Shown in pieces: positions 1 through 64,000 of a DNA stretch of 64,000 nucleotides (positions are counted from its first letter, which is position 1; each line of letters opens with the position of its first letter). This DNA is from Ramlibacter lithotrophicus (GTDB taxonomy: Bacteria > Pseudomonadota > Gammaproteobacteria > Burkholderiales > Burkholderiaceae_C), in NCBI RefSeq assembly GCF_012184415.1, contig NZ_VTOX01000002.1, forward strand, positions 310,001 through 374,000, read 5' to 3'. The notes beneath the pieces are model-generated. The model did not search any database. It was not told the DNA's origin and saw nothing but the letters and a program-made list of their open reading frames with translations. The translations under genes and the position numbers were made by a program.

Positions 1-53
1 GTGAGGCCGCCGAAGCGCTTTTGCAGGCCCTGGATGCGGAGTTCCTTGGTCAT
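1..53 (-). CDS. livG: Branched-chain amino-acid-type ABC transporter ATPase, N-terminal fragment
   Basis: Only the first 17 codons lie in the window; the gene runs off the left edge. The reading MTKELRIQGLQKRFGGL is the usual start of a LivG-type ATPase, whose first strand leads into the A-loop before Walker A. It begins 4 bp after the stop of the LivH-like permease on the same strand, so it belongs to the livM-livH-livG operon. The family call rests mostly on this context. Confidence 0.75.
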   Translation of the reverse strand, partial: MTKELRIQGLQKRFGGL

Positions 54-57
54 CGCG

Positions 58-939
58 TCACCGTGCGGCGCGCCGGCCGAGAATGCCTTCCGGCCGGATG
101 AAGATGGTGAGCACCAGCAGCGCGAAACCGATGATCAGGGCGATGGACTGGCTGAAGTACACCGCGGAGACCTGCTCCGTCACGCCGAACAGGAGGGCGC
201 CGAGCAGCGCGCCGACCGGATGGCCGAGCCCCCCGAGCACGATGACGATGAAGCCGATCAGCGTGTAGTCACTCCCCGAGAACGGCGAGAAGGCCGGGAA
301 GATCATGGCCACCAGCACGCCTGCCACCCCGGCCAGCGCGATGCCGATACCGAACGCAACGGCCGACAGGAGCGAGGCGTTGATGCCGACGATCTGCACC
401 GCGTCGCGGTTCATGGTGATGGCGCGCAGTGCCTTGCCGACGGTCGTGCGATAGAGGAAGAAGGCCAGCAGCCCGACCAGCACCAGCACGACGCCGAGCG
501 CGATCAGGCGAACCGTCGGGATCAGGATCGGTCCGAGCTTCAGGAACACCGGCTCGATGCTGTAGTTGAGGGAACGCGCGTCCGCCTCGAACGCCAGCAG
601 CATCCCGGCGCCGAGCATGATCGACACGCCGAACATCACCAGCAGCGAGGCGGTCTCGGGGTCATCGGACCGGCCCAGGCGGGGAATGAGGACGAAGTAG
701 AGGAGGTACCCGATGCCGAAGAAGACCGCGAACACCAGGGGTAGCGCGACGAACGGATTCAGCCCGAGAAAGTGCAGCGCCAGGAATGCGAAGTAGGCAC
801 CGAGCACCAGGAACTCGCCGTGCGCGAAATTCACCACGCGCAGCACGCCGAAGATGACGTTCAGGCCGAGGCCGATCAGCCCGTAGATGGCGCCCAGGAT
901 GATCCCGTTGACGAGGGCCTGGACGGCGAGTTGGGTCAT
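58..939 (-). CDS. livH: Branched-chain amino-acid-type ABC transporter permease LivH
   Basis: Encodes 293 residues of almost wholly hydrophobic sequence, the inner-membrane permease of a HAAT-family importer. The N-terminus (QALVNGIILGAIYGLIGLGL) and the segment VVNFAHGEFLVLGAY are hallmarks of LivH. The C-terminal IRPEGILGRR end is also typical. The start at 939 is the only one giving a family-length protein, although the frame stays open far upstream. It lies 11 bp after livM and 4 bp before livG. The solute is not fixed by sequence; the binding protein and amidase beyond the LysR gene suggest amino acids, amides or an aromatic/urea-like compound. Confidence 0.93.
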   Translation of the reverse strand: MTQLAVQALVNGIILGAIYGLIGLGLNVIFGVLRVVNFAHGEFLVLGAYFAFLALHFLGLNPFVALPLVFAVFFGIGYLLYFVLIPRLGRSDDPETASLLVMFGVSIMLGAGMLLAFEADARSLNYSIEPVFLKLGPILIPTVRLIALGVVLVLVGLLAFFLYRTTVGKALRAITMNRDAVQIVGINASLLSAVAFGIGIALAGVAGVLVAMIFPAFSPFSGSDYTLIGFIVIVLGGLGHPVGALLGALLFGVTEQVSAVYFSQSIALIIGFALLVLTIFIRPEGILGRRAAR

Positions 940-950
940 CGTCGTCGTCC

Positions 951-1946
951 TCAGGCGATGTAGCGGCGCAGCCAGGGCTTGCGTTGCACCAGGCTGCCGA
1001 GAATGCCGCGGGGCAGGAAGAGCATCAGCAGCACGATGAAGAGGCCGAGCAGCAGCAGGTTCACGAGGGGGAAGCGCTGCCAGATGACGTGGTCGATGCC
1101 CAGCAGCACGCCGGTGCCCACCAACGGGCCGAGGACGGTGCCGAAGCCGCCGGCCATCGCATAGATGATGCTCTTGGCCGTGATCAGCACGCTGAAAGCC
1201 GCCTCCGGATCGACGACGTTCGTGTACCAGGCCTCGACCCCGCCGGCGAGCGCCGGGAAGAAGGCGGCCAGCACCCATGCCCGCAGCCGGGTCCGGGCCA
1301 CCCGGATGCCGACCACGGCCGCTGCCTCGTCGTCGTCGCGGATCGCCTTCAGGGCCTTGCCCAGGGCCGACGCGGAGATCCACAGGACGGTCGCCAGCGT
1401 CATCGCGGCCACGGCCCACATGGCGTAGTAGCTGAGGATCGGGTTGTTGGCCCCCGAGAGGATGATCCCGTTGCTGCCGCCCGTGATCCTGTCGGGCAGG
1501 TTGGCCAGCACCAGCCGCACGATGCTGGCCAGAGCGAGGCTGACGATGCCGAAGTACACGCCCTTGAGCCGCAGGGTCGGTGCCAGCAGCAGCGAAAGCA
1601 GGATGCCCGCCGCGCCGGCGGCGGCGAGCGCCAGGCCGATCGGCCAGCCGGCGATCCTGTAGAGGATCCCGGTCGTGTACGCGCCGATGCCGTAGAAGAC
1701 GACGAATCCGAACGGCAGGTACCCGGTGAAACCGGCCGAGATGTTCAGCGCGCTCGCCATCGTGACCCACAGCAGCAGGTAGAAAGCCAGCGAGATGTTG
1801 CTGGTCACGAGCGGCACCGCCAGCGCGCCCGCCAGGAACAGGGCGAACACGCCGCCGGCGATGCGCGTGCGCAGCGATTCGATGCGCCGGTCCTGCGCGC
1901 GCGTGGCGGCTTGCGTATCCGGGATGAGGGCCGTGGTTGTGCTCAC
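951..1946 (-). CDS. livM: Branched-chain amino-acid-type ABC transporter permease LivM
   Basis: A 331-residue multi-spanning permease, the second membrane subunit of the LIV importer. A short charged N-terminus precedes the first membrane segment near residue 32. LivM features include SAGFTGYLPFGFVVFYGIGAYT near residues 68-90 and the EAA-like cytoplasmic loop with KALKAIRDDDEAAAVVGIRV. The C-terminal FLPRGILG is the LivM counterpart of the LivH ending. It is 66 bp downstream of the LysR gene on the same strand, so the regulator may be co-transcribed with the transporter. The livF ATPase is expected beyond the left edge. Confidence 0.92.
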   Translation of the reverse strand: MSTTTALIPDTQAATRAQDRRIESLRTRIAGGVFALFLAGALAVPLVTSNISLAFYLLLWVTMASALNISAGFTGYLPFGFVVFYGIGAYTTGILYRIAGWPIGLALAAAGAAGILLSLLLAPTLRLKGVYFGIVSLALASIVRLVLANLPDRITGGSNGIILSGANNPILSYYAMWAVAAMTLATVLWISASALGKALKAIRDDDEAAAVVGIRVARTRLRAWVLAAFFPALAGGVEAWYTNVVDPEAAFSVLITAKSIIYAMAGGFGTVLGPLVGTGVLLGIDHVIWQRFPLVNLLLLGLFIVLLMLFLPRGILGSLVQRKPWLRRYIA

Positions 1947-2012
1947 GCTGGTCGACGCCCGTGCGGCGTCCTGGATGACGTATGGCGGCGCAGATTAACC
2001 CATAACCCGAAA

Positions 2013-2948
2013 TTAATCCATCGGCGAAAACTCGGCGGCCGGGCTGCCGCGCCGGAACCCGTGCGCCGCCGCCACCTCGTGCAGGAGACGGGAGAACGTC
2101 GCACCGACCAGCGACCGCGGGCGCGTGCGCGAGGTGAGCGCCGTGACGTAGATCGGGATGGCCTCCCGCAGCGGCCGCGCCGCCACGTTGTGCCATGGCG
2201 CTCCCAGCACCGAATAGGGATCGACGACGGCCACGCCGGCCCCCGCGTTGACGAGCGCGCAGGCCAGGTGGGCGGCCGGGACGTCGGCCCAGAGCCGGAA
2301 CGGGTGCCCGGCGCGGTGGAAGGCGTCGGCGACCAGTCGTCCGAAATGCATTTGCCGGCCCACGATGATCATCGGATGGGAGGACAGGTCGCGCAGGGAC
2401 AGCCGCTGCTTGGCCGCCAGCGGGCTGTCGCGCGGCACGATGGCAACCATGCGGCCGACGCACAGCGAGGCCACGCTGAGGTTCGGGTGCTCCGCCGGCA
2501 CCGAACAGACGCCGACCTCAACCTCGTCGTTCAGCACCTCGGGCACCAGCCGCTCGACCAGCGAGGAACGCAGGCGGATGGTCACCTGGGGATGCTCGCT
2601 GCCGAAGCGTGCAAGTGCCCGCGGCACCAGGGACTGGGCCAGGCTGGGACTGCACGCCACCCTCAGGTCGCCCGCGCGCTGCTCGGCCAATGCCTGGGCC
2701 AGCTCGTTTACCCGCTGCACCCCGTCGCGCGCCCGCTCGATCTCGGCCAGCAGCTCGTGCGCCTCCGGCGTCGGGTGCAGCCGGCCGCGCACGCGCTGGA
2801 ACAGCCGCAGCCGCAGCTGCTGCTCGGTCAGCGAGATCATCCGGCTGATGGCTGGCTGGGTGACCGAAAGCTCCCTGGCCGCGCTGCTGATGGTGCCGGC
2901 CGACATCACCGTGCGGATCACGTCCATCTGGCGCAAGTTCAACGGCAT
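2013..2948 (-). CDS. LysR-family transcriptional regulator
   Basis: A 311-residue LysR protein. The N-terminal winged HTH covers roughly residues 4-62 (LRQMDVIRTVMSAGTISSAA, then TQPAISRMI as recognition helix), followed by the linker helix and the periplasmic-fold effector domain. I chose the ATG at 2948 because MPLNLRQMDV matches the normal start; an upstream in-frame codon adds only nine atypical residues. It is divergent from the binding protein/amidase pair and leads the livMHG genes, so it probably controls both units. The effector cannot be read from the sequence. Confidence 0.9.
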   Translation of the reverse strand: MPLNLRQMDVIRTVMSAGTISSAARELSVTQPAISRMISLTEQQLRLRLFQRVRGRLHPTPEAHELLAEIERARDGVQRVNELAQALAEQRAGDLRVACSPSLAQSLVPRALARFGSEHPQVTIRLRSSLVERLVPEVLNDEVEVGVCSVPAEHPNLSVASLCVGRMVAIVPRDSPLAAKQRLSLRDLSSHPMIIVGRQMHFGRLVADAFHRAGHPFRLWADVPAAHLACALVNAGAGVAVVDPYSVLGAPWHNVAARPLREAIPIYVTALTSRTRPRSLVGATFSRLLHEVAAAHGFRRGSPAAEFSPMD

Positions 2949-2967
2949 GGCGGTTCCTCGGGGACGG

Positions 2968-2992
2968 TATAACACGAGGGCATGGTTTTATC
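2968..2992. promoter_or_regulatory. Candidate LysR operator in the divergent promoter
   Basis: The 119-bp gap between the LysR gene and the binding-protein gene has an AT-rich imperfect inverted repeat, ATAAC (2969-2973) and GTTTTAT (2985-2991), separated by 11 bp. This fits the loose interrupted-dyad form of LysR operators. The match is short and the assignment is positional. Confidence 0.35.
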
Positions 2993-3067
2993 AGAAAAGC
3001 TCATGCTCGACACCGGTGGCGGGTGTCGCTACGATGGCCGCGCACCTCAACACAGGAGACAAGGACC

Positions 3068-4309
3068 ATGGGCATGATCACCAAGCGCGACTTCATTCAG
3101 CGGCTGCTGGCGTCGGGCAGCGTCGCGATGCTGGCGTCCCCCGCCGGTGTGCTGGCGCAGTCGCAGGACAAGATCCGCATCGGGATGACGGTGTCGTCCA
3201 CCGGCAGCTTCGCGCTGGCATCGCAATCGGGCGTGCGGGGCGTGGAGGTGTGGGTCGACGACGTGAACCGCCGCGGCGGCATCGACGTCAAGGGCCGCAA
3301 GCTCAAGGTCGAACTGGTCAAGCTCGACGACCGCAGCGACAAGCAGATGGTCACCCGGGTCTACGAAAAACTGATCGTCGACGACAAGGTCGACCTGCTC
3401 ATGGCGCCGTTTGGTTCGACGCTGACGTCGGCAGCCGCGACGGTGACCGAGCGGTTCGGCAAGTTCATGGGCGTCTGGTCGGCGGCTTCCGACGCGCTGT
3501 ACCAGCAGGGTTTCAAGTACGTCGTCTCGGCCACGCAGATGCCCGTTTCGGCGATGCCGCGCGCCGGCATGGAGCTGGCCGGCAAGCTTGGCGGCAAGAA
3601 GGCGGCCATCGTCTTCTCCGATGAGCCGTTCCCCGCCGGCCTGGCGGACGGCGCGAAGGTGCAGGCCGAGAAGAACGGCATGCAGGTGGTGATGTTCGAG
3701 AAGTACCCGAAGGGCCAGAAGGACTTCAGCACCCTGCTGCAGAAGGCCAAGGCATCGGGCGCGGACGTCTTCTTCCCGACCTCGTACGAAGGCGACCTGA
3801 TCAGCATGGTCCGGCAGATGAAGCAGCTGAACCTGAGCTTCCCCTTCGCATTCATGGTCTACGCGTCCACGCCGCAGTTCCAGGAGATCGGCAAGGACGC
3901 GGACTTCATCTACAGCCACACCAACTACCACCCGTCGATCAACTGGAAGGTGAACGCCGGTCTCACGCGCGAGCAGTTTGCCAAAGCCTACGAGGCGCTC
4001 TTTCCCAAGGCGGAGTTCCCGCCCGACTTCCAGACGGCGCTCGCCTATGGCGCCGGGGTCGTCGTGGAGCGGCTCATTGCCACCGCGGGATCCACGGAAG
4101 CCGTGGCGCTCAAGAAGGCGGCCATGGACCTCTCGGGCAAGCTGGTGGTGATGGCCGGTCCCTACCAGATCGACGAGACCGGCAAGCAGCTGCAGATGCC
4201 CTTCCCGGTCGTGCAGAACCAGCCCGGCAAGGGGATGATGGCCGTGTACCCCTTCGACGTGGCTAACAGCAAGCCGGTGTACCCGATCCCCGAGTGGAGC
4301 AAGCGCTGA
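3068..4309 (+). CDS. ABC transporter substrate-binding protein, amino-acid (LivK/amide) type
   Basis: A 413-residue exported solute-binding protein (periplasmic-binding-protein type I fold). The first 30 residues are a signal peptide with a KRDF-type charged start, a hydrophobic core and an LAQS cleavage region. IRIGMTVSSTGSFALASQSG is the typical first strand and ligand loop of LIV-family binding proteins. I chose the ATG at 3068 because AGGAGA lies at 3054-3059; an upstream in-frame start would spoil the signal peptide. It is followed two bases later by the amidase, so the two are co-expressed. It presumably delivers substrate to the LivMHG permease transcribed the other way. Confidence 0.9.
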   Translation: MGMITKRDFIQRLLASGSVAMLASPAGVLAQSQDKIRIGMTVSSTGSFALASQSGVRGVEVWVDDVNRRGGIDVKGRKLKVELVKLDDRSDKQMVTRVYEKLIVDDKVDLLMAPFGSTLTSAAATVTERFGKFMGVWSAASDALYQQGFKYVVSATQMPVSAMPRAGMELAGKLGGKKAAIVFSDEPFPAGLADGAKVQAEKNGMQVVMFEKYPKGQKDFSTLLQKAKASGADVFFPTSYEGDLISMVRQMKQLNLSFPFAFMVYASTPQFQEIGKDADFIYSHTNYHPSINWKVNAGLTREQFAKAYEALFPKAEFPPDFQTALAYGAGVVVERLIATAGSTEAVALKKAAMDLSGKLVVMAGPYQIDETGKQLQMPFPVVQNQPGKGMMAVYPFDVANSKPVYPIPEWSKR

Positions 4310-4311
4310 CA

Positions 4312-5706
4312 GTGACGGAGCTTGCGTACGCCACGCTGCGCGACCTGTCGCAGGCCCTGGCCCGCGGCGAGCTTTCGTCCACGGAGCTCGCGCGGTATTT
4401 CGTAGACCGCATTCACCGTCTCGATCCACGCCTGAATGCGTTCGTCCGGGTGGACGAGGAGTCGGTGATGCAGCAGGCGCAGGCGGCGGACTGCCGCCGG
4501 CGTGCCGGCTATGGCCTGGGGCCGCTCGACGGGGTGCCGATCGCCGTCAAGGATCTGTTCGAGGTCGAGGGCCAGTTCACCGGCGCCGGCTCCGCGGCGT
4601 TCGCGGACCGCCGCAGCACCGTGACGGCCACGGCCGTGCGCCGGCTGCTCGGCGCCGGCATGGTGGTGCTCGGCAAGACGCAGATGGTGGAGTTCGCGTT
4701 CGGCGGCTGGGGAACCAACCCGGTGCTCGGCACGCCGGTGAATCCGTGGGATGCCGCCGTGGCGCGGATCCCGGGAGGCTCCTCCAGCGGTTCGGGCGTG
4801 GCCGTGGCTGCCGGCCTGGCGCCTGCGGCGCTCGGGTCCGACACCGGCGGGTCAGTCCGCATCCCGGCGTCCCTGAACGGCATCACCGGCCTGAAGACGA
4901 CGACGGGCCTGATCAGCCTGCATGGCGCCTTTCCGCTGTCGGGCACGCTCGACTCGATCGGGCCGATGACCCGCGATGCGCTGGACGCCGGCTTGCTGAC
5001 CCAGGTTCTGTCCGGGGAAGACGAGAACGATCCGCGCACCCGCGGAGTTCCGGCGTTCCATGCCGCCCGCGAAAGCGCGGGCGATCTGCGGGGCGCGCGC
5101 ATCTCCGTGCTGCCGGTCGAGCGCTTTCCCATCGAGGTGGCCCAGGGCGTGCTGCGCGCGTACCGCGAATTCCAGGGACTGCTCGGGGAGCTCGGGGCCA
5201 TCGTCGAGGAAGTTGAGTTCCCCTTCGACTTCCATGACCTGATGCTGAGGAACGGTTCACTGATTGCCGCGGAAGCATTCGCGATCCATCGTTCGTACAT
5301 CGACGACGAGGCACGGCCCTTCGGCCCCCATGTGCGCCGGCGCATCCAGGCGGGCCGGGCCATCGGCGCCGCGGACTACATCGATGCGCTCGCGCACCAC
5401 CAGCACCAGCGCGCGCTGTGGAGCGACTGGATGCAGTCGCGCGATGCGCTGCTCACCCCGACGCTGCCGATGGCGGCGGCGCCGGTCGCGGAGGTCGACG
5501 AGACCGCCACGCCGCTGGCGGCCTTCACGCGGGCGGCCAACTACCTCGGTGCCTGCGGGGTGTCGCTGCCGGGCGGGTTCGAAGCGGGCCTGCCGATCGG
5601 CATGCAGTTGCTCGGCGCGCCGTACGCGGAGCGGAAGATCCTCGAGATCGCGGCGGCAGTCCAGTCCAGGTCGGACTGGCATCGGCGTCGCCCGCCTTTG
5701 GCCTGA
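4312..5706 (+). CDS. Amidase signature-family amidohydrolase
   Basis: A 464-residue amidase hydrolysing an amide or related C-N bond in the cytoplasm. The Ser-cisSer-Lys triad is visible: Lys in GVPIAVKDLF (about residue 80), the glycine/serine loop GGSSSGSG (about 155-162) and the nucleophile in GSDTGGSVRIPAS (about 181). The start is taken as GTG 4312, two bases after the preceding stop; GTG 4294 is an in-frame alternative overlapping the binding-protein gene. The pairing implies import of an amide-containing compound followed by hydrolysis. Specificity within this family (AtzF, GatA-like, aryl amidase) cannot be told from sequence. Confidence 0.9.
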   Translation: MTELAYATLRDLSQALARGELSSTELARYFVDRIHRLDPRLNAFVRVDEESVMQQAQAADCRRRAGYGLGPLDGVPIAVKDLFEVEGQFTGAGSAAFADRRSTVTATAVRRLLGAGMVVLGKTQMVEFAFGGWGTNPVLGTPVNPWDAAVARIPGGSSSGSGVAVAAGLAPAALGSDTGGSVRIPASLNGITGLKTTTGLISLHGAFPLSGTLDSIGPMTRDALDAGLLTQVLSGEDENDPRTRGVPAFHAARESAGDLRGARISVLPVERFPIEVAQGVLRAYREFQGLLGELGAIVEEVEFPFDFHDLMLRNGSLIAAEAFAIHRSYIDDEARPFGPHVRRRIQAGRAIGAADYIDALAHHQHQRALWSDWMQSRDALLTPTLPMAAAPVAEVDETATPLAAFTRAANYLGACGVSLPGGFEAGLPIGMQLLGAPYAERKILEIAAAVQSRSDWHRRRPPLA

Positions 5707-5865
5707 CGGCGCTGGGCGCTGACGGTGGGGTTGCTCCTGGCCGGAAGGGGACTTGCTGATTGGCGCGCCCAGTCGTCTGAACGGTGCCTCGCGCTGTGTC
5801 TCCGCGGCAGCCTAGAATGGCGTGGCTTCGCAAGCACCGAAGCATCCAACATCATCATCAACCCG

Positions 5866-5956
5866 TCGCCAGGGGAGCCTCGAAAGAGGCTGAGACTGCG
5901 TCTGATTCGACGCTGACCCTGGAACCTGATCCGGCTCATACCGGCGGAGGAAGAGC
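5866..5956 (+). promoter_or_regulatory. TPP riboswitch (THI element)
   Basis: The leader carries the conserved THI-box pieces in order: CAGGGGAGCC (5870-5879), GAGGCTGAGA (5886-5895), then GACCCTGGAACCTGAT (5915-5930) and CCGGCTCATACCGGCG (5931-5946). The last helix runs into GGAGGAAG (5945-5952), the Shine-Dalgarno of the ATG at 5960. Ligand binding would thus hide the ribosome site directly, a translational OFF switch. A -10-like TAGAAT at 5813-5818 upstream may be the promoter. Confidence 0.93.
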
Positions 5957-5959
5957 GAC

Positions 5960-7360
5960 ATGCTGTACGCCACCATTGCGGCCCTAGCCGCGTCTCTCCT
6001 GTTTTTCGTCTGGATCGCCGTGCGTGACCGCACACCCGTCGGCAGCGTGGACGATTACCTGACTGCGCGCGGCTCCCAGGGGGCGCTCACGCTGGGACTG
6101 TCCTTCCTGGCCTCTGGCATGGGCGGCTGGATCCTGTTCGTGCCGCCCGAGATCGGTGCCTTCGTCGGGCCCGTGGCCGTGGTCGGCTACGCACTGGCGG
6201 CGGCATTGCCCTTGCTGGTGCTGGCGGCCTGCGGCCCGGCCATCCGACGGCGCCTGCCGCAAGGTCGCACCATTGCCGAATACGCGCAGGAACGTTTCGG
6301 CGCGGCGCTGCGCCTGTGGGTCACCGCGCTATCGGTCCTGTACATGCTTTGCTTCATCACGGCCGAACTCACCGCCATCGGCGCGATCACGGCGATGCTG
6401 TCGGAGCTCCCGGGCAGCGCCGTCATCGTCGCGGTGGCTGTCACCACGCTGACCTACACCACCTGGGGAGGCCTGCGCGCCAGCCTCACCACCGACCGCT
6501 GGCAAGGCGGCCTGTTGCTGGGCCTGCTGATCGTGGTGCTGGCCGTGCTGCTGTTCCATCTGCCAAAAAGTGGCTTGGTCCAGCCCTGGCCTGCGGCACC
6601 CCTGGAGGCTTCGCTGAGCGTGGCCCTGACCCTGGTGATCGCGGTCACGGCGGCCAACATTTTTCACCAGGGCTACTGGCAGCGCGTGTGGTCCGCCCGA
6701 AGCGACGCTGAACTGCGGCGCGGCGCCGGCCTTGGCGCGCTGCTGATCGTTCCGGTGATGCTCGCCATGGGCGCGCTCGGCATGCTGTGCATCGCCCTGG
6801 GCAAGAACCCGGGTACCCCGCCCATCCCGTTCTTCGCGCTGCTGTCCGGCGCACCGGGTTGGCTGGCGCTGCCCGTGCTCCTGCTGGCCGTGGCGCTGGT
6901 CGCGTCCTCGGTGGACACTTTGCAAAGCGCCATCGCCTCGCTGGTGGTCACGGCCCGGCCGAAGGTGTCGCTTTCGGCGGCGCGCTGGGTCACCGTGCTG
7001 CTCATGGTGCCGGTGGCGGCGGTGTCGCTGCAAGGCCATTCGGTGCTGCGCCTGTTCCTGATTGCCGACTTGCTGTGCGCCACAGCGGTGGTGCCGGTGC
7101 TGCTCGGGCTGTGGCAACGCATGACCCCGACGGCGGCCGTGGCAGGCATGGTGGCCGGCCTGGTGGGCGCGGTGCTGCCCGGATGGGTGAGCGCGGGCAG
7201 CCTGGCGGCCGGCGTGCTCGCCGCAACGTTTCCGAATGGCGTACCCACGCTCGCACCTTTCCTGGGCGCACTGCTCGCTTCCAGCGCCCTGGCTCTGTCG
7301 TTCACCTGGCTCAATCCCTCGCCGCAAGGCAACGCCACCCAACCTGCGACGACGATCTGA
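5960..7360 (+). CDS. Sodium:solute symporter, TPP-riboswitch controlled (probable thiamine or thiamine-precursor uptake)
   Basis: A 466-residue inner-membrane protein with about 12-13 membrane segments and SSS-family features: an N-terminal segment, then GSVDDYLTARGSQGALTLGLSF and the unwound-helix region ASGMGGWILFVPPEIGA. ATG 5960 directly follows the riboswitch and its GGAGGAAG. SSS-family proteins under TPP control have been proposed as thiamine or hydroxymethylpyrimidine transporters (ThiV type). Here that role is inferred from the riboswitch, not from substrate-site residues. It is a single-gene unit with no thiamine-biosynthesis neighbour. Confidence 0.85.
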   Translation: MLYATIAALAASLLFFVWIAVRDRTPVGSVDDYLTARGSQGALTLGLSFLASGMGGWILFVPPEIGAFVGPVAVVGYALAAALPLLVLAACGPAIRRRLPQGRTIAEYAQERFGAALRLWVTALSVLYMLCFITAELTAIGAITAMLSELPGSAVIVAVAVTTLTYTTWGGLRASLTTDRWQGGLLLGLLIVVLAVLLFHLPKSGLVQPWPAAPLEASLSVALTLVIAVTAANIFHQGYWQRVWSARSDAELRRGAGLGALLIVPVMLAMGALGMLCIALGKNPGTPPIPFFALLSGAPGWLALPVLLLAVALVASSVDTLQSAIASLVVTARPKVSLSAARWVTVLLMVPVAAVSLQGHSVLRLFLIADLLCATAVVPVLLGLWQRMTPTAAVAGMVAGLVGAVLPGWVSAGSLAAGVLAATFPNGVPTLAPFLGALLASSALALSFTWLNPSPQGNATQPATTI

Positions 7361-7472
7361 CCGGGGAGCAAGACTGGCGCGGCTCCCGGTGCGCCGAATG
7401 GATGACAGCCGCATCAAGAAAAGGCGCAGGGAAGGAAGATCACAACAACCGCACACGGTGAGCGGCCGGTGT

Positions 7473-7513
7473 TTGAGTCTGAACAATGTTCGCCAACGCG
7501 CTGGCTGTAGATT
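7473..7513 (+). promoter_or_regulatory. FNR-like operator and -10 hexamer upstream of a lipoprotein gene
   Basis: TTGAG-TCTG-AACAA (7473-7486) is followed after exactly 21 bp by TAGATT (7508-7513). Spacing and hexamer match the promoter of the BON-protein operon at 39258-39298. The right half-site (AACAA) is less canonical than those in the stress island. Predicted transcription start is near 7520, 17 nt before the ATG at 7537. Confidence 0.5.
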
Positions 7514-7536
7514 TGTTCATGCATTGAAGGGTCGAT

Positions 7537-8010
7537 ATGAGAGGCTGCAGACGTTCCGACCTTGCGAGGGCACTGGGCACCGCGACGCTTGGTCTCGTGC
7601 TGATCACGGCGTGCGGTGGGGGCGGCGAATCGTCCGCTGCCGCAGCGCCGCCCGCGTCCCCCCTCGCATTCATCCTCGGATACGCAATGCCGCAGTCGCC
7701 CTCCTATCCGGCAGGATCCATCGTCATTTCTCCGCCAGATGGCCGCAGGTCCATTTCAGACGACGGCCCTGTGCGCGCGGAGCTCGAACTCGCCGGTTTT
7801 CCAGCGCAGCGACTGGATGCGCCCAACTTCCAGCCCAGGGACACCGCGCAGCTGAAGTATGTGTTTGAACTGCCGCCATCGCTCGCTGTTGAACCCCCCG
7901 CTCCATGTGTCGCAGTCGCCGCCAAGGTGACTGTCACATCCGCAACTGGCGCCACAGGGATGGCGAACTTTCAAGTCTGCGCTGGGGTGGGACTAGGGCT
8001 CGAAGCCTGA
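7537..8010 (+). CDS. Small predicted lipoprotein of unknown function
   Basis: A 157-residue protein with a lipoprotein signal: charged RGCRRSDLARAL, a hydrophobic stretch, then lipobox LITAC with Cys about residue 26, followed by a Gly/Ser/Ala-rich linker. The mature part (about 40-157) has alternating polar/hydrophobic character and looks like a beta-rich domain. I do not recognise a family. It stands alone between the symporter and a convergent two-gene unit, and is preceded by an FNR-like operator. Confidence 0.7.
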   Translation: MRGCRRSDLARALGTATLGLVLITACGGGGESSAAAAPPASPLAFILGYAMPQSPSYPAGSIVISPPDGRRSISDDGPVRAELELAGFPAQRLDAPNFQPRDTAQLKYVFELPPSLAVEPPAPCVAVAAKVTVTSATGATGMANFQVCAGVGLGLEA

Positions 8011-8099
8011 CCCGGCGTACGGCGGCGGCGGCGGAGCTTGAGCCTTTTGCAGCCGCACCGCGGGCACGCGCGGCGCCCACGGTTCACCTACGGCGCGAG

Positions 8100-8504
8100 T
8101 CATTCCAGATGCACGCGCGTGACCTTGCCGTGGTGGACCAACTCGCGCAACAGCAGGAGGTCTGCCACGAACTCCGCGGAGATGGCGCGACCCCGGGTGG
8201 CATCATCGACGGCGCACGAGAAGGCGCGCTCCACCTCGTCCGACGTGAGCGACTGCGCCCCGCCCATGCCGGCCCGCAGGCGTCCAGCGTCGTCCCTCAC
8301 CCAAATTTCCATGCCCTGCCAGGACCTGCTACTGGGCATGAGCCAATCTTCCGCCCGCTCGATGGCGGCTTCGAGGTCGGCCTCGCGCAGCCGCGGACCC
8401 GCACCCGCAAGCAGCGCCGCGGCTCCACCGCCCAGGTGTGCCAGCAGCTGACCATCCAGCGACAGCCGATAGCCTTGGGCATCAACGCGCAATTCGAGCT
8501 TCAT
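8100..8504 (-). CDS. Conserved-looking hypothetical protein, 134 aa
   Basis: A soluble 134-residue acidic protein beginning MKLELRVDAQGYRLSLDGQL. Its ATG (8502-8504) overlaps the stop of the upstream esterase gene by 4 bp, so it is translationally coupled. No signal peptide, membrane segment or motif is apparent; I do not recognise the family. Clean coupling and sensible composition support a real gene. Confidence 0.65.
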   Translation of the reverse strand: MKLELRVDAQGYRLSLDGQLLAHLGGGAAALLAGAGPRLREADLEAAIERAEDWLMPSSRSWQGMEIWVRDDAGRLRAGMGGAQSLTSDEVERAFSCAVDDATRGRAISAEFVADLLLLRELVHHGKVTRVHLE

Positions 8505-9115
8505 GCCAAAGCCTCCATCGCAAGCCGCGCCGCCCGCGCGTCGATGCCGTGGGCAAGGCCGGGCAGCAGCTGGACCGTCGCGTCCGCGCCCAGCGCCCGC
8601 AGAGTCTGCGCAGATTGCACGCTGAACCGCGGGTCGATGACAGGGTCCACGGCGCCATGGACGAAGCGGAAGACGACTCCGTCAGGGGCGCGCCGCGGCA
8701 GCTGCGCAAACCGTCCGGAGAGGCTCACGACACGACCCGACAAGTCAGCGACCTGCGTTGCCTCCAGCGCCATGATGGCGCCTTGCGAGAATCCCACGAG
8801 CGTGGTGCGCGACGCGTCGACGCCGGCCTCGGCCTGCCACATGGAAACGACCTCCAGGAACGACGGCATGGCGTCGCGGACGCGATCCGGCCTGCCCTGT
8901 TCGGTCACGCCGATCACGGAGAACCATTCCCGGCCCGCACCCGGCGTTGACGGGTGTGGCGCAGAGACGCTGACGACCATCGCGTGCGCCCGCTCGCGGG
9001 CGGCGAGTTCGCCAAGCGGCACCAGGTTGTCGGCTGTCGACCCGACCCCATGGAACAGCAGTACGAGCGCTTCCGGGCGCACGGGTCGCGAGACAATCAC
9101 GGAGGCTTCGTTCAT
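8501..9115 (-). CDS. ypfH: Serine esterase, YpfH/phospholipase-carboxylesterase family
   Basis: A 204-residue alpha/beta hydrolase. LVLLFHGVGSTADNLVPLG near the N-terminus gives the HG oxyanion region and GFSQGAIMAL (about residues 108-117) holds the nucleophile Ser. The acid lies in VHGAVDPVID and the histidine in GLAHGIDAR. Length and motifs fit YpfH-type esterases. It is the first gene of a two-gene minus-strand unit coupled to the 134-aa hypothetical. Confidence 0.85.
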   Translation of the reverse strand: MNEASVIVSRPVRPEALVLLFHGVGSTADNLVPLGELAARERAHAMVVSVSAPHPSTPGAGREWFSVIGVTEQGRPDRVRDAMPSFLEVVSMWQAEAGVDASRTTLVGFSQGAIMALEATQVADLSGRVVSLSGRFAQLPRRAPDGVVFRFVHGAVDPVIDPRFSVQSAQTLRALGADATVQLLPGLAHGIDARAARLAMEALA

Positions 9116-9325
9116 GGGGCGTCAGTCACGACAAAGACCGCTCACTCGAGATTGGGCGAAAAATCGGTGTGGAGCGGAATGCCATACGCATCCTCTCGAA
9201 ACCGGCGCCGCCGAGCGCGCGTCATTCGTACGCGGATCGTAGCAATGTCATGCGCGTGGCGGTGACCACCGCGTGTGCCGAACCCCATAGACTGCCTCTT
9301 TCGACCCATCGAAGCGGAGAACAGC

Positions 9326-9928
9326 ATGGCAAAGATTCTTGTCCTGTACCACAGCTATTACGGCCACATCGAAGCAATGGCAAACGCGATCGCGGAAGGC
9401 GCCCGGCAGGTCAGCGGCGCCCAGGTCGACGTCAAACGCGTGCCGGAAACCGTTCCAGCGGACGTCTTCAAGTCGTCGGGCGGCAAGCAGAACCAGGCGG
9501 CGCCAGAGGCCCAGCCGGCGGAACTGCCCAATTACGACGCGATCATCATCGGCACGCCCACGCGCTTCGGCAACATGAGCGGCCAGATGCGCAACTTCCT
9601 CGACCAGACCGGCGGCCTGTGGGCGCAGGGCAAGCTGATCGGCAAGGTCGGCTCGGTCTTCACCTCCAGCGCCACGCAGCACGGCGGCCAGGAGAGCACG
9701 ATCCTCACCACGCACGTGACCCTGCTGCACCACGGGATGATCCTGGTCGGGCTGCCGTATTCGGAGCAGAGCCAGATGGGGCTCGACGAGATCAAGGGCG
9801 GCAGCCCCTACGGCGCGTCCACCATCGCCGGCGGCCAGGGCGAGCGCATGCCGAGCCAGCAGGAACTGGGGATGGCGCGCTACCAGGGCAAACACGTCGC
9901 GACCATCGCGACGAAGCTGTTCGGCTAA
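9326..9928 (+). CDS. wrbA: NAD(P)H:quinone oxidoreductase, WrbA type
   Basis: A 200-residue flavodoxin-fold FMN enzyme performing two-electron quinone reduction. The phosphate loop is [36 protein letters not shown] and [11 protein letters not shown] are hallmark WrbA segments. ATG 9326 is preferred over an upstream in-frame start because the protein then begins MAKILVLY, and GCGGAG precedes it. In related genomes WrbA, DoxX, LysR and extradiol-type genes often cluster; here the neighbours immediately downstream are decayed remnants of DoxX and LysR genes. Confidence 0.93.
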
Positions 9929-9937
9929 AAAATGTAG

Positions 9938-10072
9938 TTCACGTTGGTGGCCGCGCTCTTGTTCCACAACTGCTGGGCCATTCCTGAGGCGCAGCAGATG
10001 ATGCAGCAGGTCAGCTTCAACAAGCACAGCGCCGTCGCCGGCGGCCTGCTCGCTTTCCGTCGCGGCCATTGA
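9938..10072 (+). pseudogene. Remnant of a DoxX-family membrane protein (C-terminal part)
   Basis: The frame from 9938 to the stop at 10070-10072 reads AALLFHNCWAIPEAQQMM and then FNKHSAVAGGLLAF. This resembles the C-terminal third of DoxX proteins, which carry FHxxW, a Gln-rich turn and a KN-x-A-x-x-GGLL helix. A stop codon (9935-9937) directly precedes it and no start or N-terminal half is present, so it cannot make a functional protein. Confidence 0.6.
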
Positions 10073-10388
10073 ACAAGCGCAGGGATTCGGCGCCGGGGCG
10101 CCCGAAGCGCTCTCGGGCAGCCTGCGCGTTGCTGTGCCTCCCTCTTTCGCGCGGGACATCCCCGCGATCTCGTCCGTGACGAATCCCTCGTCCACCAGCT
10201 ACAACCCGCTGCTGCAGTTCCGCAGCGACCGTGGACGCGAGCAGGTTCGCTCCGAGTACCTCGAAGACCGCAAACTGGTCAGCGCCTTTACCGGCGAAGA
10301 CAGCGGCTCCGGCTACCTGTCCGGCCGTGCGGCCGCCGCCGGCGAGACGTTCGCTTCCGCGACCGTCGCGTCGCGCATCAGTCGCTAA
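10059..10388 (+). pseudogene. Fragment resembling the linker of a LysR regulator, fused to an unrecognised tail
   Basis: In a frame overlapping the DoxX remnant, translation gives AAIEQAQGFGAGAPEALSG and then SLRVAVPPSFARD. This looks like the LysR linker helix and first strand of the effector domain. After about residue 38 the similarity stops and an unrecognised tail (NPLLQFRSDRGREQVRSEYL and onward) continues to the TAA at 10388. The HTH is missing. A short peptide starting at GTG 10134 could in principle be translated, but no ribosome site supports it. From 10389 to 10549 I see only a TACAGT -10-like hexamer before ygiD. Confidence 0.4.
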
Positions 10389-10549
10389 GCACCCCCGAGG
10401 GCGAGCGCGCTGGCAAACGCAGCTGGGGCTGGCCTGGGCCCGCGTTACCGGGTCTTCCATAACGACCTGGGCGGTGCAACGGGGTGGCTGCAAGGGCCGC
10501 AGGCGTTTGAGCCCCACGCCGGCGATGATCCAGCTACAGTGGGACGACC

Positions 10550-11422
10550 ATGAACGCATCGCTCCCCGCCCGCATGCCGGCCGCGTTCATCGGCCACGGG
10601 TCGCCGATGAACACGCTCGAGCTGAACGCTTTCACACAGGCTTGGCGCGACCTCGGCGCGGCGCTGCCGCGCCCGCGCGCCGTCCTTGCCGTCTCGGCCC
10701 ACTGGTTCATCAATGGCACCGCTGTCACCGCGATGCCGCAGCCGCGCGTGATCCACGACTTCTATGGTTTCCCGCCGGAGCTGTTCGCTTTCGACTACCC
10801 CGCGCCCGGCAGCCCGGAAGTCGCGCAGGAAATCGTCGACCTGCTCAAGCCTTCGCATGTCGGGCTCGACCAGGACAGCTGGGGGATTGACCACGGTACC
10901 TGGTCCGTGCTCGCGCACGTGTTTCCGCAGGCCGACATACCGGTCGTGCAACTCTCCATCCATGCCGCCGCGCCGTTTGGATACCACATGGACCTGGCGG
11001 CCCGTCTGGACCCGCTGCGGGACAAGGGCGTCTTCATCGTCGGCAGCGGCAACGTGGTCCACAACCTGCGGCGTATCGCCTGGAGTCACGGCGACCGCGG
11101 CTTCGAGTGGGCGGACCGATTCGACGCCCATGTGCGCGAGGCGATGACGACGCGGCCTGCCGCGCTGGCGGATACGCAGCGGCACGCCGACTACGCGCTG
11201 GCCGTTCCCACCCCCGAACACTTCCTGCCGCTGGCGTACCTGGCCGGGCTGTGCGTCGCCTGCGGCGAGACGGCCAGCCCCTTCGCCGAGGGTCGCACGC
11301 TTGGCTCGCTCAGCATGACAAGCTACCTGCTGGGAATGGCGCCGCCTGTGTCGAGCAGCGCGGGAGCCGAGGACGTGCCATCCATGCCGCCGAACACACC
11401 ACCCGAGCAGACCAACATCTGA
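10550..11422 (+). CDS. ygiD: 4,5-DOPA-type extradiol dioxygenase (YgiD family)
   Basis: A 290-residue member of the LigB-superfamily extradiol ring-cleavage enzymes. Family features include [11 protein letters not shown] (metal His), [19 protein letters not shown] (second His), [18 protein letters not shown] and [11 protein letters not shown]. coli YgiD cleaves L-DOPA; the substrate here is not evident. It follows the decayed DoxX/LysR stretch, so it may have lost its regulator. The last 20 residues are low-complexity. Confidence 0.88.
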
Positions 11423-11513
11423 GGGCGCAAATGGCACCGACGCTGGAGCGCTGCCGGGGCTTGCGCGACCCGCGATGTGCGGCACTGCGGAAAGTCAACC
11501 TGAGGAGACCGAC

Positions 11514-11744
11514 ATGTCGCGAGGGATCAAGTCCGTCGACACCGACCAGCAAGAGCGCCAAGCGGGCGCCATCAGGAAAGGCCGCGAGAAGAAGGGCGTA
11601 GCCCTTCCCGAGGTTGGGACGCGCGCATGGGCGGCTGCCAACAAGCTCCACAGCGGAGGCAAGAAATTTGCCTCGAGGAACAAACTCCCCTCCGGCCCCC
11701 TTGGTGGCTCCGGTCGCAAGACCAACCTGGCGCGTTCCTCCTGA
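11514..11744 (+). CDS. Small basic hypothetical protein
   Basis: A 76-residue Lys/Arg-rich protein starting MSRGIKSVDTDQQERQAGAI, with a GGKKFASRNKLPSGPLGGSG tail. GAGGAG lies at 11502-11507, well placed for ATG 11514; an in-frame ATG 13 codons upstream has no such site. No motif is recognised. Composition suggests a nucleic-acid-associated or disordered protein, but that is only an impression. Confidence 0.6.
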   Translation: MSRGIKSVDTDQQERQAGAIRKGREKKGVALPEVGTRAWAAANKLHSGGKKFASRNKLPSGPLGGSGRKTNLARSS

Positions 11745-11813
11745 GCCAGCGCTTTCGGAAGACCGTCGGAGCTCGCGCCCACGTCGCGCTCGCACGGGCG
11801 CGAGCTTGCGGCG

Positions 11814-12659
11814 CTACGCGAGCGCGCGTGCCACTGCGGCAGAAAGCGGCGTAGTCGGTCTCCCGATCAACCGGGACAGCGCATGGCCGCGTTCGTCAAG
11901 GGCGCCACGCGATGCGTCCGCATCCCACGCGGCCAGTGCCTGCGCCAGCCATCCCGGCAGCCCGGCGGCTTCCAGGGCCGATGCGTAGCCGGCCTCCCCG
12001 AGATCGCGATACGGAATGTTCCTGCCTGCCTGCCGCCCGATCTCCCCAGCGAGGTCGGCCAGCGTGTAGGGAGCATCGCCGGCCAGCTCGTACGTCCTGC
12101 CTTGATGACCGAGGGTCGTCAGCACGACGACTGCCGCCTCGGCGTAGTCCTCGCGAGCTGCACCGGCGATCCGGCCGTCCGCCGCCGCTCCGATGAGGGC
12201 GCCCGCGGACAACGCGGCCTTTGCGGATGCCGTGTGGTTCTCCATGTACCAACCATTGCGCAGCACCGTGAACGGGATTCCGCAGCCGCGGATCATGCTC
12301 TCCGTCTCGCGATGCTCGCCCGCGAGACTCAGGGGCGAGGTGTCCGCGTGCAGCAGGCTCGTGTACACGATCCGCTTCACGTGCGCCCTCTTCGCGGCTT
12401 CGATCACGTTGCGGTGCTGGCTCGTGCGCTGACCCACTTCGCTCGAGGAGATGAGCAGCAGGGTGTCGATGCCGGCGAAGGCCGCCGCCAGCGCTCCGGG
12501 CTGCGTGTAGTCCGCCGCCCTGGCCTGCACGCCCAGATCTGCCGCCTTCTCCGGCGAGCGGACCAGGGCGACGATGTCCGACGGCGGAAGCTTCATCTTC
12601 AGCTTGTCCACGACGATGCGGCCGAGTTGCCCGGTGGCGCCGGTGATCCCTGTAGTCAT
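11814..12659 (-). CDS. qorB: NmrA-like NAD(P)-binding quinone oxidoreductase, QorB type
   Basis: A 281-residue atypical short-chain dehydrogenase. GITGATGQLGRIVVDKL at the N-terminus is the Rossmann glycine motif, followed by VALVRSPEKA for NADP. Mid-protein YTSLLHAD and NGWYMENH are typical of the QorB/YtfG subgroup, which reduces quinones. ATG 12659 is chosen because the motif must be close to the start; the upstream ATG at 12689 would overlap the operator. It is divergent from an HxlR regulator, the standard qorB/qorR arrangement. Confidence 0.87.
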   Translation of the reverse strand: MTTGITGATGQLGRIVVDKLKMKLPPSDIVALVRSPEKAADLGVQARAADYTQPGALAAAFAGIDTLLLISSSEVGQRTSQHRNVIEAAKRAHVKRIVYTSLLHADTSPLSLAGEHRETESMIRGCGIPFTVLRNGWYMENHTASAKAALSAGALIGAAADGRIAGAAREDYAEAAVVVLTTLGHQGRTYELAGDAPYTLADLAGEIGRQAGRNIPYRDLGEAGYASALEAAGLPGWLAQALAAWDADASRGALDERGHALSRLIGRPTTPLSAAVARALA

Positions 12660-12702
12660 GTCTTGTTCCTTCGTGAATGATGACACCACTGTAGAATCAA
12701 CG

Positions 12703-12735
12703 CTTACTTTACGGAAGTACTTACATGAAGGTAAG
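12703..12735. promoter_or_regulatory. Candidate HxlR operator between qorB and its regulator
   Basis: A perfect inverted repeat TACTT-TACGG-AAGTA (12705-12719) lies inside the pair CTTAC (12703-12707) and GTAAG (12731-12735). HxlR/YodB/QorR regulators bind TAC-TTAC-rich dyads in divergent promoters of quinone reductases, so this fits. It overlaps the start codon at 12725, suggesting autorepression. Confidence 0.6.
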
Positions 12736-13156
12736 TCAGGAACTCCGATTCACGGCCGCAGCGAAGAGACCGCCGCGGTCGGGCGCGCGCCTGCTCCGCA
12801 AGGGCGATGTGCTGGCCGACGCGTGCCCCTCGCGGGAGATCCTCATGCACATCACCAGCCGCTGGGGTGTGCTGGTCCTTCTCGTGCTGGAAACCGGAAC
12901 CCTGCGTTTCAGCGAACTGAAACGGGCCATCGGCGGTATCAATGAGCGCATGCTGGCGCAGACGCTGCAGCGCCTGGAGAGCGATGGCCTGCTCGACCGC
13001 ATCGCCTACGAGGTCGTGCCCCCGCACGTCGAATACAGCCTGACCGCCCTCGGCCGCGAGGCCGCCGCGCGGGTGCGCAGCCTTTCCGACTGGATCGAGG
13101 AGAGCTTGCCGCGAGTGCTGTCCGAGCGCGCCCGACGGGCGAACCGCGCGGAATGA
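12725..13156 (+). CDS. HxlR-family transcriptional regulator (QorR-like)
   Basis: A 143-residue winged-HTH repressor. The HxlR signature is clear: CPSREILMHITSRWGVLVLL at about residues 34-53, then LRFSELKRAIGGINERMLAQ and LQRLESDGLLDR. A single N-terminal Cys near the HxlR domain start is the position used by YodB/QorR-type sensors of quinones or diamide; that this one senses by thiol modification is inferred. It is divergent from qorB across a 65-bp gap with a strong palindrome. Confidence 0.9.
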   Translation: MKVSQELRFTAAAKRPPRSGARLLRKGDVLADACPSREILMHITSRWGVLVLLVLETGTLRFSELKRAIGGINERMLAQTLQRLESDGLLDRIAYEVVPPHVEYSLTALGREAAARVRSLSDWIEESLPRVLSERARRANRAE

Positions 13157-13345
13157 CGCCCTTGGTCGCCGGGTAGAGCACCCGCCGGCGCAGGCCCGTA
13201 CCGGCGGTGCAGGATGACATGTTCACGATGGCCGCATTCTGCGATCTGCGCAGCCATGGCAGGGCCGCGCGGATGACGCGCACATAACCAGGACGTTGAT
13301 GTCGAACACTTTCTGCCAGTCGGAGAGTGGCCCGTCCTCCACGGT
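13157..13345 (-). pseudogene. Fragment of a short-chain dehydrogenase gene, frameshifted
   Basis: On the minus strand the sequence reads EDGPLSDWQKVFDINVL. After a one-base frame change near 13290 it continues as GYVRVIRAALPWLRR, NAAIVNMSSCTAGTG and YPATKGVI. These are the SDR alpha-4/5 region, the catalytic Ser segment and the YxxxK motif. The Rossmann N-terminus and everything after YxxxK are missing; the fragment ends against the HxlR stop. Confidence 0.65.
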
Positions 13346-13434
13346 TGCCGGACCCGAAGCTGCCGCTGCCCGCTGCTCCCAGCCAATCGGAGGCCGCGGC
13401 ATGATGTCGCCATTTCGGTATCAAGGAGCGTCAC

Positions 13435-13731
13435 ATGGCTCACGGACCTGGCGCCCCGCAGACAGCGGACGCACCGGCCAGCCCGGTCGCGAAGATCCTG
13501 CCCTTCGTGTCCGTTGCGACGATGGTGATGACACTGCCGCAGATCTGGACGGTGTGGGTTGACGGGCAGGTCGCCGGCGTGTCGCTGCTGTCCTGGGGCA
13601 CGTACCTGCTGGGAGCCTGCCTCTGGTTCATCCACGGGCTGGCCCGGCGCGACAAGGCGATCTACGTCGCCTGCATCGGCTGGATCCTGCTGAATGGCGC
13701 GGTGGTCCTTGGCGTGCTGGTGCAGCGCTGA
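13435..13731 (+). CDS. SemiSWEET-like three-helix PQ-loop membrane protein
   Basis: A 98-residue protein with three predicted membrane helices and a PQ motif in the first (FVSVATMVMTLPQIWTVWV). It continues with the semiSWEET-type GVSLLSWGTYLLGACLWFIHG, the DKAIY loop and a final helix with WILLNGAVVLGVLV. SemiSWEETs dimerise to form sugar transporters; substrate unknown here. A GGAG site precedes ATG 13435. It converges with the small gene at 13738. Confidence 0.82.
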   Translation: MAHGPGAPQTADAPASPVAKILPFVSVATMVMTLPQIWTVWVDGQVAGVSLLSWGTYLLGACLWFIHGLARRDKAIYVACIGWILLNGAVVLGVLVQR

Positions 13732-13737
13732 ACGACT

Positions 13738-13962
13738 TCAGGGCGCGGCGCCGGGCGCCCCCAGTCGGATCTCTCCATCGAATTCGGCCTTCAGGCGCAG
13801 CCCATCGATCTCCAGCGTCATGCGGGCGGGAAAGGTTTCCGTGCCCGAGATCGCCGCCTGCTGCACGGCCCGCGCGACGGCGTGTTCGATCTCGCGCTGT
13901 GAGCTGACGCCCACCATCTTCAGGAACTTGCGGATGCTGCTGTTCAGCTCTTCCTCGTCCAT
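13738..13962 (-). CDS. Small DUF6494-like protein
   Basis: A 74-residue acidic protein, MDEEELNSSIRKFLKMVGVS at the N-terminus, then REIEHAVARAV and a short beta-like end with ARMTLEIDGLRLKAEFDGEI. This matches my memory of the DUF6494 family of small soluble proteobacterial proteins of unknown role. The frame stays open upstream, but ATG 13962 with a nearby GGGAGAAAG fits best. Confidence 0.75.
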   Translation of the reverse strand: MDEEELNSSIRKFLKMVGVSSQREIEHAVARAVQQAAISGTETFPARMTLEIDGLRLKAEFDGEIRLGAPGAAP

Positions 13963-14075
13963 GGCTTTCTCCCTGTGATGCGCCATGATGCCCGCAATCG
14001 CGGAACGCCGGTTCCCCGCGCCGGGCCGACCCCCCGGCATGCGGCGCCGCCGGTTCGGGCGGCGCGCAGTTCTCG

Positions 14076-15590
14076 TCAGCCAGTCACGTCGAAGCGGATG
14101 CCTTGGGCAAGTGGCAGGCTCGATCCGTAGTTGATCGTGTTGGTGGCACGGCGCATGTAGGCCTTCCAGGCGTCGGAGCCCGATTCGCGCCCGCCTCCAG
14201 TCTCCTTCTCGCCGCCGAACGCTCCGCCGATCTCGGCGCCGCTGGTGCCGATGTTGACGTTGGCGATGCCGCAATCGGAGCCGCGCGCCGACGTGAACAG
14301 CTCCGCCTCTCGCAGGTCACGCGTGAAGACGGCGGACGACAGGCCATGCGGCACGGCGTTGTTCATGGCGATCGCTTCCTCGAAGGAGTCGTACGCCGTA
14401 ACGTACAGGATCGGCGCGAAGGTTTCCTCCAGCATCGGGCCGGCCTGGCGCGGCATCTCCACCAGGGCCGGCCTGACATACCAGGCCGGCGCCAGTCCAG
14501 CCAGCCGCTCGCCGAAGTGAACGGTGGCGCCGAGCGCGCGAGCGGCGGCCAGCGCCGCCTGCATCGATTCGAACGCATGGCCGTCGATCAGCGGTCCGAC
14601 GAGCGTCGAGTCCTCCAGCGGATTCCCGATGGGCAAGCGGGCGTACACGGCGGCCAGCCGCTGCACCAGCTCGGCATGGACGGATCGGTGCACGATCAGG
14701 CGCCGCAGCGTGGTGCAGCGCTGCCCCGCCGTGCCCACTGCAGCGAAGGCGGCGCCGCGGACAACGAGTTCGAGGTCGGCCGAGGGGCAGACGATGGCAG
14801 CATTGTTGCCGCCGAGTTCCAGCAGGGAACGCTTGAACCGCGCAGCGCAGGCCATGGCAACGTCACGTCCCATGCGAGTGGAGCCGGTGGCACTGACCAA
14901 CCTGACGGCCGGGTGCGCCACGAGCGCCTCGCCGGCGGTCCGGTCACCAAAGACCACCTCGGCGATTGCGCCGTCGAAACCCTCCTCCATCAAGGCAGTC
15001 TGCAGCAGCCCATTGAGCGCCAGCGCGCAGAGCGGCGTCTTCTCGGATGGTTTCCACACCAGCGTGTTGCCGCAGACCAGTGCGAGCGCCGCGTTCCATG
15101 CGTACACCGCCATGGGGAAGTTGAACGCCGAAATGACAGCGACCACGCCCAGCGGATGCCATGTCTCGAGCAGCTTGTGATCGGGACGTTCGCTGGCGAT
15201 CGTCAGGCCGTAGAGCTGGCGCGACAGGCCGACGGCAAATTCGCAGACGTCGACCACCTCCTGCACCTCCCCGAGCCCTTCCTGCGCGATCTTGCCGGTC
15301 TCCAGCGAGATGAGACGACCCAGCGGTGCTTTGTGGGCGCGTACCAGCTCGCCGAAGCGACGCACCACCGCGCCTCTGCGAGGCGCCGGAACGTCGCGCC
15401 AGGTCGCGTAGTGCGCGGCGGCGCGAGAGATCGCCAGCTCCAGGTCCGCCGCAGTGCTTGCGGGCAGGACAGCCAGCACGCTGGCATCAATCGGCGTGCG
15501 CACGCTGAGCGACTCGCCGCTGCCATGGCTGGCACCAGGCGCGACGCCAAGTTGTTGAAGGATGCGCGCGATCTCGGCGGCGTAGCTCAT
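14076..15590 (-). CDS. amaB: ALDH7-type aldehyde dehydrogenase (piperideine-6-carboxylate / aminoadipate semialdehyde type)
   Basis: A 504-residue NAD(P)-dependent aldehyde dehydrogenase. Catalytic residues are visible: Glu258 in LLELGGNNAAIV and Cys292 in GTAGQRCTTLRRL. Cofactor and fold motifs are ISAFNFPMAVYAWNAALALV and KPSEKTPLCA. The RCTTLRRL context is characteristic of the ALDH7/AmaB group, which oxidises 2-aminoadipate 6-semialdehyde. It is the last gene of the minus-strand Pot-transporter/dehydrogenase operon, so it probably completes oxidation of the semialdehyde formed there. Symbol by family resemblance; substrate is inferred. Confidence 0.82.
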   Translation of the reverse strand: MSYAAEIARILQQLGVAPGASHGSGESLSVRTPIDASVLAVLPASTAADLELAISRAAAHYATWRDVPAPRRGAVVRRFGELVRAHKAPLGRLISLETGKIAQEGLGEVQEVVDVCEFAVGLSRQLYGLTIASERPDHKLLETWHPLGVVAVISAFNFPMAVYAWNAALALVCGNTLVWKPSEKTPLCALALNGLLQTALMEEGFDGAIAEVVFGDRTAGEALVAHPAVRLVSATGSTRMGRDVAMACAARFKRSLLELGGNNAAIVCPSADLELVVRGAAFAAVGTAGQRCTTLRRLIVHRSVHAELVQRLAAVYARLPIGNPLEDSTLVGPLIDGHAFESMQAALAAARALGATVHFGERLAGLAPAWYVRPALVEMPRQAGPMLEETFAPILYVTAYDSFEEAIAMNNAVPHGLSSAVFTRDLREAELFTSARGSDCGIANVNIGTSGAEIGGAFGGEKETGGGRESGSDAWKAYMRRATNTINYGSSLPLAQGIRFDVTG

Positions 15591-15648
15591 GTTGACCTCC
15601 CGGACTCAAAGAGCGCGGCGAACCGGGTCGCCGCGCGTGCCACTGGCT

Positions 15649-16713
15649 TCAGCGTTCGACCGTCTTGTTCCAGCGAGCGTTCCAGGCGGGACGGTTCTCG
15701 TTGATCGAATCCCAGTCGACGGTGTTCGCGGTCTTCATGTACTCGGTCATCTTCGCCACGAGCGCCGCGGCGGCGCCAGTGGCCTTGGTCTTTGCATTCG
15801 ACGGAATCTGGTCTCCGTGCTGCAGGGCCAGCGCCTGAGCTTCCGGCGTGAGCAGGTACTGCGCGAGCTTCTGGGCCAGTGCCGGCTCGCTGTTGCCGGC
15901 GATGACGCACTCGGCCACCGTGAGCACGGCCGAGCCTTCCTTGGGCTGGACGTACTCGACCGGCAGGCCCTTGCCCTTGAGCACGCCCACGGCCGTCGGC
16001 GTCAGCGGGAACATTGCCGCCTCACCGGTTTGCACCATCTCGGCGATCTTGGCCGAACTCGGGATGTACTCCAGCACGTTGCGGCCTATGGTGTTCTGCC
16101 AGGCCTTGAAGCCCGGTTCGACGTTCTTGTCATTGCCGCCCTGGATGCGATTGAACAGCAGGAAGCCGTGCAGCCCGAAGGTGGACGAGGACAGCGACTG
16201 GAACACCACCTTGCCCTTGTACCTGGTATCGGCGAAGTCCATCCACGAAGTGGGCGCGGCCCAGCCCTTCTCGGCAAACATCTTGGTGTTGTAGGCAATC
16301 CCGGTCATGCCTACGTTCACGCCGGCTGCCATGTCGCCCTTGAAGCGGGCGGTCGGGTACAGGTCCGACAGCGCCGGGTTGGGCTGCATCTTCTCGCACA
16401 GGCCCATGCCGATGGCGCGGTACATCACGCCGTCGTCCAGGAACATCACGTGCATCTGCGGCTTGTCCTTGTTGGCCTGGGCCTTGGCGAGGATGTCCGA
16501 AGACGTGCCGGGGACCACCACGACCTTCACGCCGTTGGCCTTCTCGAACGGGCCGAACACGTGCTCCGTGTAGGTCTTCTCCATCGTGCCCCCGTTCATT
16601 CCGATGTAGAGCGTCCTGGGCTGGGCATGGGCGGCGCCGACCAGCGTGGCCGCCAGCAGGGCCAGGGAGGTGGAGGTGATGCGAGCGGACGGGAAGCGGA
16701 TGCCGGTGTTCAT
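15649..16713 (-). CDS. PotD/PotF-like ABC transporter substrate-binding protein
   Basis: A 354-residue exported binding protein. Residues 1-30 form a Sec signal peptide ending VGAAHAQP; the mature part begins RTLYIGMNGGTMEKTYTEHV, typical of family-1 binding proteins for polyamines, iron and related solutes. The start at 16713 overlaps the stop of the upstream FAD-oxidoreductase gene by 4 bp, so placing the binding protein after the enzymes is deliberate operon structure. Partner permeases and ATPase are upstream at 19.6-22.4 kb. Confidence 0.9.
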   Translation of the reverse strand: MNTGIRFPSARITSTSLALLAATLVGAAHAQPRTLYIGMNGGTMEKTYTEHVFGPFEKANGVKVVVVPGTSSDILAKAQANKDKPQMHVMFLDDGVMYRAIGMGLCEKMQPNPALSDLYPTARFKGDMAAGVNVGMTGIAYNTKMFAEKGWAAPTSWMDFADTRYKGKVVFQSLSSSTFGLHGFLLFNRIQGGNDKNVEPGFKAWQNTIGRNVLEYIPSSAKIAEMVQTGEAAMFPLTPTAVGVLKGKGLPVEYVQPKEGSAVLTVAECVIAGNSEPALAQKLAQYLLTPEAQALALQHGDQIPSNAKTKATGAAAALVAKMTEYMKTANTVDWDSINENRPAWNARWNKTVER

Positions 16714-17885
16714 GGAGTCTCCTGAGTTGCGGCCGTTGCGAAATGGGCTGGCCCGACCGGGATCGTGCCGCTGCCCGGAAAGAATCGTGAGATCGAGAAG
16801 GCGCCGATCGGCGTTTCCGTGCTGCCGTAGCGCACCAGGTCGGCAAGAACGGCTCCCACGGCCGGACCGAGCTGGAATCCGCCGCCGGCGAAGCCGAAGG
16901 CGTGCAGCAGGCCCGGGGTGTTGTCGCTCGGGCCGATCACCGGAAGCCGGTCGGGCAGGTAGCCTTCGGTCCCGCTCCAGGTGCGAATGACGCAGGCTTC
17001 CCGCAATCGAGGCACCAAGGCCACTGCCTGCTGCATCAGGTGGCTCAGCTCGGCGCTGCTGGTGCGAGCCCGCAGCTCGTCCAGCGCATACCCGCGGCCA
17101 CCGCCGAATACGCAGTTGCCGCGCGCGATCTGCCGCGCATAGACGCCCCCGCCCTCCACGCCGAGGCTGACATCCATGAAAAACGGCAGCGGCTCGGTCA
17201 CGGCCATCTGCGGATGTCCGCTCTGCATCGGCACCGGCTCGGCGAACTGCGCTGCGATCGCCCCGGCCCAGGCACCACCGCAATTGAGAAGGAACTGGCT
17301 GCGCACCTCGAGCGCGGCCCCGCAGCGCGTCACGAAACCGCTCCCGTCGTGGCCCACCTCGTCGACCCGCATTCCCTCGCGGATGTCGGCCCCCAGCCGG
17401 CGCGCCGCCTGCGCGAATGCCGGCGAGACCAGGCGCGGGTTGGCCTGCCCGTCCTCGGGGCACAGCGAACCGCCGATTGCGGCTGCGCCGAGCCACGGGC
17501 ATCGCTCGCGCAGCGCGCGCCCGGTCACCAGCTGCAGCCCCATGTCGAAATCGCGCGTACTGTCGCGGTAACGCTCCAGCACCGTCATGTCGGACTCGCT
17601 GCGCGCGATCTTCAGGTGACCGGTTCGCAGGTACTCGCCGTCGCCGCCGACGAGCTCAGGCAGCTGGGCCCAGATCATGTGCGCCCGTTGTGAAAGCGGC
17701 AGCTGCGCGACCGGCCGGCCCTGTCGCCGCACGCCGCCGTAGTTCACGCCGCTGGATCGCGAGCCGCACAAATCACGTTCCAGCAGCACCACGGCAACGC
17801 CCAGGCGGCGCAGGAACAGTGCCGCGGAAGCTCCGACGATGCCGCCGCCGACCACCACGACGTCGGTGCTGATGCGCTCCTTCAT
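16710..17885 (-). CDS. FAD-dependent amino-acid dehydrogenase subunit (DAO family, HcnC/D-hydroxyproline-dehydrogenase beta type)
   Basis: A 391-residue DAO-fold flavoprotein. VVVVGGGIVGASAALFLRRL near residues 9-28 is the dinucleotide motif; NCGGAWAG and HAFGFAGGGFQLGPAVG are conserved DAO regions. The start at 17885 overlaps the previous stop by 4 bp. Together with the NAD/FAD subunit and [2Fe-2S] subunit upstream it forms the three-part set known in D-hydroxyproline dehydrogenase, octopine oxidase and HCN synthase. This subunit would hold the amine-oxidising FAD. Confidence 0.87.
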   Translation of the reverse strand: MKERISTDVVVVGGGIVGASAALFLRRLGVAVVLLERDLCGSRSSGVNYGGVRRQGRPVAQLPLSQRAHMIWAQLPELVGGDGEYLRTGHLKIARSESDMTVLERYRDSTRDFDMGLQLVTGRALRERCPWLGAAAIGGSLCPEDGQANPRLVSPAFAQAARRLGADIREGMRVDEVGHDGSGFVTRCGAALEVRSQFLLNCGGAWAGAIAAQFAEPVPMQSGHPQMAVTEPLPFFMDVSLGVEGGGVYARQIARGNCVFGGGRGYALDELRARTSSAELSHLMQQAVALVPRLREACVIRTWSGTEGYLPDRLPVIGPSDNTPGLLHAFGFAGGGFQLGPAVGAVLADLVRYGSTETPIGAFSISRFFPGSGTIPVGPAHFATAATQETP

Positions 17886-19264
17886 TCGACGTCTCCCCCG
17901 CGCGGCCGCAGCGCGGCAAACGGCAGCGGCTTGATCGGCATCTGGGCCCGCAGGAACCCCACCTGGCCGGCGGGGCGGCCGCAGGCCTGCGCCAGGATCT
18001 CGGCTGCCGCGGTGCCGCACATGCGCCCCTGGCAGCGGCCCATGCCCACCCGAGTCAGCGCCTTGAGCCGGTTGATCTCCGAGGTGCCCGTCTCGCGCAC
18101 GCAGTGGCGCAGCTCGGCTGCCGTGACTTCCTCACAGCGGCAGACCACCAGGTCGTCGGCGGCCTGTGCCGCCCACTGCTCGGGAAACGGGAACGCGCGC
18201 TCGATCCCGCGCCGGAACGCCCCCGCGTGGGCCAGCTTCGCCTCGAGCGTTGCAGCCCGCGCCGCGTCAACGGCGGTGCCTCTGTCTGCCAGCAGAGCCA
18301 GTGCCGCGCGCTCGCCCGCCCACTCCGCAGCGTCCGCCCCCATGATGCCGGCACCATCACCGGCGACGTATACGCCCGCAACGGTTGTGCGTCCGGCGGC
18401 GTCGCGGTGCGGGACGGCCGCCCGCTGGAGTTCGTCGTACGCGAATTCACAGCCAAGCAGGTCGGCCAGTTGCGTCTCCGGCCGCAGCGCATGGCCGAAG
18501 GCGACGGCGTCGCAGCCTGCTGAATGAGCGCTGCCGCCACGGCGCCAGTGCATCGATTCAACCCGGCCGCCGCCACGCGCGCCCTCGAGCGTCACGCCTT
18601 CGTGGACTGGCACGCCGTGCAGGCGCAGCCAGCCGCGGTAGTAAAGGCCCTTGGCGAGCACCGGCAGATTGCGCGCCATCGCCGGCAGCGCCGCCACCTT
18701 CGCGCCCCAGGGTGCCGTATCCAGCACGGCCACTACGGTGGCTCCAGCCTTGGCGTACTGGTAGGCCACCAGATAGAGCAGCGGGCCGGTGCCGGCGAAC
18801 ACCACCCGCTCGCCGATTGCGCAGCCCTGGTATTTCAGCGCCACCTGGGCGCCGCCCAGGGCGTAGACGCCCGGCTTCGTCCAGCCCGGAAACGGCAGGA
18901 CGCGGTCGGTGGCGCCAGTGGCGACGATCACTTGGCCGTACGCGAGACTGTCGGTGCTGCCGCCGCGCAGCAGATCGAGCCGCCCGTGCGCGGCATTCCA
19001 CACCAGCGTGTCCGGCCGATAGTCGATCTGCTCGATGAACCTCTCGGCCGCCTGGTGAACCGAGGCGGCGCGCGCCGCCTCGAACCCGTACAGCGAAGAG
19101 CGCGGGCGGTCGAAGCCGATCGGCGGCTGCCGGTAGATCTGGCCGCCGGGGCGCGGCGCCTCGTCCAGCAGTACCGGGCGCAGGCCGTGCGCGAGCAGCG
19201 TCTGGGCGGCCCGCACGCCGGCAGGCCCGGCTCCGATGATGACCGGCGGCAGCGCAGGCGTCAT
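17882..19264 (-). CDS. NAD(P)/FAD-type oxidoreductase subunit with C-terminal [2Fe-2S] (BFD-like) cysteines
   Basis: A 460-residue pyridine-nucleotide-disulfide-fold protein. The first FAD motif is VIIGAGPAGVRAAQTLLAHG; the internal nucleotide motif is VVFAGTGPLLYLVAYQYA. The C-terminus has VVCRCEEVTAAEL and then RCQGRMCGTAAAEIL, a four-Cys BFD-like iron-sulfur domain seen in HcnB, OoxA and HypDH alpha subunits. Four-base overlaps on both sides show tight coupling with the FAD and ferredoxin-like subunits. It likely passes electrons between the amine-oxidising FAD and the acceptor. Confidence 0.87.
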   Translation of the reverse strand: MTPALPPVIIGAGPAGVRAAQTLLAHGLRPVLLDEAPRPGGQIYRQPPIGFDRPRSSLYGFEAARAASVHQAAERFIEQIDYRPDTLVWNAAHGRLDLLRGGSTDSLAYGQVIVATGATDRVLPFPGWTKPGVYALGGAQVALKYQGCAIGERVVFAGTGPLLYLVAYQYAKAGATVVAVLDTAPWGAKVAALPAMARNLPVLAKGLYYRGWLRLHGVPVHEGVTLEGARGGGRVESMHWRRGGSAHSAGCDAVAFGHALRPETQLADLLGCEFAYDELQRAAVPHRDAAGRTTVAGVYVAGDGAGIMGADAAEWAGERAALALLADRGTAVDAARAATLEAKLAHAGAFRRGIERAFPFPEQWAAQAADDLVVCRCEEVTAAELRHCVRETGTSEINRLKALTRVGMGRCQGRMCGTAAAEILAQACGRPAGQVGFLRAQMPIKPLPFAALRPRGGDVE

Positions 19265-19548
19265 GCCGGCGCTCCCCCGCTGAGCAGCCGCATGCCGTCC
19301 TGGATGAGCGTGGAGCAGGCCCGGAGGCGCTCGCCGGCCTCGGTGTCGACCCAGCAGTCCTGGCAGGCGCCCATGAGGCAGAAGCCGGCGCGCGGCTGGC
19401 CGCTGAATTCGCTGCGGCGCACCTGCTCGCCGCCCGTCAGCATCGCGGTCAGGACGGTGTCTCCGAGCAGCGCGGTACGCGGCTGGCCGTCCAGGGTGAA
19501 GTGAACCGCCGGCCGGCTGCGCTCGGCCAGGCGTTTGAACAAGCTCAT
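19261..19548 (-). CDS. (2Fe-2S)-binding small subunit of the three-part dehydrogenase
   Basis: A 95-residue ferredoxin-like protein. CLMGACQDCWV gives two or three cluster cysteines and a fourth lies in LRACSTLI, the plant-ferredoxin-type spacing of HcnA/HypDH gamma proteins. The N-terminal half (HFTLDGQPRTALLGDTVLTA) is the usual beta-grasp start. ATG 19548 is chosen for length; the frame is open further upstream. The stop overlaps the next gene's start by 4 bp. Confidence 0.87.
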   Translation of the reverse strand: MSLFKRLAERSRPAVHFTLDGQPRTALLGDTVLTAMLTGGEQVRRSEFSGQPRAGFCLMGACQDCWVDTEAGERLRACSTLIQDGMRLLSGGAPA

Positions 19549-19571
19549 GGATTCCCTTGCATTGCGCTGGC

Positions 19572-20366
19572 TCACCGCTGCCCCACCAGGATCTTGTCGA
19601 GGCCGTACACGCGGTCGAGCGCCAGCATCGCGACAGCCGTGAGCGCCACCATCAGTGCCGACACCGCCGCCATGAGCGGATCGATCGACTCGGTGGCGTA
19701 CATGTACATGCGCACCGGCAGCGTGACGGTTGCGGGCGAGGTGACGAAGATCGACATGGTCACTTCGTCGAAGCTGTTGATGAAAGCCAACAGCCAGCCG
19801 CCCGTCACTCCGGGCAGGATCATCGGCAGCGTCACGCGGCGGAACACGGTGGCATGGCTCGCCCCGAGCGACAGCGCCGCCTGCTCGGCGCTGCGGTCGG
19901 TACCTTCCACGGCGGCGATGACGAGCCGCAGCACGTAGGGCGTGATGATCACCACGTGCGCCAGCGTCAACCAGAAGAAGCTCCCGGTGGCGTTGATCAG
20001 CGTGAAGGTGCGCAGCAAGGCAACCCCGAGCACCAGGTGCGGAATGATCAGCGGCGACAGGAAGAGCGCATTGAGGAAGTCCCGGCCGGGAAAGCTGTAA
20101 CGCGCGATGGCGATGCCGGCCGGCACCGCCAGCGCGGTGGACAGCGTGGCGGCTACTGCGGCCAGCCCCAGGCTGTTCTTGAACGACTGGACGAAATCCG
20201 GGTGGGCGAACACCGCCTTGAACCAGCGCAGGGACAAATGCGTGGTCGGAATCGTCAGCGTGTTTTCCGGGGTGAATGCGACGACGCACACCACGACCAG
20301 CGGCGCGAGCATGAAGCTCACGACGAGCGCGTTGAACAGCAGGGCCAGGGGACCGTTTCTCGACAT
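19572..20366 (-). CDS. PotC-like ABC transporter permease
   Basis: A 264-residue inner-membrane permease with about six helices. The EAA loop is seen in EQAALSLGASHATVFRRVTLP, followed by PGVTGGWLLAFINSFDEVTM, a PotC/YdcV hallmark. It lies 23 bp before the [2Fe-2S] subunit gene and 2 bp after the PotB-like permease. It forms the second membrane subunit of the importer. Confidence 0.9.
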   Translation of the reverse strand: MSRNGPLALLFNALVVSFMLAPLVVVCVVAFTPENTLTIPTTHLSLRWFKAVFAHPDFVQSFKNSLGLAAVAATLSTALAVPAGIAIARYSFPGRDFLNALFLSPLIIPHLVLGVALLRTFTLINATGSFFWLTLAHVVIITPYVLRLVIAAVEGTDRSAEQAALSLGASHATVFRRVTLPMILPGVTGGWLLAFINSFDEVTMSIFVTSPATVTLPVRMYMYATESIDPLMAAVSALMVALTAVAMLALDRVYGLDKILVGQR

Positions 20367-20368
20367 GG

Positions 20369-21256
20369 CTAGCCCATCGCCTTCTTGTAGGAGCGCTCCA
20401 CCACGCGGTTGTAGCTGAGCATCACGATGAGGTTGGCCGCCAGCAGCGTCAGCGCCAGCGCGGCGCCAAGCGGCCAGTTCAGCTCGTGCAGGTATTCGTC
20501 GTACACCAGCGTCGCCACCATCTTGAGCCTTCGCCCGCCGAGCAGGCCGGGAATCGCGAACGCGCTGGCGCTCAACCCGAACACGATGAGGCTGCCCGAG
20601 AGAATGCCGGGCAGCACCTGGGGAAAGATGATCCGGCGCACGATCGTGAACGGCGACGCGCGCAGCGACAGCGCCGCGTCCTCCACGCCCGGATCAAGTT
20701 TTTGCAGCGAAGTCCAGACCGGGATGATCATGAACGGCAGCATGATGTGCACCAGCGCGATGACGACGGCCGCCTCCGTGTACAGGATGCGCATCGCCGG
20801 CAGCCCAAGCCAGCGGAACGCGTTGTTCACGATTCCCTGCGGTCCCAGCAGCATGCTCCAGCCAAAGGCGCGAACGACCACCGACACGAGCAGTGGGGCC
20901 AGCACGACCAGCAGCAGGATGGAGCGCCATGGCGCGCGCATGCGGCTCAGGACATAGGCCTCCGGCGCGCCGATCACCACGCATATCAGCGTCACCAGGG
21001 CGGAGATCCAGAAGGTGCGCCAGAAGATGCCCAGGTAATAGTCGTCGGTGGCGATGGCTCCGTAGTGCGACAGCGTGAGTGCGGCTTGCACGCCGGTCTT
21101 GTGGTCGAACACCTGGAAGGAAAGCACCACGGTGAGCGCCAGCGGCACCAGCAGCAGGCATGCGAACAAGGCCAATGCCGGAGCCGACAGCAGCCAGGGA
21201 TCGTCCAGGCGCCGGCGTGACGAACTGGCGGGCGCTGCGGCGGCGACGGCGTTCAT
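20369..21256 (-). CDS. PotB-like ABC transporter permease
   Basis: A 295-residue permease with about six membrane helices. The EAA loop is EDAALSLRASPFTIVRRIIFPQ; the end NRVVERSYKKAMG is typical of PotB/YdcU proteins. ATG 21256 is used because it precedes a short cytoplasmic tail and the first helix; the frame is open upstream. It lies 10 bp after the ATPase gene. Confidence 0.9.
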   Translation of the reverse strand: MNAVAAAAPASSSRRRLDDPWLLSAPALALFACLLLVPLALTVVLSFQVFDHKTGVQAALTLSHYGAIATDDYYLGIFWRTFWISALVTLICVVIGAPEAYVLSRMRAPWRSILLLVVLAPLLVSVVVRAFGWSMLLGPQGIVNNAFRWLGLPAMRILYTEAAVVIALVHIMLPFMIIPVWTSLQKLDPGVEDAALSLRASPFTIVRRIIFPQVLPGILSGSLIVFGLSASAFAIPGLLGGRRLKMVATLVYDEYLHELNWPLGAALALTLLAANLIVMLSYNRVVERSYKKAMG

Positions 21257-21266
21257 CCCGGAACCC

Positions 21267-22373
21267 TCAGGCTGCCGACGCGGCGGCGAACTGTCCGCTC
21301 GCGCGATCGGTTTCGGTGGGGGTCGATTCCGCGACGGCCAGCACGCGAACCTGCGAGGCGGTCCAGTCCAGGCCAACGCTCGAGCCTTCCTCGACCGGGC
21401 GTTCCCCGTCGTTGGGGCAGACCACGACCAGTTCGCCGATGCTGGTGCTCACCCGATACAGCCACTGGCTGCCGAGGAAGAACCGCTCGTCCACGTTGCC
21501 CTCCAGCAAGCCCGTTCCGGCCGGGGCGAAGCGGATCTTTTCAGGCCGCAGGCTGAGGGCCACTGGCCGGCCCTCGGGCAGTCCGTGTCCTTCGAGCGGC
21601 AGCGACAGCGGCCCGATCTTCACCGAGGCGCCGGCGCGGTCGACTACGCCGTCCAGGAGGTTGGCCTTGCCGACGAAGCTGGAAATGAAGCGTGTCTGCG
21701 GATGCTCGTACAAGCGGTGCGGGCGATCGATCTGCGTGACCCGGCCCGCCTCCATGACGACCACGCGGTCGCTGATCGACATGGCCTCCGTCTGGTCGTG
21801 CGTCACCATGATGGTCGTCGTCCCGACCTTGCGCTGGATCTGTCGCAGCTCGAACTGCATTTCCTCGCGCAACTTCGCGTCCAGGTTCGACAGCGGTTCG
21901 TCGAGCAGCAGCACGGGGGGCTCGATCACCAGCGCGCGCGCCAGTGCGACGCGCTGGCGCTGGCCGCCGGACAGCTCCCTGGGATACCGGGCCGCATAGG
22001 GCTCGAGGTGCACCAGGGCCAGCGCCGCGGCCACGCGCTCGGCGCGCTCTGCCTTTGCGATGCGCAGCATCTCCAGTCCGAAGCTGACGTTGTCGCGCAC
22101 GGTCATGTGCGGAAACAGCGCGTAGCTCTGAAACACGATCCCGAGCCCCCGGGTGTTCGGCTTGGCGTGCGTGATGTCGCGCCCCGCCAGCTCGATCCGC
22201 CCCGTGGTCACGGCTGCAAAGCCCGCGATCATCTGCAGCGTGGTGGTCTTGCCGCAGCCGGACGGCCCCAGCAGCGAGACGAACTCCCCCTTGTCGACGG
22301 AGAGATTCATATCGATCACCGCGGCCGCGCCGCCGTAGAACTTGGCGACGTCCGTCAGCTTCAGGAATGACAT
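21267..22373 (-). CDS. PotA-like ABC transporter ATPase
   Basis: A 368-residue ATPase with Walker A GPSGCGKTTT (about residues 36-45), signature LSGGQRQRVALARAL, Walker B VLLLDEPLSNLD and switch His in VTHDQTEAM. The C-terminal about 120 residues form the TOBE domain (LSLRPEKIRF). It is the first gene of the operon and diverges from the IclR regulator. The upstream gap has a low-GC stretch with the candidate operator. Confidence 0.92.
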   Translation of the reverse strand: MSFLKLTDVAKFYGGAAAVIDMNLSVDKGEFVSLLGPSGCGKTTTLQMIAGFAAVTTGRIELAGRDITHAKPNTRGLGIVFQSYALFPHMTVRDNVSFGLEMLRIAKAERAERVAAALALVHLEPYAARYPRELSGGQRQRVALARALVIEPPVLLLDEPLSNLDAKLREEMQFELRQIQRKVGTTTIMVTHDQTEAMSISDRVVVMEAGRVTQIDRPHRLYEHPQTRFISSFVGKANLLDGVVDRAGASVKIGPLSLPLEGHGLPEGRPVALSLRPEKIRFAPAGTGLLEGNVDERFFLGSQWLYRVSTSIGELVVVCPNDGERPVEEGSSVGLDWTASQVRVLAVAESTPTETDRASGQFAAASAA

Positions 22374-22487
22374 TGCAGCTCCACAGGCAACCGAATGAAG
22401 TGAACTGTTGACCGGTGCCCATGCTACCGGCGCGAAAAACCGCCGGTCAACAGGGAATTCCACTGCTCAAGATTTATTTCTGATATG

Positions 22488-22502
22488 TTCCGTTGTCCGG
22501 AA
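22488..22502. promoter_or_regulatory. Candidate IclR operator in the divergent promoter
   Basis: TTCCG-TTGTC-CGGAA, a 15-bp inverted repeat, lies in an unusually AT-rich stretch (22470-22525) between the PotA-like gene and the IclR regulator. IclR proteins commonly bind short 15-bp palindromes of the TGGAA/TTCCA kind, and this one sits 23 bp before the regulator's ATG, consistent with autoregulation. Confidence 0.55.
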
Positions 22503-22524
22503 TTTATTAATCAGGAATTGATAG

Positions 22525-23379
22525 ATGATTCCAGCAGTTGCAAGGAAACGGACGCCGGCTGAACTCGAGAGCGGTGCGGCCAGCAGCGTCAGCCGCGCGA
22601 TCGCCCTGGTACGCGCATTGGCGGATGCCCAGCTGGAAGGCGGGCGCGTCACGCACCTGGCGAAGGCGACCGGCCAGACGCAGGCCACCACCCACCGGCT
22701 GCTGCAGACGCTGGCCGCCGAGAAGGTCGTGGTGCAGGATGCCCAGACCAAGCGGTACCGATTGGCGATGGACTTCTTCACGCTGGCAGCCCGCGCCGGC
22801 GATTCCATGGGCCTGCGCGCGCTGTGCCGACCGGCACTGCTGCGACTCTGTGCCAGCCTGGGTGACACCATCTTCCTGCTGGTGCGCAGCGGTTTCGACG
22901 CGGTCTGCCTCGACCGGACGGAAGGTCCATTTCCGATCCGCTCCTTCACCGGCGACATCGGGGGTCGCATCGCGCTTGGCGTCGGCCAGGGCGGCATGGC
23001 GATCCTCGCCATGCTGCCGGAATCCGAGCGCGAAGAGGTCATCCGTTTCAACCTGCCGCGGGTGCGCGAGTACGGCGTTTTCGACGAGGTCTACCTGCGC
23101 ACGGAGATCGAGCGAGTGCGCCAGCTTGGCTACGCCGGCCGCAACACGGGCCTGCTCGAAGGAATGGCCGGCGTGGCCGTGCCGATCCTCGACCACACCG
23201 GACGAGCGATCGCGGCCTTGAGCGTAGGCACCATCGCCTCGCGCCTGAGCGAGGACCGGCTGCCCGCCGTCGTCGACCTGCTGCGCCGCGAGGCAGCCGC
23301 CATCGGGCCGCGCGTCAACCCGTTCGACCCGACCCTGCGCCGCCCGGCGCAGAGCCTGTCACCTCTTTCCGGAAGCTGA
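22525..23379 (+). CDS. IclR-family transcriptional regulator
   Basis: A 284-residue regulator. The N-terminal winged HTH (about residues 20-80) includes VTHLAKATGQTQATTHRLLQ; the C-terminal GAF-like effector domain has VCLDRTEGPFPI, GRIALGVGQGG and GVAVPILDHTGRAIAALSVG. It is divergent from the Pot-importer/dehydrogenase operon and almost certainly its local switch. The ligand would be the imported compound or an intermediate. Confidence 0.92.
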   Translation: MIPAVARKRTPAELESGAASSVSRAIALVRALADAQLEGGRVTHLAKATGQTQATTHRLLQTLAAEKVVVQDAQTKRYRLAMDFFTLAARAGDSMGLRALCRPALLRLCASLGDTIFLLVRSGFDAVCLDRTEGPFPIRSFTGDIGGRIALGVGQGGMAILAMLPESEREEVIRFNLPRVREYGVFDEVYLRTEIERVRQLGYAGRNTGLLEGMAGVAVPILDHTGRAIAALSVGTIASRLSEDRLPAVVDLLRREAAAIGPRVNPFDPTLRRPAQSLSPLSGS

Positions 23380-23532
23380 CGGACGCGCAGCGCGAAGCGC
23401 TGCATTTCGTCGCCATGATGCGAGTGCGGGACCGGCAAATGCCGGGCTCGGCGCATTGGGATCCATCAACGCAGCCCTTCCCGGCCTCCAGGAGTGAGAA
23501 TGGCGCTGCTTGCAACTGCCAGGGGTGAAGTG

Positions 23533-24126
23533 ATGAGACTCATGCAATTCGCGCCGATGACCCTGCTGCTTGCTGGTTTCGCCGCGCAGCCTGCCTTCGC
23601 GGTGCTGAAGGTGGGCGACCAGGCGCCGGACTTCGCCGCCGAAGCGGCCCTCGGCGGCAGTCCGTTCACGTTCAAGCTGTCGGAGGCCCTGGCGAAGGGC
23701 CCGGTGGTGCTTTACTTCTATCCGAAGGCATTCACGACAGGCTGCACCATCGAGGCCAACGCCTTCGCCGAGGCGACGCCACGCTTCCGTGCACTGGGCG
23801 CCACCGTGATCGGCATCTCGAATGACACGATCGAGACGCTCAAGCGCTTCTCGGTGGAGGCCTGCCGCAACCAGTTCGCCGTCGCGGCCGATGCGCGGTC
23901 CAAGGTGATCCAGGCCTACGACGCGGCCAGCACCTTCTCGCGCAGCATGGCGGCGCGAGTGTCGTACGTGATCGACGGGTCCGGCCGCATCGTGTTCACG
24001 CACGACAGCATGAGCCCCGAGGGCCACGTCACGGAGACGCTCAAGGTCATCGAGCGATTACAGGCCCGCACGGGCCAGCCATCGTCGACAACGGCACCTC
24101 GCCCATCACGCCCCGCGCCACCCTGA
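23533..24126 (+). CDS. Exported peroxiredoxin, BCP/PrxQ type
   Basis: About 197 residues. An N-terminal signal peptide ends AAQPAFA; the thioredoxin-fold domain starts VLKVGDQAPDFAAEAALGG. FYPKAFTTGCTIEANAFAEA holds the peroxidatic Cys in the BCP-type position; a later Cys (VEACRNQFAV) could be resolving. ATG 23533 gives the cleanest signal peptide, but ATG 23500 has a better ribosome site (AGGAG at 23490-23494). The Pro/Ser/Thr-rich tail is unusual. It would remove peroxides in the periplasm. Confidence 0.82.
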   Translation: MRLMQFAPMTLLLAGFAAQPAFAVLKVGDQAPDFAAEAALGGSPFTFKLSEALAKGPVVLYFYPKAFTTGCTIEANAFAEATPRFRALGATVIGISNDTIETLKRFSVEACRNQFAVAADARSKVIQAYDAASTFSRSMAARVSYVIDGSGRIVFTHDSMSPEGHVTETLKVIERLQARTGQPSSTTAPRPSRPAPP

Positions 24127-24214
24127 GCGGCTTCAATCCTGGCCGGAAGGGGCATCAGTCCTCGCCGGAGCACCTCGCATGCGAGGCAGGGATGTCCTAC
24201 GCCGCAAGCCGCGC

Positions 24215-25474
24215 TCAGGCCTGCTCCTCCCGCGGCGGCAAGGCGATCTGGTTGCCTACGCTGAACTGATAGTCCTTGAACACATGCTCGGCGCTGAGCA
24301 GCTGGTAGGTGCCGTCGGCCTTCCTGTGGGTGGTGTCCTTGAGGCGGTAGGTGTAATGGCCGCAGGTCCAGCAATTGAAGTTGCGCATGTGGGTGCACAG
24401 GCACGTCTTGTCCATCACCACGACGGTCTTCTGGTCGGGATGGGCCAGCACTTCGCGGTTGTAGGCATCGATGTAGGCGCAGTTGCCGTTGGCGTCGAGC
24501 AGGTAGCCATAGGATTCGCAGCCCGGACGGATGCCCGAACCGATCGCCGGCGTGTTCCTCAGCATGCGCATCGGGTAGCCGGTCGGCGAGATGCCGTTGA
24601 CGATGATGTCGTCCTCGGTGGCCTTCAGGTATTCCTGCTTCACGTCGACGGGCAAGCCACATTCGTGCGTGATGGTGAAGCGCGTCGCCACCTGCACGCC
24701 GCCTGCGCCCTGTTCCAGGAAGCCCACGGCATCCGTCCCGGTGAAGATCCCGCCCGCGGCAACGACCGGAATGGCAAGCTGCTCGGCGCGCAGGAAGGCG
24801 TGGACCTCGTCCATGATGGTGTGCAGGTCGTATTCGGCCCAATCCATGCCGAAGCCGAGGTGGCCGCCGGCCAGCGGTCCTTCGACGATGACATAGTCAG
24901 GCAACCGGTCCAGCCTGGCGTTCTTGCGCAGGAACAACTGCAGCGCACGCGCGGACGACACGATGATGCCCAGCTTGGCATCGCGAAAGCGCGGATGGTC
25001 GGCGATCAGCCCGAAGGAACCCAGGTGCAAGCCCGCCGACAGGGTGATGCCGTCGATGCCGCCGTCCAGTGCCGCCGACAGGCGCGTGCGCAGGGTTTCG
25101 CGCGGCGCATTCATGGTCAGCTTTTCCATGCAGTTGACGAAGACGAGGCCGTCACCTCTCTTCGCCTCCATGGTCGAGCGCACGTGGTTGATCGTCGCTT
25201 CCGCCAGCCGGTCCATGTCGAACTGGACGACGGCCTTGTTCAGGTTGTTGATGTTGAACTTGTAGGTCCGGGTCTTGTCCTTGACGAAGGTGGTGTCGAA
25301 CTTGCGGTCCGACACGTCGTGGACCATCGCATCGGAAATGTGGCCGATGCCGCCCAGGCGCGCCGCCTCCAGCGCCAGCTCCGAGGTCGAAATATCGACA
25401 CCCATGCCGCCGATCATGATCGGCACATAGTCCCTGTCGCCCAGTTTCAGGCGGAAATCATCAACACGTTTCAT
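24215..25474 (-). CDS. Nitronate monooxygenase/2-nitropropane dioxygenase-like flavoenzyme with a C-terminal Cys cluster
   Basis: A 419-residue TIM-barrel FMN protein. YVPIMIGGMGVDIST at the start, GPLAGGHLGFGMDW (phosphate/FMN region) and PVVAAGGIFTGTDAVGFLEQ are family hallmarks. Residues about 357-371 add a Cys-rich segment with CLC, then C-W-T-C, not part of the minimal enzyme; it could bind zinc or an iron-sulfur cluster. It may be monocistronic, next to polyamine-related genes. The 224 bp between it and the PuuB-like gene show nothing recognisable. Confidence 0.85.
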   Translation of the reverse strand: MKRVDDFRLKLGDRDYVPIMIGGMGVDISTSELALEAARLGGIGHISDAMVHDVSDRKFDTTFVKDKTRTYKFNINNLNKAVVQFDMDRLAEATINHVRSTMEAKRGDGLVFVNCMEKLTMNAPRETLRTRLSAALDGGIDGITLSAGLHLGSFGLIADHPRFRDAKLGIIVSSARALQLFLRKNARLDRLPDYVIVEGPLAGGHLGFGMDWAEYDLHTIMDEVHAFLRAEQLAIPVVAAGGIFTGTDAVGFLEQGAGGVQVATRFTITHECGLPVDVKQEYLKATEDDIIVNGISPTGYPMRMLRNTPAIGSGIRPGCESYGYLLDANGNCAYIDAYNREVLAHPDQKTVVVMDKTCLCTHMRNFNCWTCGHYTYRLKDTTHRKADGTYQLLSAEHVFKDYQFSVGNQIALPPREEQA

Positions 25475-25698
25475 CGCTTGTCTTGCTTGGAAGGTCCTCG
25501 GCCCGGCCCTGGACCTTCGTCTGTCGTCTCGGAAGCCTCGCTCCCGTCAGCGTCTCGCGATCCTGGTACGCCCATTTCGGCCGGCCGGGTGGCAGCGGGG
25601 GCGCGGCCTGGGTCCAGGGGCGATTGTCACCCCTGCGTCGCCGAAATGGTGGGCACCCCCATTCCCGTGGTTCATGTCGCCTGGCGGCGGGCCAGACC

Positions 25699-27003
25699 CT
25701 ACAGCGCGTCCCGCAGCCGGTAATACATCATCCCGAGCACCAGCGCCGGCGTGCGCATCAGCGCCCCGCCGGGGAAGGCGTGGTGCCTGATCCGCGAGAA
25801 GAGGTCGAAGCGCTCCGCCTGGCCGGCGATCGCCAGCGCCACCAGCTTGCCCGCCATGCCGGCCAGCGCCAGGCCGTGGCCGGAAAAGCCCTGCAGGTAA
25901 TAGACGTTGTCGCCCAGCCGGCCGAAATCCGGCGCCTTGTTCATGCTGATGTCGACGAAGCCGCCCCAGGCGTAGGGGATCTCGACGCCGGCGAGCTGCG
26001 GGAACACCTTGAGCATGCTGGAGCGGATGCGCGCCACGATGTCGCGCGGCGCCGACGCGCTGTAGCTGTCGCCGCCGCCGAACAGCAGCCGGTCGTCGGC
26101 GCTGATGCGAAAGTAGTCCAGGACGAAATTGGTGTCCGACGCGGCGGGCCGGCCGCGCATCAGCGCATCAGCGCGCTCGCGCGCGAGCGGCTCGGTCGCG
26201 ATCATGTAGGTGCCCACCGGCATGATGCGCGCGGCCACCTCCGGCGCGATGGCGTCCCCGTATTCGCCCAGGTACACGTTGCCGCCCAGCACGACGAAGC
26301 GGCATTCGCACTCGCCCTGCGCCGTCTTGACCAGCGGCCTGGCGCCGCGTTCCACCACGAACACCGGCGAGTTCTCGTGTATGCGCACGCCGCACGCGCG
26401 CGCAGCCTCCGCCAGGCCCAGGCAGTACTTCAGCGGGTGCAGATGGCCCGACGCCTCGTCGTACGCGGCGCCGTGGAAGCGATCGCTGGCCACCCACTGG
26501 CCGATCTCGCCCGGGCCGATCCAGCGCAGCGGATGGCCGTAGGCGCTGTCGACGTGCTCCATCCAGCGGCGCAGCGCCTGGGCCTTGCGCGGCTTGACGG
26601 CCAGGCTGAGGTAGCCGGACCGGTATTCGCACTCGATGCCGAAGCGCCGGATGCGCTCGCGCACCAGGTGCAGGCCTTCCACCGACACGTCCCACGCGCG
26701 GCGCGCGTCCTCGCGCGAGAACTGCTTCTCGATCGCGCATTCGCCGTCGCTGCCGAAGCCGACGATCACCTGGCCGCCGTTGCGTCCGGAGGCGCCCCAG
26801 CCGACGCGCTGCGCTTCCAGCAGCACCACGTCGTAGCCGCGGTCGGCGAGCTCCAGCGCGGCCGACAGGCCGGCATAGCCGCCGCCCACCACGCAGACGT
26901 CGGCCCGGGTGCGCTCGGCCAGGGCGCCCTCGGGCGCCCGGCGCGTCACGCTCGCTTCGTAGTAGGAGTTCTCGACGACGCCGAGTTCTTTCGTGAGGAG
27001 CAT
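25699..27003 (-). CDS. FAD-dependent oxidoreductase, PuuB (gamma-glutamylputrescine oxidase) family
   Basis: A 434-residue DAO-superfamily flavoprotein. CVVGGGYAGLSAALELADRG at about residues 37-56 is the FAD motif, preceded by an N-terminal segment with NSYYEASV as in PuuB/OrdL. VGWGASGRNGGQVIVGF and YAWGGFVDISMNKAPDFG are family hallmarks. It lies 20 bp downstream of homospermidine synthase, so a polyamine-type substrate is likely. The start at 27003 follows the usual PuuB length; the frame is open upstream. Confidence 0.86.
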   Translation of the reverse strand: MLLTKELGVVENSYYEASVTRRAPEGALAERTRADVCVVGGGYAGLSAALELADRGYDVVLLEAQRVGWGASGRNGGQVIVGFGSDGECAIEKQFSREDARRAWDVSVEGLHLVRERIRRFGIECEYRSGYLSLAVKPRKAQALRRWMEHVDSAYGHPLRWIGPGEIGQWVASDRFHGAAYDEASGHLHPLKYCLGLAEAARACGVRIHENSPVFVVERGARPLVKTAQGECECRFVVLGGNVYLGEYGDAIAPEVAARIMPVGTYMIATEPLARERADALMRGRPAASDTNFVLDYFRISADDRLLFGGGDSYSASAPRDIVARIRSSMLKVFPQLAGVEIPYAWGGFVDISMNKAPDFGRLGDNVYYLQGFSGHGLALAGMAGKLVALAIAGQAERFDLFSRIRHHAFPGGALMRTPALVLGMMYYRLRDAL

Positions 27004-27023
27004 GGGTGCGCCACCGGTGGCGG

Positions 27024-28442
27024 TCAGGTCACGCGGAAGTTGATGAATTGCCAGGGATCGGCGGGATCCGTGGCCTCCGGGAACAGCTCGCTGCGTCCCT
27101 GCAGCGGCGTCCAGTCGCCCCACTGCCCCACGACGTCGCCCAGAAACGGCAGCGCGGCTTCCAGCACCGTTTCGTGGTCGAGGTCGTCCGGCTCCACCAG
27201 CCCGGCATCCGGATTGCGCAGCGCCCACACCATGCCGCCCAGGATGCCCGCCACCACCTGCAGGCTGGTGGCGTTGTTGTGCGGCACCAGCGCGCGCGCC
27301 TGTTCAACGGACAGGCGCGAGCCGTACCAGTAAACGCCTTTCGGGTTGCCCATCAGCAGCACGCCCAGTTCGTCGATGCCGCCGCTGATCTCGTCGCGGA
27401 TGATGCGGTGGCGGTGCTGCAACTGCCAGTTCCTGCCCGCCATCTCATGCAGCGACAGCACCGCGTCGTCGCACGGGTGGTATGCGTAATGCACGGTGGG
27501 CCGGTACACGACCTGCCCGTTCTCGCGCAGCGTCAGGTGGTCGGCGATCGAGATCGATTCGGCGTGCGTCACCAGGAAGCCGTGGTACGGCCCTTCCAGC
27601 GGCGTCCAGCTGCGCACGCGGGTGGCGATGCCGGGCCGGTTCAGGTAGACCGCTGCATCGCACCCGAAGCCGTGGCGTCCGGCGTCTTCGGGCCAATGCC
27701 GCTCGTGGCTGCCCCAGCCAAGCTCCGCCGGCTGCAGTCCCTCGTCGGCGAAGCCCGCCACCGACCAGGTGTTCACGAACTCGCCAGGCGCCTTGCGCCG
27801 GTCCGAGGTCTGCGTGTCGCGCTCGGCGATGTGGATCACCTTCACCTGCAGCTGCCGCGCCAGCGCCGCCCATTCCTCGTAGCAGGTGGGCCGCTCGACC
27901 TTCAGGCCGGTCTGCTGCGCCATGTCCAGCAGCGCGCGCTTGGTGAAGGCCGACACCAGGCCGGGGTTCGCGCCCTGCGTAAGGACGGCCGTCGGCCCCG
28001 ACCGCTTGTCCAGGCGGTACGCCAGCGCCTCCTCGCGCAGCGAGTAGTTCGAGCGCTGCGACGGCGTGAGGCGCGGGTCGTCGTAACGGCCGGGCCAGGG
28101 TTCGTTGCAGGTGTCCAGGTAGAACGCGCCGCGCTTGCGGCAGAAGCGGATCAGCGCCAGGCTGGACACGTCCACCGACAGGTTCAGCAGGAAGTCGCCC
28201 TCCCCCAGCAAGGGCTCGAGCACGGCCTCGTGGTTGCCCTCGCTGAGCGCCGTGGTGATGACCTCGACGCCATGCTGCGCGGCGATCCCGGTCTCGTCGG
28301 GCGTCGGCTTGACGATGCGGACGCGGGACGGCTCGACGCCGAGTTCGCGGGGCAGCACCGGCAGCATCGCCTGACCGATGCTGCCGAACCCCAGCATCAC
28401 GAGCCGCCCAGAAAACGTGGTGCGCCGCCGGTCCTGTTTCAT
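27024..28442 (-). CDS. hss: Homospermidine synthase
   Basis: A 472-residue NAD-dependent enzyme condensing two putrescines (or putrescine and spermidine) to homospermidine. LVMLGFGSIGQAMLPVL near residues 14-30 is the Rossmann motif; LDTCNEPWPGRYDD, TQGANPGLVSAF and HNNATSLQVVAGILGGMVW are typical Hss segments. It is first in a two-gene unit with the PuuB-like oxidoreductase, together giving synthesis and oxidation of polyamines. Confidence 0.93.
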   Translation of the reverse strand: MKQDRRRTTFSGRLVMLGFGSIGQAMLPVLPRELGVEPSRVRIVKPTPDETGIAAQHGVEVITTALSEGNHEAVLEPLLGEGDFLLNLSVDVSSLALIRFCRKRGAFYLDTCNEPWPGRYDDPRLTPSQRSNYSLREEALAYRLDKRSGPTAVLTQGANPGLVSAFTKRALLDMAQQTGLKVERPTCYEEWAALARQLQVKVIHIAERDTQTSDRRKAPGEFVNTWSVAGFADEGLQPAELGWGSHERHWPEDAGRHGFGCDAAVYLNRPGIATRVRSWTPLEGPYHGFLVTHAESISIADHLTLRENGQVVYRPTVHYAYHPCDDAVLSLHEMAGRNWQLQHRHRIIRDEISGGIDELGVLLMGNPKGVYWYGSRLSVEQARALVPHNNATSLQVVAGILGGMVWALRNPDAGLVEPDDLDHETVLEAALPFLGDVVGQWGDWTPLQGRSELFPEATDPADPWQFINFRVT

Positions 28443-28574
28443 CGGCCTTGTTCCTTGCTTTGCCGGTCAGTGTCCAGGCCACGCCCCGGCCGGCCCGTCA
28501 GCAGCCGCAAGGAGCTGCTGTAGGACCACGTGAATCATAGGTCGCGCCGCCGCGCCGTGCGCCTCAGGCCGGGG

Positions 28575-28615
28575 TTGACTCACGTCAACCCGGCCGCACC
28601 GGGCGTTCCTAGACT
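28575..28615 (+). promoter_or_regulatory. FNR-type operator and -10 of the MBL nuclease gene
   Basis: TTGAC-TCAC-GTCAA (28575-28588), a perfect 5+5 palindrome, is followed 21 bp later by TAGACT (28610-28615). Predicted transcription start is 28622, the A of the start codon, so the transcript would be leaderless. No Shine-Dalgarno is visible. Confidence 0.75.
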
Positions 28616-28621
28616 GCAACC

Positions 28622-29980
28622 ATGGACCTGCAGTTCCTCGGCGCGACCGAAACGGTGACCGGTTCGAAGTACCTGCTGCGGACCGGCCACAGCACGGTGC
28701 TGGTCGACTGCGGCCTGTTCCAGGGCTACAAGCCGCTGCGGCTGCGCAACTGGAGTCCCTTGCCGGTGCGGGCGGCCGCCATCGACGCCGTGGTCCTGAC
28801 CCACGCCCACCTCGACCACAGCGGTTACGTGCCGCTGCTGGCGCGGCAGGGGTTCAAGGGACCGGTGTATTGCACGCCGGCGACCTTCGACCTGTGCCGC
28901 ATCCTGCTCACCGATTCGGGCCACCTGCTCGAGGAAGAGGCCGAGTACCTCAACCAGCACGGTTTGTCCAAGCACAAGCCGGCGCTGCCGCTCTACACCC
29001 GCGATGACGCGCTGCGCTGCTTCAAGCTGTTCCGACCGCGCGATTTCGGCGAAACCTGGTCGGCTACCGAAGACCTGCGGGTGCGCTTCTCGCGCTCGGG
29101 TCACCTGCCCGGGTCGGCGTTCGCGCAGGTGGAAGACGGCGGGCGCTCGATCCTGTTCTCGGGCGACCTCGGGCGGCCGCACGACACCATCCTGCGGCCG
29201 CCGGCGCGCCTGCCCGGCGCCGACTACCTGGTCATCGAATCGACCTATGGCGACCGCCGGCACGAGGCCCGCGATCCGCTGGAACAGCTCGCCGAGGTCA
29301 TCAACCGCACCGCCTCGCGCGGCGGGATGGTGCTGATTCCGGCCTTCGCCGTGGGGCGCACGCAGGCCCTGCTGCACCTGCTGCACGTGCTGCGCCAGCG
29401 CCGCGCGATCCCGCCGCTGCCGGTGTACCTGAACAGCCCGATGGCAGCCAGCGCCACCGAGATCTACCACCGGCACGTGGAGGAATTGCGCCTGACGGTC
29501 GAGGAATGCGACGCGATGGCCAGCCACGTCCACGTGGTGACCACGCCCGACGAGTCGCGCCAGCTGAACGCCAGGCACGGGCCGATGATCATCATCGCCG
29601 CCAGCGGGATGGCAACCGGCGGCCGGGTGGTACATCACCTCAAGGCGTTCGCCCCGGACCACCGCAACACCATCCTGCTGACCGGCTTCCAGGCCGGCGG
29701 CACCCGCGGCGCCACCCTGGCCAGCGGCGCGCCCACCGTGCGCATCCACGGCGAGGACGTGCCGGTGCGCGCCGAGGTGGCCATGATCCACACCTTGTCG
29801 GCGCATGCCGATGCCGACGAGATCCTGGGCTGGCTGGGCGGGTTCGCGAAGCCGCCGCGGCAGACCTTCATCACGCACGGGGAACCGCAGGCCGGCGACG
29901 CGCTGCGCCAGCGCATCGAGCGCGAACTGGGCTGGGAGTGCCGCCTGCCGTATTACCTGGAGAGCGTGACGCTCGATTGA
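28622..29980 (+). CDS. MBL-fold beta-CASP nuclease (CPSF/RNase J-like family)
   Basis: A 452-residue metallo-beta-lactamase fold protein. Metal ligands are seen in LTHAHLDHSGY (His61, His63, Asp65, His66), RSGHLPGSAF and FSGDLGRP. The beta-CASP domain follows with LIPAFAVGRTQ and IIIAASGMATGGRV; the terminal RMMBL-like part has FQAGGTRG and HTLSAHADADE. Members are ribonucleases acting on RNA ends. The bacterial CPSF-like subgroup is often found in low-oxygen stress clusters. Single gene, predicted leaderless, FNR-type promoter. Confidence 0.88.
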   Translation: MDLQFLGATETVTGSKYLLRTGHSTVLVDCGLFQGYKPLRLRNWSPLPVRAAAIDAVVLTHAHLDHSGYVPLLARQGFKGPVYCTPATFDLCRILLTDSGHLLEEEAEYLNQHGLSKHKPALPLYTRDDALRCFKLFRPRDFGETWSATEDLRVRFSRSGHLPGSAFAQVEDGGRSILFSGDLGRPHDTILRPPARLPGADYLVIESTYGDRRHEARDPLEQLAEVINRTASRGGMVLIPAFAVGRTQALLHLLHVLRQRRAIPPLPVYLNSPMAASATEIYHRHVEELRLTVEECDAMASHVHVVTTPDESRQLNARHGPMIIIAASGMATGGRVVHHLKAFAPDHRNTILLTGFQAGGTRGATLASGAPTVRIHGEDVPVRAEVAMIHTLSAHADADEILGWLGGFAKPPRQTFITHGEPQAGDALRQRIERELGWECRLPYYLESVTLD

Positions 29981-29981
29981 A

Positions 29982-30659
29982 TCAGGTCGCGCACCACATC
30001 GCGATGCGGTGCGACATGTCCATCCACAGCGCCCAGCCGGCCACCGCGACCAGCAGCGCGCCGGCCGCACGGGTACCCCAGTCCTGGCGGAACCGGTTGC
30101 CCCACTGCGCCAGCCGGGCGAGCAACGCCGGCGCGAGCGCGAGCGACAGCCCGCTGCCCAGGGCAAACAGCGCCATCGCGGCCGCACCTTCCAGCGGCCC
30201 GCCGCTGAGCGACGCGACCAGCAGGGCGGAATAAAGCAGGCCGCACGGCATCAGCGCCCACAGCGTGCCGGTGGCGAACACGCCGCCGCGCGCGGTGGCC
30301 ATCGGGCGCACCCGGGTCCACACGCTGCGGCCGGCGTTGCTGACCCACATCGGCTGGCGCGCCAGCGCGACCAGCATCAGCCCCCAGGCCAGCACGGCCA
30401 GGTGGAACAGCGTCCAGACCGGACGCAGGGCCGCCATGTTGGAGGTGAGCCAGCCCAGGCTCTGCACGGTGAGCGCCGCGGCGGCGCCGGCGGCGCTATA
30501 GCCGGCCAGGCGGCCGGCATGGAAGGCCCACATCGAACGGGCGGGCGTGCCGCGCCCGGCCCGGGTCAGGCCGGCGCAGGCCGCGCCGCACATGGCGATG
30601 CAGTGCGGTCCTCCGGCCAGCCCCATCAGGAGCGCCGAGAAGGCGAGCGCGAACGACAT
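29982..30659 (-). CDS. TauE/SafE-like cytochrome-biogenesis-type membrane protein
   Basis: A 225-residue protein with about six membrane helices. GGPHCIAMCGAACAG near residues 15-29 and MPCGLLYSALLVASLSG match the family annotated sulfite exporter TauE/SafE, related to DsbD and to the copper/cbb3-biogenesis proteins (CcoH/CcoS neighbourhood). It lies 25 bp after hemN on the same strand, so it is co-expressed under FNR control. A role in cytochrome oxidase metallation or thiol export is inferred. Confidence 0.8.
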   Translation of the reverse strand: MSFALAFSALLMGLAGGPHCIAMCGAACAGLTRAGRGTPARSMWAFHAGRLAGYSAAGAAAALTVQSLGWLTSNMAALRPVWTLFHLAVLAWGLMLVALARQPMWVSNAGRSVWTRVRPMATARGGVFATGTLWALMPCGLLYSALLVASLSGGPLEGAAAMALFALGSGLSLALAPALLARLAQWGNRFRQDWGTRAAGALLVAVAGWALWMDMSHRIAMWCAT

Positions 30660-30684
30660 GGCGACAGGGACCGGCGGCGGGTCC

Positions 30685-32097
30685 TCAGATGATGCGGGAG
30701 AAGCGGGCGCGGTTGCGGTCGGCCTGCAGGTACTTGTCGAACACCATGGCGACGGCGCGCACGAAGTACCAGCCCATGGCCGTCACCTGGATGCCGGTGT
30801 CGTCGACGACGACCAGCCCCTGCTCCTGCTGCGCCTTGAGGGTCTCGAGCTCCGTCGCGAAATATTCGCGGAAGTCCAGCAGCCAGGCCAGTTCGATCGA
30901 TTCGAACGTCACCTGGCCCTGGCACATGATGGCCATGATCACGGCGCGGCGCACCAGGTCGTCGCGGCTGAGCGCCAAGCCGCGCACGATCGGCAGCCGG
31001 CCATGGTCGATCAGGTCGCAGTACTCCTCCATCGTCTTGGCGTTCTGGCTGTAGGTGGCGCCCACCTTGCCGATGGACGACACGCCCAGGCCGATCAGGT
31101 CGCAATCCGAGTACGTGCTGTAGCCCTGGAAGTTGCGGTGCAGGCGGCCCTGGCGCTTGGCCACGGCCAGCGAGTCGTCGGGCAGCGCGAAGTGGTCCAT
31201 GCCGATGTAGACGTAGCCGGCTTCCTGCAGCGTGTTGAGCGACTGCGACAGCATGGTCACCTTGTCCGGCACCGGCGGCAGTTCGGAGCCCAGGATCCGG
31301 CGCTGCGGCTTGAAGCGCTCGGGCAGGTGGGCATAGGCGTAGACGGCGATGCGGTCGGGCCGCAGGTCCTTGATCTGTTCCAGCGTGCGGGCGAACGACT
31401 CGGGCGTCTGCCGCGGCAGGCCGTAGATCAGGTCGACGTTGATCGACTCGAAGCCGATGGCGCGGGACTGCTCGACCAGCTTGAACACCTGCTCGGCCGG
31501 CTGGATGCGGTGCACCGCCTTCTGCACGTCGGCGTCGAAATCCTGGACCCCGAAGGACAGGCGGTTGAAGCCCAGGCCCCACAGGGCCTGCAGCCGCTGG
31601 CCGTCGATCGTGCGCGGATCGACCTCGATCGAATATTCCCCGCCCGGCGCGAACGTAAAATTGCGCCGCAGCATGCTCATCAGTTCGCCGAGCTCCTCGT
31701 CGGACAGGAAAGTGGGGGTCCCGCCGCCCAGGTGCAACTGGCTGACGGACTGGCCGATTCCCAGGCGCTCGGTGTGCAGGTCCACCTCGCGGGCCAGGTA
31801 CTTCAGGTAGCCGGCCGCCCGCTCGTGGTGCTTGGTGATGATCTTGTTGCAGCCGCAGTAATAGCAGAGCGACTCGCAGAAGGGGATATGGACGTACAGC
31901 GACAAGGGCATCGCCAGCGCCGCCGGACCGGCCTTGCGCTGCTCCAGCGCCTGGCCGTAGTCGGTGTCCGTGAACGCCTCCACGAAGCGGTCCGCTGTCG
32001 GATACGAGGTGTAACGGGGGCCGGGAACGTCGTAGCGCCGCAGCAGCTCGGGCGAGAGAGGTGTCATCGTGGATGCGAACATGGAAGTATGGCTCAT
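30685..32097 (-). CDS. hemN: Oxygen-independent coproporphyrinogen III dehydrogenase (radical SAM)
   Basis: A 470-residue radical-SAM enzyme for anaerobic haem synthesis. GPRYTSYPTADRF precedes LYVHIPFCESLCYYCGCNK, with the CxxxCxxC cluster motif (YYCGC is typical of HemN). LHLGGGTPTFLSDEELGELM and the HemN C-terminal domain follow. Starts at 32097, 32082 and 32067 are all possible; the later ones fit better if transcription begins close to the operator at 32126. It is divergent from the fnr-like gene and shares its control region. Confidence 0.93.
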   Translation of the reverse strand: MSHTSMFASTMTPLSPELLRRYDVPGPRYTSYPTADRFVEAFTDTDYGQALEQRKAGPAALAMPLSLYVHIPFCESLCYYCGCNKIITKHHERAAGYLKYLAREVDLHTERLGIGQSVSQLHLGGGTPTFLSDEELGELMSMLRRNFTFAPGGEYSIEVDPRTIDGQRLQALWGLGFNRLSFGVQDFDADVQKAVHRIQPAEQVFKLVEQSRAIGFESINVDLIYGLPRQTPESFARTLEQIKDLRPDRIAVYAYAHLPERFKPQRRILGSELPPVPDKVTMLSQSLNTLQEAGYVYIGMDHFALPDDSLAVAKRQGRLHRNFQGYSTYSDCDLIGLGVSSIGKVGATYSQNAKTMEEYCDLIDHGRLPIVRGLALSRDDLVRRAVIMAIMCQGQVTFESIELAWLLDFREYFATELETLKAQQEQGLVVVDDTGIQVTAMGWYFVRAVAMVFDKYLQADRNRARFSRII

Positions 32098-32125
32098 ACT
32101 TTGCGGGCGGGTTCACCCTGGATGA

Positions 32126-32139
32126 TTGATATTAATCAA
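32126..32139. promoter_or_regulatory. Perfect FNR box between hemN and the fnr-like gene
   Basis: TTGAT-ATTA-ATCAA is a perfect match to the FNR consensus TTGAT-N4-ATCAA. A -10-like GACAAT (32161-32166) lies 21 bp beyond it on the plus strand, giving a start near 32173 for the fnr-like gene. For hemN the -10 is less clear; AAGTAT or TATGAG close to 32095-32101 are candidates. Confidence 0.85.
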
Positions 32140-32166
32140 CCCGGTCCGGATGCCCATCCGGACAAT

Positions 32167-32180
32167 TTGACTTAGATCAG
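32167..32180. promoter_or_regulatory. Second FNR-like box overlapping the start of the fnr-like transcript
   Basis: TTGAC-TTAG-ATCAG lies 13 bp before the ATG at 32194 and covers the transcription start predicted from the first box. Such a site would block the promoter when occupied, giving negative autoregulation of the regulator. Confidence 0.6.
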
Positions 32181-32193
32181 AACTGACCCGGCC

Positions 32194-32976
32194 ATGAACG
32201 AAACCCCCCTGCACGCCCACGAGGCGAACCTGATACCGTCGAGCGAACCACCGCTGTTCGACGGGCACAGCATGAAGGTGGCGTGTTCGAACTGCAACCT
32301 GCGCGAGCTGTGCATGCCGGTCGGCCTCAGCCCCCACGAACTGGCCCGCATCGACGAGGTGGTGGCCGTGCGGCGCAAGGTCAAGCGCGGCACCACCCTC
32401 TTTCGCAACGGCGAGGTGTTCCAGTCGCTGTTCGCGATCCGCACGGGATTCTTCAAGACCTGCGTCACGGCCGAAGACGGCCGCGACCAGGTGACTGGCT
32501 TCCAGATGGCCGGCGAGATCATCGGCCTGGACGGCATCGTCAACGACCACCACACCTGCGACGCGGTCGCGCTGGAGGACGCCGAGGTCTGCGTGATGCC
32601 GTTCGATCGCATCGGCGAGCTCTCGCGCGAGGTCAACGCGCTGCAGCACCACGTGCACCGGATCATGAGCCGCGAGATCGTGCGCGAGCACGGCGTCATG
32701 CTGCTGCTCGGGAGCATGCGGGCCGAGGAGCGGCTGGCCGCCTTCCTGCTGAACCTGGTGCAGCGGCTGCACGCGCGCGGCTTCTCGCGCTCGGAACTGG
32801 TGCTGCGCATGACGCGCGAGGAGATCGGCAGCTACCTCGGGCTGAAGCTCGAGACCGTCAGCCGCACCTTCTCGAAGTTCGCCGAGGACAACATCGTGGA
32901 GGTGCGCCAGCGTCACGTCCGCATCCTCGACACCGCCGCCCTGCGCCGCATCGTCAACCAGCAGCCGGCAGCGTAA
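32194..32976 (+). CDS. fnr: FNR-type oxygen-sensing transcriptional regulator
   Basis: A 260-residue CRP/FNR protein. Four cysteines lie at 31, 34, 40 and 122 (CSNCNLRELC and HHTCDAVA), the arrangement that holds FNR's oxygen-labile [4Fe-4S] cluster. The cNMP-like barrel follows, then the dimer helix and a C-terminal HTH. The HTH reads TREEIGSYLGLKLETVSRTF, with Glu220, Ser223 and Arg224 as the contacts that read TTGAT half-sites. It is divergent from hemN and flanked by two boxes. It is the natural candidate for the operators repeated through this island. Its 3' end overlaps the convergent acyl-CoA-synthetase gene by 23 bp. Confidence 0.94.
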   Translation: MNETPLHAHEANLIPSSEPPLFDGHSMKVACSNCNLRELCMPVGLSPHELARIDEVVAVRRKVKRGTTLFRNGEVFQSLFAIRTGFFKTCVTAEDGRDQVTGFQMAGEIIGLDGIVNDHHTCDAVALEDAEVCVMPFDRIGELSREVNALQHHVHRIMSREIVREHGVMLLLGSMRAEERLAAFLLNLVQRLHARGFSRSELVLRMTREEIGSYLGLKLETVSRTFSKFAEDNIVEVRQRHVRILDTAALRRIVNQQPAA

Positions 32977-35617
32977 GCCGCATCGCCATCACGCCTTCTG
33001 GCTGGAGCGTCACCCGGAAGCCCAGCTTGCGCGCCAGCGCCGCCATGCCGGCGTTCTCGGCCAGGCACTCCCCCACCACCTCCCCCGTGCCGCGCTCGCG
33101 CAGGTAGCGCAGCAGCTTGTCCATGAGCGCGCGGCCCAGCCCGCGGCGCTGCCACGGGCCGGCGACCTGGATCGCGAACTCCGCCTGCAGGTTGTCGGGG
33201 TCGCACACGGCCCGCACCTCGCCGGCCATGCCGTCGCCGGCCGCCGCCTGCGGATCGATCGCGACGAAGGTCATCTCGCGCTCGTAGTCGATCTGGCAAT
33301 AGCGCGCCAGCTCGGAGTGCGGCACCTCGCGCCGCGACAGGAAGAAGCGCAGCCGCATGTCGGCCGGGGAAGCGCCGGCATAGAAGGCCGTGAGCCGCTC
33401 GCCGTCCTCGGGCCGGATCGGGCGCAGCAGCAGCACGCTGTCGCCCAGGGTCACGCGCTCCTCCAGTTGGCCCGGATACGGCCGCACGGCCAGCCGGCTC
33501 GGCTCGCCTGGGGCGGGGCGGCGCACGCGCACGCGCGCATCCAGCGCCAGCACGCCTTGCGCATCGGCCAGCAGTGGATTGATGTCCAGTTCCTGCAGCG
33601 CCGGCAGGTCGCACGCCATCTGCGACACCTTCAGGATCGTGCCGAGCAGCGCCCGCTGGTCCACCGGCGGCTGGCCGCGCCAGCCCGCCAGCAGCGCGCC
33701 GACATGGGTCTGGTCCACCAGGTCACGGGCCAGGCGCTCGTTCAGGGGCGGCAGGCCCACGGCGCGGTCCTTGCGCAGCTCGACGGCCGTGCCGCCTTCG
33801 CCGAACAGCACCACCGGGCCGAACACGGCATCGCTGGCGATACCGACGATCAGTTCCTGCGCCCGCCGGCGCTGCGCCATCGCCTGCACGGTGAAGCCCA
33901 GCACGTGGGCCTGCGGCTGGGCATGGGCGATGCGCTGGCGCATCTTCACGGCGGCGGCCCGCACTTCGTCCGCGCTCGCCAGCCCCAGCGCGACGCCACC
34001 GACGTCGGACTTGTGAACGATCTCCGGCGAGACCACCTTGAGCGCCACCGGAAAGCCGATGCTGGCCGCGGCCAGCACGGCCTCCTCGGCGTCGCGCACC
34101 TTGACGCTCGCCACCGCGGGGATTCCGTACGCCTGCAGCAGCCGGGCCGTCTGGGCGCTGTCCAGCCACTCGCGGCCCTCGCGCAGCGCCTCCTGCAGCA
34201 CGGCATCGGCGGCCGCTGCGTCGGGCCGGAACTCGCCCAGCATCGCCGCCGGCAACTGCAGCAGCGCCTCCTGGTTGCGCGCATAGCTCGCGCGCTGCAG
34301 CCAGGCGGCCACCGCGCGCTCGGGCGTGCCGTAGGTGGCGATGCCCGCCCCGCTGAACGCCTGGCGCGCGCCGGCGACCACCTGGCCGCCGAGCCAGCAC
34401 GCGAGCACCGGCTTGGCCGCCGCGCGCACCAGCGGCAGGCAGGCGGCCGCGATCTCGGCGGCCGGCACGATGGCCGTCGGCGCATGCATGAACAGCACGC
34501 CGTCGACCTCCGGCGCCGCCAGCAACACCCGCAAGGCGTCGGCGTAACGCGCCACCGGCGCGTCGCCGATGATGTCCACCGGATTGGCACGCGGCCAGCT
34601 GTCCGGCAGGCACTCGTCGAGCGCACGCAGCGTCGCGGGCCCGAGTTCGGCCAGGCGGCCGCGCCCGGCCATCAGCGCGTCCACGGCCAGCACGCCGGCG
34701 CCGCCGCCGTTGGTGAGGATTGCCAACCGCTCGCCGCGCCACGCCTTCACGTGGGCCAGCGTCTGGGCGGCGTCGAAAAGGTCTTCCAGCGTGTCCACCC
34801 GCAGCATGCCGGCACGGCGCACCGCCGCGTCGAACACCGCGTCCGAGCCGGCGAGCGCGCCGGTGTGCGAGGCCGCGGCCCTGGCGCCCTCGGGCGCGCG
34901 GCCGGCCTTGACGACGATCACCGGCTTGTTGCGAGCCGCCGCCCGCGCGGCGGACATGAACTTGCGCGCCTGCGTCACGGCCTCCATGTACATCAGGATG
35001 GCGCGAGTGCCGGGGTCGCTGGCGAGGTAGTCGAGGACGTCGCCGAAATCGACGTCGGCGCAGTCGCCGAGCGAGACGAAATGCGAGAACCCGATGCCGT
35101 GGCCGTTGGCCCAGTCCAGCATCGCGGTGGCGAGCGCCCCCGACTGCGTGACGAAGGCGAGGCTGCCGGGCTGCGCATTGCCCGGCGCGAAACTGGCATT
35201 CAGGCCGGCGCCGGGCACCAGCACGCCCAGGCAGTTGGGACCGAGGATGCGCAGCAGCGCGGGCCTGGCCGCGGCCAGCATCGCCTGTTCGGCCGGCGTG
35301 TGCCGCAGGCCCGCCGTGATGACGGCTGCCGCTCGCGTGCCCTTGCGCGCGAGCGCTTCGATGATCGACGGGACGGCCGCCGCCGGCGTGCAGACGACGG
35401 CGAGGTCGGGCGCCTGCGGCAGCGAATCGACGTCGGGGAACGCCTGCAGGCCGCCGACCACGCTCGCGTGCCGGTCCACGATCCACAGCGGTCCCTGGAA
35501 GCCGGCCTGCTGCAGGTTGCGCAACACGACGTTGCCGACCTGGCCGGGTCGTTCCGGCACCCCGACCACCGCCACGGACGCGGGCGCGAACAGCGCCTCG
35601 AGGTTGCGGACGCTCAT
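32954..35617 (-). CDS. Acetate-CoA ligase (ADP-forming) family / GNAT acetyltransferase fusion
   Basis: An 887-residue multidomain protein: CoA-binding domain (LFAPASVAVVGVPERPGQVG at the start), succinyl-CoA-synthetase-like flavodoxin domains (PNCLGVLVPGAGLNASFAPG and SHTGALAGSDAVFDAAVRRA), ATP-grasp domain (about residues 480-700) and a C-terminal GNAT domain (about 740-880) with QVAGPWQRRGLGRALMDKLL. The layout is that of the Pat/PatZ protein lysine acetyltransferases that control acetyl-CoA synthetases. GGGAG precedes ATG 35617. It shares the operator at 35701 with the divergent DksA-like gene. Confidence 0.9.
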   Translation of the reverse strand: MSVRNLEALFAPASVAVVGVPERPGQVGNVVLRNLQQAGFQGPLWIVDRHASVVGGLQAFPDVDSLPQAPDLAVVCTPAAAVPSIIEALARKGTRAAAVITAGLRHTPAEQAMLAAARPALLRILGPNCLGVLVPGAGLNASFAPGNAQPGSLAFVTQSGALATAMLDWANGHGIGFSHFVSLGDCADVDFGDVLDYLASDPGTRAILMYMEAVTQARKFMSAARAAARNKPVIVVKAGRAPEGARAAASHTGALAGSDAVFDAAVRRAGMLRVDTLEDLFDAAQTLAHVKAWRGERLAILTNGGGAGVLAVDALMAGRGRLAELGPATLRALDECLPDSWPRANPVDIIGDAPVARYADALRVLLAAPEVDGVLFMHAPTAIVPAAEIAAACLPLVRAAAKPVLACWLGGQVVAGARQAFSGAGIATYGTPERAVAAWLQRASYARNQEALLQLPAAMLGEFRPDAAAADAVLQEALREGREWLDSAQTARLLQAYGIPAVASVKVRDAEEAVLAAASIGFPVALKVVSPEIVHKSDVGGVALGLASADEVRAAAVKMRQRIAHAQPQAHVLGFTVQAMAQRRRAQELIVGIASDAVFGPVVLFGEGGTAVELRKDRAVGLPPLNERLARDLVDQTHVGALLAGWRGQPPVDQRALLGTILKVSQMACDLPALQELDINPLLADAQGVLALDARVRVRRPAPGEPSRLAVRPYPGQLEERVTLGDSVLLLRPIRPEDGERLTAFYAGASPADMRLRFFLSRREVPHSELARYCQIDYEREMTFVAIDPQAAAGDGMAGEVRAVCDPDNLQAEFAIQVAGPWQRRGLGRALMDKLLRYLRERGTGEVVGECLAENAGMAALARKLGFRVTLQPEGVMAMRLTLPAAG

Positions 35618-35672
35618 GACACTCCCTTTCGACGCGCCGGCCCGAGGGCGTAGCCCGCGCCGGGCGCAGTTC

Positions 35673-35742
35673 AGGTTAGTGCTGCGCCGCGGGGTGGCCA
35701 TTGTTCCAGATCAAGGACAACCGAGGGCCTCGCCGACACAAT
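35673..35742. promoter_or_regulatory. Bidirectional FNR-type operator with two -10 hexamers
   Basis: The box TTGTT-CCAG-ATCAA is at 35701-35714. CACAAT (35737-35742) lies 22 bp to its right, serving the DksA-like gene with a start near 35749. On the minus strand TAACCT (35678-35673) lies 22 bp to the left, serving the acyl-CoA-synthetase/GNAT gene. One operator could drive both directions. Confidence 0.7.
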
Positions 35743-35762
35743 CCGAGGACCCCGAGGCTCCG

Positions 35763-36179
35763 ATGGACACCTACAGCCGCACCCTGGCCCCGCGCTTCGC
35801 GCAGCTGCTGGCCCAGCGCGAGTCGGAGTTGCGCGCCATCCTGCGGCCCATCGGCGAGGTCGCGGTGCAAGGCCCAGGCGCGCAGGAGCGCGAAGTGCTC
35901 GACTTCAAGGACATGGCCGTCGAGGAAACGCAGTCGGTGGTGGACGAGGCCAAGGCCGACCACGCGCTCGAGGAGCTGGAACTGGTGCTGGCGGCGCGCC
36001 GCCGGCTGGCCGACCAGAGCTATGGCGAGTGCCTGGACTGCGGCGAGCCGATCGACCTGCGGCGCCTGGTGGCGATGCCGGCGACGCGCTTCTGCACGGC
36101 CTGCCAGGACGTCCACGAGCACGGCCGCGCGATCGAGGCCCGACGCTTCGCCAACCACGCCGGCAAGAGCAGGCCGTGA
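35763..36179 (+). CDS. DksA/TraR-family zinc-finger protein
   Basis: A 138-residue protein with an N-terminal coiled coil (LAPRFAQLLAQRESELRAIL onward) and a C-terminal four-Cys zinc finger (CLDCGEPIDLRRLVAM then FCTACQ). DksA relatives enter the RNA polymerase secondary channel. The coiled-coil tip has EEELxL-type acidic residues rather than an obvious DxxDxA, so it may not equal housekeeping DksA. GAGG at 35754-35757 precedes ATG 35763. FNR-type promoter. Confidence 0.87.
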   Translation: MDTYSRTLAPRFAQLLAQRESELRAILRPIGEVAVQGPGAQEREVLDFKDMAVEETQSVVDEAKADHALEELELVLAARRRLADQSYGECLDCGEPIDLRRLVAMPATRFCTACQDVHEHGRAIEARRFANHAGKSRP

Positions 36180-36296
36180 GGCCCAGGTCACCGCGCCGCC
36201 GCGTGCCGGCGGTCGCGGCGATCGAAGTGGTGCCCGCCGTCAGGCAGCTCGACGACACCCGCGCCGCCATCGCGCAGCACGCCCTGCCCCACTGAC

Positions 36297-38048
36297 TCAG
36301 TCCTGGTAGACGTACGTGCCCGGCGCCGGAGTCGGGTGTCCGTTCTCCACGATCCCCGTCACCGTGCGTGCGGCGACCTTGCCGGTCGAATGCCGCACCA
36401 GCCATTCGTGCCAGCACGGCCACCAGGAACCGGCAAACGACGGCGCCCTTGCGAGCCACGCGTCCGGGTCGGCCGGGGCCTGTCCGCGCTCGTGCGTTTC
36501 GAACCGGTAGCTTGCCTGGGGATGGGCCCGCGGCCCCGACGGAGCGTTGACGATGCCGACGTTGTGGCCGCCGGAGGTCAGCAGGAAGCTCACCGGCACG
36601 TGCGCGAGGCCATGGATCTTGTAGACGGACCGCCACGGCGACACGTGGTCACGCTCGGTGCCGACCACGAACAGCGGTGCGGCCATGTCGCTCAGCTGCA
36701 CCCAGTGTCCGGCCGCCGGATAGCGGTCCTCGGCCAGCTCGTTGCGCAGGTACAGCCGGCGCAGGTACTCGCTGTGCATGCGCGCGGGCAGCCGGGTGGC
36801 ATCGGCGTTCCAGGCACCCAGGGCCGTGACCGGCGTCTGCGCACCCATCAGGTACTCGTGCACCAGCTTGGACCACACCAGGTCCTTCGAGTTGATCAGC
36901 TGGAAGGCGCCGGCCATCTGGCGGCCGTCGAGATAGCCGCGCTCGGCCATCAGGTCCTCGAGGAACGCCACCTGGCTCTCGTCGATGAACAGGCCCAGTT
37001 CACCCGGCTCGTGGAAGTCGACCTGCGCGGCGAGCAGGGTGACGGTCTGCAACGCAGCGTCCTCGCGGCGGCCGAGCACGGCGGCCGCGATCGCGAGCAG
37101 CGTGCCGCCGAGGCAGTAGCCGGCGGCATGGATGCGCGCGCCGGGGCACAGTTCGCGCACCGCCTGCAACGCGGCCAGCGGACCGAGCTGCAGGTAGTCC
37201 TCCATGCCGAGGCCGCGGTCCTCGCTGCCGGGGTTGCGCCACGACACCATGAACACGGTGTGGCCCCGCGCCACCAGGTAGCGCACCAGCGAATCGGCAG
37301 GCGTGAGGTCGAGGATGTAGTACTTCATGATCCACGACGGCACGATCAGCACCGGCTCGGCCTGCACCTCGCCGGTGGCCGGTTCGTACTGCAGCAGCTC
37401 GATCAGGTGGTTGCGGAACACCACCTTGCCCGGCGTCACCGCCACGGCTGCGCCCGGCCGGAACACCTCGACGCCGCGCGGCGGCCCGCCGGCCAGCACC
37501 GCCAGCGCATCGCGCGACCAGTTGCGCCAGCCGTTGGCCAGGTTGGCTCCGCCCGTGGCCACCGTTTCCTTGAGCACCTGCGGGTTGGTGGCGACGAAGT
37601 TCGACGGCGACCACATGTCGACGAACTGCCGCAGCGTGAACGCGACCAGCTCCTCGTGATGCCGCGACACGCCGCGCACGCCGGTGGCCGCTTCGTTCCA
37701 CCAGCGATCGTGCAGCAGGAAGGCCTGCGACAGCGCGGCGGCGAACGGCAACTCCTGCCACTCATGCGGCGTGAAACGCTTGTCCTGCGGCAATGGCTCG
37801 ATGCAGCGCGCGCACTCGCCGCGCCAGTTGTGCGTCGCGTAATGGCTCCAGGTCAGCGCCTTGCGCCAGGCGCTGCCGGCCAGCTCCGCGTGCCTGGCCG
37901 GCGACACCGCCAGGTGCGCCAGCCAGTCGGCATAGGCCATCGCCACCGAGGCCGGCGAGATGCCGTTCGCCAGCCGGGCCAGCCCATGCTTGAGCGGCTG
38001 GTCCAGCGGTTCGGGGCCGTGGTTGGCGGGAGAGCGTGCGTCGCTCAT
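36297..38048 (-). CDS. phaC: Polyhydroxyalkanoate synthase, class I-like
   Basis: A 583-residue PHA synthase. PhaC N-terminal domain up to about residue 260, then an alpha/beta hydrolase core. The lipase-like box is HAAGYCLGGTLLAIAA with the catalytic Cys; VSWRNPG and LDLTPADSLVRYLVARG are PhaC hallmarks, and the catalytic His is in TSGGHNVGIVNAPSG. Its promoter has an FNR-type box at 38108. The reductase phbB lies 9 kb away in the same regulon; no thiolase gene is in the window. PHB synthesis would dispose of reducing equivalents at low oxygen. Confidence 0.92.
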   Translation of the reverse strand: MSDARSPANHGPEPLDQPLKHGLARLANGISPASVAMAYADWLAHLAVSPARHAELAGSAWRKALTWSHYATHNWRGECARCIEPLPQDKRFTPHEWQELPFAAALSQAFLLHDRWWNEAATGVRGVSRHHEELVAFTLRQFVDMWSPSNFVATNPQVLKETVATGGANLANGWRNWSRDALAVLAGGPPRGVEVFRPGAAVAVTPGKVVFRNHLIELLQYEPATGEVQAEPVLIVPSWIMKYYILDLTPADSLVRYLVARGHTVFMVSWRNPGSEDRGLGMEDYLQLGPLAALQAVRELCPGARIHAAGYCLGGTLLAIAAAVLGRREDAALQTVTLLAAQVDFHEPGELGLFIDESQVAFLEDLMAERGYLDGRQMAGAFQLINSKDLVWSKLVHEYLMGAQTPVTALGAWNADATRLPARMHSEYLRRLYLRNELAEDRYPAAGHWVQLSDMAAPLFVVGTERDHVSPWRSVYKIHGLAHVPVSFLLTSGGHNVGIVNAPSGPRAHPQASYRFETHERGQAPADPDAWLARAPSFAGSWWPCWHEWLVRHSTGKVAARTVTGIVENGHPTPAPGTYVYQD

Positions 38049-38080
38049 GGTGGTGCGGCCGCGAAAAGGCCTCCACGGTG

Positions 38081-38121
38081 ATAGTGGACGCCGCGCCCGA
38101 CTCATGTTTGCGCGACGTCAA
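38081..38121 (-). promoter_or_regulatory. FNR-type operator and -10 of phaC, in the phaC/adh divergent gap
   Basis: TTGCG-CGAC-GTCAA (38108-38121). On the minus strand CACTAT (38086-38081) lies 21 bp away, giving a phaC start near 38074. For the divergent alcohol dehydrogenase the nearest hexamer, TACCAT (38161-38166), is 39 bp away, so its dependence on the box is uncertain. Confidence 0.7.
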
Positions 38122-38172
38122 TCCCCGCAAGAATGCGGCTCGTCGCGCGCCCCGGCGCCGTACCATCGCCCC

Positions 38173-39177
38173 ATGCTCCCGGCCTTCATGCGCGCGATGG
38201 CGGTCGCGCCCGACAGCCCGACGTTGCTCGCCACCCGCCGCCCCTTGCCGCAGCCGCACGGCCACGAGGTCCTGGTGCGCGTGCTCGCCTGCGGCGTGTG
38301 CCGCACCGACCTGCACATCGTCGACGGCGAGCTGCCGCCGCACCGCGCCGGCGTCATTCCCGGCCACGAGGTGGTGGGCCGCGTCGTCGCGCGCGGGCCG
38401 CAGGCCAAGCAGTTCGCCATCGGCCAGCGCATCGGCATTCCATGGCTGGCGCAGACCTGCGGCCACTGCGCCTTCTGCGTCATGGACCGCGAGAACCTGT
38501 GCGACGAGCCGGTCTTCACCGGCTACGACCGCGACGGCGGGTTTGCCGAGTACACCCAGGCCGACGAACGCTTCTGTTTCGCCCTGCCCGACCGCTACGA
38601 CGACGCGCACGTGGCGCCATTGCTGTGCGCCGGACTGATCGGCTTTCGCGCCTGGCGGCTGGCCGGCGGCGCCACGCCGCACCGCCTGGGCCTGTATGGA
38701 TTCGGCGCCGCAGCCCACGTCATCTGCCAGGTGGCGGTCGCGCGCGGCCAGGAGGTGCATGCCTTCACCCGCGAGGGCGACGGTGCGGGCCAGGCATTCG
38801 CCCGCTCGCTGGGCGCCGCGTGGGCCGGCAGCTCGGGCGAGTTGCCGCCGCGGCCGCTCGACGCGGCGCTGATCTTCGCCCCGGTGGGCGCGCTGGTGCC
38901 GGCGGCGCTGGCGGCCACGCGCAAGGGCGGCACCGTGGTCTGCGCCGGCATCCACATGAGCGCGATCCCGGCCTTCGACTACCGACTGCTGTGGGGCGAG
39001 CGCGTGCTGAAGTCGGTGGCCAACCTCACCCGCGCGGACGGCGACGCGTTCTTCCGGCTGGTCGCCGAGCTGGACCTGCGCACCCACGTGCAGGTCTTCG
39101 CGCTGGACGACGCCAACGCGGCGCTGGCCGCGGTGCGCGGCGGCCAGGTCAACGGCGCGGCCGTGCTGGTTCCCTGA
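38173..39177 (+). CDS. Zinc-dependent alcohol dehydrogenase
   Basis: A 334-residue medium-chain dehydrogenase. Catalytic zinc ligands are in ACGVCRTDLHIVDGEL and PGHEVVGRV; structural zinc in TCGHCAFCVMDRENLC. The nucleotide-binding strand is LGLYGFGAAAHVICQVA. This is the AdhA-like subgroup frequent in stress clusters. TACCAT at 38161-38166 would start transcription at or next to ATG 38173, another possible leaderless message. Substrate unknown; NAD(H) recycling is a reasonable guess. Confidence 0.9.
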   Translation: MLPAFMRAMAVAPDSPTLLATRRPLPQPHGHEVLVRVLACGVCRTDLHIVDGELPPHRAGVIPGHEVVGRVVARGPQAKQFAIGQRIGIPWLAQTCGHCAFCVMDRENLCDEPVFTGYDRDGGFAEYTQADERFCFALPDRYDDAHVAPLLCAGLIGFRAWRLAGGATPHRLGLYGFGAAAHVICQVAVARGQEVHAFTREGDGAGQAFARSLGAAWAGSSGELPPRPLDAALIFAPVGALVPAALAATRKGGTVVCAGIHMSAIPAFDYRLLWGERVLKSVANLTRADGDAFFRLVAELDLRTHVQVFALDDANAALAAVRGGQVNGAAVLVP

Positions 39178-39257
39178 GCGCGTGACCCCGCGCCCGCGCG
39201 GCGCGGATCCGCGCCTGCCAGGCGGCGGCACCGCACGGTGGGCCCGCCCGCCTGCGC

Positions 39258-39298
39258 TTGCGCCACGTCAAAGATGTTGTTGCCCCGCGACCTAGATT
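39258..39298 (+). promoter_or_regulatory. FNR-type operator and -10 of the BON/hsp20/ABC operon
   Basis: TTGCG-CCAC-GTCAA (39258-39271), then TAGATT (39293-39298) after 21 bp. Predicted start near 39305, 40 nt before the GTG start of the BON gene, leaving room for the GAGGGAG ribosome site. Confidence 0.75.
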
Positions 39299-39344
39299 TG
39301 AATCGCGGCGCGGCCCTCGGGCACTCGCCGCGAGGGAGATCCAC

Positions 39345-39998
39345 GTGAAAACAGACGCACAACTGAGGACGGATGTCACCGACGAACTCGCGTGGGATCC
39401 GGCCGTCAACGCCGCCAACGTCGGCGTCATCGTCAGGGAGGGCGTGGTGACCCTCACCGGCCACCTCGACAGCTTCGCGGAAAAGCACGCGGTGGAGCGG
39501 GCCGTGCGCCGCGTCTCCGGCGTGCGCGGCATCGCGCTCGATCTCGAGGTGAAGCTGCCCAGCAGCGCGCAGCGCAGCGACTCCGAAATCGCGCTGGCCG
39601 CCACCGCCGCGCTGGGCCTGAACTCGCTGGTGCCCGCCGGCAAGGTGCAGGTCCAGGTCGAGAACGGCTGGGTGACGCTGACCGGCGAGGTCGACTGGGG
39701 TTACCAGTTCGCCAGCGCCGAGCAGTCGATCCGGCCGCTGCCGGGCGTGCGCGGGCTGTTCAACCGCATCACCATCAAGCCGCGCGTCGACGGCAAGGAC
39801 ATCGGGGCCCAGATCACGGCGGCGCTGACGCGGCAGGCGGTGCGCGAAGCACGGCACATCGACATCAAGGTGGAAGGCGGTGTGGTCACCCTGAGCGGGA
39901 AGGTGCATTCGATGGCGGAACACGATGCCGCTGTCGGCGTCGCCTTCTCGACCAAGGGGGTGTCCCACGTCGTCGACCACCTCCAGGTAGCCGGCTGA
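39345..39998 (+). CDS. Triple BON-domain protein (OsmY-like)
   Basis: A 217-residue protein of three successive BON repeats, each with a GxVTLxG(H/E/K)V-like core: GVVTLTGHLDSFAEKHAVER, GWVTLTGEVDWGYQFASAEQ and GVVTLSGKVHSMAEHDAAVG. No clear signal peptide, unlike OsmY. GTG 39345 is preferred since GAGGGAG lies just upstream; earlier codons in the frame belong to the promoter. Presumed membrane- or stress-associated. First gene of a plus-strand operon with hsp20. Confidence 0.85.
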   Translation: MKTDAQLRTDVTDELAWDPAVNAANVGVIVREGVVTLTGHLDSFAEKHAVERAVRRVSGVRGIALDLEVKLPSSAQRSDSEIALAATAALGLNSLVPAGKVQVQVENGWVTLTGEVDWGYQFASAEQSIRPLPGVRGLFNRITIKPRVDGKDIGAQITAALTRQAVREARHIDIKVEGGVVTLSGKVHSMAEHDAAVGVAFSTKGVSHVVDHLQVAG

Positions 39999-40063
39999 AG
40001 CCGGCGACGGCGGCCGCCCTGCCGACGGGCGGCCGGTTCATTCATCCGCACCAGGAGCCAATC

Positions 40064-40492
40064 ATGACGAATCTCCGCCTGTTCGACCCCGCCTTCGGCG
40101 ACAACCTCGAATCCACCATGCGCCGCTTCTTCTCGCCCACCGCCTGGGAGCAGGAGCTGCCGGCGCTCAAGATGCGTGTCGACGTCACCGAGCGCGACAA
40201 CGCCTATGAAGTCAAGGCCGACATTCCCGGCGTGAAGAAGGAAGACATCAACGTGCGCATCGACGGCAACGTCGTGCAGATCGATGCCGAGGTCAAGCGC
40301 GAGAGCGAAAGCAAGGACAAGGCCGGCAAGGTGCTGCGCAGCGAGCGCTATGCCGGCACGGTGTCGCGCACCTTCAGCCTGGCCGACGACGTGGACGAAG
40401 GCAAGGCCGAAGCGAAGTACGCCGACGGCGTGCTGACGCTGCAACTGCCCAAGAAGGCCACCGCCGCCGCGCGCAAGGTCACGGTGCAATAG
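40064..40492 (+). CDS. Small heat-shock protein, Hsp20/alpha-crystallin family
   Basis: A 142-residue chaperone. The alpha-crystallin domain spans about residues 40-130: [40 protein letters not shown] and the final [10 protein letters not shown]. The LPKK end motif acts like the IxI/V tail. Holdase for unfolding proteins in the cytoplasm. CCAGGAG precedes ATG 40064. It sits 65 bp after the BON gene and 9 bp before the ABC ATPase. Confidence 0.93.
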
Positions 40493-40501
40493 GGGGCGGG
40501 C

Positions 40502-41230
<729 letters not shown>

Positions 41231-41234
41231 CGCC

Positions 41235-43601
41235 ATGAAAGCGCTCGATCGCAAAGTGTGGCGCGACCTGCGGCTGCTGTGGAGCCAGGCCATCACGATC
41301 GCCCTCGTGGTCGCCAGCGGCATCGGCGGCTTCGTCGGCTGCCTGTCGGCCGTGGACTCGCTCGCGCTGGCCCGCGACGGCTTCTACGAGCGCGGCCAGT
41401 TCGCCGACGTCTTCGCCGTCGTCAAGCGCGCGCCGGACGCGCTGGCGCGGCGCCTGGCGGAGATCGACGGCGTCCTGGTGGTGCAGACGACGGTGGAGGC
41501 CGGTGCGCGCATCACCATGCCACGCAGCCCCGACCCGGTGATCGGCCAGCTGATCGGCATGGACCTGCGCCATGGCCGCAGCCTGAACCGGGTCGCCCTG
41601 CGCTCCGGGCGCCTTCCGGCGGCGGGCAGCCGTCCCGGCGGCGAGCTCGAAGCGGTGGTGTCCGAGGGCTTCGCGCAGGCGCACGGCCTCGCCAACGACG
41701 CCGCCGTCACGGCGCTGGTCAACGGCAAGCAGCGTCAATTGCGCATCACCGGTCGCGCCCTGTCGCCGGAATACATCTTCGCCGGGCTGTGGGGCATGCC
41801 GGACCTGCGCGCGTTCGGCGTGTTCTGGGTCGATCAGGAGGAACTGGCGGCCGCCATGGACATGCGCGGCGCATGGAACCGGGTCGCGCTGAAGCTGGCG
41901 CCGCGCGCCTCGGTGCAGGCGACGAGCGAGGAAGCCACGCGGCTGCTGGCCGCCTTCGGCGGGCTGCCGGCGCACGGCCGCGCCGAGCAGGTCTCGCACG
42001 CGATGCTGGACAACGAGATCCGCGAGCAGCAGGTGATCGGCACCGTGCTGCCGGCGATCTTCCTCGCGGTGGCGGCCTTCCTGCTGCACGTCGTGGCGGC
42101 GCGGCTGGTCGCGACGCAGCGCGAGCAGGTGGCCGCCCTGAAGGCGCTGGGCTACCCGAACCGCACCATTGCGTGGCACTACCTGAAGCTGATGGCGCCC
42201 ATGGTCGGCGGCGGCTACCTGCTGGGGCTGGCGCTGGGCGACTGGATGGCGCACGGGCTGATGGGCCTGTACGACGACGTGTTCCGCTTCCCGGTGTTCG
42301 AGCACCGGCTCGCGCCGTCGCTGGTCGCCATGGCACTGGGCGTGGTTGCCGTCACCGGCGTGCTGGGCACGTTGACTGCCATCGCCGCCACCGTGCGCCT
42401 GCAGCCGGCCGAGGCGATGCGTCCGCCGGCGCCGGGGCACTACCGCCGCTCGCTGCTGGAGCGGCTGCCGCGCCTGCGCACCGGCCCGGCCGTGCGCATG
42501 ATCCTGCGCAACGTCGAGCGGCGTCCCCTGCGCGCGGCGGTCACCGTCGGCGGGATCGCGGCTTCGGTGGCGATCGTCATCATCGGCACGTTCTTCCGCG
42601 ACGCCATCGAGGTGATCGTCGACGCGAACTTCAACGTCGGCATGCGCAGCGACATTGCGCTGTGGGCCGTCGAGCCGGTGGACGCCGGCGCGGCGCGGCT
42701 GCTCGCGCGGCTGCCCGGGGTGCTGCAGGTGGAGGCCGGGCGCCGGGTCTCGGTCCGCTTCGTGCACGGGCAGTACAGCGAATCCGGCTTCATCCTGGGC
42801 CATGCCGCGCCGCCCGAGCTGCAGCGCGTGGTCGACGTCGACCGGCGTCCCGTGCCGATTCCGCGCGACGGACTCCTCATGAGCGATCGGCTGGCCGACA
42901 AGTTGCGCCTGCGGGTCGGCGACCTCGTCACCGTGGAAGTGCGCGAGGGCCGGCGGCTGGTGCGCGAGGTGGTGGTGGAGCGCACGGTGCGCGACATGAT
43001 GGGACTGAACGCGTACATGGACCGCCGTTCGCTGAACCGGCTCCTGCGCGAAGGCGACGTGGCGACCGAGTTCACCTTGCGCGCGCCTGGCGCGGCAGCC
43101 CACACGGTGCTGCAGGCGACCCAGGCGATGCCGCGCGTGGCGGGCGCCTTCAGCAAGGCCACCATGCTGCGCAACATGGAGGAAGTCACCGCGCGCAACA
43201 TCCTGATCATCAGCAGCATCCTCACGGCGTTCGCGGCGGTGATTGCCGTCGGCGTGGTCTACAACAACGCGCGCATCGCGCTGGCAGAGCGCGCCTGGGA
43301 GCTGGCGAGCTTGCGCGTGCTCGGCTTCACCCGCGCCGAAGTGTCGGTGCTGCTGCTGGGCGAGCTGGCGCTGGGCATCGCGGTGGCGATCCCGCTCGGC
43401 ATGGTCCTCGGCTGGGCGCTGACGCACGGCCTGGTGGAGCTGATGCGCTCCGACCAGTTCTTCTTCCCGGTCGTCATCCGCCCGCGCACCTACGCGCTCG
43501 CGGCCCTGTGCGTCGTGGCAGCCGGCGCCGCCAGCGCCATGGTGGTGCGGCGGCGGATCGACCGCCTCGACATGGTGGCCGCGCTCAAGACCAGGGAGTA
43601 G
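41235..43601 (+). CDS. FtsX-type ABC transporter permease (MacB-like, 788 aa)
   Basis: A 788-residue membrane protein. The first helix is at about residues 17-35 ([20 protein letters not shown]), then a large periplasmic domain and three helices at about 260-390 (first FtsX domain). A second repeat follows with the helix at about 435-455 ([20 protein letters not shown]), a periplasmic domain and a final three-helix FtsX domain (about 650-780). Double-FtsX permeases of this sort export lipids or lipoproteins. Substrate not evident. Tightly coupled to ATPase and adaptor. Confidence 0.88.
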
Positions 43602-43605
43602 CCCG

Positions 43606-44799
43606 ATGACACTGAACCGCACCACATGGGCCTGGGTGGCGATCGCCGCGGCGGCGCTGGCGGCGCTCGCCTGGGCGTTCTGGCCGCGCGCCGTCGAGGT
43701 GGAAACCGCCGCCGCCCGGCAGGGCCGGTTCGAGCAGGCGATCGAGGAGGACGGACGCACGCGCGTGAAGGACCGCTATACGGTGTCCGCGCCGGTGGCG
43801 GCGCGGGTGGAGCGGATCGCGCTGCGCGAGGGCGACCGCGTCAAGGCGGGCGACGTCGTCGCCGTGCTGCGCCCGGTGATGTCGCCGATGGTCGACGAAC
43901 GCAGCCGGCGCGAGGCCCAGGCGCGGCTGCAGGCCGCCGCCGCGGGGGTCCAGGGCGCGGCGGCGCGCGTCGGGCGCGCGCGCATCGCGCTGCAGGAGGC
44001 GCGGCTGGAGCAGGAGCGCACCGAGCGGCTGGCCGCCGACGGTTTCCTGTCGGCATCCAGGCTCGATTCGGTGCGGCTGGCGCTTGCCGGCGCACGGCGC
44101 GAACTGGAGAGCGCGCAGGCCGGGCAGGAAGTCGCGGTGCAGGAGCGCGCCCAGGCGGCCGCCGCGTTGCAGCCGGCGGCCACCACGCTGACCACCCGCG
44201 GCGCCCTCTCCGTGCGCAGCCCGGTGGCCGGGGTCGTGCTGCGGGTGACCCAGCCGAGCGAGGCGACGCTGCCGGCCGGCGCCGCCCTGCTCGACGTCGG
44301 CGATCCGCAGCGGATGGAGGTCGTGAGCGAGCTGCTCACCACCGACGCGGTGCAGGCCCAGCCCGGCCGCCGGGCGGTCATCGAGCGCTGGGGCGGCCCG
44401 CCGGTGGAAGGCGTCGTGCGTCGCACCGAGCCCGCCGCATTCACCAAGGTCTCGGCGCTGGGCATCGAGGAACAACGGGTCAACACGCTGATCGACGTGA
44501 CGGCCCCGCCGGCCGACTGGCAGGCGATGGGCGACGGCTTCCGGGTGGTCGTGCGCGTGATCACGCACAGCGAGGACGAGGCGCTGACGGTGCCCGTCGG
44601 CGCCCTGTTCCCCGACGGCGAGGGGTTTGCCGTCTACACCGTCGACGGCCGCCGGGCGCGCCTGCGCCGGGTCGACGTGGGGGGGCGCAACGGCAGCCAG
44701 GCCTGGGTGCGCTCCGGCTTGCAGGCCGGCCAGGCCGTCATCGTCTACCCGCCCGCAGCCGTCGCCGACGGCCGGCGGGTGAAGCCGCGCCGGCCCTGA
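43606..44799 (+). CDS. HlyD/RND-type periplasmic adaptor protein
   Basis: A 397-residue membrane-fusion protein. One N-terminal anchor helix (about 8-26), lipoyl half-motifs (TVSAPVAARVERIALREGDR and RSPVAGVVLRVTQ), an alpha-helical hairpin of heptads rich in Ala/Arg/Glu (about 100-195) and a C-terminal beta-barrel. It ends the operon BON-hsp20-ATPase-permease-adaptor and would link the FtsX permease to an outer-membrane channel encoded elsewhere. Confidence 0.88.
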   Translation: MTLNRTTWAWVAIAAAALAALAWAFWPRAVEVETAAARQGRFEQAIEEDGRTRVKDRYTVSAPVAARVERIALREGDRVKAGDVVAVLRPVMSPMVDERSRREAQARLQAAAAGVQGAAARVGRARIALQEARLEQERTERLAADGFLSASRLDSVRLALAGARRELESAQAGQEVAVQERAQAAAALQPAATTLTTRGALSVRSPVAGVVLRVTQPSEATLPAGAALLDVGDPQRMEVVSELLTTDAVQAQPGRRAVIERWGGPPVEGVVRRTEPAAFTKVSALGIEEQRVNTLIDVTAPPADWQAMGDGFRVVVRVITHSEDEALTVPVGALFPDGEGFAVYTVDGRRARLRRVDVGGRNGSQAWVRSGLQAGQAVIVYPPAAVADGRRVKPRRP

Positions 44800-44805
44800 C
44801 CGGCG

Positions 44806-45252
44806 TCACTCCTCCTGGCGCACCAGCAGCACCGGCACGGCGCTGGTGCGGGCGACCTGTTCGGCTTCGCTGCCCATCGCGATGCGGTTGAAGCCGCGGC
44901 GCCCGTGCGTGCCCATCACGATCAGGTCGCAGTTGTGCTGCTTCGCCTGGTCGACGATGACCTGCGCGACCCGTTCGTTGGTCACCTCGCGCAGCAGCGA
45001 CTCGCGATGCACGCCCGCCTCTTCGGCGGCATGCCGCGCCTTGGCCAGGATCTCGAGGCCGTAGTGGCGCAGTCCCTTGAGCATCTCGTCGTAGCTGCGC
45101 ACGGAGGTCATCTCGACCAGCATCCGGAAATCGTCGACGACGTGCAGGAAGAACAGCGTGGCCTGCTGGCCGCTGGCCAGCCTGATCGCCTCGCGCAGGC
45201 CGCGCTCGGAGGTCGGGCTGCCGTCCAGCGGAACGAGGATACGTTGGTACAT
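44806..45252 (-). CDS. Universal stress protein UspA family
   Basis: A 148-residue Usp domain protein: MYQRILVPLDGSPTSERGLR at the start, and the ATP-binding motif GTHGRRGFNRIAMGSEAEQV (Gly-x2-Gly-x9-Gly-Ser) near the end. Tandem low-oxygen/energy-stress clusters commonly contain such Usp proteins. AGGAG precedes ATG 45252. It converges on the adaptor gene and is transcribed from an FNR-type box shared with the small gene at 45413. Confidence 0.92.
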   Translation of the reverse strand: MYQRILVPLDGSPTSERGLREAIRLASGQQATLFFLHVVDDFRMLVEMTSVRSYDEMLKGLRHYGLEILAKARHAAEEAGVHRESLLREVTNERVAQVIVDQAKQHNCDLIVMGTHGRRGFNRIAMGSEAEQVARTSAVPVLLVRQEE

Positions 45253-45315
45253 GAGGAGCTTCCTTCCCGGCCGGCCATTGCGACCCCGCCCCCGGCCATC
45301 GGGCGGGATACCTGC

Positions 45316-45383
45316 ATTGTTGTCGGGGTGGATGAGCCTGCGTTGAGAAAACGCAAGGCTCGCGCGGCCGCAGCGTCCAAGAT
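45316..45383. promoter_or_regulatory. Bidirectional FNR-type operator (uspA / small conserved gene)
   Basis: TTGAG-AAAA-CGCAA (45343-45356). CAAGAT (45378-45383) lies 21 bp right; on the minus strand AACAAT (45321-45316) lies 21 bp left. Starts near 45390 (plus) and 45309 (minus). The symmetry of the two spacings is a strong sign of shared activation. Confidence 0.75.
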
Positions 45384-45412
45384 GAGGCCAACAGCGGTAC
45401 GGGGGACCAGAC

Positions 45413-45625
45413 ATGAGCGACGATGCCATGCGCCACGGCTACGAACTGACCTTCGAGCCCCTTGCGGGGCAAGGCGGCGGCTACGCCTTTCCCTGCGACG
45501 ACCGGGGCCGGGTGGACCTCGACACCTTGAGCGAACGCGCCCGCAACGATTACCTGTTTGCCCGCGCGCTGGTGGGCCGCACGCTGGCGGCACCGGCCGT
45601 GCACGTCAGCAGGCGCCGGGGCTGA
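45413..45625 (+). CDS. Small conserved-type protein of unknown function, 70 aa
   Basis: A 70-residue soluble protein. LTFEPLAGQGGGYAFPCDDR and GRVDLDTLSERARNDYLFAR make a compact Gly/Asp-rich core; the pattern YAFPCD...VDLD..S.RAR..YLFARA recurs, as I recall, in uncharacterised Burkholderiales proteins. No membrane segment. It is a single gene under the FNR-type box at 45343, hence probably a low-oxygen-induced small protein. Between 45626 and 45830 I see no convincing gene. Confidence 0.7.
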   Translation: MSDDAMRHGYELTFEPLAGQGGGYAFPCDDRGRVDLDTLSERARNDYLFARALVGRTLAAPAVHVSRRRG

Positions 45626-45830
45626 ACATGCTGCCGCTGCGCCCCGGCCTGCGGCTGCGCCCACGCGCCGGCGTCACCTGTCATCAGCGCTGGCAGCGGT
45701 CGCGCAGCCTGCTGGCCGCCACGCGCGGCCGCCGCCCCGCCGCCGGCTGGCGCAGCTGCCGCCGTCCACCCGACCTGCACTGAACGCGGTCGTGGTTGGC
45801 GCGGGTCCTGCCCTGGACTACGCTTGGCGC

Positions 45831-47282
45831 ATGACGCCATCCGCTTCCCATCCAGGCGCATCGCTGGTCGCGGCGCTCGCGGCCAGCCTCGCCGCGCAGG
45901 TGATCGAGACCCACATTTCCTGGGTCCTGTTGGCCGGCGACGAGGCCTGGAAGATCAAGAAGCCGGTGCGGCTGCCGTTCGTCGACTACGGCAGCCTGGC
46001 CGCGCGGCGGCACTGCTGCGCGGAGGAAGTGCGGCTGAACCAGCGGCTCGCTCCGTCGCTGTACCTTGGCGTGAGCCGCATCACCGGCACCGCGCTGGCG
46101 CCTCGCATCGACGGCGCGGGCGAGGCCATCGAATACGCGGTGCGCATGCGCCGCTTCGCCGTCGGCGCCTTGTTCTCGGAACAGCTCGCCGCCGGGACGC
46201 TGGGGCCAGCGCAAGTCGACGCGCTCGCGGCGCTGCTCGGCGACTTTCATGAACAGGCGCCCCCGGCCACGCCGGACAGCGGCCATGGCAGCCCCGAAGG
46301 TCGGCGCCGGGTGGCGTTCGCGGCGCTCGAAGGCACGGGCGCCGTCGCGACGGCGGCCGAACTGGGGCGGCTGCGTCCCTGGCTCGGCGCCCAGGCGGAC
46401 ACGCTGGACGCGCTCTGGCGCGAGCGTCTCCGGGCGGGCCGCGTGCGCGAAGGCCACGGCGACCTGCATCTGGACAACGTCGTGAGCCTGGACGGCAAAG
46501 TCGCCGCCTTCGACGGCATCGAGTTCGACCCGGCGCTGCGCTGGATCGACGTCATCGACGACCTCGCGTTCGCCGTCATGGACCTCGCCGCGCGCGGGCG
46601 GCGCGACTTCGCCTTCCGGCTGCTCGATGGCTGGCTCGCCCGCACCGGCGACCACCAGGGGGTGGAGGCGCTGCGCTTCGCCGCCGTGTACCGCGCCCTG
46701 GTGCGGGCCCAGGTGGAGCAGCTGCGCGGACCGGATCGCGCGGATGCCGCTCGCCGCTACGTGGACGCCGCGCTCTCCTGGACCAGGCCGCCGGCGCCGG
46801 CCCTCACCATCACCCACGGCCTGCCCGGCTCGGGCAAGACCTTCCAGTCGCAGCGGCTGCTGGAACGCACCGGCGCGATCCGCATCCGCTCGGACGTCGA
46901 ACGCAAGCGCCTCGCGGGCCTGGCGATGCTCGAAGACTCGCGGGCGCACGGCCTCCATTTGTACACCGCCGACGCCACCCGGCGCACGTACGCGCAGCTG
47001 GAAGCGCGGGCCCGCGCCCTGCTGGCGGCCGGCTGGCCGGTGATCCTCGATGCCGCCTTCCTGCGCCGGGACGAGCGCGCGGCGGCACGGGCGCTGGCCG
47101 AGGAACTGCGGGTGCCGTTCGCGATCCTCGATTGCCAGGCGCCGCCGGGCGTGCTGCGCGAGCGCCTGCTGGCCCGTCGCGGCGATGCGTCCGAGGCCGG
47201 CGTGGCGGTGCTGGAGCGGCTGGAGGCGGTGGCCGAGCCGCTCAGCCCCGACGAACAGTCGCTGCGCTGCGAGTCGCTCTGA
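45831..47282 (+). CDS. Bifunctional aminoglycoside-phosphotransferase-like / P-loop kinase protein
   Basis: A 483-residue two-domain protein. The N-terminal 320 residues are an APH-like kinase fold starting ETHISWVLLAGDEAWKIKKP; EGHGDLHLDNVV holds the catalytic HGD and FDGIEFDPALRWIDVIDDLA follows. The C-terminal domain is a zeta/AAA-33 P-loop kinase: ITHGLPGSGKTFQSQRLLER, then RIRSDVERKRLAG. Such fusions are widespread in proteobacterial stress clusters; the substrate is unknown. TACGCT (45819-45824) suggests another very short or absent leader, but no FNR box is upstream. Confidence 0.85.
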   Translation: MTPSASHPGASLVAALAASLAAQVIETHISWVLLAGDEAWKIKKPVRLPFVDYGSLAARRHCCAEEVRLNQRLAPSLYLGVSRITGTALAPRIDGAGEAIEYAVRMRRFAVGALFSEQLAAGTLGPAQVDALAALLGDFHEQAPPATPDSGHGSPEGRRRVAFAALEGTGAVATAAELGRLRPWLGAQADTLDALWRERLRAGRVREGHGDLHLDNVVSLDGKVAAFDGIEFDPALRWIDVIDDLAFAVMDLAARGRRDFAFRLLDGWLARTGDHQGVEALRFAAVYRALVRAQVEQLRGPDRADAARRYVDAALSWTRPPAPALTITHGLPGSGKTFQSQRLLERTGAIRIRSDVERKRLAGLAMLEDSRAHGLHLYTADATRRTYAQLEARARALLAAGWPVILDAAFLRRDERAAARALAEELRVPFAILDCQAPPGVLRERLLARRGDASEAGVAVLERLEAVAEPLSPDEQSLRCESL

Positions 47283-47288
47283 CCGCGC

Positions 47289-48038
47289 TCACGCCATGTG
47301 CTGGCCGCCGTTGATGGCGAGGTTGGCACCGGTGACGAAGGCGGCCGCGTCGGAGCACAGGTAGGCCACCAGCTGGGCCACTTCGTCGGGCTCGCCCAGC
47401 CGCCCGAGCGGGATCTCCGGCAGCACGTGGTCCTGCAGCACCTGCGGCGAGACCTTCTCCACCATCCTCGTGCGCAGGTACCCGGGCGAGACGGTGTTGA
47501 CGGTGACGTTCCTGCGCGCGAGCTCCAGCGCCAGGGTGCGGGTGAAGCCGACGACGCCGGCCTTGGCGGCCGCGTAATTGGCCTGCCCGAAGGCCCCGCG
47601 CTGGCCGTTGACCGACGAGATGTTGACGATGCGGCCCCAGCCCAGCGCCACCATGTCCTCCACCACCTGCCTGGACATGTTGAACATCGAATCGAGGTTC
47701 GTGCGCAGCACCGCATTCCAGTCGTCCACCGTCATCTTGCGAAAGCTCGCGTCGCGCGTGATGCCGGCGTTGTTGACCAGCACCGACACCGGCCCATGGC
47801 GCTCGCGGATCGCGGCGACGGCGCCGGCGCAGCTGTCGAAGCTCGCGACGTCGGCGGGGAAGGCATCGACCAGGCAGCCCGCCGCCGCCTGCCCGGCCTG
47901 CCACGCCGCGACCTGGGTGTTGCCCGGGGTGTGCAGCGCCACGACGCGCAGGCCGTCCGTGGCCAGGCGGCGGCAGATGGCGGTGCCAAGCCCGCCGGTG
48001 CCGCCCGTGACGACGGCGAGGCGCGGATCCGTACTCAT
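47289..48038 (-). CDS. phbB: Acetoacetyl-CoA reductase, PhbB type
   Basis: A 249-residue SDR. VVTGGTGGLGTAICRRLATD is the NADP glycine motif; NNAGITRDASFRKMT, the catalytic Ser in NISSVNGQRGAFGQ and YAAAKAG the YxxxK. NGGQHM at the C-terminus is diagnostic for PhbB rather than FabG. It lies 113 bp downstream of the groEL variant on the same strand, probably co-transcribed from the box at 49880. It supplies 3-hydroxybutyryl-CoA to PhaC. Confidence 0.9.
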   Translation of the reverse strand: MSTDPRLAVVTGGTGGLGTAICRRLATDGLRVVALHTPGNTQVAAWQAGQAAAGCLVDAFPADVASFDSCAGAVAAIRERHGPVSVLVNNAGITRDASFRKMTVDDWNAVLRTNLDSMFNMSRQVVEDMVALGWGRIVNISSVNGQRGAFGQANYAAAKAGVVGFTRTLALELARRNVTVNTVSPGYLRTRMVEKVSPQVLQDHVLPEIPLGRLGEPDEVAQLVAYLCSDAAAFVTGANLAINGGQHMA

Positions 48039-48151
48039 GTCCCAAACTCCTTGCTTGCAGGTTCATGCGGCGTGGAGGGCAGGGCGCGCCGGGCCGGTTG
48101 CACTGCGGGACGTTTCCACGCCGCACGGACCGTGGCGGCTTCGTCGTCCGG

Positions 48152-49936
<1,785 letters not shown>

Positions 49937-50899
49937 TCAGGGTGCGGCCGGGAAAGCCCGCGCGAACGCGTCGATGAATTCCCCGAGGCCCTCGCGCGGC
50001 AGCAGGTCGACGCCCGCGGCCTCGGCGCGGCCGCCGCCACCGGGGAACCGCCGGCACAGCTCGTCGGCCCCGCGCGGCCGCGCCAGCGGCGCGCGCACGC
50101 TGACGCGCCAGCCCCCCTTGGTCTGGCACAGCAGCGCATGGGCGCGCTCGGGCGCCCGCGCCGCCAGTTCGTTGGCGAATTCGCCCTGCACCCGCCGCGC
50201 CCACGCGGCGTCGGGCAGCACGGTGACCGAACCGGCGTCACCGTGCCAGACAGGCGGCGTGCCATGCGCCAGCGCGAGGTCGTCCCGGCGCGCCTGCCCC
50301 AGCCGCCGCGGCGCGTCGTGCCCGGCGACGAAATCGAACGGATCGGCGAAGGGCTGCAGCGCACGGTAGAGGTCGGCGGGCCGCAGCAGCAGGTCGGCTT
50401 CGGTTTCGCCGTAGGCGTTGTAATTGATCGCCTGTCCCAGTTCTCGCAGCAGGTCGGCCTGCCGCTGCGCGAGCCCGGCCTCCTGCGCCAACCGGGCCGC
50501 GGCCGGCTCCAGGTGGTCGCCGAAGGCGGCGACGATGGCCCACAGGCGGTGCCGTCCCCGCAAATGACGGTCGACGATGGTGCTGGTGCACTCGCCGGGT
50601 GCCGGGTCGATGTGCGCGGTCAGGCCGGCGTGCCGGGGAATCACGCCGGCGAAGTGGTGGTCGAAGTACTCGACGGCCACGCCCTGTGCCAGGAGGCGCA
50701 GCAAGCCGGCGCGATTGCGGTCCAGGGAAACATCGAGCACAGTGACACTGTCGCCCGGCTGCGCCGCGACGCGGGCCAGCAGTTCGATGTCGCGCTTGGT
50801 GCCGGTGACGAGCTGCGAGTCGCGCGGCGCCGCCAGGCGCAGCTGGTGCAGGGCGCAGATGCCGTCGGCATCGCCGTTGAAGACGTCGTGGTGGCTCAT
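49937..50899 (-). CDS. DHH-family phosphoesterase
   Basis: A 320-residue DHH phosphoesterase. [16 protein letters not shown] (Asp-x-Asp metal site), [10 protein letters not shown] and [13 protein letters not shown] (the DHH motif), then [15 protein letters not shown], are visible. Such proteins hydrolyse short oligonucleotides, pAp, c-di-AMP or polyphosphate; this subgroup is not assigned. It diverges from the PRPP synthetase gene and ends 43 bp from the operator of the groEL variant. Confidence 0.87.
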
Positions 50900-50928
50900 T
50901 GGGTAACCTCCGCCCTGCGGGCTGCGGT

Positions 50929-50964
50929 GCCATGAGCCTCCGGAGCCGCCGAGCGGCTCATGGC
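50929..50964. repeat. Ten-bp inverted repeat in the DHH / PRPP-synthetase divergent gap
   Basis: GCCATGAGCC (50929-50938) and GGCTCATGGC (50955-50964) are perfect inverses separated by 16 bp. It could be an operator, or a hairpin in the prs leader. No FNR-type box is in this gap, so this may mark a different regulator. Confidence 0.55.
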
Positions 50965-51003
50965 GCGGCGGACCCGCGCCGGGAGACCGAGGAAAGGATC
51001 GTC

Positions 51004-51990
51004 ATGGAGCACTCCCGCCTGGCGCTGTTCGCGCTGTATGCCTCACGTGATTTTGGCGCCGCCGTCGCCCGCCACCTGGAGCTGGCCCTGAGCCCGCACG
51101 AGGAGCGCGAGTTCGAGGACGGCGAACACAAGAGCCGGCCGCTGGTGAGCGTGCGCGGCCGCGACGCCTTCGTGGTCCAGTCGCTGTACGCCGATGGCCA
51201 GCAGAGCGTCAACGACAAGCTGCTGCGCCTGCTGCTGTTCATCGGCGCGCTCAGGGACGCCGGCGCGGCCTCGGTGACGGCGATGGTCCCGTACCTCGCC
51301 TACGCGCGCAAGGACCAGAAGTCCAAGCCGCGCGATCCGGTCAGCACGCGCTATGTCGCCGCGATGTTCGAGGCCGTCGGCGTCGACCGCGTGGTCACGC
51401 TGGACGTCCACAATCTGGCGGCGTTCCAGAACGCCTTCCGCTGCCGCACCGATCACCTGCAGGCCAACGGCCTGTTCGTCGCGCACTTCGCGCCCCTGGT
51501 CGGCGAGCGGCCGGTGGTGGTGGTGTCGCCGGACGCGGGCGGCATCAAGCGCGCCGAGCGGTTCCGGGAGCGACTGGAGCGCGCCCTGGGACGGCCGGTG
51601 GCCGCCGCCTTCGCCGAGAAGCACCGCAGCGAGGACGTCGTGAGCGGCGACATGATGGTCGGGCCGGTGGCGGGCCGCTGCGCCATCATCATCGACGACC
51701 TGATCGGCAGCGGCACCACGATCGCGCGCACGGCCAGGGCCTGCCGCGAACTCGGGGCGACCGCCGTGTATGCAGCCGCGTCGCACGGCCTGTTCGTGGG
51801 CCAGGCGCCGCAGGTGCTGGGCGGCGACGCGCTGGACGGCCTGGCCGTCACCGACACCGTGCCGCCGTTCCGGCTCGGTGCCGCGCCGGCCGCCGGGAAG
51901 CTGGCGTTGCTGCCGGCCACCCGGCTCTTCGCCGAGGCGATCCGCCGCCTTCATGGCGGCGATTCGCTGGTGGAACTGCTCGAGGGCTGA
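51004..51990 (+). CDS. Ribose-phosphate pyrophosphokinase-like protein (divergent Prs)
   Basis: A 328-residue PRPP-synthetase fold protein. [40 protein letters not shown] (catalytic loop) and [15 protein letters not shown] match Prs. The PRPP loop reads [20 protein letters not shown]; classical Prs has DDMIDTGGT here, so this is a divergent paralog. GAGGAAAGGA precedes ATG 51004. Such second Prs copies recur in clusters with DHH, CapA and PRTase genes. Its 3' end overlaps the convergent kinase-like gene by 40 bp. Confidence 0.85.
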
Positions 51991-53042
51991 ACGCAGGCAT
52001 GGGCGTGCGACGCGGCCAGTTGCAGGTACTGGCCGGCCCGCTCGCGCCACACGGGCGAGCCACGGTAGCGCGGCTCCTTCAGGTGCCACAGCGCGATGCT
52101 GGCGCGCACGCAGCCGCGCAGGCCCCGGTAGAACGCGGTCAGTTCCCGTGGCACGGCGTCTCCGCTCAGCGCGGCGAACTCCTGCAGCAGCACGTGCCCG
52201 AGGTCGGCCGCTCCCGCGCGTTCGCACTCCAGGGCGACGAAGGCGAGTTCGTCGGCGCTGTCGACGGTGCGCAGCTCCGTCGAGAATTCCAGGCAGTCGA
52301 TGATCGCCGGCGGCTCGCCCAGCCAGACGTGCTCCGGACGCAGGTCGCCGTGGCCCTCGACGACGCGGCCGGCGCGCACGCGCGCCGCCGGCCGGTCCCG
52401 CCGGTGCTGCAGGAACAGCCGCAGATCGGCGCAGACCGGCCGCACGGCGCCCGACGGGAACGCCAGCTGCGGATCGCACAGCCGCGCTTCGTGATGGGCG
52501 ATCTCGCGCGCCAGCCGTTCGCAATAGACCTCGGGATCGTGCAGCACCGGCGGCAGGTTCGCGTAGAACCCGGACAGCAGCGCCGCCAGGCGCCGCATGT
52601 CCCCGGCCTGCGCCGCGCCGGTGGCGAGCAGGCGGTCCAGCATGCGGCCGGCCGGCAGCCGGTGCATCACGACCAGCCAGTCGACCACCTCCCCCTCGGG
52701 CCACAAGCCCAGTGCGCCGTTCGCGTCCGCGCGTAGCGGCAGGACGTCGAGGTAGACCGATGGAGCGAGCCGGCGGTTGAGCCGCACTTCCTCCTCGCAA
52801 AAGAAGCGCCGCCGCTCCAGCGTGCCGAAGTCCAGCCCGTCCGAGCGGACCGGCTTCTTGAGCTTGAACGCCTGCTGCGGCGTGAGGAACACCCAGGACA
52901 TGTGGGTTTCGATCGCCTCGACGCTGGCGGGCGGAACCGGCCAGGCCGAGGGCTGTCGCAGCGCCGCGACCTTCGCTTCCAGCGAGGCGCGCGGCTGCGG
53001 CAGCGATCGCTGCCCGGGGCCGGTGAGCGGCGCGCCGTCCAT
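51951..53042 (-). CDS. Aminoglycoside-phosphotransferase-like kinase, single-domain paralog
   Basis: A 363-residue APH-fold protein. [20 protein letters not shown] and [19 protein letters not shown] closely echo the first domain of the protein at 45831; [14 protein letters not shown] has the catalytic His-Gly-Asp and [20 protein letters not shown] the metal-binding Asp region. The P-loop domain is missing. It starts 13 bp after CapA's stop codon reading backwards, so it lies upstream in neither operon certainly; it is downstream of capA on the same strand. Substrate unknown. Confidence 0.82.
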
Positions 53043-53055
53043 GGTCCAGCCCCCG

Positions 53056-54168
53056 TCAGCCAGCGAGCTCGAGCACGCCGTCCGGCCGCAGCCCGACGCG
53101 GCCGCCGAACGGGTGTGCCTGCAACATGTCGGCCAGCGCCGCCACGTCCGCGTCGCCGGCGCGCTCCAGCCGCAGGCGGCGCTGTCGCATCGGCACCAGG
53201 AGCAGTTGTTCGACCTTGCCGGTGTCGCGGTCGAGCCGTGGAAAGTACATCAGCGCCAGGTCCGGCCGGAACGCCTCGTGGCCGCCTATGCCTTCGTAGT
53301 CGTTGATGAAGTCGCCGCAGCCGTACAGCACCAGCCTGCCGTCCATGAACTCGCCGGGCAGCACATGGTGCGACGAGTGGCCGTGCACCACGTCGACGAC
53401 ACCCGAGCGGATCAGTTCGCGGGCGAAATCCCGATGCGCCGGCGGAACCGCCGGGCTCCAGTTGGCGCCCCAGTGGATCGACAGCACCACCAGGTCGCCG
53501 GGCTGGCGCTGCGGCGCGATGGCGCCGGCCAGCCACGCGGCGCTCGCGGGCGACACCGTCTCCAGGTAGTTGACGCCCGGCCGCCGGGCCGTCGCGGCCC
53601 ACGACGGCGGCACGCCGCTGCTGGCCGCCGCCACGCCGAACACCAGCACCCGGCCGCCGCCGGGCAGCGCGAGCCGCGCCGGCGCCGCGGCCTCGCCCGC
53701 GTTGCGGCCAGCCCCGGCGAAGCGCAGGTGCGCCGCCTGCAGCGTGCGAAGCGTCTCGAGCAGTCCGACGACGCCCCAGTCCAGCACGTGGTTGTTGGCG
53801 AGCACGCAGCAGTCGATCCCGGCGCGCGACAGGCATCCGGCGTTGGCCGGGTGCATCCGGTAGTGGATGCCCTTGCCGGGCTGCGCTTCCTCGCTCACCG
53901 TCACGGCCGTCTCGAGGTTGACGATGCGCAACGCCGGCCGCATCTGCTCCAGCACGGCCAGCGCGTCGCCCCACGGGTACCCGGCGTCGAGCCCTCGCCC
54001 GAGGGGGCCGCAGCGCGCCTCGGCCAGCCGCACATAGTCGGCGGCGGACTGCACGTATGCCTCGAACAGGCGCGGCGGCGCTGGATGCGGCAGCAACTGG
54101 TCGATCCCGCGGCCGGTCATCACGTCGCCGCACAGGAACAACCGCACGCCGGCGGCATCGGCCCTCAT
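53056..54168 (-). CDS. CapA-family metallophosphatase-like protein
   Basis: A 370-residue protein of the PGA_cap/CapA family. FLCGDVMTGRGIDQLLPHP at the start, VNLETAVT, ANNHVLDWGVVGLLETL, SIHWGANWSP and VVHGHSSHHVLPGEFM give the full set of metal-binding motifs of the calcineurin-like fold. No signal peptide. ATG 54168 overlaps the stop of the phosphoribosyltransferase gene by 4 bp. These proteins are tied to poly-gamma-glutamate in Bacillus; here the role is unknown. Confidence 0.87.
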   Translation of the reverse strand: MRADAAGVRLFLCGDVMTGRGIDQLLPHPAPPRLFEAYVQSAADYVRLAEARCGPLGRGLDAGYPWGDALAVLEQMRPALRIVNLETAVTVSEEAQPGKGIHYRMHPANAGCLSRAGIDCCVLANNHVLDWGVVGLLETLRTLQAAHLRFAGAGRNAGEAAAPARLALPGGGRVLVFGVAAASSGVPPSWAATARRPGVNYLETVSPASAAWLAGAIAPQRQPGDLVVLSIHWGANWSPAVPPAHRDFARELIRSGVVDVVHGHSSHHVLPGEFMDGRLVLYGCGDFINDYEGIGGHEAFRPDLALMYFPRLDRDTGKVEQLLLVPMRQRRLRLERAGDADVAALADMLQAHPFGGRVGLRPDGVLELAG

Positions 54169-54815
54169 GGCGGCGGCGGCGCGTCCTGGCCCGCCGCTCG
54201 CAGCAGCGCGATCGCCTCCTCGTCGTCGACCTGTCCGAAGGTGCGGTAGAACTGGCCCACGGCCTGGAAGTCCGGCGGCGTGAACAGGCACACGACCTGG
54301 TCGGCATGGGGCCGCACCAGCTCGATCGCGTCCTGCGACGCCACCGGCACCGCGCAGACCAGCAGCTCGGGCCGGTGCGCGCGCACGGCATGCAACGCCG
54401 CCAGCATCGTGGCGCCGGTCGCCAGGCCGTCGTCGACAACGATCACCACCCGCCCCGCCGGGTCCACGGCCGCGCGCTGCGGCGTGTAGCGGGCGCGACG
54501 CTCGCGCAGCACCTGCAACTGCTCGCGCTTTTCGCGCTCGATGTAGGCGTCGTCGGCGCCGGCCGCGTGCGCGTATGGCGCGATGTACGCCCAGCCGAGC
54601 TCGTCGATGGCGCCGATCGCGTATTCCGGCGAGAACGGCGAGCGCAACTTGCGCACCAGCACCACGTCGAGCTCGCCCTGCAGCCGCTCGGCCAGCACGC
54701 GCCCCATCGGCAGCGCGCCGCGCGGAATGGCCAGGACCAGCGGATGGCGGCCGCGCCAGCCCTGCAGGGCGCGCGCCAGTTGCTGCGCGGCGTCGATCCG
54801 GTCGGCGAATCGCAT
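54165..54815 (-). CDS. Phosphoribosyltransferase-family protein
   Basis: A 216-residue type I PRTase. RHPLVLAIPRGALPMGRVLA near the start, LVRKLRSPFSPEYAIGAIDE, and the PRPP loop VVIVVDDGLATGATMLAALH. This subgroup (with a C-terminal FQAVGQFYRTFGQVDDEEA) is common in stress clusters and often annotated only as phosphoribosyltransferase. GGGAGG precedes ATG 54815. First gene of the unit PRTase-CapA-kinase, from the FNR-type promoter at 54880-54920. Confidence 0.87.
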   Translation of the reverse strand: MRFADRIDAAQQLARALQGWRGRHPLVLAIPRGALPMGRVLAERLQGELDVVLVRKLRSPFSPEYAIGAIDELGWAYIAPYAHAAGADDAYIEREKREQLQVLRERRARYTPQRAAVDPAGRVVIVVDDGLATGATMLAALHAVRAHRPELLVCAVPVASQDAIELVRPHADQVVCLFTPPDFQAVGQFYRTFGQVDDEEAIALLRAAGQDAPPPP

Positions 54816-54879
54816 GCTGCCTCCCGATGGGTTCGCACCGCACGCTCGAGCAGGCTGCCCGCGGGCGGCGCCTGGTTTC

Positions 54880-54920
54880 ATTCTGGGGCGCGGCACGGCG
54901 GCCGCCTTGCGCTGGCTCAA
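54880..54920 (-). promoter_or_regulatory. FNR-type operator and -10 of the PRTase/CapA unit
   Basis: TTGCG-CTGG-CTCAA (54907-54920), and CAGAAT (54885-54880 on the minus strand) after 21 bp. Start near 54873. Confidence 0.7.
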
Positions 54921-54961
54921 TGCCGGGGCCGCGCGCGCGGCATTGAGGCGCCCTGCCTCCT

Positions 54962-55002
54962 TTGCCTTACCTCAAGGCGCGGGCCGTGCGGTCTGCCATT
55001 GT
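54962..55002 (+). promoter_or_regulatory. FNR-type operator and -10 of the hpf operon
   Basis: TTGCC-TTAC-CTCAA (54962-54975), and CATTGT (54997-55002) after 21 bp. Start near 55009. The box also overlaps a GCCTT/AAGGC dyad (54965-54979). The divergent unit has its own box 42 bp to the left. Confidence 0.65.
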
Positions 55003-55041
55003 TGATGCACGGCAGCGGAAAGCTGCGCACTGGAAAACGCG

Positions 55042-55395
55042 ATGAAGCAAGCTCCTGACATCCGGTTCGTCGGCATGGAACCGTCCGAGGCGCTCGAGGC
55101 CGCGGCCCGGGAGAAGATCGCCAAGCTCGAGCAGTTCTGCCCCGAGATCATGGCCTGCCACGTGGTCATCGACCTGCCGCACCGGCATCGCAACCAGGGC
55201 CGCCGGTTCGCGGTACGCGTGGACCTGACGCTGCCCGGCCGCGAACTGGCCGTGACGCGCGTCGAGGATCCGGACGTGTATGTCGCGCTGCGCGATGCGT
55301 TCGACGGGATGCGCCGTCAACTCGAGGAAACGATGAGGCGCATGCAGGAATTCACCCGGCCGCCGGCCGCGGGCGAAACCGGGGGGGCGCGATGA
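55042..55395 (+). CDS. hpf: Ribosome hibernation factor, HPF/RaiA family (short form)
   Basis: A 117-residue protein. FVGMEPSEALEAAAREKIAK begins the beta-alpha-beta fold; CHVVIDLPHRHRNQGRRFAV and VYVALRDAFDGMRRQLEETM follow, all typical of short HPF/RaiA. It binds the 30S decoding site and silences or dimerises ribosomes in energy-poor cells. Overlaps the CBS gene by 4 bp. FNR-type promoter. Confidence 0.85.
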   Translation: MKQAPDIRFVGMEPSEALEAAAREKIAKLEQFCPEIMACHVVIDLPHRHRNQGRRFAVRVDLTLPGRELAVTRVEDPDVYVALRDAFDGMRRQLEETMRRMQEFTRPPAAGETGGAR

Positions 55396-55856
55396 GGTTC
55401 ACGCTCACCGCGGCCGACATCTGCAGCCGGATCGTCACCATCACCTATCCCAGCATGGCCCTCGGCGAGGCGGCGCGGCTCATGCGCGAGCGCAGTGTCG
55501 GCTGCCTGGTCGTCGTGCAGGAGGTGTCGCCCGAGGAAAGCATCGTCGTCGGCGTGCTCACGGATCGCGACATCGCGATGGGCGTGGTGGCGGCCGACCG
55601 GGACCCGCACGGCCTGCGCGTCGCCGACGCGATGACCGGCAAGGTCGTCACGGCACGCGAGGACGACACCATCCTCGACCTGCTCGCCATGATGCGGCGC
55701 TCGAAGATCCGCCGCATCCCGGTCACCGGGCCGAGGAACGTGCTGATCGGCATCGTCACGCTCGACGACGTGCTGCAGGCCGTGGCCCAGCAGATGCAGG
55801 CGGTCGCCGCCGCCGTCGCGGCAGCCACCAGCCACGAACGGACGACGCTCCCGTGA
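55392..55856 (+). CDS. CBS-domain pair protein
   Basis: A 154-residue protein of two CBS motifs: ITYPSMALGEAARLMRERSV to VGVLTDRDIAMGVV, and TAREDDTILDLLAMMRRSKI to LIGIVTLDDVLQAV. Such pairs bind adenine nucleotides or SAM and could sense energy charge. It overlaps both hpf and the Lon-like gene by 4 bp, so the three are made together. Confidence 0.87.
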   Translation: MRFTLTAADICSRIVTITYPSMALGEAARLMRERSVGCLVVVQEVSPEESIVVGVLTDRDIAMGVVAADRDPHGLRVADAMTGKVVTAREDDTILDLLAMMRRSKIRRIPVTGPRNVLIGIVTLDDVLQAVAQQMQAVAAAVAAATSHERTTLP

Positions 55857-58345
55857 GGCGCAGCGAGGCACCCCTGCTGCTCGGGGCCGCGAATGCGCAA
55901 CCCCCGGGCCTGCCGGCGAGCCAGTTGTGCACGCGCTGCGACCCGGCCCGGTTCGCGTTCGAGACCACCGAGTCGCTGCCCGAGCCCGACCAGCCGTTCG
56001 GGCAGGCACGCGCGATCGAAGCCGTGGCGATGGCGCTGGACATCGCCGGGCCCGGCTACAACCTCTTCGTGCTGGGGCGCCCTGGCAGCGGGCGCCACGA
56101 GGTCGTGCGGCAGCTGGTGGAGCTGCACGCGCGGCAGCGGCCGGGGCCGGTCGACTGGTGCTATCTCTACAACTTCGCGGACCCGAACAAGCCGCGTGCG
56201 CTGAGCCTGCCGGCCGGCGAAGGCGGGCGGCTGCGGGCGCAGATGCAGGGCTTCGCCGAGGAGGTCGGCAAGGCGATCCAGGTCGCGTTCGAGAGCCAGG
56301 AGTACCGCTCGCGCATCGAGGCGATCGAGAAGGATTACAAGCAGCGCGAGAACGATGCGCTGCAGGCGCTGGTGCAACGTGCCGGGCAGCAGGGGGTAGC
56401 CGTGCTGCGCACGCCGCAGGGATTCGCCTTCGCGCCGACGAAGGACGGCGAGCCCATGACGGAGGAGCAGCTCGAAGCGTTGACCCAGGAAGAGCGCGAT
56501 CGCCTTTCGCGCACCGTGGAGGAAATGCGCACGCCGCTGCTCGACCTGATGCACGAGCTGCCCCGCATGCGAAGGGAGATGCAGAGCCGGATCCGCGAGG
56601 CGACGCGCGACACCATGGGCTTCGCGGCCGGGCACCTGATCGAGGAGCTGAAGGAGCAGTTCGCCGCCCATCCGACGGTGCTTTCCTTCCTCGACGAAGT
56701 GCTCAAGGACATCCTGGAGGCGGGCCAGCAGCTGCGCGAGCAGCGCAGCGAGGACGAGGAGCCGAGCGGCTTCACCGGCAGCCTGTCCCTGATCCGCTAC
56801 CAGGTCAACCTGTTCGTCGGGCACCAGCCGGGCGACCATGTCCCGGTGCTCGAGTGCGACAACCCGACCTACGCCAACCTGGTCGGCCGGATCGACCACC
56901 TGCCGCACATGGGCACGCTGCTGACCAACTTCACGATGATCAAGGCGGGAAGCCTGCAGCGCGCGAACGGTGGCTACCTGCTGCTGGACGCGCTGGAGGT
57001 GCTCGCCCAGCCCTATGCGTGGGACGGCCTGAAGCGCGCGCTGCGCAGCGGGGAGGCGGTGATCGAATCGCTGCCGCAGGTGCTGGGCTGGGTCAGCACC
57101 GTGGCGCTGGAGCCGGAACCGGTTCCGCTGGCGCTGAAGATCATCCTGTTCGGCGAGCGCCGCCACTATTACCTGCTGCAGGCGCTGGACCCCGAGTTCG
57201 ACGACCTCTTCAAGGTGGCCGCCGACTTCGAGGACGAGGTGCCGCGCGACGCGCAGCAGACCGCCCGCTATGCGGCGCTGGTCGGCTCCCTCGCGCGCGG
57301 CGCGAAGTTGCGCCCGCTGCAGCGCGATGCCGTGACGCGGCTGATCGAGCACGCGGCGCGGCAGGCGGGCGACGCCGGAAAGCTCTCCACCGCGACGCGG
57401 CAGCTCGAGGAACTGCTGCACGAAGCGGACCTGGTCGCCGCGCGGGCCGGTCGCGCGCTGGTCCTGCGCGAGGACGTCACCCAGGCACTCGCGGCGCGCA
57501 TCCGCCGCGCCGACCGGCTGCGCGACAACCTGCACGATGCGGTGCTCAGCGACACCCTGGTGGTCGCGACCAGCGGCGCGCAGGCCGGCCAGGTCAACGG
57601 GCTCGCGGTGCACGAACTCGGCGAATTCCGCTTCGGGCACCCGGTGCGCATCACTGCCACCGCGCGCCAGGGCGACGGCGACCTGGTCGACATCGAGCGC
57701 GAGTCCGCTCTGGGCCAGCCGATCCACTCGAAGGGCGTGCTGATCCTGGCCGCCTACCTGCGCTCGCGCTATGCGCAGGACCTGCCGTACTCGATGTCGG
57801 CGAGCCTGGTGTTCGAGCAGTCGTACGGGCCGGTGGAAGGCGACAGCGCTTCGCTGGCCGAGCTGTGCGCGCTGCTCTCGGCACTGGCCGGCCTGCCGGT
57901 GCGGCAGTCGCTGGCCGTGACCGGCTCGATCGACCAGGCCGGCGCCGTCCAGGCGATCGGCGGCGTCAACGAGAAGATCGAAGGCTTCTTCGACGTCTGC
58001 CGCGCGCGCGGCCTCACCGGCGAGCAGGGCGTGCTGATCCCGCGCGCCAACATCAGACACCTGATGCTGCGCGAGGACGTCGTGGACGCCGCGGCGCAGG
58101 GCCTGTTCCATGTCTGGCCGGTGGGCCATGTCGATGAGGCGGTGCAGCTGCTCACCGGGCACGCCGCCGGCGAGCGCGATGCCGCCGGCCGCCTGGCCGA
58201 GGGAACGGTGAACCAGCTAGTGACGGCGCGCCTCGCGCAGATGGCCCTGGACCGCCAGGCCTACGCCACCGGCCAGCCGCGGCGGCCGCCGTCTCGCTGG
58301 CGCAAGCCGGGACCGCGCGGGCGCCGCGCCGATCCGCGCGGCTGA
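55853..58345 (+). CDS. Lon-related ATP-dependent protease (YcbZ/LonC-like)
   Basis: An 830-residue protein: short Cys pair (CTRC, residues 26-29), AAA module interrupted by a coiled-coil insert (about 150-330), and C-terminal Lon-type protease domain. Catalytic Ser665 lies in GDSASLAEL and Lys708 in GGVNEKIEGF; the 43-residue spacing equals that of E. coli Lon. The P-loop reads GRPGSGRH at 75-82, with Arg-His where Lys-Thr/Ser is usual, so ATP use may be altered. The basic tail (RWRKPGPRGRRADPRG) is unusual. Last gene of the hpf-CBS unit. Confidence 0.87.
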   Translation: MRRSEAPLLLGAANAQPPGLPASQLCTRCDPARFAFETTESLPEPDQPFGQARAIEAVAMALDIAGPGYNLFVLGRPGSGRHEVVRQLVELHARQRPGPVDWCYLYNFADPNKPRALSLPAGEGGRLRAQMQGFAEEVGKAIQVAFESQEYRSRIEAIEKDYKQRENDALQALVQRAGQQGVAVLRTPQGFAFAPTKDGEPMTEEQLEALTQEERDRLSRTVEEMRTPLLDLMHELPRMRREMQSRIREATRDTMGFAAGHLIEELKEQFAAHPTVLSFLDEVLKDILEAGQQLREQRSEDEEPSGFTGSLSLIRYQVNLFVGHQPGDHVPVLECDNPTYANLVGRIDHLPHMGTLLTNFTMIKAGSLQRANGGYLLLDALEVLAQPYAWDGLKRALRSGEAVIESLPQVLGWVSTVALEPEPVPLALKIILFGERRHYYLLQALDPEFDDLFKVAADFEDEVPRDAQQTARYAALVGSLARGAKLRPLQRDAVTRLIEHAARQAGDAGKLSTATRQLEELLHEADLVAARAGRALVLREDVTQALAARIRRADRLRDNLHDAVLSDTLVVATSGAQAGQVNGLAVHELGEFRFGHPVRITATARQGDGDLVDIERESALGQPIHSKGVLILAAYLRSRYAQDLPYSMSASLVFEQSYGPVEGDSASLAELCALLSALAGLPVRQSLAVTGSIDQAGAVQAIGGVNEKIEGFFDVCRARGLTGEQGVLIPRANIRHLMLREDVVDAAAQGLFHVWPVGHVDEAVQLLTGHAAGERDAAGRLAEGTVNQLVTARLAQMALDRQAYATGQPRRPPSRWRKPGPRGRRADPRG

Positions 58346-58677
58346 CGCCGGGAAGACTGCCGCTGGGGTTGTCACCGCGCACCGGGCTGCCACCCGGGCG
58401 GGAACCGCCTGCACATCGGGCGACGACCGCGGCGCACCACGTCACGGTCGGCGGGCCGCCTTGGATCGCGGCCCCATCGCGTCGCCCTGCCGCAGTCGGC
58501 GGTCCACCCGGCGCACGGTGACATCGATCAATCTAGGCCGGGGCAGCGCGCCGGCAATGATGCAGGTCAATGTGCAAGTTGCGCCGGGCAGCGGCATGGC
58601 GCTCATCCGCGCAGCGCATCCGCATGCAACTGCGTGGCCCGGTCACAAGGCCCTGCACCAGTCGCGGCCGGCCGGGA
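58346..58677. other. Intergenic stretch before the exported-E1 operon, no gene seen
   Basis: About 330 bases with no credible coding frame. I found no tRNA or clear terminator. TTGCG at 58579-58583 lacks a partner half-site, so only the box at 58678 is accepted. Confidence 0.5.
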
Positions 58678-58718
58678 TTGACGTAGCGCAAAGCCAAAGC
58701 TCGGCGGCGGCCTACGTT
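58678..58718 (+). promoter_or_regulatory. FNR-type operator and -10 of the exported-E1/cytochrome operon
   Basis: TTGAC-GTAG-CGCAA (58678-58691), and TACGTT (58713-58718) after 21 bp. Start near 58725, 27 nt before ATG 58752; GGGAG lies in that leader. Confidence 0.75.
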
Positions 58719-58751
58719 TGCTCTGTCCACTCACAGCAAGGGAGACCGCAT

Positions 58752-59987
58752 ATGTCCTCACCCGACAGCCTCGTACGCGCGGATGCACCGTCGCTGGCAC
58801 CCGTCACGGATCCGATCGGCGCCCTGGGCCGGCGCGCATTCATGAAGTCCGTCGCGAGCGCGGGCGCGGCGGTCTCGCTGATGACCGGCCAGTCCGCGTT
58901 CGCCGCCGGCGAAAGCGGTTACTGGTCGAAGGACCTGCCGAACGACAAGCTCGTCGACATGTTCACCACCATCGTGCGCATCCGCTGGCACGAGCGCACC
59001 ATGGCCGACAAGATGGCCAGCGACCCGAACTATCGCGGGTACAACCACTTCTACGCGGGCCAGGAAGCCGTCGCGGCCGGCGTCTGCGCCGCGCTGAACA
59101 ACAAGGGCGGCGTCCTCGAGGCCGACCTGGTCTACAGCACGCACCGTCCGACCGGCCACGCGATCGCCAAGGGCATGGACATGAAGAAGATGGCGGCGGA
59201 GGAGGAGTTCAAGGCCACCGGCATCAACAACGGCTATGCCGGCGAGATGCACCTGTCCGATGCCTCGATCGGCTTCATCGGTGCCGACGGCATGATCGGT
59301 CCCGGCCCGGTGATCGCCACCGGCTCGGCCTTCGCCATCAAGGCGCGCGGCAGCAAGCAGGTGGTGGTCAACTTCGGCGGCGACGGCACTTACGCGACGC
59401 CGCACTTCCACGCGACGCTGAACAACGCGGCGCTCCTGAAGCTGCCCTTCATCTACGTGCTGGAGAACAACCTCTACCACCAGTACGCGCACTACTCGTA
59501 TTCGTGCCCGATGAAGGACATCGCCGATGCGGCCCGGACCTATCGCATTCCGGGCGTGGTGGTCGACGGCCAGGACGTGTTCCAGGTCTACAACGTCGCG
59601 AAGATCGCCGTGGACCGCGCGCGGGCCGGCGAAGGCCCGACGCTGATCGAGGCCAAGACCTATCGCTACTACAACCACTGGGGCGCCCCGGGCGTGAAGC
59701 CGGGCGAGCTCGGTGCGTTCGGCTACGACCCGCTGGCGATCTCCTCGTTCCGCCCGGAGCGCGAAGTGCGCGCGTGGATGCAGCGCGATCCGGTGGTGAT
59801 CGCCCGCGACGTCCTGATCAACTGGGGCGTGCTGACGCGCGCCCGCGCCGACCAGATCGAGGCGGCGGCGAAACAGGAGGCGATCGAAGCCTTCGCGTGG
59901 GCCGCGCAACAGCCTAACTGCAAGCCCGAAGACGGCCTGCGCAACGTGTTCGTCGAAGGCGTGGTTCCGGCCCGCCAGTTCGGCTGA
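58752..59987 (+). CDS. Thiamine-diphosphate dehydrogenase E1 alpha subunit with a twin-arginine (Tat) signal
   Basis: A 411-residue E1 alpha protein (pyruvate/acetoin/branched-chain type). The core matches the family: RWHERTMADKMASDPNYRGY, YNHFYAGQEAVAAGVCAALN, STHRPTGHAIAKGMD, and the ThDP motif from GDGTYATPHFH to FIYVLENN. Unlike cytosolic E1, it starts with about 50 extra residues. They contain GRRAFMKSVASAGAAVSLMT (residues 26-45), a textbook Tat signal, ending SAFAAG. It should be exported folded. GGGAG precedes ATG 58752. The E1 beta gene follows; no E2 or E3 is in the window. Confidence 0.88.
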   Translation: MSSPDSLVRADAPSLAPVTDPIGALGRRAFMKSVASAGAAVSLMTGQSAFAAGESGYWSKDLPNDKLVDMFTTIVRIRWHERTMADKMASDPNYRGYNHFYAGQEAVAAGVCAALNNKGGVLEADLVYSTHRPTGHAIAKGMDMKKMAAEEEFKATGINNGYAGEMHLSDASIGFIGADGMIGPGPVIATGSAFAIKARGSKQVVVNFGGDGTYATPHFHATLNNAALLKLPFIYVLENNLYHQYAHYSYSCPMKDIADAARTYRIPGVVVDGQDVFQVYNVAKIAVDRARAGEGPTLIEAKTYRYYNHWGAPGVKPGELGAFGYDPLAISSFRPEREVRAWMQRDPVVIARDVLINWGVLTRARADQIEAAAKQEAIEAFAWAAQQPNCKPEDGLRNVFVEGVVPARQFG

Positions 59988-60005
59988 TCGCTCAAGGAGA
60001 AAACC

Positions 60006-60977
60006 ATGGCACGCAAGAGCTGGATGTATTCCGTCCTGGAGGCAGTGCAAGGCGAGATGCGGCAGGACAAGAGCATGGTGTGGATCTTCGAGCTGACGCC
60101 CCCGGTCGCCTCGACCCCCGGCAAGCCGGTGATCAACCTGGAGCGCGAGTTCGGCCGCAACCGCGTGGTCAACACGGGCATCGACGAGAACTGGATGGCG
60201 TCCGCGACGCTGGGCGCGGGACTGGCCGGATCCAGGGCCGTGACCTACATCCCCTACCAGGGCAACGCCATGTGCTTCCAGGTGATCCAGAACCATGCCG
60301 GCAAGCTGCGTTCGATGAGCGGCGGCAAGGCCGCGATGCCGGTGGTGTTCATTCTCGAGATGACCGGGCAGACGCCGGGCTTCGCCGGCCAGCATTCGGA
60401 CTACGAGATCGACACCTACTACGCCCACATCGCCGGCGTGAAGACGGTGGTGCCTTCGACGCCGTACGACGCCAAGGGCATGATGGTCTCGGCCATCCGC
60501 GACCCGAACCCCGTGGCGTACCTGTATCCGGCCGGGCTGCGCGAGCTGATGGAGGAAGTGCCCGACAACCAGTACACGGTCCCCCTGGACAAGGCGGCGA
60601 TCCGCACCACCGGCAGCGACATCACCATCGTCGGCTCCGGCGCGAGCATGCCCGACGTGATGGAAGCCACGGGCAAGCTGCAGGCGCAGGGCATGAAGGT
60701 CGAGGCGATCGACCTGCGCTGCCTCAAGCCCATGGACACCGAGACGCTGGTGAAGTCGGTCCAGAAGACCAAGTACCTGCTGACGGTGGACCAGAGCTAC
60801 TACACGCTGTGCCCCGGCGCCGAGGTGATCGCGCGGGTGGCGGAAAACGTGGCCGGCGCGCGCTTCAAGCGCGTCGCCTTCCCCGACGCGCCGCCGCCGG
60901 CCTCGCCCGAGATGTTCCTGTGGATGCGGCCGAGTGCCGAGAACGTGGTCAAGGCCGCGCTGAAGCTGGTCGGCTGA
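60006..60977 (+). CDS. Thiamine-diphosphate dehydrogenase E1 beta subunit
   Basis: A 323-residue transketolase-like E1 beta protein. RVVNTGIDENWMASATLGAG, TYIPYQGNAMCFQVIQNHAG and GQHSDYEIDTYYAHIAGVKT match, and the C-terminal transketolase domain has DLRCLKPMDTETLVKSVQKT. It lacks a signal of its own; if the alpha subunit is Tat-exported, the beta subunit could be carried as a folded passenger. It starts 18 bp after alpha with AAGGAGA as ribosome site. Confidence 0.88.
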   Translation: MARKSWMYSVLEAVQGEMRQDKSMVWIFELTPPVASTPGKPVINLEREFGRNRVVNTGIDENWMASATLGAGLAGSRAVTYIPYQGNAMCFQVIQNHAGKLRSMSGGKAAMPVVFILEMTGQTPGFAGQHSDYEIDTYYAHIAGVKTVVPSTPYDAKGMMVSAIRDPNPVAYLYPAGLRELMEEVPDNQYTVPLDKAAIRTTGSDITIVGSGASMPDVMEATGKLQAQGMKVEAIDLRCLKPMDTETLVKSVQKTKYLLTVDQSYYTLCPGAEVIARVAENVAGARFKRVAFPDAPPPASPEMFLWMRPSAENVVKAALKLVG

Positions 60978-60988
60978 AGGAGGCACAC

Positions 60989-61267
60989 ATGGCGCGGTCC
61001 TTCATGACCTGCACGAACTGCGGCGGCGAGGACGTGCAGCCGGCGGCGGTGAAATCCGCCTTCTGGCACGACGACCGCCTGGTGGTCGTGGAGGACATCC
61101 CCGCGCTGCGCTGCGGCGCCTGCGGCGAGCAGTTCTACGACGACAACACGGTGCTGGTGCTGGACCTGATGCGCGGCCAGGGCTTCGCGGAAGGGCAGGC
61201 CAGCTCGCACGTCAGCGTGCCGGTGTTCTCGTTTCGCGATCACGTGCCCGGCGCGGGGGGGTCATGA
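60989..61267 (+). CDS. YgiT/MqsA-type zinc-ribbon small protein
   Basis: A 92-residue protein with two CxxC knuckles: MTCTNCGGEDVQP and ALRCGACGEQFYDD, the arrangement of YgiT/MqsA N-terminal domains. There is no HTH after it and no MqsR toxin gene, so an antitoxin role is unlikely. AAGGAGG precedes ATG 60989. It overlaps the first cytochrome gene by 4 bp. It could be a zinc or metal-handling helper for the dehydrogenase; that is a guess. Confidence 0.75.
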   Translation: MARSFMTCTNCGGEDVQPAAVKSAFWHDDRLVVVEDIPALRCGACGEQFYDDNTVLVLDLMRGQGFAEGQASSHVSVPVFSFRDHVPGAGGS

Positions 61268-61803
61268 ACGCGGCGCGGTCGATGGCGGCCGCGCTCGCGC
61301 TGGGCGCCTCGCTCGTCACGCCGGCCGCACTGGCGGCGGCGGGCGAGGACTTCAACTTCATGCCCAAGGGAGGGCGGGCGCTGCTGCTGGAGACGATCGG
61401 CAGCACGCCCGCGCAATTGCGTCCCGTCGTGCAGAGCAAACGCACCGAGGCCCAGTGGCGCGAGTTCGCCGACGCGCAAGGCAAGCGCCTGACCGAGCGC
61501 GAGCGCGCGACGCTCGCCGCCTACCTCGCCGTCAATCTGCCGGTGGACGGCCCGCTGGACAGCGCGCAGCAACTGCCGCGCGACGGGCGCGACCTGGCGT
61601 GGGAAGAGTGCCAGTCCTGCCATTCGCTGTTCTCGAGCCATCTCACGCAGGAGCGCAGCGCACAGCACTGGCGCAACATGTTCATGTCGCCGTTCCACCG
61701 GCAGATGAAGATGACGCCGCGCGAGCGCGAGGAGTTCGCGCGCTATTCCGAGCTCAACATGCCGATGAAGGTCGACGAAGTGCCGCCGGACCTGCGGTTC
61801 TAG
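61264..61803 (+). CDS. Exported mono-haem c-type cytochrome, first of a pair
   Basis: A 179-residue exported protein. Sec signal peptide (ALALGASLVTPAALAAAG), then EDFNFMPKGGRALLLETI, a linker domain, and one CxxCH haem motif (EECQSCHSLF) at about residue 117. A Met in FMSPFHRQMK is aligned with one in the second cytochrome and could be the second haem ligand. Overlap with the zinc-ribbon gene shows operon membership. It would accept electrons in the periplasm. Confidence 0.83.
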   Translation: MNAARSMAAALALGASLVTPAALAAAGEDFNFMPKGGRALLLETIGSTPAQLRPVVQSKRTEAQWREFADAQGKRLTERERATLAAYLAVNLPVDGPLDSAQQLPRDGRDLAWEECQSCHSLFSSHLTQERSAQHWRNMFMSPFHRQMKMTPREREEFARYSELNMPMKVDEVPPDLRF

Positions 61804-61828
61804 GAAACGAAGCACAGGGAGGCCCATC

Positions 61829-62428
61829 ATGACAAGGCCGGCGATTTCCAGGCGCGTAATCGCCGCGCTGATCGCGGGATTGGGCGCGCTGTCCGCGGCC
61901 CACGCCGCCGAGGACATCTTCGACTTCATCCCGCAGGGCGGCCGCACGCTGCTCGCGAACGTGCTGGCCGGCCGCAAGGCCGAGGACGTCCGGGCCATGG
62001 TAGGCGTCAGGCACACCCGTGACGAATGGGTCGCCGAACTCAAGCGCCGCGGCCCGCAGTTCCCCGCCGTGCAGCGGCTGTCCGACAGGGAGCTGGCGAC
62101 GCTGGCCGACTACATGTCGTTCAACCTGCCGCTGCCGCCGGCCAAGGTGCCGGCGAATCCGAGCAAGGCCGCCTGGGACAAGGCGCTGCCGCTGGACGGG
62201 CGCGACATGACGCTGGAGTACTGCCAGAGCTGCCACATCGTCACGGTGGTCGTGACGCAGGACCGCACGAAGCAGGCCTGGCTCGGCTCCATGAACAAGC
62301 CGAGCCACGTGCAGATCAAGCTCAACGCGCAGCAGCGGGAAGCGTTGGCGAACTACCTGGTGCTGAACGCGGCGATCCCGATCGACCAGGTGCCCGAGGA
62401 CCTGCGCGCCGGCGGCGCCACGTACTGA
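61829..62428 (+). CDS. Exported mono-haem c-type cytochrome, second of a pair
   Basis: A 199-residue paralog of the previous protein. Signal peptide ends ALSAAHAAE; EDIFDFIPQGGRTLLANVLA echoes EDFNFMPKGG of the first, and the haem motif is EYCQSCHIV. Conserved downstream parts are SMNKPSHVQIKL and QVPEDLR. The CxxCH is single. Tandem duplication is evident from the shared order of motifs. It starts 25 bp after the first cytochrome and ends 22 bp before the MBOAT gene. Confidence 0.83.
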   Translation: MTRPAISRRVIAALIAGLGALSAAHAAEDIFDFIPQGGRTLLANVLAGRKAEDVRAMVGVRHTRDEWVAELKRRGPQFPAVQRLSDRELATLADYMSFNLPLPPAKVPANPSKAAWDKALPLDGRDMTLEYCQSCHIVTVVVTQDRTKQAWLGSMNKPSHVQIKLNAQQREALANYLVLNAAIPIDQVPEDLRAGGATY

Positions 62429-62450
62429 GCGCGGCGCCCGGGGGCGCGGC

Positions 62451-63917
62451 ATGCTGTTCAACTCGCTCGAGTTCTTCCTGTTCCTGCCCGTGGCGCTGGC
62501 GGTGTTCGCGGCGCTGCCGGCGTCGGCGCGCTGGGGCTGGTTGCTGGCGGCCAGCTGCTTCTTCTACGGCTTCGCGCGGCCGGCCAACCTCGCGTTCCTG
62601 GCCGGCGTCACCCTCCTCGTCTCGGCCTGCGGCTCGCTGATCGCGCGCACGCCGTCCCCGCTGGCGCGGCGCAGCCTGCTCGCGGCCGGCCTCGTGACGC
62701 TGATCGGGGCGCTGGCCGCCTTCAAGTTCCACGACTTCGCCGCCGGCGAGCTCGAGCGGCTGCTGCAGGACGATACCGGTGCCGGACCGGCGCTGCCGCG
62801 GCTGGGCACGGCGGCTCCGGCCGGCTTTTCGTTCTACGTGTTCTCCGGCGCCGCGTACCTGATCGACGTCTTCGCGCGGCGGCTGCCGTCGCAGCCGCAC
62901 GCGGGCCACCTGGCCTTGTACGTCGCGTGGTTCCCCAAGATCCTCGCTGGCCCGATCGAGCGCGCCACGACCTTCCTCCCGCAGCTGCGTCACGGGCTGC
63001 GCGCGACGCCCGAGCAGCTGGTGCTCGGCTCGCAACTGATCGTCTGGGGCCTGGTCAAGAAGGTGCTGATCGCCGACAACCTTGCGCCATTCGTCGACCG
63101 CACGTTCAACATCGCCGCCTACGCCTCGCCGGTCGACCTGCTGATCAGCGTGTATTTCTTCGCGTTCCAGATCTACTGCGACTTTTCCGGCTACACCGAC
63201 ATCGCGATCGGCGTGTCGCTGCTGTTCGGCATGCAGCTGATGCAGAACTTCCGCCGACCCTACCTGTCGCGCAGCACCTCGGAGTTCTGGAGCGAGCGCT
63301 GGCACATCTCCCTGGGCCGCTGGTTCCGCGACTACCTGTACATCCCGCTCGGCGGCAGCCGCGCCGGCCGCACGCGACAGTACCTGAACCTGATGCTGGT
63401 GTTCATCGCCAGCGGCCTGTGGCACGCCGGCCTCGGCTACGGCGTTGGCTGGACCTTCCTCGCGTGGGGGGTTCTGAACGGCGGCTACCAGTGGGCGGGG
63501 CTCGCCACTCGCCCCTTCTGGCGACGGCTGGGCGCAAAGCTGCCGCGCGTCGCGGCCAGCCGGCCGTGGCTCGTCGTGCGGGTGCTGCTCACGTTCCACC
63601 TGATCGCCGTCACGTGGATCTTCTTCCGGGCGAAAACGCTTGCCGACGCCTGGACCATCCTGTGCAGGATCGCCAGCAACCTGGCCGCCATTCCGGGCCT
63701 GCTCGCGCATTACCCGTTCACGCCGGACCACCTGCTCGGCTTCGCGCTGATCGGCGCCCTGCTGGCGATCGAACTGCTCGACGAGCGGCGCTCGATCTTC
63801 CTGCGCCTGGCCGCCGCCCGCACGGCGTGGCGGTGGGCGGCGAGCTACGCAGGGATCTTCGCTGTGCTCGTGCTCGGCCGCTGGCAGTCGCGCGAGTTCA
63901 TCTACATGCAGTTCTGA
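62451..63917 (+). CDS. MBOAT membrane O-acyltransferase, AlgI-like
   Basis: A 488-residue inner-membrane acyltransferase with about 11 helices. MLFNSLEFFLFLPVALAVFA at the start, WFPKILAGPIERA, FAFQIYCDFSGYTDIAIGVS, FWSERWHISLGRWFRDYLYI and the catalytic His in FIASGLWHAGLGYG are AlgI hallmarks. It passes acyl groups from the cytoplasm to a periplasmic partner for polymer O-acetylation. ATG 62451 has a weak ribosome site. Its TGA overlaps the next gene's start. Confidence 0.87.
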   Translation: MLFNSLEFFLFLPVALAVFAALPASARWGWLLAASCFFYGFARPANLAFLAGVTLLVSACGSLIARTPSPLARRSLLAAGLVTLIGALAAFKFHDFAAGELERLLQDDTGAGPALPRLGTAAPAGFSFYVFSGAAYLIDVFARRLPSQPHAGHLALYVAWFPKILAGPIERATTFLPQLRHGLRATPEQLVLGSQLIVWGLVKKVLIADNLAPFVDRTFNIAAYASPVDLLISVYFFAFQIYCDFSGYTDIAIGVSLLFGMQLMQNFRRPYLSRSTSEFWSERWHISLGRWFRDYLYIPLGGSRAGRTRQYLNLMLVFIASGLWHAGLGYGVGWTFLAWGVLNGGYQWAGLATRPFWRRLGAKLPRVAASRPWLVVRVLLTFHLIAVTWIFFRAKTLADAWTILCRIASNLAAIPGLLAHYPFTPDHLLGFALIGALLAIELLDERRSIFLRLAAARTAWRWAASYAGIFAVLVLGRWQSREFIYMQF

Positions 63918-64000
63918 TGATGGACAGCATCGCACCGGAACGGAGCATGCGGACGCTGGCGCGACGCGCGGCGACGTTCGCCGGCCTGGGGCTGCTGCTG
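63917..64000 (+). CDS. Start of a probable AlgJ/SGNH-type partner of the MBOAT protein (cut by window edge)
   Basis: The first 28 codons only: a cytoplasmic Arg-rich segment (MRTLARRAAT), then the beginning of a hydrophobic helix (FAGLGLLLL). The position after an AlgI-like gene with overlapping stop/start (ATGA) suggests a membrane-anchored SGNH or AlgJ/AlgX-like acetyltransferase. Start could be 63917 or 63920. Confidence 0.5.
   Translation, partial: MMDSIAPERSMRTLARRAATFAGLGLLL

Follow-up and report, generated by a model that had tools for sequence, protein, structure and literature searches.

The E1 components of the pyruvate, branched-chain 2-oxoacid and acetoin dehydrogenase complexes (alpha2beta2) share with the E1 described here the domain families of the alpha and beta subunits, the thiamine diphosphate (ThDP) motif and the catalytic residues. 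In contrast to these components, the present E1 has a Tat signal, a loop insert of 16 aa and cytochromes of its own, and no E2 or E3 genes accompany it. Oxidation of 2-oxoacids that feeds respiration without lipoamide is known for another ThDP enzyme, the pyruvate:quinone oxidoreductase PoxB. However, PoxB belongs to a different ThDP family, contains FAD and, acting from the cytosolic side, delivers its electrons to quinone. To our knowledge, no natural ThDP dehydrogenase works outside the cytosol, and none was found among the matches listed in a full-text search of open-licence papers.

The window, a stretch of 64,000 nucleotides from Ramlibacter lithotrophicus (contig NZ_VTOX01000002.1, positions 310,001 to 374,000), contains an operon of seven genes (Table 1). 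We consider it somewhat more probable than not that this operon encodes a periplasmic, lipoamide-independent ThDP dehydrogenase, which would pass electrons to its own two cytochromes and possibly on to Mtr. Directly seen in the genomes were gene content, operon structure, Tat motif, catalytic residues, the loop, MtrB-type genes in all four operon genomes and their adjacency in one of them. The sequence-only reading had described E1 alpha, E1 beta, a zinc ribbon and two cytochromes without E2 or E3. All five genes were found in this order on the + strand, and neither E2 nor E3 is among the seven genes in any of the four operons. As E2 and E3 are not co-encoded, the operon does not specify a complete 2-oxoacid dehydrogenase complex. 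The start formerly given, 58678, lies upstream of the gene; the ATG of E1 alpha is preceded by an RBS-like GGGAGA.

Table 1 Features of the operon and its upstream region (positions in the window)
Feature	Position	Strand	Remarks
Two weak FNR-like boxes	58518-58531, 58557-58570	+	Each with two mismatches; conservation not convincing
E1 alpha gene	58752..59987	+	ATG 58752, stop 59987; Tat signal at N-terminus and E1_dh
Tat signal peptide region of E1 alpha	58752..58907	+	Residues 1 to ~52; AxA-type site near 49-52, by eye
E1 beta gene	60006..60977	+	Transket_pyr and Transketolase_C; signal peptide absent by eye
YgiT-type zinc ribbon	60989..61267	+	92 aa; YgiT_finger 47.4 bits (cut-off 20.2); no signal by eye
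Cytochrome A, mono-haem c-type	61264..61803	+	CQSCH, residues 116-120; signal-like N-terminus by eye
Cytochrome B, mono-haem c-type	61829..62428	+	Single CQSCH; signal-like N-terminus by eye
MBOAT O-acyltransferase, DltB/AlgI-like	62451..63917	+	In all four operons
SGNH/DltD-like gene, start portion	63917..64000	+	ATG 63917 or 63920; extends past the window to L039:4910

The search for the order alpha(Tat)-beta-zinc ribbon-cyt c-cyt c in other genomes, which had been suggested, was successful. Besides the present genome (G000), three further carriers (G008, G1139 and G1165), of which one belongs to the same genus and two to other genera, have all seven genes in identical order. Altogether 4 of the 1466 genomes searched carry the operon, as counted by searches in which a loose first pass selects the best candidates and these alone are scored. 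Intergenic gaps range from -4 to 37 bp across the operons; the gap before the seventh gene of G000 is -1 or 2 bp by coordinates. Over all four genomes, pairwise identities are 76-84% for alpha and 82-86% for beta, with dN/dS of 0.09-0.33. Since three further genomes keep both the order of the seven genes and the RR motif of alpha, the operon goes beyond chance. The four alphas form a single clade in a tree of 35 rows (support 100/100), with a long stem of 1.91 changes per column. For the E1 alpha set 38 loci were tried, L004-L007 being without match; the wrong-frame rows L013, L016 and L043 are included in the 34-row alignment and the insert scan and excluded from the 31-row counts.

The alphas of G1203, G1230 and G1317 (42, 39 and 37% identical), which ranked next after the four, were rejected as operon members. 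They have no Tat signal and, beta aside, no further operon gene, and were therefore taken as ordinary E1. A beta relative lies beside the alpha in G1203 and G1230, and none was found within the 15 kb read in G1317. A scan of contigs with the poor patterns TMADKMA and KG[MI]DMKK yielded, among the matches listed, one flavobacterial E1 (30% identical). None of 61 pattern matches on viral contigs was a relative. Plasmids gave no match at 1e-60; at 1e-30 there were 210 records (15 of 210 listed), all below 60% identity.

All three Pfam models of the E1 alpha-beta pair lie over their cut-offs, namely E1_dh for alpha (176 bits; cut-off 22), and Transket_pyr (56.7; 27) and Transketolase_C (93.8; 25.9) for beta. 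The ThDP motif GDG..ENN (G210-D211-G212, E238-N239-N240) and alpha R132, R305 and H309 are present in all four orthologues, and beta E61 and H130 are invariant in the five alignment rows; we take these to be the E1 catalytic residues. The nearest PDB chains to both subunits are E1 of pyruvate dehydrogenase (PDH) and of other 2-oxoacid dehydrogenases. Towards the NCBIfam equivalogs for pyruvate dehydrogenase, alpha stays below cut-off (219 vs 394 and 164 vs 411 bits). Furthermore, an insertion of 16 residues (316-331) is found in the alphas of all four genomes. The stretch from H309 to R334 thus comprises 26 residues in each of them, compared with 10-15 in all 31 ordinary E1 alphas, and human PDH E1 aligns at the insert with a gap of 16 residues. 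This stretch is presumably the phosphorylation loop, which receives the lipoyl domain in ordinary E1; a lipoyl-docking loop of ordinary length is found in none of the four. Disorder of the phosphorylation loop hinders binding of the lipoyl domain, according to an excerpt of PMC3397410. Both the rebuilt loop and the gene set, with its lack of E2 and E3, support a putative loss of the lipoyl partner.

A Tat signal ahead of an intact ThDP core had been claimed for alpha, and this description proved accurate: RR at residues 27-28 (GRRAFMKSVASAGAAVSLMTGQSAFA) is followed by the E1_dh domain with its catalytic residues kept. RR and an uncharged stretch of 13-21 residues are seen in all four alphas. 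The first 25 residues have diverged between the orthologues, yet RR and AxA were retained in each. Loss of the RR motif in homologous operons had been set in advance as grounds for refutation; the motif is held in all four. In ordinary E1 alphas the string RRx[FLIVM] occurs in 4 of 34 sequences and is never followed by more than eight uncharged residues. The four alphas have the sequence features of a Tat substrate, RR and an uncharged stretch conserved in orthologues, and a TatC gene is present in each of the four genomes. The predicted export of E1 alpha via Tat is well supported, because RR and the uncharged stretch survive in all four genomes despite divergence of the N-region. E1 beta, being without signal peptide, would have to be carried by alpha. 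For the export of signal-less partners through Tat there is precedent (PMC4273604, in part).

One CxxCH per protein was detected in all eight cytochromes (two in each of four genomes), together with signal-like N-termini as judged by eye, as is usual for c-type cytochromes. Cytochromes A and B are 40% identical; in A a second invariant His is His145. At E 0.01 the cytochrome profile matched exactly two copies per genome in the four genomes, both within the operon. All matches to Pfam cytochrome models stayed under cut-off, the best score being 20.8 bits (cut-off 27). Against the PDB, the profile gave no match under E 0.05 and nine at E 0.05-0.74, mostly to unrelated proteins. The AlphaFold model of the cytochrome (pLDDT 50.7) was too poor for use. 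No FAD, Fe-S or other relay to split two electrons between ThDP and haem is encoded in the operon, which counts against the main reading. E1 can be oxidised by one-electron acceptors; no papers on this reaction were found in our literature search. Of the periplasmic ThDP dehydrogenase reducing cytochromes, as postulated in the sequence-only reading, the export part is well supported by sequence (RR in all four genomes). Its other part, electron transfer from E1 to the cytochromes, we infer from strict gene linkage and the Mtr link only.

MtrB_PioB was over cut-off in all four operon genomes, compared with 42 of 399 genomes in the family draw. This draw includes three operon genomes, each of which is one of the 42 (Fisher P 0.0011, uncorrected for kinship); the other 39 of the 42 lack the operon. 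In G1165 the alpha gene is preceded on its own strand by MtrC-, MtrA- and MtrB-like genes, at a distance of 94 bp. Clusters of mtrC-mtrA-mtrB were found in G000, G008 and G1165; in G1139, MtrB occurs with a multihaem cytochrome, and the stretches read showed no clear MtrC. The Mtr loci of G000, G008 and G1139 lie off the operon contig. In genus g557, which includes G1139, MtrB_PioB is present in all five genomes and the operon in one; thus, G1139 adds nothing to the association. The Mtr conduit is possibly the electron sink of the operon.

The FNR-type promoter proposed earlier turned out to be weak. The best boxes upstream of alpha, at 58518 and 58557, have two mismatches. When the 420-bp upstream region was resampled 2000 times by a Markov model, a box as good occurred in 2.35% of cases. 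One box each was found upstream in G008 (3.65% of resamplings) and G1139 (15.5%), and no such box in G1165. As a separate observation, the operon adjoins a gene island of low-oxygen type.

For cofactor content, carriage of beta, the cytochromes as acceptor, the substrate and Mtr as sink, we infer the following course. Alpha and beta would fold in the cytosol and bind ThDP and Mg, perhaps helped by the zinc ribbon. Tat would move both as one complex, in which alpha carries beta, itself without signal. Once in the periplasm, the enzyme would attack a 2-oxoacid or acyloin, giving the hydroxyalkyl-ThDP carbanion. Its two electrons would pass singly to the two mono-haem cytochromes in place of the lipoyl arm of E2, and the acyl-ThDP would leave as free acid or be passed on. 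From the cytochromes, electrons may reach the respiratory chain or an outer-membrane conduit of the MtrCAB type. More tentatively, and with rather less than even confidence, the operon may represent a new ThDP-based class of periplasmic respiratory dehydrogenase. In this class, a ThDP-loaded E1 heterotetramer exported by Tat would have two dedicated low-potential haem c proteins replacing lipoamide, with electrons deliverable to MtrCAB. Cells could then respire organic acids to extracellular acceptors without taking them up, with both oxidation and decarboxylation occurring beyond the inner membrane.

The MBOAT and SGNH genes, tightly spaced in all four operons, are superfluous to this electron mechanism, which counts against it; the sequence-only reading gave no explanation for their conservation. 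MBOATs with DltD/AlgJ-like partners usually acylate envelope polymers, and the strings GTSH and DHLN of the SGNH protein resemble, by eye, SGNH active-site motifs. Together with the tight spacing, this speaks for a periplasmic acyl generator, in which the exported E1 would make acyl groups, the cytochromes would remove electrons, and MBOAT and SGNH would acylate an envelope polymer, the purpose being respiration-coupled acylation and not energy. We regard this as unlikely. Known MBOATs take acyl donors from the cytosolic side, we know of no step transferring an acyl group from ThDP to MBOAT, and the seven genes include no acceptor-polymer gene. The MBOAT remains below the cut-off of the DltB equivalog (126 vs 375 bits), and DltA and DltC are absent among the operon genes, which do not encode Dlt D-alanylation.

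The missing relay between ThDP and haem would also suit a non-oxidative periplasmic ThDP lyase or carboligase, with cytochromes serving another enzyme and having only the promoter in common. ThDP enzymes readily perform non-oxidative chemistry, but E1-family enzymes normally finish by oxidising the enamine, and in each of the four genomes the cytochrome profile matches only the operon, in fixed order after E1; we give this a slightly smaller chance than acylation. Least probable, and quite improbable in our estimate, is that the RR segment is no working signal and that alpha and beta form a cytosolic, ordinary 2-oxoacid or acetoin dehydrogenase borrowing E2/E3 from another complex. Further E1 genes in the genome mean that E2/E3 may exist too. 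Against this stand the signal elements retained beside a diverged N-region, the operon shared with genes for exported or membrane proteins, and the loop rebuilt in all four alphas.

If the lipoamide-independent dehydrogenase is real, periplasmic respiration draws on vitamin B1 chemistry besides that of PQQ, molybdenum and flavin, E1 enzymes have a natural partner besides lipoamide, and no uptake is needed for 2-oxoacids or acyloins to be respired. If true, the Mtr link adds a new periplasmic entry point for extracellular electron transfer. The reading can be tested with a small gene set.

Parts of the proposal have parallels in described systems. The MtrCAB/PioAB conduits would be a possible sink, with the operon E1 outside the system as described; the words thiamine, TPP and pyruvate are absent from the main text of PMC8805035. 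A ThDP enzyme was sent to the periplasm in Zymomonas mobilis, where pyruvate decarboxylase was fused to a gluconolactonase signal sequence (PMC6692523, in part). In contrast to the present E1, that enzyme is engineered, non-oxidative, of a different ThDP family and without cytochromes (excerpt of PMC6692523). In PaoABC and hydrogenase-2 of E. coli, a Tat-signalled subunit takes signal-less partners to the periplasm, as proposed here, but the cofactors differ (NiFe and Fe-S in hydrogenase-2) and are not ThDP (excerpts of PMC4273604). The sulfite dehydrogenase SorAB and quinohaemoprotein amine dehydrogenase pair a dehydrogenase of the periplasm with a small cytochrome, as proposed for our operon, and cytochrome B weakly matches SorB (E 0.0005; 20 bits vs cut-off 93). 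Catalytic cofactor and fold of these enzymes are unrelated to those of E1, and the operon instead has two paralogous cytochromes.

The seven genes of the operon (table) are tightly packed on the + strand from position 58752. As claimed in the sequence-only reading, neither E2 nor E3 is among them.

Genes of the operon and their positions in the window
Gene	Position	Strand	Remarks
E1 alpha	58752-59987	+	ORF and domain match
E1 beta	60006-60977	+	signal peptide not apparent by eye
YgiT-type zinc ribbon, 92 residues	60989-61267	+	
Cytochrome A	61264-61803	+	small protein, signal-like N-terminus, one CQSCH
Cytochrome B	61829-62428	+	small protein, signal-like N-terminus, one CQSCH
MBOAT O-acyltransferase	62451-63917	+	
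SGNH/DltD-like, seventh gene	starts 63917 or 63920, continues past window	+	SGNH PF19040 24.1 bits, below cut-off 27

The alpha subunit was sought in overlapping draws of 99, 369, 398, 399, 300, 11 and 5 genomes (1466 distinct, G000-G1465) at thresholds between 0.001 and 1e-60; for the large draws, scoring was limited to the top candidates from a loose first look. Orthologues (E 1.5e-218 or better) were detected in four of the 1466. Two of these share a genus, namely the own genome (G000) and G008; the others, G1139 and G1165, represent two further genera of the same family. The next best alpha, of G1203 (2.4e-58, 42%), looks like an ordinary E1. The gene order noticed in the sequence-only reading was sought in other genomes; all four operon genomes share it, extended to an identical order of seven genes. 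Intergenic gaps are -4 to 37 bp, a computation outside which lies the gap before the seventh gene of G000 (-1 or 2, from coordinates). Over all pairs, identities are 76-84% for alpha, 82-86% for beta, 49-58% for the zinc ribbon, 47-60% and 54-66% for cytochromes A and B, 60-68% for MBOAT and 45-56% for SGNH. dN is below dS in all genes and pairs; alpha and beta are strongly constrained (dN/dS 0.09-0.33), the zinc ribbon and cytochrome A looser (up to about 0.65). Carriers are scattered (2 of 59 own-genus genomes in one draw, 1 of 11 and 1 of 5 in two others) and the flanks vary among genomes; in G008, for example, a tRNA-Val lies 150 bp upstream. Thus, horizontal transfer or repeated loss is suggested.

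At the N-terminus of alpha, RR at residues 27-28 is followed by an uncharged stretch, an AxA-type site and the E1 core. The motif, on which the proposed Tat export depends, is kept in all four orthologues (GRRAFM, GRRSFL, SRRSFLK, NRRGFFK), although their first 25 residues have diverged, and the uncharged stretch behind it measures 13-21 residues. For comparison, 34 ordinary E1 alphas were scanned, most of them taken from the same order; four have the string RRx[FLIVM] in the scanned stretch, none of them with more than 8 uncharged residues after it. TatC is encoded in all four operon genomes. The signal-less beta would travel with alpha through Tat.

For both subunits, the PDB relatives come from the E1 components of PDH and further 2-oxoacid dehydrogenases. 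Alpha retains the ThDP and catalytic positions D211-G212, E238-N239-N240, R132, R305 and H309, and beta the catalytic E61 and H130; we assume for these positions the roles described in the E1 literature. In a tree of 35 rows the four alphas form one group with 100/100 support, and its stem is 1.91 changes per column long. From H309 to R334 they have 26 residues, compared with 10-15 in all 31 ordinary rows. The extra 16 residues (316-331) are near-identical across the four, and a 16-residue gap stands opposite them in the alignment with human PDH E1. The insertion site is presumably the phosphorylation loop of mitochondrial E1. When disordered, this loop impedes lipoyl-domain binding (excerpt of PMC3397410). 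Judged from the sequences, the catalytic centre is retained and the docking place of the lipoyl arm rebuilt, a combination that we take to mean that the acceptor has changed.

The two cytochromes, A and B, are paralogues with 40% identity. Each of the eight sequences has a single CxxCH and, in addition, an invariant second His; we infer that the latter would make bis-His ligation and a low potential possible, and in cytochrome B a conserved Met nearby also leaves Met ligation possible. The N-terminal half, carrying a PxGGR motif, is conserved as well. Scores against cytochrome families were below cut-off, and a profile search of the PDB gave no convincing solved relative. With the cytochrome profile (E 0.01) exactly two matches per genome were obtained in all four, both the operon copies, so that the cytochromes look dedicated to the operon.

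Most likely, the exported alpha-beta pair would oxidise a 2-oxoacid or acyloin, and the electrons of hydroxyalkyl-ThDP would go one by one to the cytochromes. The zinc ribbon may, as a guess, help assembly ahead of export. Ferricyanide and DCPIP are examples of one-electron dyes that isolated E1 can reduce; our literature search found no paper on E1 oxidation by one-electron acceptors. The main rival explanation, with envelope acylation as part of the system, is suggested by MBOAT and SGNH in the operon, both of which the dehydrogenase reading leaves unexplained.

For electron transfer from the dehydrogenase, the Mtr genes are of interest. In G1165, genes for an MtrC-like protein (10 CxxCH), an MtrA-like protein (8 CxxCH in the ORF called) and MtrB/PioB lie directly upstream on the same strand, with 94 bp between the MtrB end and the alpha start. 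MtrB_PioB is present in all four operon genomes. The family draw of 399 yielded 42 positive genomes at cut-off (50 at E 0.001, 37 at 1e-70), including the three operon genomes in it; G008 is outside this draw. Fisher P for the association is 0.0011 on 42 and 0.0007 on 37, kinship being ignored. Five other own-genus genomes of the draw have no MtrB_PioB. The case of G1139 is uninformative, because its genus has MtrB_PioB in 5 of 5. Of the 42 positive genomes, 39 are without the operon. G000 and G008 have mtrC-mtrA-mtrB clusters with decahaem proteins on contigs other than the operon's. The own-genome cluster (L070:5137-13823, contig C5; mtrB-mtrA-mtrC, two decahaem MtrC-like proteins) adjoins, by eye, an apparent succinate dehydrogenase locus. 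On contig C1 of G1139 (L072, 5447-11138), one of the two MtrB/PioB genes of this genome is preceded by multihaem genes and followed by several one- and two-CxxCH proteins; no clear MtrC was seen in the stretch read. The G008 cluster adjoins, by eye, genes resembling a ccm operon, like the six ccm-adjacent clusters, including that of Ramlibacter lithotrophicus RBP-2, in an excerpt of PMC8805035, according to which RBP-2 has been linked to oxidative extracellular electron transfer. A conduit that runs inward there would not receive electrons from E1.

Use at low oxygen, proposed together with an FNR-type promoter, is plausible from the location, whereas the promoter boxes are weak. Between 28600 and 58345 the window holds genes for a beta-CASP nuclease, PhaC, alcohol dehydrogenase, BON, HSP20, USP, GroEL, S30AE, CBS and LonB-like proteins, a dormancy/low-oxygen run reminiscent of the low-oxygen lxa locus of B. 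cenocepacia (excerpt of PMC6127331). In G1139 and G1165, up to about 15 kb away from the operon, there is a USP gene together with either BON or HSP20; none of the three was seen near it in G008. A perfect FNR box (TTGATATTAATCAA, 32126-32139) sits between divergent genes named by eye, HemN-like (30685-32082, -) and FNR/CRP-like (32194-32976, +). Just past the window (L039:5440-8657), there are genes named by eye as BON, thymidine/AMP phosphorylase-like and ribose-phosphate pyrophosphokinase-like; the BON gene has an FNR-like GTGATCCAGATCAA upstream.

Among the open-licence papers listed in our searches, no described exported ThDP dehydrogenase was found, except for a pyruvate decarboxylase (excerpt of PMC6692523), which is a periplasmic ThDP enzyme as proposed here, but engineered. 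Hitchhiker export through Tat, as would be needed for beta, is known for hydrogenase-2 and PaoABC (excerpt of PMC4273604).
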